From IMG/VR virus record IMGVR_UViG_3300010158_004804, positions 1 through 20,062 of that record: a stretch of DNA of 20,062 nucleotides; one strand, written 5' to 3'. How positions within the stretch are numbered: position 1 is the stretch's first letter; each line of letters opens with the position of its first letter. Under the pieces are notes generated by a model. That model was given only the letters and a program-made list of their open reading frames with translations, searched no databases and was not told the origin of the DNA. The DNA comes from a virus. The position numbers were made by a program, and so were the translations under genes. Of the stretch, positions 1-20,062 are shown piece by piece.

Positions 1-300
1 CTACGTCTATTCGTAAAGTTTTCTGAATTCATGGATGTCTCCTCCACAGTAATTTTTAAGCTCACGTCAGCATAGCTACTTTTATGGAAGCATGCGTTAG
101 TGATTACCCTCAGCACTCGTTAATAATTTCGTTTTAAACGACATGGTAAGTAACCACCCTAGATGGTTGGCTACGGTTAGGCAGAGTTGGGTCAAATATA
201 CGGCGGTAGGCAAAGTTCAAAAGCGTTAACTAATATAGGCAACAGTAAACACTAAGACTAGAAACGAAAAATGACTGCCTAAGCAGTCATTTTGAAGTTC
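1..300. other. Left-end stretch without a gene
   Basis: No convincing reading frame on either strand. Visible are an odd palindrome at 129-141 (TCGTTT, T, AAACGA), a short AACCA/TGGTT inverted repeat near 155-175, and the terminator hairpin listed separately at 267-293. Nothing else is supported. Confidence 0.5.
267..293 (-). terminator. Intrinsic terminator ending the phage lysis operon
   Basis: A perfect 8-bp stem (ATGACTGC at 271-278, GCAGTCAT at 283-290) closes a 4-nt loop. On the minus strand the hairpin is followed by TTTT (267-270), the usual form of a Rho-independent terminator. It lies downstream of the endolysin gene and the tRNA-like fragment on the same strand, so it probably ends the leftward operon. 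Short A and T runs on both sides allow some bidirectional action. Confidence 0.75.
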
Positions 301-301
301 T

Positions 302-365
302 TGGCGGCCCGGGGCGGAATCAAATCACCGACACAAGGATTTTTAAATCCTCCGCTCTACCGAGC
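302..365 (-). pseudogene. Decayed tRNA-Phe-like fragment
   Basis: The minus strand reads like the body of a bacterial tRNA-Phe from the D-stem to the 3' CCA: GCTC, GGTAGAGC, an anticodon arm with stem GAGGA/TCCTT, the variable-loop string GTGTCGGTG, a T-arm-like TTTGATTCCGCC, and a 3' CCA at 302-304. It is damaged. The D-loop lacks about 4 nt, the anticodon loop has 8 nt (TTTAAAAA) instead of 7, the T-stem has an A-C mismatch, and no normal 5' acceptor strand follows. A different 7-bp pairing (GGCGGCT with GGCCGCC) can form with upstream bases but leaves extra bases before the T-stem. It is probably a pseudo-tRNA or a decayed attachment-site copy; a nonstandard phage tRNA-like RNA is less likely. 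Confidence 0.55.
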
Positions 366-371
366 GTAATT

Positions 372-385
372 GGCGGGAAGCCGCC
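372..385. other. GGCGG/CCGCC hairpin
   Basis: A perfect 5-bp GC-only stem (372-376 with 381-385) around a 4-nt loop, between the endolysin stop and the tRNA-like fragment. It has no T-run and is therefore not a classical terminator. Its minus-strand GGCGGC arm could instead pair with the 3' end of the tRNA-like fragment, so two structures compete. Confidence 0.4.
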
Positions 386-398
386 GTTTAGATGAGCC

Positions 399-740
399 CT
401 AAACCATCCTCTCAAAATGAGGAATATCTACAAATCCCTTGAAATTTCCACCCCACCTGTTCTTGGTGCTTAGGCTTTCCCAATACTCACCAACCGACCG
501 GATTAGCTCTTTATCCCAGACAAGCTTTCCGTTCCAAAAGAAGTTCAGGTCAATAGCGCAGCGCCTTAAGTGATTGCTATTCATGGTTCTTGATCTACCG
601 CTTTTGAAATAGATTTCCTGCTGTTCTGGGGAACGCCAAAGCTCCCCTCCTGTAACTACCCACCCTTCAGCTATTGCAAACTGAATGAGGCGGCTGACAT
701 CAATCAAGAATGCAGCTTGCTCTGCAACCAAACCACTCAT
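399..740 (-). CDS. Phage endolysin, M15-family peptidase
   Basis: A 113-aa zinc peptidase of the M15C / VanY type used by many phages as an endolysin; it would cut the peptide stems of peptidoglycan at lysis. The zinc-site pattern is clear: SNHLRRCAIDLNFF holds H57 and D64, and DIPHFE near the C-terminus holds D105 and H108. R36 in the LWRSPEQQ segment is typical of the family. The length is normal for the single-domain form. There is no signal peptide, so release should depend on the holin encoded just upstream. The start ATG overlaps the holin stop codon (ATGA), a sign of translational coupling. It is the last gene of the leftward operon, before the terminator at 267-293. Confidence 0.88.
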   Translation of the reverse strand: MSGLVAEQAAFLIDVSRLIQFAIAEGWVVTGGELWRSPEQQEIYFKSGRSRTMNSNHLRRCAIDLNFFWNGKLVWDKELIRSVGEYWESLSTKNRWGGNFKGFVDIPHFERMV

Positions 741-1273
741 GCCTGCCCTTCTCTTTTATTTGAGCCATGCATACGCATCTCAAAGATCTTCTCTACTGAT
801 CTTCCTCCAAAGTAAGCCAGCATGACTAGCTGACCCCACTCGCCCAGAAGCTTCACATAGGCTTCATTAATATCTATCCCCATTGCTGAGAGAAGTGCGA
901 ATAGAAGATAGGCGGTAAGAATATAAACAAGCGTTCCTGGCCTGATGTTCTTCGATAACTTTGAATCGCTACCCATATCGGATTGCCAGCGCTGTGTGGC
1001 ATTTTCTTGAGAAGCTCGATGCATCTCCGCTAGAAGTTTGGATTCTTCTATCTCAAGCTCTTTTTGTTTAAGCGTGTATTGCAGTAGAAGCTGCTCTTGC
1101 TCAATCTCTAACTGTTTGAGCTTTATTAGATCTTCCTGACTGGGGTTGTCCGGAATACGCGCCCCAATTTTGCTCTCAATGAATTCCTTGCCTTTCGCTT
1201 GGACCGCGCCTGCAAGCAGACCAAGGCCATTGATGGCCAAGGTTTGGACTAGAGACGTGATGATTGGAAGCAT
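737..1273 (-). CDS. Three-TM holin (GTA-holin-like)
   Basis: A 178-aa protein resembling the 3-TM holin family found in gene-transfer agents and prophages. It would make membrane lesions that let the endolysin reach the wall. It begins with a hydrophobic or amphipathic segment (MLPIITSLVQTLAINGLGLL), continues with a long charged coiled coil (about residues 45-100, rich in K, E, Q and L), then has two clear membrane segments, PGTLVYILTAYLLFALLSAM and LLGEWGQLVMLAYFGG, and a basic tail. An upstream extension of 35 codons is open but proline-rich and unlike the family, so the start at 1273 is preferred. The stop overlaps the endolysin start by 4 nt. Confidence 0.75.
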   Translation of the reverse strand: MLPIITSLVQTLAINGLGLLAGAVQAKGKEFIESKIGARIPDNPSQEDLIKLKQLEIEQEQLLLQYTLKQKELEIEESKLLAEMHRASQENATQRWQSDMGSDSKLSKNIRPGTLVYILTAYLLFALLSAMGIDINEAYVKLLGEWGQLVMLAYFGGRSVEKIFEMRMHGSNKREGQA

Positions 1274-1447
1274 GTAATAGGTTCTTTTCTTGATGCTTGG
1301 AATATGGAAGTCCACCGCCCCACTACCGCCTGGGCTTTTCTTTGGTGTTGGCAGTGGGGCGCAGTTACGCGCGCCCACACACCATCGTTACTTCAACACC
1401 CACAGCCGCACCCAAACACCGGCCGCTAGCGGTGATCTTCCCTGCTG

Positions 1448-1834
1448 CTAGCGTTTCTTGGCTCCTTTGCTTTCTGGTGTTGCCTCTGGCTCGCAAGCCT
1501 TTTCTAATGTTTGCTCGTGAGTTGGGAGCCTTCCTTCAGCCATTAGTCCCTCTACTATTTCCATTAGGCGATCACCGTCATCCTCACCAAAGACTTTGGC
1601 CACTACTTCATGTCCATACTTGGCGCAGAGTCTGTCGTACTCCTGTTCTGGAGTAATAGTGGTCTTTGATGGGCGCTCGAACACCGTGACGTTCTCGCGC
1701 CCGAATAGATTTCGCAGGATGTTGGTCTCATACGGCGGCACATGTACATGGATAGTCGTGAATGCATCCCTGCGCACTACCGCCTCTACCTCTTTAATTT
1801 GGAAGTCACTATGAATGAGTTCTTTGTGGTTCAT
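1448..1834 (-). CDS. Phage protein of unknown function, 128 aa
   Basis: Not recognised. It lies between the capsid gene and the lysis genes. The start at 1834 was chosen because AAGGAAG precedes it by a normal distance; a longer frame reaches 1900 but would overlap the capsid gene. The N-terminal half looks beta-rich (KEVEAVVRRDAFTTIHVHVPPYETNILRNLF is spread over residues 14-44). The C-terminal half is helical and acidic, with a KR-rich end (GAKKR). In P22-like phages this position would hold head-completion or tail-adaptor genes, but no motif supports such a role. It has no signal peptide or membrane segment. Confidence 0.7.
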   Translation of the reverse strand: MNHKELIHSDFQIKEVEAVVRRDAFTTIHVHVPPYETNILRNLFGRENVTVFERPSKTTITPEQEYDRLCAKYGHEVVAKVFGEDDGDRLMEIVEGLMAEGRLPTHEQTLEKACEPEATPESKGAKKR

Positions 1835-1845
1835 ATTGATCTTCC

Positions 1846-2892
1846 TTATTGAATGGCTAATACCGCATGGGCATTTGCTCTTGAGATGGATAAAGCACAA
1901 CGTAGGTTCACCATGGCGTACATAGCTAAGGTATCGTGCGGACGAATCGGGGCTACGATGTCTAAGTCGTCATCCCGTAGCTTCATAAAGCGTGTGTTGA
2001 GGAAATAACATCGCTTACTCCACTCAACAGTTCTATTAGCCATGGCATCGAGCTCATCAAACTGTGGATCCCAGATGATCTCAACCCCTTTAAAGGCTAG
2101 GCCAGTATTGACGCCTGCACCTACGCCAGCATCGATGTACTTGGTCTCACCCGATCCAGCGATATGGGTGACTGTCACCTGCTTGCGATAGGTATCAATG
2201 AACTTACCCCCTGCGATGATGAAATCCGGGCTACCACCATGCTTAATGCATTGACGCCATGCAGTCTCCATCTCGCCTACTAAGTTACCTGGCGATGTTG
2301 ATGCAATGTCTTTAACTGCGTAGTTACGCCAGTAACTTGCCTTAGCTCGATCAATACCACCTACCGTACCGGCATCTGGAGCTAGGCTGACTAGACTGTC
2401 TAGGCCAACTACCGCATCTGCGCCGTGCGAGCCATCGCGGTGAAGTTCCAGGTCTAACTTATTGAGAAAGCCTTCTCGCAGGACTTCCAATTGCTCATCC
2501 AAGAGATTGATCAGTTGTACGCGCTCGTTGTATTCCAATTGAAAACCACGCGCCCCACCTTCTCTGACCTTAATGCCATTGCTAAAGAGACGGTCATAGT
2601 CAATGTACAAGCCATCTACTGCTCTTCGCCATGGGAAGGAAGCTTGCTCAGTGGTATTGCGTTTATTGAACTTGACCGTCTCTTCGCCAAAGGCCCAGCT
2701 AAAGTTACTACCGTGTTCTTTGCGAATGTTCTCGACAACGTTCTGCTTTGCACCTAATAGGCTCTTACGGCCTTCCATGAGTTTTTTCAGGAAAGGTCGC
2801 TCTACCGCGATTTGATCGACTGGCAGATTACGCAAGTACTCATCCAAGGAAACCTTAGCTAACTCTTGCAAGTCTGTATTTGAAATTGGCAT
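1846..2892 (-). CDS. Phage major capsid protein
   Basis: A 348-aa protein matching the general build of HK97-fold coat proteins: a helical N-terminal arm (about residues 1-70), then an alternating region including KVREGGARGFQLEYNERV, a central segment with conserved-looking turns (HIAGSGETKYIDAGVGAG), and a C-terminal beta region ending near a long loop and strand (FLNTRFMKLRDDDLDIVAP). The length suits a coat protein without a fused protease. A GGGGTGG stretch precedes the ATG as the ribosome site. The scaffold and portal genes upstream on the same strand support the call, but the Fic module and a 460-bp spacer separate it from the scaffold, so it may need its own promoter. The family is assigned by context and overall pattern, not by a unique motif. 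Confidence 0.78.
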   Translation of the reverse strand: MPISNTDLQELAKVSLDEYLRNLPVDQIAVERPFLKKLMEGRKSLLGAKQNVVENIRKEHGSNFSWAFGEETVKFNKRNTTEQASFPWRRAVDGLYIDYDRLFSNGIKVREGGARGFQLEYNERVQLINLLDEQLEVLREGFLNKLDLELHRDGSHGADAVVGLDSLVSLAPDAGTVGGIDRAKASYWRNYAVKDIASTSPGNLVGEMETAWRQCIKHGGSPDFIIAGGKFIDTYRKQVTVTHIAGSGETKYIDAGVGAGVNTGLAFKGVEIIWDPQFDELDAMANRTVEWSKRCYFLNTRFMKLRDDDLDIVAPIRPHDTLAMYAMVNLRCALSISRANAHAVLAIQ

Positions 2893-3120
2893 ATGCCACC
2901 CCTATCTATATTTATGAATTAGTTAGATTCATACCGATTGATAGTGCGTGAACCTATCCATTGCTACGCTACTAGGCGCGACTCTAGCTTTAACGCGTGG
3001 GATGAACCAGTAGCCCAGTAGTTAACCATTGCTACATACATTCATTATTTGGGTAGTTGTTACGTGCTTTGGATATATCTGGGGTTTTTGTTGGGTGTCT
3101 TGATTATTTTGCTATGAGTC

Positions 3121-3159
3121 TTTATGCCCAATGTGTCATTGCGCCACCTTGGGCATAAA
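3121..3159. repeat. Perfect 11-bp inverted repeat, 17-nt loop
   Basis: TTTATGCCCAA (3121-3131) and TTGGGCATAAA (3149-3159) pair perfectly. The flanking A/T lies inside the stem and no T-run follows, so a simple terminator is not clearly supported. It could be a protein-binding site or part of a structured RNA with the next hairpin 21 bp away. Confidence 0.6.
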
Positions 3160-3180
3160 AGAGCATTTCTTTGATCGTGG

Positions 3181-3224
3181 CCATCAAGGGTTCGCAAGCC
3201 ACCCCGTTGGGGTGCCCTTGACGG
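3181..3224. ncRNA. Nested stem-loop, possible structured RNA element
   Basis: An outer stem pairs 3181-3190 with 3215-3224 (CC, TCAAGGG with CCCTTGA, GG; one A/C mismatch). An inner stem CACCCC (3200-3205) with GGGGTG (3209-3214) has a 3-nt loop. The inner 3' strand runs straight into the outer 3' strand, while nine bases (TTCGCAAGC) bulge on the 5' side. This compact two-helix form on either strand suggests a folded RNA or a recombinase or packaging site. No known RNA family is recognised. Confidence 0.4.
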
Positions 3225-3272
3225 AATGACGTTGTTATTTAAGCGAAAAACCCTCCTTTTTATAGCTATTTG

Positions 3273-3352
3273 ATACTTATGGGTATCAATTAAGTGTATT
3301 AATTAATACCTATAGGTTACAATTAGACATATTAATTAATACCTATAGGTAT
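3273..3352 (+). promoter_or_regulatory. Three phased operators before the Fic module
   Basis: The 14-bp palindrome ATACCTATAGGTAT is perfect at 3339-3352. Near-copies are ATACCTATAGGTTA at 3306-3319 and ATACTTATGGGTAT at 3273-3286. The three starts are exactly 33 bp apart, about three helical turns, so all sites face the same side of DNA. The last two copies sit in a 21-bp exact direct repeat (3297-3317, 3330-3350). A -10-like TACAAT (3318-3323) abuts the middle site, and the last site covers the region just before the ATG at 3357, including the only Shine-Dalgarno-like AGGT. Inference: the HTH protein encoded directly downstream binds here cooperatively and represses its own operon. Confidence 0.75.
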
Positions 3353-3356
3353 CAAT

Positions 3357-3815
3357 ATGAACAAGAAATTTGCCAACTTACAACTCCATCAAATGGACTT
3401 GGTCCTTACCAAGCTTAGGGAAGTTCGTCCTCCAACCCGTCCAGCTAGCGGCTGGGTTAAAACTATTCGCGAATCTTTGGGCATGTCAGCCTCTGCATTG
3501 GCTCGCAAGCTAGGCGTTACACCCGCCAGTATTACAAAGCTTGAAAAGGCTGAAGCCGATGAAAAGATCACTTTAGCTAGCCTACGTAAATTAGCTAGTG
3601 CCTTAGATTGTGAGTTGCAATACACCCTCGTGCCACGCAAGTCTTTAGAGGAAATCTTGGAAGATCGCGCTACTTTAGTTGCGCGTGAAAGACTGCGCCC
3701 TATTTCTCATTCAATGAGTCTTGAGGATCAGTCGGTAGACAAGTCTGCCAGCGAAAAGCAACTTCAACTTCTCGCAAAAGAGATTCTGGATGGTCCTAGA
3801 AGGAATCTATGGTGA
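3357..3815 (+). CDS. Mobile mystery protein A (HTH regulator)
   Basis: A 152-aa protein matching the 'mobile mystery protein A' family (TIGR02612), which occurs in pairs with a Fic-domain partner on mobile DNA. A Xre/Cro-type helix-turn-helix spans about residues 33-90 (GWVKTIRESLGMSASALARK, then LGVTPASITKLEKAEADEKI). The N-terminus (FANLQLHQMDLVLTKLREVR PPTRP) and the helical C-terminus are typical of the family. It probably acts as the antitoxin-like repressor of the module, binding the three palindromes just upstream. It runs opposite to the surrounding phage operon and overlaps the Fic gene by 7 nt, so the two genes are co-translated. Toxin/antitoxin roles for this pair are an inference from Fic biology. 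Confidence 0.85.
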   Translation: MNKKFANLQLHQMDLVLTKLREVRPPTRPASGWVKTIRESLGMSASALARKLGVTPASITKLEKAEADEKITLASLRKLASALDCELQYTLVPRKSLEEILEDRATLVARERLRPISHSMSLEDQSVDKSASEKQLQLLAKEILDGPRRNLW

Positions 3816-4399
3816 TGCAGTTTGAATACGCACCAGGAGCTACTCCGATTGATCCGGATGAAGCTCAGGGTCTTATCCCCAAACACATTAGCACTCAAGC
3901 TGATTTAAACGCTTGGGAAGAAATGAATATTGTCGAAGGTGCAGATTGGATTGCGCGTCAAAAGATCATTCAAGCTTTAAATGAGGGCTTGGTGCGTGAA
4001 TTGCATAGTCGTATGTTTAATCAAACTTGGCAGTGGGCTGGCACATTCAGAAAGAGCGCCAAGAGTATCGGCATTGATTGGACTCAGATTGCCGTTGCCC
4101 TCAAGAATCTCTTAGATAACACTACCTATCAAATTGAAAACAAGGCGATGCCCATTGATGAGATTGTTGTGCGCTTTCATCATCAGTTAGTGTTGATTCA
4201 TGCGTTTCCAAATGGCAATGGTCGTCATGCGCGATTAATGGCTGATGCTTTGATTGTGAGCCTTGGTGGTAAAAGATTTTCTTGGGGCGGCAATACTTCA
4301 ATCGCCACCCCAGGCACTACACGTCAAAACTACCTACTAGCCCTGCGCGCCGCAGATAAAGGCGATATCGCGCCCTTAATGTTATTTGCTAGGCAATAG
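3809..4399 (+). CDS. Mobile mystery protein B (Fic-domain protein)
   Basis: A 196-aa Fic/DOC protein of the 'mobile mystery protein B' family (TIGR02613). Fic enzymes transfer AMP or other nucleotide parts from a cofactor onto target proteins. The active-site loop HAFPNGNGRHAR lies at residues 131-142: catalytic H131, anion-binding GNGR and R142 are all present. Position 135 is Asn where classical Fic enzymes carry Asp/Glu to hold Mg2+. The N-terminal EEMNIVEGADW segment is in the place of the inhibitory helix of some Fic proteins, but lacks the usual Ser/Thr. The chosen start has AGAAGGA upstream; GTG (3812) and ATG (3815) alternatives are in frame. Its stop lies 1 nt from the stop of the facing scaffold gene. 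Confidence 0.88.
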   Translation: MVMQFEYAPGATPIDPDEAQGLIPKHISTQADLNAWEEMNIVEGADWIARQKIIQALNEGLVRELHSRMFNQTWQWAGTFRKSAKSIGIDWTQIAVALKNLLDNTTYQIENKAMPIDEIVVRFHHQLVLIHAFPNGNGRHARLMADALIVSLGGKRFSWGGNTSIATPGTTRQNYLLALRAADKGDIAPLMLFARQ

Positions 4400-4421
4400 A
4401 CTAGATACCCATATTGCCTAG
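4389..4421. repeat. Perfect 10-bp inverted repeat over two facing stop codons
   Basis: CTAGGCAATA (4389-4398) and TATTGCCTAG (4412-4421) pair perfectly around a 13-nt loop. The left arm encodes the end of the Fic protein, the right arm the end of the scaffold protein on the other strand, and both stop codons (4397-4399 and 4401-4403) lie in the structure. No T-run follows on either strand. It may be a bidirectional transcription barrier made from coding DNA, or a trace of the module's insertion. Confidence 0.6.
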
Positions 4422-5723
4422 GTGTTGGGCTATACGATCCATGGGTTGCTCAGAGCTTGCAACAGGTGATCCCAAGGTAGCTGTTCTAGCTCTAATCGGT
4501 TGTGGCGCATGGCTCGTAACCTTTACCTTAGACCAGTCTGGTTTTGGCAAGCCTATGGAGTTGTAAATGGAATCAATTACTGGCCACCATTCAAATACGC
4601 CATGGTTTTGCACGAATACATTCATGTAAAACGGGTCATCCATATATTTAGCGAAGAGCTCAGACTTATAGCAATGATCAATCTCGCCCTGTCTTGTAGA
4701 AAGGTACTTGAGCATTTCCTGCTTAGCCTCTTTAACAACGCTGAAGTGATCCTTGTTTAGGTAGGACTTTCCCGGCTTTTCGTGCCACTTCTCTTTCTTA
4801 TTGCGATCTACCGAATCCATCATGCTACCCACCAGCTCACCTTCAATTTCGTAGCTATGTAACTTATCTAAAAGATCTTCTACCTTTGACTTGAGCGCAT
4901 CGTTCTCTTTAGCAAGATCACGATTGGTATTAGCCATCTTTTGGAATCGGTTTTCACTACGATTCGGTTGTGTCGCCTCCTCTACTGGCTCCTTGGGGGT
5001 CTCCTCGGTTGCGCTCAAGACTCTTTCAATGAGATCCTTGCCACTTTCTACCTGCATGGAAGCTTGCGACTCGGCCTCAACGGTAAGTACAACAGGGGGT
5101 GGCAATAACTCGCTGATATCTCTGGCAGCTATTAGCTCCGGTTCTGGATTAGACGTTAATGAAGGCATCTCAGCCGGTATTAGCACCTCACCCTTCACTG
5201 GTGCAAAGACAGGTTCTGCGCTCTCCTCTTCAGCCTCTTGCTCTTGAGTGGGTTCACCTTCTTCAGCCTCAGGCTCTTTAGTCCCCGTCTCTTTACTGAG
5301 GCTATCAAGCAAGGCAACAGGCTTGTGCTGAGTCTTACGCTTAGCTTCTTCTTGCTGCTGAAGCGCCGCCTTTTCTGCAAGCCTTCTCTCAAGGTCTTTC
5401 TGCCTCTCTAATCTAGCCGCTTCCTTTGCAGCAACCACTTGAAGTCGTGCCACTTCATCTTGAACTGACTTCTCATCAGCTTTTCTTCGCCGCTCTTCGT
5501 CCGCTAATTGTTTAGCCTTAGCTTGGGCTTCTTGCTCTGCTTTTTCTAAGGCGCGCTCTTCCCTTGCCTTTATGCGCCTGGCAACGGCTTCAGCCGCACT
5601 CTTCTCTTCAGCCTCTTTACGCAATTTTTCTTGCTGGCGCTTTGCTTCACGCTCTTGCTCTTTCTGAACTAAACCTCCATTGGTTAATACTCCAGAGCTA
5701 AAGTTTTTCACTGCTTGTGTCAT
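4401..5723 (-). CDS. Coiled-coil phage scaffold candidate
   Basis: A 440-aa protein lying between portal and capsid genes, where tailed phages place the head scaffolding protein. Residues about 18-140 are a long charged, Glu/Lys/Ala/Gln-rich coiled coil of TolA-like composition. Residues 140-250 are acidic and Pro/Glu-rich, probably disordered. A second coiled coil (about 255-295) precedes a more ordered C-terminal domain with aromatic clusters (FEWWPVIDSIYNSIG) and a basic tail. Scaffold proteins are mostly helical and bind coat protein by a basic C-terminus, which fits. The start at 5723 has a GGGGAG ribosome site and overlaps the portal's 3' end by 26 nt. An internal head protein is the alternative; function rests on position and composition. 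Confidence 0.6.
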   Translation of the reverse strand: MTQAVKNFSSGVLTNGGLVQKEQEREAKRQQEKLRKEAEEKSAAEAVARRIKAREERALEKAEQEAQAKAKQLADEERRRKADEKSVQDEVARLQVVAAKEAARLERQKDLERRLAEKAALQQQEEAKRKTQHKPVALLDSLSKETGTKEPEAEEGEPTQEQEAEEESAEPVFAPVKGEVLIPAEMPSLTSNPEPELIAARDISELLPPPVVLTVEAESQASMQVESGKDLIERVLSATEETPKEPVEEATQPNRSENRFQKMANTNRDLAKENDALKSKVEDLLDKLHSYEIEGELVGSMMDSVDRNKKEKWHEKPGKSYLNKDHFSVVKEAKQEMLKYLSTRQGEIDHCYKSELFAKYMDDPFYMNVFVQNHGVFEWWPVIDSIYNSIGLPKPDWSKVKVTSHAPQPIRARTATLGSPVASSEQPMDRIAQHLGNMGI

Positions 5724-7632
5724 CTACTGTCTCCCCTTTTAAATGTTGATGTTTGCCTTGTTTTTCCCTATTGATTTCCCATTGCCAATTCATTGAAATA
5801 TCCTTGTATCCATCGGCTTGCTTTTCAATCTTGGGTATAAATAGATTTGAATCGATACGATCGTCATATCGCAAGAGAGTCTCGTGTAGGAGGCTACGGA
5901 TATGTTCGTAATCCATCCCTCTTGCCTGTAGGTTTTGTATTTGGATGGACAGGCTGGCGATCATTGGCAAGACTTTTAGCCAACCCTCCTTCTCCTCAAT
6001 GCCATCAGGTGAACCAGTCGTTCCAGCTCGGATACGCAGGTCGACCATTTCGAAGATTCGTTCTTTAGTGAGTTCAGGCCAGTCGTAGCTTTTCTCTTTT
6101 GTCGTGATAGCTTGACCATCAATCATGGTTGTTTTAGTGATTGGCGCGCCCACATAGCGCTCTACCTGCTCTTTTGTGAGTTCTTGCAGCAGAACCTGGG
6201 CACTGTATTGCGCGATCTCTTGCAACCAATCCTCGATCTGGTCTTTGAATTCATATATGCGCCCTGATAAGGCTCTTTGCAGAATATTGGCTTCAGTAGC
6301 GGTCTTGGGCCTTACTACGGTAGACCTTGCTGCATCTTGCAAGCCTGTTACTTGCTCCCAGTCATAGCGTACTGCGCTAGTGTCATAGACGATTGGATCT
6401 ATCTTTGGGTGACCTCTCGGAATAATGACTTGGTTAAGCGGCTTACCCTCAGTATCAACGATGGTGATCTCACCAAAGCGAGAATCCGAGTGCTTCTTAA
6501 TGGTCTTCTCGTTGATATCAGCAGAAGCCACCCATCCCGGGATACAGAGATCCCGGTGCTGATTAAATCTATCCCTTGCTTCATTGTGCTCATCCTGCAG
6601 GCGCTCAGTAAGATCAACTAGGCTTGGACCAACGAATTGACCATCGACTACCTGGTATGGCAATAAGAAGAATGGATTCCAGCGCTCTCCAGCCCTAGGT
6701 GGCGAATAAGGCTCTCTTAGCCAATCCGTGGCGCCCTCTACCATTGTGTATACGCGCTGAGTGGTCCTGTCCCATATCTCTAGAACCGCTATCTGTTGAT
6801 CATCACTGACTGGCCCAGCATCTAACTGCATTGAAGCTAAGCGTCTAGCCTTCTTGTGCGAATGCTCGCCCTGTCCTGGTTGGTAGATCTTCGCATTGGA
6901 GAGATCCTTTTTATACAGAGCCTCCGCCTGGGATCTTTTCATGGGAATGACCTGGCACATCCAGTCTGCATCGGTGTAATCCCAGAACTCACAGATGGAT
7001 GGGTCAATGAGGAGATTTTCTGTGAGGACCCTATCAATGACTAAGCCTTCAGCATATTGCACTTCGGATTGTTCTTGTAGCGACCGAATAAGTTCCTCTA
7101 GCTCAGCTCTCTTGGCATCATGATGATTGGCTTGGTCTTTGTCTTGGAGGTCTTTTTCGAGCTCCTCAATGGATAGCAAGTTCTCCTGTGCGTCATTAAA
7201 ACGTCCCTGGATATAAGCATCCTCATGGACATTTCTTTGGTACATCACCTTTAGGATTCCAAAGCTACAGGTCAATGCAGCCCTGACTGTAGACTTAGCT
7301 CGATTCTTTAAATGAGCATGCTCTAGAGCTCTATTAGTTACTTTTTCCAGGGTGCTGCAAAAGAGTTTGATATCCGCGCCCGCATGGGCTGGGGTAATTG
7401 AGATCTCTGGGTTACGCGCATATACATTAGGTAGGACCGCAGAGATAGTTCCGTGGATTAAATTAGCTCTTAGGCTGTAGAACTCTTTACCAGTGGGATC
7501 TGCATTCCAGTTAAACCCAGCAACAGTATTGCGGTTGTGCTTTACGCGTTTATGAAAGGATGCCCAGTGAGCGCGCGCATGTTTAATGCGGTCATTCCAT
7601 TTTTGCTGAAGAGATTTGGATTCTTGTGGCAT
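5698..7632 (-). CDS. Phage portal protein, P22-like
   Basis: A 644-aa protein with the size and overall pattern of P22-type portals, the dodecameric ring at one head vertex through which the terminase pumps DNA. Family-like features are the N-terminal KWNDRIKHARAHWASFHKRV helix, the RANLIHGTISAVLPNVYARNPEISI segment, the AKSTVRAALTCSFGILKVMYQ helices, the long clip region with LLIDPS and W-rich turns (SICEFWDYTDADWM), and the late helix TEANILQRALSGRIYEFKDQ. The C-terminus is charged and overlaps the scaffold start. No clear ribosome site precedes the ATG at 7632, and the expected upstream neighbour (terminase) is displaced by the metal cassette, so translation signals at this junction may have been altered. 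Confidence 0.82.
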   Translation of the reverse strand: MPQESKSLQQKWNDRIKHARAHWASFHKRVKHNRNTVAGFNWNADPTGKEFYSLRANLIHGTISAVLPNVYARNPEISITPAHAGADIKLFCSTLEKVTNRALEHAHLKNRAKSTVRAALTCSFGILKVMYQRNVHEDAYIQGRFNDAQENLLSIEELEKDLQDKDQANHHDAKRAELEELIRSLQEQSEVQYAEGLVIDRVLTENLLIDPSICEFWDYTDADWMCQVIPMKRSQAEALYKKDLSNAKIYQPGQGEHSHKKARRLASMQLDAGPVSDDQQIAVLEIWDRTTQRVYTMVEGATDWLREPYSPPRAGERWNPFFLLPYQVVDGQFVGPSLVDLTERLQDEHNEARDRFNQHRDLCIPGWVASADINEKTIKKHSDSRFGEITIVDTEGKPLNQVIIPRGHPKIDPIVYDTSAVRYDWEQVTGLQDAARSTVVRPKTATEANILQRALSGRIYEFKDQIEDWLQEIAQYSAQVLLQELTKEQVERYVGAPITKTTMIDGQAITTKEKSYDWPELTKERIFEMVDLRIRAGTTGSPDGIEEKEGWLKVLPMIASLSIQIQNLQARGMDYEHIRSLLHETLLRYDDRIDSNLFIPKIEKQADGYKDISMNWQWEINREKQGKHQHLKGETVDDTSSEKL

Positions 7633-7689
7633 GCATAAGTTATAAGGCCCATACTTTAAGACAATGAATTTATTTTGGATAAATAAACG

Positions 7690-7720
7690 TTAGGCCGCTT
7701 CCGACCCAAAGCAGACATTT
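7690..7720. repeat. REP-like short palindromic sequence
   Basis: The segment contains CCGCTTCCGACCCAAAGCAGAC, in which GCTT and AAGC flank a short CCGACCC core. It resembles short intergenic palindromes scattered in proteobacterial genomes. It lies in the 140-bp gap between the cassette's terminator and the portal gene. This is from memory of the pattern and could be coincidental. Confidence 0.25.
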
Positions 7721-7730
7721 GCAGTCAAAG

Positions 7731-7751
7731 AAAAACCGCCCGAAGGCGGTC
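7731..7751 (-). terminator. Intrinsic terminator of the metal cassette
   Basis: ACCGCC (7736-7741) pairs with GGCGGT (7746-7751) across a 4-nt CGAA loop. On the minus strand TTTTTC follows the stem. It sits 20 nt after the last gene of the metal cassette and before the portal gene, so it insulates the cassette from the phage operon and also blocks read-through into the portal. Confidence 0.82.
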
Positions 7752-7771
7752 TAGTTTTAATGCCAATTGGA

Positions 7772-8431
7772 CTAGTGGTTATGTTCTGAATTCCTCATCG
7801 GCATACTTCCTCCATTCATTGGCATATGCTTTTGAATCTGCTTCACTTGTTCAGGAGTCATATTGCCCATCATCTGCTGGTGCATTTGCATCATCTGCGA
7901 ATACATGGCTGGGTCACATTGTTCATGTCCAGTATTACCGCTCATTTGATGAGTATTAGCACCTTTATAGCCAAGTAAAGATGGGTCTAGCATCCCTGCA
8001 ATCATGGCAATGTGTCCAAAGACTAGGAATAAGGCCACACAAATTGCATGAACCTTTAACTTACCCATTTGGTCTAGGGCTTTATTCACAAAGCCAAACT
8101 CTTGCAAGGCAATCCAAATCAATGGCAAGCCACCAATCAGATAACTACCCACAGCAACCACATCAATAGCGGTTCTCCACTCACCGCCTTTGGTAATTGG
8201 AACAACTGCGGTTGTCATTAAATAGACAATGATGCCTATGAAATAAAGTCCAACAGTTGTGCCTGAAAAGCGATTCAGGTGATAGACAAAGCCATCAAAC
8301 TTTCGTGTGAACAGGATATACAGTTCAGTAATTGCCAACGTTTCAGCAAGAACTATCGGTATAGCCATAAAGATAAGCAGATTCCACGGCTGGTTGTCTG
8401 CCAATAACTGCATATAGTGAGTCATATTCAT
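7772..8431 (-). CDS. DUF6803-like membrane protein with Met/His-rich tail
   Basis: A 219-aa inner-membrane protein resembling the DUF6803 ('permease'-annotated) family; its function is not established. Four hydrophobic segments lie near residues 17-41, 58-79, 89-110 and 127-148. The tail (about 160-219) is rich in Met and His, with repeated MM, HQQMM, MPMNGG and HNH stretches and one Cys, a composition typical of copper-binding regions. GGAG precedes the ATG at a good distance. It is the last gene of a minus-strand group with a His/Cys-rich secreted protein, an HMA metallochaperone and a 40-aa membrane peptide, and a strong terminator follows. The group suggests copper or silver handling, but transport by this protein is unproven. 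Confidence 0.7.
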   Translation of the reverse strand: MNMTHYMQLLADNQPWNLLIFMAIPIVLAETLAITELYILFTRKFDGFVYHLNRFSGTTVGLYFIGIIVYLMTTAVVPITKGGEWRTAIDVVAVGSYLIGGLPLIWIALQEFGFVNKALDQMGKLKVHAICVALFLVFGHIAMIAGMLDPSLLGYKGANTHQMSGNTGHEQCDPAMYSQMMQMHQQMMGNMTPEQVKQIQKHMPMNGGSMPMRNSEHNH

Positions 8432-8489
8432 TACTAAATCTCCAAAACATAAATTATCAAAACGACCTAAGTCGTTAAATCAAAGGTGA

Positions 8490-8825
8490 TTACAGATATT
8501 GTTTTGGTGGTTTGTAGATAGATTCAGCAATATTGGAAATAGACTTGGGTGTTTCACCAAGCAAATAAACATCAGATGATTCGTTTAGAGCAAAAACAAT
8601 TGGATTATTTAAAACTGCAATAGAAGAGCAGCAATAGTGGCTGACACTTAACTTGCTAACTGGCTTCGAGTCATCATGGGCTGCAGGAGTCACAACCTCC
8701 TCGCAATGGCTATGAGAAGCAGTTTGCTTGGCATGAGAAGACTCTCCTACCGATATAGGCATGGTGCTGGCATTGACCATGCTAACCAAGAAACTTAAAA
8801 AGAGCATTACTGCAGTCTTCTTCAT
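8490..8825 (-). CDS. Small secreted His/Cys-rich protein
   Basis: A 111-aa protein with a clear Sec signal peptide (KK, then a hydrophobic core, cleavage probably after VNA near residue 19). The mature part has a metal-ligand-like cluster: HSHC (C41) and, about 25 residues later, HYCC (C65, C66), with further His between. The HC...HxCC layout resembles DUF2946/CopL-type small proteins found with copper genes, but the match is only partial. The ribosome site is weak. It lies 40 nt after the HMA gene and would be co-transcribed with it. A periplasmic or cell-surface metal-binding role is an inference. Confidence 0.6.
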   Translation of the reverse strand: MKKTAVMLFLSFLVSMVNASTMPISVGESSHAKQTASHSHCEEVVTPAAHDDSKPVSKLSVSHYCCSSIAVLNNPIVFALNESSDVYLLGETPKSISNIAESIYKPPKQYL

Positions 8826-8865
8826 GGGTTTATTTTAAGCCCTAATAGCCAATTAAGTTTGGTGA

Positions 8866-9129
8866 TCAGCCACAACAGCAGCCACCACTCTTTTTCTGGG
8901 TAGGAGCAGCTGACTGCTCATCCAAGTCCAAGCTTGATGGATAACCTTCTTCATCTAAAGCATGGATCAAGTCGTCAGACTGGTTGGTAGCTCTAGAAAC
9001 TTGCACACGACCAGATTGCAGATCCACATTGACACTCTCAACGCCACTTAAAGACTCAATGGCTTTAGTTACATGTTTTACACATGAACCGCAAGTCATA
9101 CCCTGCACGCTTAAATTGATTTGAGGCAT
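8866..9129 (-). CDS. HMA-domain metallochaperone (CopZ-like)
   Basis: An 87-aa cytoplasmic protein with one heavy-metal-associated domain. The loop GMTCGSC places Cu(I)-type ligands at C13 and C16, followed by the usual helix (VKHVTKAIESLSGV) and strand (ESVNVDLQSGRVQV). The classic domain ends near residue 66. An extra tail adds KKSGGCCCG, three successive Cys that could hold further metal. Such proteins pass Cu(I) to P1B ATPases or sensors; no ATPase gene is in the window. The ribosome site AAGGAG is strong. A 40-aa membrane peptide gene lies just upstream on the same strand. Confidence 0.88.
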   Translation of the reverse strand: MPQINLSVQGMTCGSCVKHVTKAIESLSGVESVNVDLQSGRVQVSRATNQSDDLIHALDEEGYPSSLDLDEQSAAPTQKKSGGCCCG

Positions 9130-9163
9130 TTTCTTCTCCTTTTTTCTATATACCTATATATGT

Positions 9164-9286
9164 TTACTTTTTTGAGAAAAACAAGTACTTACATAGGGCT
9201 GCTATTGAAAGAATTAGTGCAGTCAGAGCCAAAATACCTACCAAGCCCATGCCACCCATCATTGAGCCACCCATGATTTGATTCAT
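9164..9286 (-). CDS. 40-aa Met/Gly-rich single-membrane peptide
   Basis: A small reading frame beginning MNQIMGGSMMGGMG, continuing as a hydrophobic helix of about 18 residues (LVGILALTALILSIAALC) and ending KYLFFSKK. A perfect GGAGG lies 6-7 nt before the ATG, strong support for translation. Met-rich N-termini of this kind occur on small proteins of copper clusters, and the gene heads the same minus-strand group as the HMA protein. The topology is probably a single TM helix with the basic end in the cytoplasm. Its role is unknown; metal delivery at the membrane is a guess. Confidence 0.65.
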   Translation of the reverse strand: MNQIMGGSMMGGMGLVGILALTALILSIAALCKYLFFSKK

Positions 9287-9329
9287 ACCAACCTCCACTA
9301 GGCTTTATGCCCAGTTTCATCCTATGCTT

Positions 9330-9350
9330 ATCTAGGCAGCATGTCTAGGT
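9330..9350 (-). promoter_or_regulatory. MerR-type dyad candidate for the metal cassette
   Basis: A 21-bp imperfect palindrome (minus strand ACCTAGACATGCTGCCTAGAT; 7 of 10 pairs match) with a -35-like TTTATAC upstream and a TAAGCAT -10-like string downstream. A long spacer containing a dyad is the layout used by CueR/MerR activators. It lies 44 bp before the 40-aa gene. The -35 is poor and no regulator gene is visible in the window. Confidence 0.3.
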
Positions 9351-9390
9351 TTGTATAAACTGGACCGCATCACACTATTTAGAGGCACAA

Positions 9391-9741
9391 ATGGCTTGGA
9401 TCATTACCAAATATCTCCTAACCGCAGGAATGGTGGTCTTCATTAGTGAAGTTGCCAAACGAAGTGATAGGTTGGGCGGTTTCATGGCAGCATTACCGCT
9501 CATGACATTGCTCACCCTAGTTTGGCTTTATGTCGAGAACCAAACTGAAGAGAAGATTGCCAATCACGCTTATTACACCTTTTGGTATGTGATCCCAACT
9601 TTACCGATGTTTCTATTATTCCCATACTTACTTCCAAAGCTGGGTTTCTGGATAACTATGGGTGCATGCATAGTGGCAACGGTTATTTGCTTTGGCTTAT
9701 TTGCATTGCTGATGAAAGGGTTTGGGATTAATCTGATTTAG
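9391..9741 (+). CDS. DUF3147 family membrane protein
   Basis: A 116-aa polytopic inner-membrane protein of the DUF3147 type, function unknown. It has about four hydrophobic segments (near residues 3-20, 28-48, 62-81 and 86-113), with the family-like GGFMAALPLMTLLTLVWLY stretch. It is transcribed away from the metal genes and toward the terminase gene, whose 3' end faces it 51 nt away. AGAGG precedes the start. It is typical chromosomal cargo rather than a phage gene; an additional part of the metal cassette is likely but unproven. Confidence 0.75.
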   Translation: MAWIITKYLLTAGMVVFISEVAKRSDRLGGFMAALPLMTLLTLVWLYVENQTEEKIANHAYYTFWYVIPTLPMFLLFPYLLPKLGFWITMGACIVATVICFGLFALLMKGFGINLI

Positions 9742-9755
9742 GTAATGACTCCTAT

Positions 9756-9774
9756 TGGCCGTTAGCGGTCATTT
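9756..9774 (+). terminator. Weak terminator between DUF3147 and terminase genes
   Basis: TGGCCG (9756-9761) pairs with CGGTCA (9766-9771), one G-T pair, around a TTAG loop, followed by a short TTT run. It lies between two convergent genes. The T-tract is poor, so termination is uncertain. Confidence 0.4.
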
Positions 9775-9792
9775 CAGCTTATAAGTAATTCC

Positions 9793-11097
9793 TTAGGACA
9801 CCCTCCTAGCGCGCATAACCCCATACCTTGTAGCATCCCAAGCATGATCCTCTGAGTCGGTATCTACATCTTCGGGGTTCAATGAATCCGGCGGTAGCTG
9901 TGGAATAGTTCTAAGCCAGTGCTTACAAGTACTGAAGACTTTAAGCCTTCCTTCTGCCAATAGGCGAATGATTTCTTGGGCTCCGTTTACTCTGCTTCTG
10001 GGGGCGTTATAGGCTTCGGTCCATTTCACTCCTTTATCTCTGAAGATTTGACCTATTGATCGCTCGGCTCCTATTTTGGAAAAGATGGATGGGTCAGCTA
10101 GGTTCATGCGGTATTCATAACCAAGGCGTTGGTCATGTATCTCGATCTTCTTGATCTTCTCCGCAACTACGGTTGCGTCTTCTCTAGTACCGGTGTTTTC
10201 TTTGTCTCCGTATCCATAGAGCTCTCGCCATAGGTAATAGACTTCATCATTGGATAATGCAAACCAATAAATTGCATATGGTCTCGCGTACCCCCAATCC
10301 ATAGATCGCCAGACCTTCCATGTCGGTGGAATTGCGAAGGGTTCTACAACGTGTTTAGAGGGCTGCCATACGCCTTCCAAGAAACTTCCCACGTGGATAT
10401 CCCAATCTCCCTCTAACCACGCTCTACGTCTGTTTGGATCACTTAGTGACTCTAGGCTCATAAGGTAGTTGGGATCATTTTTGAGTAGGTGTGTGTTCTC
10501 ATAAATCGTCGAATGAATTCTGACCCTGGGTAATGTGCCTTCTTGTTTGATGATTTGACCAGCTGGTATTGCCCCAATCTGAAATCTCTCCTTTACTGGT
10601 GCATGTCCGACTCCAAATGGATTGCATGTAGCCCTTACCATCCTTGGCATTCCAGGATGGGATGACCGGCAAGTGGAATGCATTGCTTCGTAGAAAGAGA
10701 GATTGCGCCAGTTAGTGAGTTCTTCGAACCCTAGCCATGGGTATTCGTGGCCATGGTAATTCCAGTAGTCGTCTTCGTTAGCCCCATAACGGAAATACAG
10801 CATCTCTCCTGTTGGCCATTTCCAGACATAGTCAGATTCATTGAATTTTGCGCCTGGGAAGATCTGATAGAACCAGCGCTTGCTCTTGGCTACTACGTCA
10901 GCCAACTGGGGATAAGTAAGGCGAAAGAGCGTCCCGCGCCAATGGTCTCCAAAGCCTCTACCTACATGCTGGGCATAGCTCATGAGTAAGGTATCGGTCT
11001 TACCCCCTCCTCTGGTGCCCTCAAGCAACACCTCATATACAGGACAAGTCAGAAACAAAGTCTGGCTTCCAGGTAATGGCGCCCAGATTGTTTTCAT
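9793..11097 (-). CDS. terL: Phage terminase large subunit
   Basis: A 434-aa packaging motor with ATPase and nuclease parts. The Walker A motif EGTRGGGKT is at residues 26-34; the Walker B-like PWLGFEEL is at about 120-127, with catalytic Glu. The C-terminal RNase H-like nuclease carries acidic residues in MDWGYA (D267), LADPS (D335) and DHAWDATRY (D417/D421). ATCNPFGVG is the coupling motif. It docks on the portal and cuts concatemeric DNA. The ATG at 11097 gives the N-terminus usual for this family (MKTIWAPLPGSQ) but has no clear ribosome site; a TTG start at 11142 would overlap the small-subunit gene. In phages the portal gene normally follows at once; here the metal cassette separates them. 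Confidence 0.92.
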   Translation of the reverse strand: MKTIWAPLPGSQTLFLTCPVYEVLLEGTRGGGKTDTLLMSYAQHVGRGFGDHWRGTLFRLTYPQLADVVAKSKRWFYQIFPGAKFNESDYVWKWPTGEMLYFRYGANEDDYWNYHGHEYPWLGFEELTNWRNLSFYEAMHSTCRSSHPGMPRMVRATCNPFGVGHAPVKERFQIGAIPAGQIIKQEGTLPRVRIHSTIYENTHLLKNDPNYLMSLESLSDPNRRRAWLEGDWDIHVGSFLEGVWQPSKHVVEPFAIPPTWKVWRSMDWGYARPYAIYWFALSNDEVYYLWRELYGYGDKENTGTREDATVVAEKIKKIEIHDQRLGYEYRMNLADPSIFSKIGAERSIGQIFRDKGVKWTEAYNAPRSRVNGAQEIIRLLAEGRLKVFSTCKHWLRTIPQLPPDSLNPEDVDTDSEDHAWDATRYGVMRARRVS

Positions 11098-11111
11098 TGG
11101 TTTTTGATGGG

Positions 11112-11516
11112 TCAGTGTTTTGGCTGAGCTGCCCGCTCCCAATCCTCAACACTCATAGCACTTGGTACGACTAGCACGCCACTTTGTAATGGAACACCAT
11201 CTTTGCCCGTGTGTTCAATTGCAGATAAGCGTGGATGCACATAAGGAGCTGCATGCCTTCCAACGGTAGCAGCCATGTTCAGCAGCTTAATTCGTGCTTC
11301 GCTTGCCGATTCTTTTTCGCCAAGATCTTCTTCTCGAACATTGCTGGCATGCTCATATAGCTGATGCATTACCTTCATCATGACTTCTAACGGAGTGATC
11401 CCCTGGGTTGCTACTGCTTCAGCTATCTGACGAGTGCGCTTAGTTAAGCTGCCAGTCTTGCGCCCTGCGCCAGCCCTAGCCCCACCCTTTGATTTCTTTT
11501 GATTGTTTTCAATCAT
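11112..11516 (-). CDS. Terminase small subunit-like protein
   Basis: A 134-aa protein directly upstream of the large terminase. The N-terminus GGARAGAGRKTGSLTKRT is the Gly/Ala/Lys-rich start seen in many small-terminase-like proteins, followed by a helical part that could bind DNA or oligomerise, and a segment AAPYVHPRLSAIEHTGKDG common to phage proteins in this position. Small subunits recognise the packaging site and regulate the motor. Its start overlaps the stop of the preceding 83-aa gene (ATGA). The role is inferred from position and N-terminal pattern. Confidence 0.75.
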   Translation of the reverse strand: MIENNQKKSKGGARAGAGRKTGSLTKRTRQIAEAVATQGITPLEVMMKVMHQLYEHASNVREEDLGEKESASEARIKLLNMAATVGRHAAPYVHPRLSAIEHTGKDGVPLQSGVLVVPSAMSVEDWERAAQPKH

Positions 11517-11764
11517 GATTCCGCCGCAGGTCGCTTGATCATCGTTAGCAGATGGGGTTGCAGTGCTACTGAATCACCGATAGGATCTTCAAACTCAATA
11601 ATGATTCTTTGAAATAGGTCAAATCGGCTTTGGGCGCCTCTATGCTTTACCACCGTACCTATACGCCCACTGGGAGTCTTCACAATTGAACCTATGGGAA
11701 AGTCTTCCATGTCTGGGCGATCAATGACACCAACCATTGCTTGGCTTACTTGCTTAGTTTGCAT
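11513..11764 (-). CDS. Small phage protein, 83 aa
   Basis: Not recognised. The start at 11764 is preceded by a strong AGGAGG and lies inside the 3' end of the DUF1376 gene; a longer frame to 11821 lacks support. The sequence looks like a small beta-barrel: IGSIVKTPSGRIGTVVKHRG is KOW/SH3-like, followed by FQRIIIEFEDP. Such folds bind nucleic acid or protein. It is coupled on both sides, to the DUF1376 gene by an 11-nt overlap and to the small terminase by ATGA. Confidence 0.7.
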   Translation of the reverse strand: MQTKQVSQAMVGVIDRPDMEDFPIGSIVKTPSGRIGTVVKHRGAQSRFDLFQRIIIEFEDPIGDSVALQPHLLTMIKRPAAES

Positions 11765-12635
11765 TGGATGCCTCCTGACGCTTACGTAACTCAGCGAAGA
11801 TTCTGGCTTTAAATGCGTCATAGCTTTCTGAGCCCTGAGCTCGCATGCCTAGCTCCCTTCCTTTGATGTCTATCCCTTCATTACTTTTCCACCAGATATC
11901 TTCAGCTGGATCATTGGCCTGACTCTTTCTTCGCATGCCTTTGAGAATGGCCAAAACAAAACCTACATTGATGGGTGTTGAGCTTGATGCTCGCCTTCTC
12001 GTCTCTTTGGCCTGCAAAATTGCTTCGGCCATCTCCTTTTCTGAAATATCCATCCCAATCATCTCTTTGATGCGCCCATCATCAAGGGGAATGTTGATAC
12101 CCTCCTTCGCAAAAAGTTGAATTATCTGAACTGAGGTTTGGTCGCTCCTACCAACATTTTTCTTTTCAGCCCCATTGTTTTGTTTGTCTGGTGTATGGAG
12201 ATTGGTGATTGGTGACTGGTGTATGGAGTTTGGTGAGCATTGCGTTGGCAATGCGTTCGCATTGCGATCGCATACTGAGTTAGGCGTTCTGTCTGACAGT
12301 ATTTGGTCTGCTGATAAGGACTGCCAACGGCCTTCCGCACTCCGCCTAGCTTTAATTTGGCGATCTTTAAAGCGAGCTATTTCATGGTCACAACGTTCTT
12401 GGCGCCAGCCATCATCCGTTAGATTAAAAAATTCATTGAGGACTGAGACCACTGCATTTTTTTCCTCTTTAGACCTGGCATTAATTAATCTTTGGACGAT
12501 CTTCACATCGGCTGGAAGTGGCTTTTCTGTAGCGTAGTACTTTCTGATCAGGCGACTATAGGTAGCGTCCTCGATAAAGGTGAGATGGGCGGTTGCTTCT
12601 GCGTAATCTCCAATGTGATGCTCGTAGTAATTCAT
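11754..12635 (-). CDS. DUF1376 (YdaU-like) phage protein
   Basis: A 293-aa protein with an N-terminal DUF1376 domain (about residues 1-100; MNYYEHHIGDYAEATAHL, SRLIRKYYATEKPLP and a W-rich end at GRWQSL), common in prophage replication regions where it stands in for a lambda O/DnaC-type gene. A low-complexity linker (about 105-165, rich in Ser, Pro, Gln, Asn and Thr) is encoded by the repeat tract at 12188-12272. The C-terminal part has an Arg/Lys-rich helix and QAND, EDIWWKSNEGI and a helical tail (about 190-293). It is the first gene of the leftward operon, with GGAG before its ATG and a promoter candidate 58 bp upstream. A replication role is likely by position only. Confidence 0.75.
   Translation of the reverse strand: MNYYEHHIGDYAEATAHLTFIEDATYSRLIRKYYATEKPLPADVKIVQRLINARSKEEKNAVVSVLNEFFNLTDDGWRQERCDHEIARFKDRQIKARRSAEGRWQSLSADQILSDRTPNSVCDRNANALPTQCSPNSIHQSPITNLHTPDKQNNGAEKKNVGRSDQTSVQIIQLFAKEGINIPLDDGRIKEMIGMDISEKEMAEAILQAKETRRRASSSTPINVGFVLAILKGMRRKSQANDPAEDIWWKSNEGIDIKGRELGMRAQGSESYDAFKARIFAELRKRQEASNAN
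12188..12272. repeat. Repeat and hairpin tract in the DUF1376 linker
   Basis: A 21-bp direct repeat with one mismatch occupies 12188-12208 and 12216-12236, offset 28 bp and so out of reading frame. Directly after it, GCATTG/CAATGC (12237-12242 with 12249-12254) and CAATGCG/CGCATTG (12249-12255 with 12258-12264) form alternative hairpins sharing one arm, followed by GCGATCGC. This iteron-plus-palindrome layout inside a replication-type gene recalls phage origins. Confidence 0.5.
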
Positions 12636-12662
12636 TTAAAACAGTCTCCGTAGCGTTCTTTT

Positions 12663-12688
12663 TCTTGCGTGAATTATTTAATGCAAGA
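12663..12688. promoter_or_regulatory. Inverted repeat near the leftward transcription start
   Basis: TCTTGC (12663-12668) and GCAAGA (12683-12688) form an inverted repeat with a 14-bp spacer, just downstream of the leftward -10 candidate. Its position suits an operator or a 5' RNA hairpin. Confidence 0.35.
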
Positions 12689-12692
12689 GATG

Positions 12693-12721
12693 AATCTAAC
12701 AATCGGAAAGCGTATCGTCAA
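12693..12721 (-). promoter_or_regulatory. Leftward promoter candidate of the phage operon
   Basis: On the minus strand, TTGACG (12716-12721) and TAGATT (12693-12698) are separated by exactly 17 bp. The -35 touches the palindrome AAACGCGTTT (12720-12729). Start near 12686 would give a short leader before the DUF1376 gene (start 12635). No activity data; the call is from consensus match and position. Confidence 0.5.
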
Positions 12722-12729
12722 ACGCGTTT

Positions 12730-12970
12730 TTTCTGAATTTATTTTGAATTTATTTATCTACTAATTCGCTGTAATCCTTCTTTAAGAAATTTGAGTTACT
12801 TAAATAATTATCTTGAAGTGTTAATTGATCTATGCATGTCCACCACTCTCCTAATGCCATCAGAAATTACTGACAAGGCTGTAGCCCATTACTGGATTGG
12901 GTTGTAGCACTTATATGAATAAATATTTTTTTGTAGGGCAAAAATAATTTGTGTTCAGAGGATGGGTATT
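12730..12970. other. AT-rich intergenic part of the regulatory switch
   Basis: Lies between the two divergent promoter candidates. Only very short open frames are present, none with a good ribosome site. A loose repeat (CTGTAGCCC near 12880 and TTGTAGCAC near 12904) is visible. No gene is supported. Confidence 0.45.
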
Positions 12971-12973
12971 GAC

Positions 12974-13008
12974 TTTTGATTGACCATCAAAATTTCATTG
13001 ACTACATT
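12974..13008 (+). promoter_or_regulatory. Rightward promoter with overlapping palindrome
   Basis: TTGACC (12980-12985) and TACATT (13003-13008) are 17 bp apart. The palindrome TTTTGAT-TGACC-ATCAAAA (12974-12992) covers the -35, a classical repressor position. TTGAC occurs two more times nearby (12969, 12998). It would drive the small ORF at 13064 and the AlpA gene. Confidence 0.55.
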
Positions 13009-13063
13009 GCTCTTCAGTAGCACACATATTCATACATAACATGACAAGATGGAGAACAATTTG

Positions 13064-13192
13064 ATGGTAGCAATTCGGCTTTACAGTTTGTACCGTTCAT
13101 ACGGTTACACGAAGATGAGCTCTGCAAAAATGGCTTTGCAGGTTTATCGAAAAAATATGAAGCGCGCCCGTCAAGGAGGTCGTCATGAGTAA
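13064..13192 (+). CDS. Small basic protein coupled to AlpA, 42 aa
   Basis: A short frame with ATG at 13064 and GGAGAA about 8 nt upstream. The product is strongly basic and helical, with YRSYGYTKMSSAKMALQVYR and KNMKRARQGGRH, and no membrane segment. It overlaps the AlpA gene by 8 nt, and its last codons contain that gene's AAGGAGGT ribosome site, so the two are probably co-translated. No family is recognised; nucleic-acid binding is a guess from charge. Confidence 0.5.
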   Translation: MVAIRLYSLYRSYGYTKMSSAKMALQVYRKNMKRARQGGRHE

Positions 13193-13394
13193 TTCAAATG
13201 CGCAAACTCCATCAATTACATTGATGCGAATTCCACAGATCCTTGAGGTAATACCAGTTTCGAAATCAAAATTCTGGCTGATGGTTCAGAAAGGTGAGTT
13301 TCCCAAGCCAATCAAGATTGGCAGGTCATCTTTTTGGACTATTGAGCAGGTTCAATCATTTATTATTGAAAAAAAAGAAAAATCAATATTGTGA
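13185..13394 (+). CDS. AlpA-family transcriptional regulator
   Basis: A 69-aa MerR-like winged-helix protein of the AlpA family, which in prophages and satellites controls excision or integrase genes. The recognisable core is LMRIPQILEVIPVSKSKFWLMVQKG, then EFPKPIKIGRSSFWTIEQVQSFI, the standard AlpA helix-turn-helix and W-containing end. AAGGAGGT precedes the start by about 5 nt. The gene is divergent from the phage operon; no integrase follows it, only a convergent restriction-modification operon. It could act on either promoter candidate in the 12.66-13.01 kb switch region. Confidence 0.88.
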   Translation: MSNSNAQTPSITLMRIPQILEVIPVSKSKFWLMVQKGEFPKPIKIGRSSFWTIEQVQSFIIEKKEKSIL

Positions 13395-13400
13395 TCATTG

Positions 13401-13424
13401 CGCATCCCGAATAGCCGGGATGCG
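13401..13424. terminator. 9-bp hairpin between alpA and hsdMS
   Basis: CGCATCCCG (13401-13409) pairs perfectly with CGGGATGCG (13416-13424) around a 6-nt loop, 7 nt after the AlpA stop. No T-run follows on either strand, so it is a likely transcription-end or mRNA-stabilising hairpin but not a textbook terminator. Confidence 0.5.
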
Positions 13425-13492
13425 TAACAAAGGCTGAGTTAGCAATAAGATCTATAAATCTTTATGTACCCCTATACAGAGGCTTAAAGAAA

Positions 13493-15871
13493 TCATGAAA
13501 TCACTCCGCCAATAACGACATCTGTGATATCCCTCTGAAGATTTATAAATTGAATAATGCTAGCTTCAAGCTCATCACATAAAGCCATTATTTCGTCTAT
13601 TTTTAGAGAAATTCTTTTTTGCTCCTCAATGGGAGGTATAAATAAAATGACCTGCGAGAGATCCAGTAAAGATACATTATTCATGGCTCCTCCTCGCGCC
13701 TTTTCTTTTATTTGATCCGCAACAAATGAATCCAATTGCTTCAATAGAAAGGTGGGATAAAAAACATCTCTTGTTCCTCGTATGATCGCAAATGCCTGAT
13801 TGGTATTCGCGGGAATATCACAATCTCGAACAATACAGGTCCTACCAATAGTTCCTGCAATCGAGAATAGTATGTCATCAACCTCTAGACTGGAGCGGGA
13901 TAATATACGATCAACTTCATGGGAGATATATTGATCAATTGAGTCAATATTAATAATTCCATCGCTTACGTTTTCAACTTTAATAAAATTTACCCCAGAC
14001 TTCTGATAGGAGTGACCTAGAGAGGTTGGTGTTGTACCCTTAGTAATTAATGTTGCAATATCCCCTAAACGCCCTACCGCCCATTGTGAAGGAATTGAAT
14101 AATTTTTGATATCTCCAACTGGGATTGCTTGAGATTTTTTTCTTTTAGAAACCGAATTTTTAGACAAATTAGTATTTATTAATTCAATAGCCTCCAATAA
14201 CTCACTTGCGTAACCTTCAATTTCGAGCTGCGGCACCAAGAATCCACGAATACCTAAATTCAATATTAATTCTCTAAGTCTATGGATTCCATAAACACCG
14301 CCAGCGTTAGAAGATGATCTACCACGTCCCAATTTTTTTTCCAAATCAGGCGCAGTACATATATCAAACCGCTCTATCAATATTCTTTGAACTAAACTCA
14401 ATTCCAAGTTACCGAGAAAGCAATTTTCAAGAACCGCCCCAAGCTCTTTTCTTTTTATAGAAATTTCCTCTCGAAGCCTCTGATATTTAGCCAATAAATC
14501 TTCGGGGTCTTGAAGTCTTCCCTGTAATGTTTGGGGATTTTTAATATCAAGACTATAGTTTCTAGCCTTGATGTCTTCAATAGTTACCTTCCAGGCGCAC
14601 TCATTCTCCTTGCGATCTTTAAAACTATCCCCTTCGGACCCCCACCAAGATTTCTCCACCTCAAATTCCTGAATCCTCATTGGCTTTGTTTTGTTATAGC
14701 TCTTCACACCCTCTGGATAAGGATGCTCATAAAACCAAACATCTTTTGTTGGGGCGCCCTTAGTGAAAAATATAAGGTTTGTATTGATTGAGGTATAGGG
14801 CGCAAAGACGCCCTTAGGCAATCGCACAATAGTGTGAAGATTACATTCCTCCAGCAGCTTTTCTTTGATCCGGGTTTTAATGCCTTCTCCAAATAAGAAG
14901 CCATCCGGTAGAACTACCGCCGCGCGCCCACCTGGCTTGAGCATTTGCATAATCAGAACCAGAAAAAGGTCTGCAGTTTCTCTTGTTCTAAATGTCGCCG
15001 GGAAGTTGGTTTCAATTCCATCCTCTTCCATGCCACCAAATGGTGGATTAGTAACTATGACATCTACTCGCTCAGATGGACCCCAGCTAATAAGGGGTCT
15101 TGCTAACGTATTGTCATGGCGAATGTTGCTTGGCACATCGATACCATGAAGGATCATGTTAGTTGTGCAGAGTAAGTGCGGCATTGGTTTTTTCTCAATG
15201 CCATAGATGCTGCCTTGCAACTGAGCCTCATCCTCTAACGTTTTGACGTCTTGTTTTCTGATGTGCTCAATTGAGCATGACAAGAATCCACCTGTTCCGC
15301 AGGCTGGGTCCATTACCTTCTCACCAAGACGTGGGTTAACCATCTGAACCATGAATTCAGTCACCGCCCTTGGGGTATAGAACTCGCCTGCATTACCCGC
15401 TGCTTGGAGGTCTCTCAGAAGTTGCTCATACATATCGCCAAAGAGGTGGCGCTCTTGGGCTTTGTTGAAATCTACGCCTTCTTGAATCTTATTAATCACC
15501 TGGCGAATCAGCTGGCCAGATTTCATATAGTTATAGGCGTCCTCGAATACCGACCGGATAACATAAGCGCGCTGATCACCGCCTTTAGCCTCTAGGTTTT
15601 GTAAGGCTGGGAATAGATCGTTATCCAAGAATTGCTTTAGCTCATCTCCGGTCATGCCCTCAGCATTGGCCGCCCAATTTCTCCAGCGGTACTTTTCGGG
15701 AAGTGGGGACCTGTACTTATCCTGAAGCAATTCCCACTCGCTCTCACGATCATCAAAAATCTTCAGGAAGAGCATCCACACCAATTGACTCAAACGCTGG
15801 GCATCACCATCAACACCTACGTCTTTGCGCATGATGTCTTGGATTGATTTAATAGTTGAACTAATGCTCAT
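13493..15871 (-). CDS. Fused Type I modification/specificity protein (HsdM-HsdS)
   Basis: A 792-aa fusion. Residues 1-450 are an HsdM adenine methyltransferase: N-terminal HsdM helical domain, FYTPRAV, SAM-binding motif DPACGTGGF (188-196) and catalytic NPPF (275-278). After a coiled-coil linker (about 455-500) comes an HsdS start motif, LRELILNLGIRGFLVPQ (532-548), then one target-recognition domain (about 590-745: WAVGRLGDIATLITKG to FIPPIEEQKRIS) and a final coiled coil. Ordinary HsdS has two recognition domains; one implies a dimer reading a symmetric split site. It methylates adenine in the target and guides the HsdR partner encoded 37 bp upstream. The specificity part looks clearly more AT-rich than the methylase part, a sign of domain exchange. 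Confidence 0.9.
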   Translation of the reverse strand: MSISSTIKSIQDIMRKDVGVDGDAQRLSQLVWMLFLKIFDDRESEWELLQDKYRSPLPEKYRWRNWAANAEGMTGDELKQFLDNDLFPALQNLEAKGGDQRAYVIRSVFEDAYNYMKSGQLIRQVINKIQEGVDFNKAQERHLFGDMYEQLLRDLQAAGNAGEFYTPRAVTEFMVQMVNPRLGEKVMDPACGTGGFLSCSIEHIRKQDVKTLEDEAQLQGSIYGIEKKPMPHLLCTTNMILHGIDVPSNIRHDNTLARPLISWGPSERVDVIVTNPPFGGMEEDGIETNFPATFRTRETADLFLVLIMQMLKPGGRAAVVLPDGFLFGEGIKTRIKEKLLEECNLHTIVRLPKGVFAPYTSINTNLIFFTKGAPTKDVWFYEHPYPEGVKSYNKTKPMRIQEFEVEKSWWGSEGDSFKDRKENECAWKVTIEDIKARNYSLDIKNPQTLQGRLQDPEDLLAKYQRLREEISIKRKELGAVLENCFLGNLELSLVQRILIERFDICTAPDLEKKLGRGRSSSNAGGVYGIHRLRELILNLGIRGFLVPQLEIEGYASELLEAIELINTNLSKNSVSKRKKSQAIPVGDIKNYSIPSQWAVGRLGDIATLITKGTTPTSLGHSYQKSGVNFIKVENVSDGIINIDSIDQYISHEVDRILSRSSLEVDDILFSIAGTIGRTCIVRDCDIPANTNQAFAIIRGTRDVFYPTFLLKQLDSFVADQIKEKARGGAMNNVSLLDLSQVILFIPPIEEQKRISLKIDEIMALCDELEASIIQFINLQRDITDVVIGGVIS

Positions 15872-15908
15872 AAGTGGTAAAGCCTATCTGTTGGTATTGC
15901 TATGAATT

Positions 15909-18269
15909 TTAGGCGTAGAGCTGGTTTTCTAGCTCATGCAAAGCAGCTATATAGCCTGACTTACCGCCAAAGGCTGATACAAGCTCACTTGCTGTGCCCA
16001 TTTTACTAAATGGGTCCAGGGTCAGAATCTTAATATCGTCGATATTCTCGATGCCGGTATCCGCATACTTTTCAAGTAAAGCCTCGAGAACCTTACGGGC
16101 TTGTTCGCCATACTTGGTGAAGTAGTTACGCTTTTTAACTTGCTCTGCACGCTCTCTACGAGTCAGAGCAGGCTGGTCAAACGCTACATGACAAATTAGA
16201 TCAAATGCATCGCAGTCTTTGCTTACTTCTAGAGCCAGCGCCTCAAGGAGGACTCCATGCTCTTCAAGCTCTTTAATCACTGCAGCCTTACGCTCAGCAG
16301 AAGTCCACCTCTTTAGGAAATCATCCAGGGTTGAATAGTCTTTGCGAACTGCTTTGCGTGTGTAGTCTTTTAATGACTCGGTAATTAACTTACCCTCTGG
16401 ACCATAGTATTGAACACGCTCAGCAATCACTTGCACCTCTACATCGCCAATATAGTATTTAGCGCGTTTACCTTCAGGACCCGGTGGGAAGCCTTCTCCA
16501 CCAGCATCACCACCTTCACCACCAGGTAAACCGCCTCCACTACCACCCTCTTCGCCAGGCTCATCAGGCGGTATAGGAGGATCATTTGGTCCTGGGTTGT
16601 AGACAACAATTGGCGGGCCATCAAATGCTTCGTCTGCAAAAAGCTCAGTAGCCTTTTTAAAGTCCATGATGGTGAACCAGTATTTGCCGTAATCTTCGTT
16701 AATTCGAGTGCCGCGCCCAATCATCTGCTTGAATTCGGTCATGGACTTGATATGTTGATCAAGCACAACTAGCTTGCAGGTTTGCGCATCTACACCAGTA
16801 GTCATTAGCTTAGAGGTTGTTGCAATTACTGGGTAACGTTCTTCTGGGTTAATGAAGTTATCAAGCTCAGCTTTGCCTTCTTGCTCATCACCGGTAATGC
16901 GCATGACGTACTTGCGATTTTCTTTGACGCGATCTGGGTTTAAGTTGACCAGGGCTTGGCGCATGCGCTCTGCATGATCAATGTCATCACAAAATACGAT
17001 GGTCTTAGCATATGGATCAGTAGCGGTTAAGAATTCAGTAATCTTCTTAGCCACTAGCTCTGTCCGCTTTTCCAAGACCAAGGTTCGATCCATGTCACTC
17101 TGGTTATAGATACGATCCTCGATTACTTGCCCACGTTTGTCTAACTGCCCCGTACTAGGCCTCCAGCCTTGAAGATCTCTATCGATATCAATTCGTATCA
17201 CCTTATAAGGCGCAAGGAAACCATCTTCAATTCCCTGCTTTAGTGAATAGCTATAAACAGGATCACCAAAATAAGTAATGCTTGATATTTCCTTAGTTTC
17301 TTTTGGTGTGGCTGTTAAGCCAATGTGTGTGGCAGAAGAAAAGTAATCCAAGATCTCACGCCAAGCTGAATCTTCAGAGGCGCTGCCGCGATGACACTCA
17401 TCAATCACGATCAAATCAAAGAAGTCTGGCGAGAACTGCTTGTAAATATTCTTTTCTTCATCATTGCCAGTAACAGCCTGATAAAGGGATAAGTAGATTT
17501 CATAGCTCTTATCAATCTGACGCTTGCTGATCTTAGTCATCGCAGCGCCAAATGGCTTGAAGTCGTTATTTTTTGTTTGATCCACAAGGATGTTGCGGTC
17601 AGCTAAAAATAAAATACGCTTCTTTGTACCAGACTTCCATAAGCGCCAGATGATCTGAAAAGCTGTGTACGTCTTCCCGGTACCGGTAGCCATTACCAGC
17701 AGAATGCGATTGGCACCATTGGCCACCGCTTCGATTGTTCTGTTGACTGCATTGACTTGGTAATACCTTGGAGCGCGCCCTGTGCCATCGTCGTAATAAG
17801 GCATTTCTAAGGTATTTTTTGCCTCAGGGGTATCAACTCCCTTCCATTTGCAATAACGTGCCCATAGCTCTTCTGGTGACGGGAATGCCCCCAAAGAAAG
17901 CTCTTGCTCAACCTTATCTGCTAAACCAGTTCGGTCATGCATTAAGAATGCATCACCGTTTGAACTAAATACAAAAGGCACATCAAGCGTTTCCGCGTAA
18001 TCTAGCGCTTGCTGCATTCCTGCGCCAACACTGAGGTTGTTTTCTTTGGCCTCGATTACGGCGATGGGAATATTAGATTTGTAATACAGAACGTAATCTG
18101 CGCGCTTTTGCTGTCCGCGGGTATGTAACTTGCCGCGAACAATGATGCGACCTTTAGTAAAACTTAATTCCTCGCGAATTTGAGTGTGCAAATCCCAGCC
18201 TGCGCCAAGAATGGCTGGCGTAATGAATTTCGTACAAATATCTCGTTCGCTAAGGGATTTCTTGCTCAT
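15909..18269 (-). CDS. hsdR: Type I restriction enzyme R subunit
   Basis: A 786-aa restriction subunit, the DNA-translocating nuclease of the Type I complex. The PD-(D/E)XK nuclease is near the N-terminus with D58 (RADYV) and E73-x-K75 (VIEAKEN). Superfamily-2 helicase motifs follow: Walker A MATGTGKT (193-200), DECH (290-293), GLTATP (317-322) and [12 protein letters not shown] (515-526). A Gly/Pro-rich linker (559-600) leads to the C-terminal domain that binds the methylase. All key residues are present, so the enzyme looks active. It is first in the operon; hsdMS follows after 37 bp. No strong ribosome site precedes the ATG. A short CCTTA/TAAGG palindrome at 18297-18312 lies in its upstream region and could be part of control. 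Confidence 0.93.
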
Positions 18270-18411
18270 TCAATAATGCCAAAAGTTATATATATCCCTT
18301 AATAATATAAGGAAATCAGTCATTTAATGGCATTTTTAGGGTTTGTATCCCAGGCTCACTATCTGAGCCTCTATGGGCTTACACTTAATAACATTAACGG
18401 GAGATAACTTG

Positions 18412-18714
18412 ATGAAATATCATCTTTGCTTAGCCATGTTGTTTCTTTCGAGCCTTGCCCATGGACAGGCCATATATGGCCCTAATGGTGAGTACAAGGG
18501 TTATATACAGACCTCGCCTAACGGTGTTTCCAACTCCTACAGCGCCACCGGCGCATTCCAAGGCTCTGCGCAAGTACAGGGTAACCAAACAAATTTCTAC
18601 GGACCTCAAGGCCAGTATCAAGGCAATATTCAGGCGCCAATTAGCACCCCACCAAATACAACAATCGGATCACCACCTCAAGTTAATCAAGCACCATCGA
18701 TTAAAGGTTGGTAG
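18412..18714 (+). CDS. Small secreted protein with YGPxGxYxGxxQ repeats
   Basis: A 100-aa exported protein. The signal peptide MKYHLCLAMLFLSSLAHGQA fits cleavage near residue 18-20; a longer frame from 18373 would bury it, and GGGAG lies before 18412. The mature part has three related 12-residue units (22-33, 43-54, 63-74), two reading YGPNGEYKGYIQ and YGPQGQYQGNIQ with a weaker middle copy, followed by a Pro/Asn/Ser-rich tail. Such Gly/Tyr/Gln repeats suit an extracellular or periplasmic small protein. The function is unknown. It lies between the divergent hsdR and the convergent PIN gene and has no clear tie to either. Confidence 0.65.
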   Translation: MKYHLCLAMLFLSSLAHGQAIYGPNGEYKGYIQTSPNGVSNSYSATGAFQGSAQVQGNQTNFYGPQGQYQGNIQAPISTPPNTTIGSPPQVNQAPSIKGW

Positions 18715-18730
18715 TAAAAATGATGAATGG

Positions 18731-19714
18731 CTAAAGCGAATCTTCATTGCGTGATTTTTCAACATCCGAAATCATTACTTCAAGAGGTATAGCATCAATT
18801 TGTATTGAGGCATTTTTTATTTGACCCAGTAATTTTTTAGCAAAGTCAAATACATCCTCATCCCCTACTATCCAATTTACTTGCTGATTTTCAATAAAAG
18901 CATTTACGAGTCTAAGCTGCTCATTTTCATTGAATTGATCATATTTATTTAACTTTGCAATGGCAGCATGTGTAGCAGCGAAGTTATATGAGGACTCCAA
19001 CTTCAGGATTGCATCCTTCTTATCAATCTCATCTGAAAGCTTTATATCCGGAAAGTACTCTTTAAGTAGTTCGGGCAGCCCCTTGAATAATCTTATTTCA
19101 GATCGTTTTCTAGCTCTCCACTCCCTCTGAAGGAAATCCTTCACGGCTCCCGGGGTAAGCACAGACTCAAAGTCACCGTCACCACTAACAATGTTTAAGT
19201 CCTCAAGTTCGGGTACAGAAACAATCAACCATTCCCAATTGATAGCGTCGCCAAGACTATCCTTTTTACCTGGTGGATTTCCAATTTGTTGTCGATCTTT
19301 AGCTTTGAGAATGATTTCTTGATCTATGGATTCTTCTTTAAATTGGTCAAATAGAACCTCTATAAGCTCGTCCGCTTTTAACCTACTCTCAACTGCCTGT
19401 AGGGTTACGTCTGCTTTAATATCCTTTACGAGCTGATTAAAGCTTTCCTGAAGGCCTCTTAACTCGGGTATCCGATCATGCGTTTTTGCCATATTCGGAA
19501 GAGATGAAGAAGCCTTACTTTTTTCAAATAATTCAATAGACTCCTTTACAACCCTCTCGCGATTTCGATAAAACTCATCCTTAACCTGCTTGGGTAAGTA
19601 AATCTTTATTTGAGAGGTCTGATGAAGTTTTATTACTTTCTTCAGCTCATCCAAGTCAGGCCCAGACAGGTGATATAAGTCCAACAAAATATTCGTATCG
19701 ATGAAAATATTCAT
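18731..19714 (-). CDS. PIN-domain protein, DUF4935-like
   Basis: A 327-aa protein with an N-terminal PIN-type ribonuclease fold (about residues 1-185). Probable metal-binding acids are D6 (FIDTNIL), E47 (VKDEF), D152/D156 (KKDSLGDAINW) and D179/D181 (SGDGDF), the usual PIN quartet. The long helical insert (about 50-140) and the size fit the DUF4935 group. The C-terminal 130 residues are mostly helical and unrecognised. PIN proteins cut RNA and are often toxins, but the typical VapC is about 130 aa with a neighbouring antitoxin, and none is seen here. It sits next to the restriction operon, so a defence role is possible. The ATG at 19714 has AAGG upstream. Confidence 0.8.
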   Translation of the reverse strand: MNIFIDTNILLDLYHLSGPDLDELKKVIKLHQTSQIKIYLPKQVKDEFYRNRERVVKESIELFEKSKASSSLPNMAKTHDRIPELRGLQESFNQLVKDIKADVTLQAVESRLKADELIEVLFDQFKEESIDQEIILKAKDRQQIGNPPGKKDSLGDAINWEWLIVSVPELEDLNIVSGDGDFESVLTPGAVKDFLQREWRARKRSEIRLFKGLPELLKEYFPDIKLSDEIDKKDAILKLESSYNFAATHAAIAKLNKYDQFNENEQLRLVNAFIENQQVNWIVGDEDVFDFAKKLLGQIKNASIQIDAIPLEVMISDVEKSRNEDSL

Positions 19715-19889
19715 GGGTGCCTTGGATGCTAATTAGGTATTTGTTTTGTGAACATCATTGATGTATTGGAACAATTATGCCCACAGGTTAGATCTATTAA
19801 GTCGATGCCAGCTTAATAAAGCAAACTATTGAAGCATTGTTTAGGTGGTAAGCGTACTGGTAAGCGGGAGTATTTTTAGGAAAAGAAAA

Positions 19890-19907
19890 AGCCCCGGTTA
19901 AGGGGCT
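19890..19907 (-). terminator. Intrinsic terminator of the tRNA-Ser gene
   Basis: AGCCCC (19890-19895) pairs with GGGGCT (19902-19907) across a 6-nt loop. On the minus strand a TTTTTCTTTTCC tract follows. It lies 48 bp beyond the 3' end of the tRNA gene. Confidence 0.82.
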
Positions 19908-19954
19908 AAGTCTTTGTTGTATAAAGCAAAAAGCAGAAAGTTTGCCAAAGTTAT

Positions 19955-20049
19955 TGGCGGAGACGAGAGGATTCGAACCTCCGATCAGAGTTTTAGCCCC
20001 GATGCTCCCTTAGCAGGGGAGTGCCTTCGACCAGCTCGGCCACGTCTCC
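19955..20049 (-). tRNA. tRNA-Ser (anticodon GCU)
   Basis: The minus strand folds as a complete class-II tRNA: acceptor GGAGACG with CGTCTCC, D-arm with GGCCGAGCTGGTCGAAGGC, anticodon arm CTCCC/GGGAG with loop CTGCTAA (anticodon GCT, reading AGC/AGU), a long variable arm (CATCGGGGC...), T-arm GGAGG/CCTCT with TTCGAAT, discriminator G and encoded CCA at 19955-19957. The long variable arm is the Ser hallmark. tRNA-Ser 3' ends are common insertion sites for mobile elements, but no duplicate of this 3' end is seen inside the window. Confidence 0.95.
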
Positions 20050-20062
20050 GTACTTCTTACTA

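Follow-up and report, generated by a model that had tools for sequence, protein, structure and literature searches.

Putative operators at a fixed 32–33-bp step upstream of mmpAB, most likely an autorepressed, class I Fic toxin-antitoxin-like cassette on a Polynucleobacter prophage

The mmpAB genes (mobile mystery proteins A and B) of a prophage-like virus record are preceded by three palindromic sites spaced at exactly 33 bp, and a step of 32–33 bp recurs upstream of most mmpA genes of the family. On sequence grounds this array is a hallmark of the MmpA family, and the gene pair is most likely an autorepressed, class I Fic toxin-antitoxin-like cassette residing on a Polynucleobacter prophage. 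The best explanation, in which we place considerable confidence, is that the sites are MmpA operators mediating negative autoregulation of mmpAB, with MmpA likely also inhibiting MmpB. The data point to a conserved self-control switch of which we found no description in the literature searched. Mobile mystery A/B pairs occur on plasmids, in prophages and on islands in several phyla, and an operator ladder of fixed geometry, common to most of the family, provides a testable regulatory model for mmpAB.

The operator array and the mmpA promoter

The window (the whole 20,062-bp stretch analysed, an IMG/VR virus record) contains the following array and promoter elements:

3271–3288, unstranded: putative operator O1, 18-bp dyad TGATACTTATGGGTATCA, upstream of the promoter
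3294–3300, plus strand: putative -35 region, GTGTAT or TGTATT; in L004 and other near relatives the sequence is TTGTAT
3304–3321, unstranded: putative operator O2, 18-bp dyad TAATACCTATAGGTTACA, in the -35/-10 spacer
3318–3323, plus strand: putative -10 element TACAAT, overlapping the right edge of O2, with TAnnnT at the same offset in relatives
3337–3354, unstranded: putative operator O3, 18-bp dyad TAATACCTATAGGTATCA, downstream of the predicted transcription start and overlapping the likely ribosome-binding site

A pattern search with the 14-bp form ATACCTATAGGTAT, allowing up to two mismatches, matched the 20 kb window only at 3273, 3306 and 3339 (2, 2 and 0 mismatches), which are the three sites that the earlier note had picked out; with up to three mismatches there were 6 matches, against 0.73 expected by chance. 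The exact 33-bp spacing also held when the window was searched for repeats independently and without bias, as this returned three 24-nt copies with start-to-start distances of 33 and 33. The pitch corresponds to about 3.1 helical turns. The dyads end from 69 to 3 bp upstream of the mmpA ATG; the array lies directly upstream of mmpA and mmpB.

The earlier note had the sites flanking a -10-like element and reaching the ribosome site. The second part stands, with TAGGT in O3 located 6 nt before the ATG, at the position of a ribosome-binding site; the first is better described as an overlap between the -10 element and the right edge of the middle site. O2 departs from symmetry here (GGTTACA versus GGTATCA), and the departure coincides with the putative TACAAT, so that the asymmetry of its right arm is explained by the overlap.

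The mmpA promoter of the window is weak by consensus and was not picked up by a simple sigma-70 consensus scan; it was identified by comparison with relatives only. When 31 proteobacterial loci are anchored on the middle site, 13 have a TTG located 18 bp ahead of the O2 centre, versus none for O1 and O3, and 22 have TAnnnT 5 bp past the O2 centre, versus 2 for O1 and 0 for O3; the signal is clear solely in this O2-anchored alignment, automatic picking of promoters locus by locus being noisy. Judged by the alignment, O2 fills the -35/-10 spacer in most proteobacterial loci. The dyads and the operon promoter, the latter placed by comparison, overlap in the manner of autoregulated toxin-antitoxin operons.

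Conservation of the spacing

The upstream regions of 65 MmpA homologues were examined first, and 137 loci were collected in all, 64 of them representatives below 75% protein identity. For each locus, all spacings from 18 to 60 bp were considered, and the pair of similar dyads that scored best was taken. The best pair was spaced at 32–34 bp in 47 of the 64 (33 bp in 28, 32 bp in 16 and 34 bp in 3), compared with 8.6% of shuffled MmpA upstream regions, and spacings were scattered for 24 other Xre-type genes, most of which came from those genome searches that had supplied the MmpA loci. The MmpA sequences are related by descent, a dependence that the 75% thinning, the control genes and the further sets described below lessen but do not abolish. 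The phased palindromes that the earlier note had expected upstream of other mobile mystery A genes are thus present family-wide, and the adverse outcome, their absence upstream of close homologues, did not occur.

The mean spacing profile of the MmpA loci peaks at 32, 33 and 66 bp only, and there is no signal in it at other same-face distances, such as 22–23 or 43–44 bp. Helical phasing alone, in which any multiple of a turn would serve, is unsupported by this profile.

With the method fixed beforehand, 9 of 12 plasmid loci (mostly Alpha- and Gammaproteobacteria) and 13 of 14 viral contigs had pairs at 32–33 bp, the viral set being supportive rather than independent, as some of its members are nearly identical to one another or to genome loci already counted. 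Confident triples (n = 52) were spaced 33/33 in 32 cases, 32/32 in 8 and mixed in 12, and in a few loci (L046, L056 and L125) the 32–33-bp step is repeated over four or five sites. By this method a 32–34-bp pair was not found in 17 of the 64 representatives or in 3 of the 12 plasmids; some of these loci apparently have no array (e.g., Euzebya L181 in the plasmid set), and others have decayed or asymmetric sites.

Site sequences, dyad length and the likely binding protein

The sites are alike within a locus and differ between lineages. Half-sites are ATACCTA in Polynucleobacter, AGCCTA in Pseudomonas, CCAGG in L056, TTGCA in L034 and L040, and AAGG in several Bacteroidota loci, and examples of whole sites are GCCTATAGGC (Pseudomonas), CCAGGNNNNNNCCTGG (L056) and AAGGNTATANCCTTA (Bacteroidota). 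The spacing is kept from Proteobacteria to Bacteroidota despite this complete change of half-sites. Eight loci, mostly cyanobacterial (L052, L054, L055, L057–L059, L064 and L191), have sites that resemble hybrids of two half-sites, GGAGTGAT and GCAACCTAT, in alternating orientation (e.g., GGAGTGATAGGTTGC), and the palindrome score partly misses them.

Because the sites were chosen by pairing, a pairing test at arm positions 1–8 is circular, and only position 9 and beyond were used. Across homologues position 9 is paired in 69% of cases versus 31% in shuffled sequence, and position 10 in 52% versus 45%; by site, position 9 is paired in 77% of O1, 71% of O2 and 60% of O3, versus about 30% when shuffled. 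The arms are therefore paired through position 9 and not beyond, which makes the operator an 18-bp dyad.

The features of the first gene are as follows:

3357–3815, plus strand: mmpA, mobile mystery protein A, 152 aa, with an Xre/Cro-CI type HTH and C-terminal helices
3522–3557, plus strand: codons of the predicted HTH recognition helix, residues 56–67, from the AF2 model and the co-variation of segment 55–64

The assignment to mobile mystery A/B in the earlier note was correct, MmpA and MmpB both scoring above their family cut-offs (148.1 versus 122.6 bits for TIGR02612, and 222.1 versus 124.4 bits for TIGR02613); MmpA also matches PF01381. The AF2 model of MmpA has a mean pLDDT of 92.9, and the second helix of its HTH pair comprises residues 56–67. 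Each ten-residue segment of MmpA (n = 142) was compared with half-site variation over 52 loci, after the similarity of the remaining protein had been removed. Residues 55–64 (TPASITKLEK), which we had taken beforehand to be the recognition helix from an alignment with the phage 434 repressor, rank first of the 142 (partial r 0.263, permutation p 0.0005), in a test that has no explicit phylogeny and uses the ranking of segments as its control.

Each of three Polynucleobacter genomes contains a single copy of the perfect Polynucleobacter site, with up to one mismatch allowed, and in every case it is at mmpA. The nearest solved folds of MmpA include HipB, also HipB bound to O1-O2. Because of the co-variation of helix and half-site, the HipB fold relatives and the confinement of the site to mmpA in these genomes, MmpA itself is the likely ligand of the sites. 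The first and third of these points favour the self-binding part of the autorepression proposed in the earlier note, and the repression part is suggested by the location of O2 in the promoter spacer.

MmpB and the putative Fic-inhibitory motif

The second gene and the motif in MmpA that bears on it are:

3711–3731, plus strand: SMSLEDQ, MmpA residues 119–125, putative Fic-inhibitory motif [S/T]xxxE, from conservation in 61 MmpA sequences
3809–4399, plus strand: mmpB, mobile mystery protein B, 196 aa, Fic fold, overlapping the end of mmpA by 7 nt

MmpB, encoded directly downstream of mmpA, exceeds the gathering cut-off of PF02661 (Fic; 45.3 versus 24 bits), and its closest solved folds in the PDB are three VbhT-VbhA complexes. 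The published Fic-inhibitory motif is (S/T)xxxE(G/N), and in class I Fic proteins a partner supplies it in trans (PMC5651007). The only invariant residues among 61 aligned MmpA proteins are G32, W33, R38, E66, L122, E123 and W152. E123 lies in a C-terminal-half motif, H[S/T]MxLExQ, in which E123 and L122 are each found in 61/61 and S/T119 in 55/61. The residue after E123 is D (30), A (11), N (7), E (5) or G (5); it is D in the window, versus G/N in the published motif. MmpB, for its part, is a Fic protein without its own inhibitory motif, as is characteristic of class I: [S/T]xxxE[G/N] is absent from the first 60 aa in 46 of 48 MmpB sequences (present there in 2, and anywhere in 5). Taken together, we infer that MmpA combines an operator-binding repressor and a Fic antitoxin in one protein.

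The canonical motif of AMP-transferring Fic proteins is given as HPFx[D/E]GN[G/K]R (PMC7479194). MmpB residues 131–139 read HAFPNGNGR and depart from it, and 46 of 48 relatives have N at the fifth position of the core HxFPNGNGR, in place of D/E. For this reason, we do not claim AMP transfer by MmpB. MmpB also matches a candidate phage-defence profile, PDC-S04 (PADLOC), with an E value of 1.6e-18, and may therefore serve the prophage in phage exclusion.

Proposed mechanism and alternatives

From the array, its conservation, the promoter position, the helix/half-site co-variation and the MmpA motif, we infer a scheme of binding, repression, cooperativity and MmpB inhibition. An MmpA dimer would bind each 18-bp dyad through its HTH, and the 33-bp pitch would set three dimers on one face of the DNA, a single fixed distance apart. 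With O2 occupied, the promoter would be blocked by a dimer lying between -35 and -10; with O3 occupied, the transcript start and ribosome-binding site would be covered; and O1 would act as upstream reinforcement. The outcome would be negative autoregulation of mmpAB. At the protein level, the glutamate of the C-terminal [S/T]MxLE of MmpA would be presented to the MmpB active site, holding MmpB inactive in the manner of a class I antitoxin. If MmpA both represses the operon and inhibits MmpB, free MmpA would therefore set toxin activity as well as toxin expression.

The fixed spacing suggests that MmpA dimers may cooperate. Contact between neighbouring dimers, or dimers bridged by MmpB, is favoured because the step is exact rather than merely phased and continues in the loci with four or five sites. 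Carried further, the array may be a template for a regular higher-order repressor assembly, in which MmpA dimers, possibly MmpB-bridged, are stacked on one face at an invariant 32–33-bp step; one protein would then couple Fic inhibition (through E123) to occupancy of the operator ladder, with specificity free to diversify at a fixed geometry. We offer this extension tentatively, as possible but by no means probable. Alternatively, MmpA could bind all sites independently, the pitch deriving from promoter geometry and the dimers making no contact with one another. The positions of O2 and O3 do coincide with promoter and start-codon landmarks, as this would have it, but the step runs on to fourth and fifth sites past the core promoter (L046, L056, L125), and the profile is empty at other same-face distances (e.g., 22–23 or 43–44 bp), which leaves independent binding a rather unlikely reading.

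Three sites around a promoter also recall the layout of lambda OR, and O1 is upstream of -35, where an activator could sit, so that MmpA might be an activator or a two-way switch like lambda CI instead of a plain repressor. Such a role is improbable, since in the majority of proteobacterial loci a dimer on O2 would sit within the promoter and one on O3 over the early transcript, and at either place it should be obstructive. Xre repressors acting on dyad operators are used by phages, and the window is a prophage-like virus record, which together would allow the sites to belong to some other regulator, of host or phage origin, with no relation to MmpA. We consider this very improbable: the site is found only at mmpA in the three host genomes, travels with the cassette, and follows the MmpA recognition helix in sequence across phyla. 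A host regulator as binder was rejected on the absence of the perfect site elsewhere in those genomes.

Control at the RNA level, with the palindromes acting as transcript hairpins, gains something from O3, whose predicted place in the 5' leader would let it fold over the ribosome-binding site that it overlaps; such control is extremely improbable nonetheless, as O1 and O2 are upstream of the predicted transcription start and a 33-bp pitch has no RNA rationale. An Rfam search gave no match, and an RNA structure reading was rejected. Neutral tandem duplication, with the spacing a remnant of the duplicated unit, is scarcely credible, for although the likeness of O2 and O3 in the window extends beyond the dyad (the 24-nt family), most of the MmpA family retains the spacing despite a full change of sequence, and the arms still pair.

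Comparison with known systems

Under the preferred reading, of MmpA operators and negative autoregulation, the closest parallels differ from mmpAB in distinct ways. E. coli hipBA, whose HipB is an Xre-type antitoxin, likewise has several 18-bp dyads upstream of an antitoxin-toxin operon, but its four TATCCN8GGATA sites are spaced at 28, 39 and 28, versus a uniform 32–33 at mmpA, and its toxin is a kinase, whereas mmpAB encodes a Fic protein. Lambda OR has three 17-bp operators around a promoter and a CI/Cro-type HTH binder; however, its annotated sites are spaced at 23 and 24 bp and form a bidirectional switch. Class I Fic modules (VbhT/VbhA, EcFicT/EcFicA and Fic-1/AntF) share with mmpAB a small upstream gene with [S/T]xxxE, overlapping genes and a Fic partner without its own motif, and VbhT-VbhA provides the best PDB folds for MmpB. 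They differ in that MmpA adds an HTH, the last motif residue is D versus G/N, and the Fic core has N versus D/E.

In xre-res of Pseudomonas putida, an Xre antitoxin complex represses its own promoter via a palindromic repeat and a second site; the toxin there is a RES protein, about 20 bp separate the two modelled sites, and the available part of the article reports no phased array of at least three equal sites (PMC12204516). A 2009 survey, as far as its text was available, counted 22 occurrences of Fic/Doc genes beside xre genes as potential toxin-antitoxin systems, and no operator or promoter analysis of Xre-Fic/Doc pairs was found in that text (PMC2701414). The literature searched, with subscription journals mostly outside it, contained no description of a 33-bp phased repressor array. 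The mobile mystery A/B pair, whose regulation the earlier note called poorly described, is almost undescribed in the literature available to the search, where it is mentioned, for example, in a table of genes and among the genes listed for an island.

The roughly 50 matched repressor/operator pairs, of constant geometry and changing specificity, would form a natural series for deriving rules of HTH-DNA recognition and for orthogonal repressors. An HTH and a putative Fic-inhibitory motif in one protein also make mmpAB a candidate autoregulated class I Fic toxin-antitoxin system.

Genomic setting

The minus strand of the window carries phage genes for a capsid protein (NF033394), a portal-like protein, an M15 peptidase and a probable terminase, and mmpAB lies among these on the plus strand. 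Four Polynucleobacter genomes (L002, L004, L005 and L147) have the same prophage region at about 80–92% DNA identity, with mmpAB in the same place. In six other loci (L006–L011) the surroundings are unrelated and the shared stretch runs just from about 3215–3331 to 4287–4453, that is, from near O1 to past mmpB; the moving unit therefore appears to consist of the operators, mmpA and mmpB. No MmpA match was found in annotated phage genomes.

Upstream of the array, at 3121–3159, is a 15-bp inverted repeat, TTTATGCCCAATGTG/CACCTTGGGCATAAA, with arms 93% complementary and a 9-nt loop; it is near the start of homology with L003 (3117). Between the portal-like and terminase-like genes, positions 7772–9741 hold cellular-looking, non-viral-looking genes, which encode a DUF6803 protein, a small, probably secreted protein, a heavy-metal-associated (HMA) domain protein and a small membrane-like protein. 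A type I restriction-modification pair occupies 13493–18269, in which methylase and specificity domains are fused in one protein of 792 aa (HsdM_N, N6_Mtase, Methylase_S) that adjoins an EcoAI-type HsdR. Finally, 18731–19714 encodes a protein with a PIN_12/PIN_8 domain that matches, at its C-terminal end, the PADLOC candidate defence model PDC-S34.
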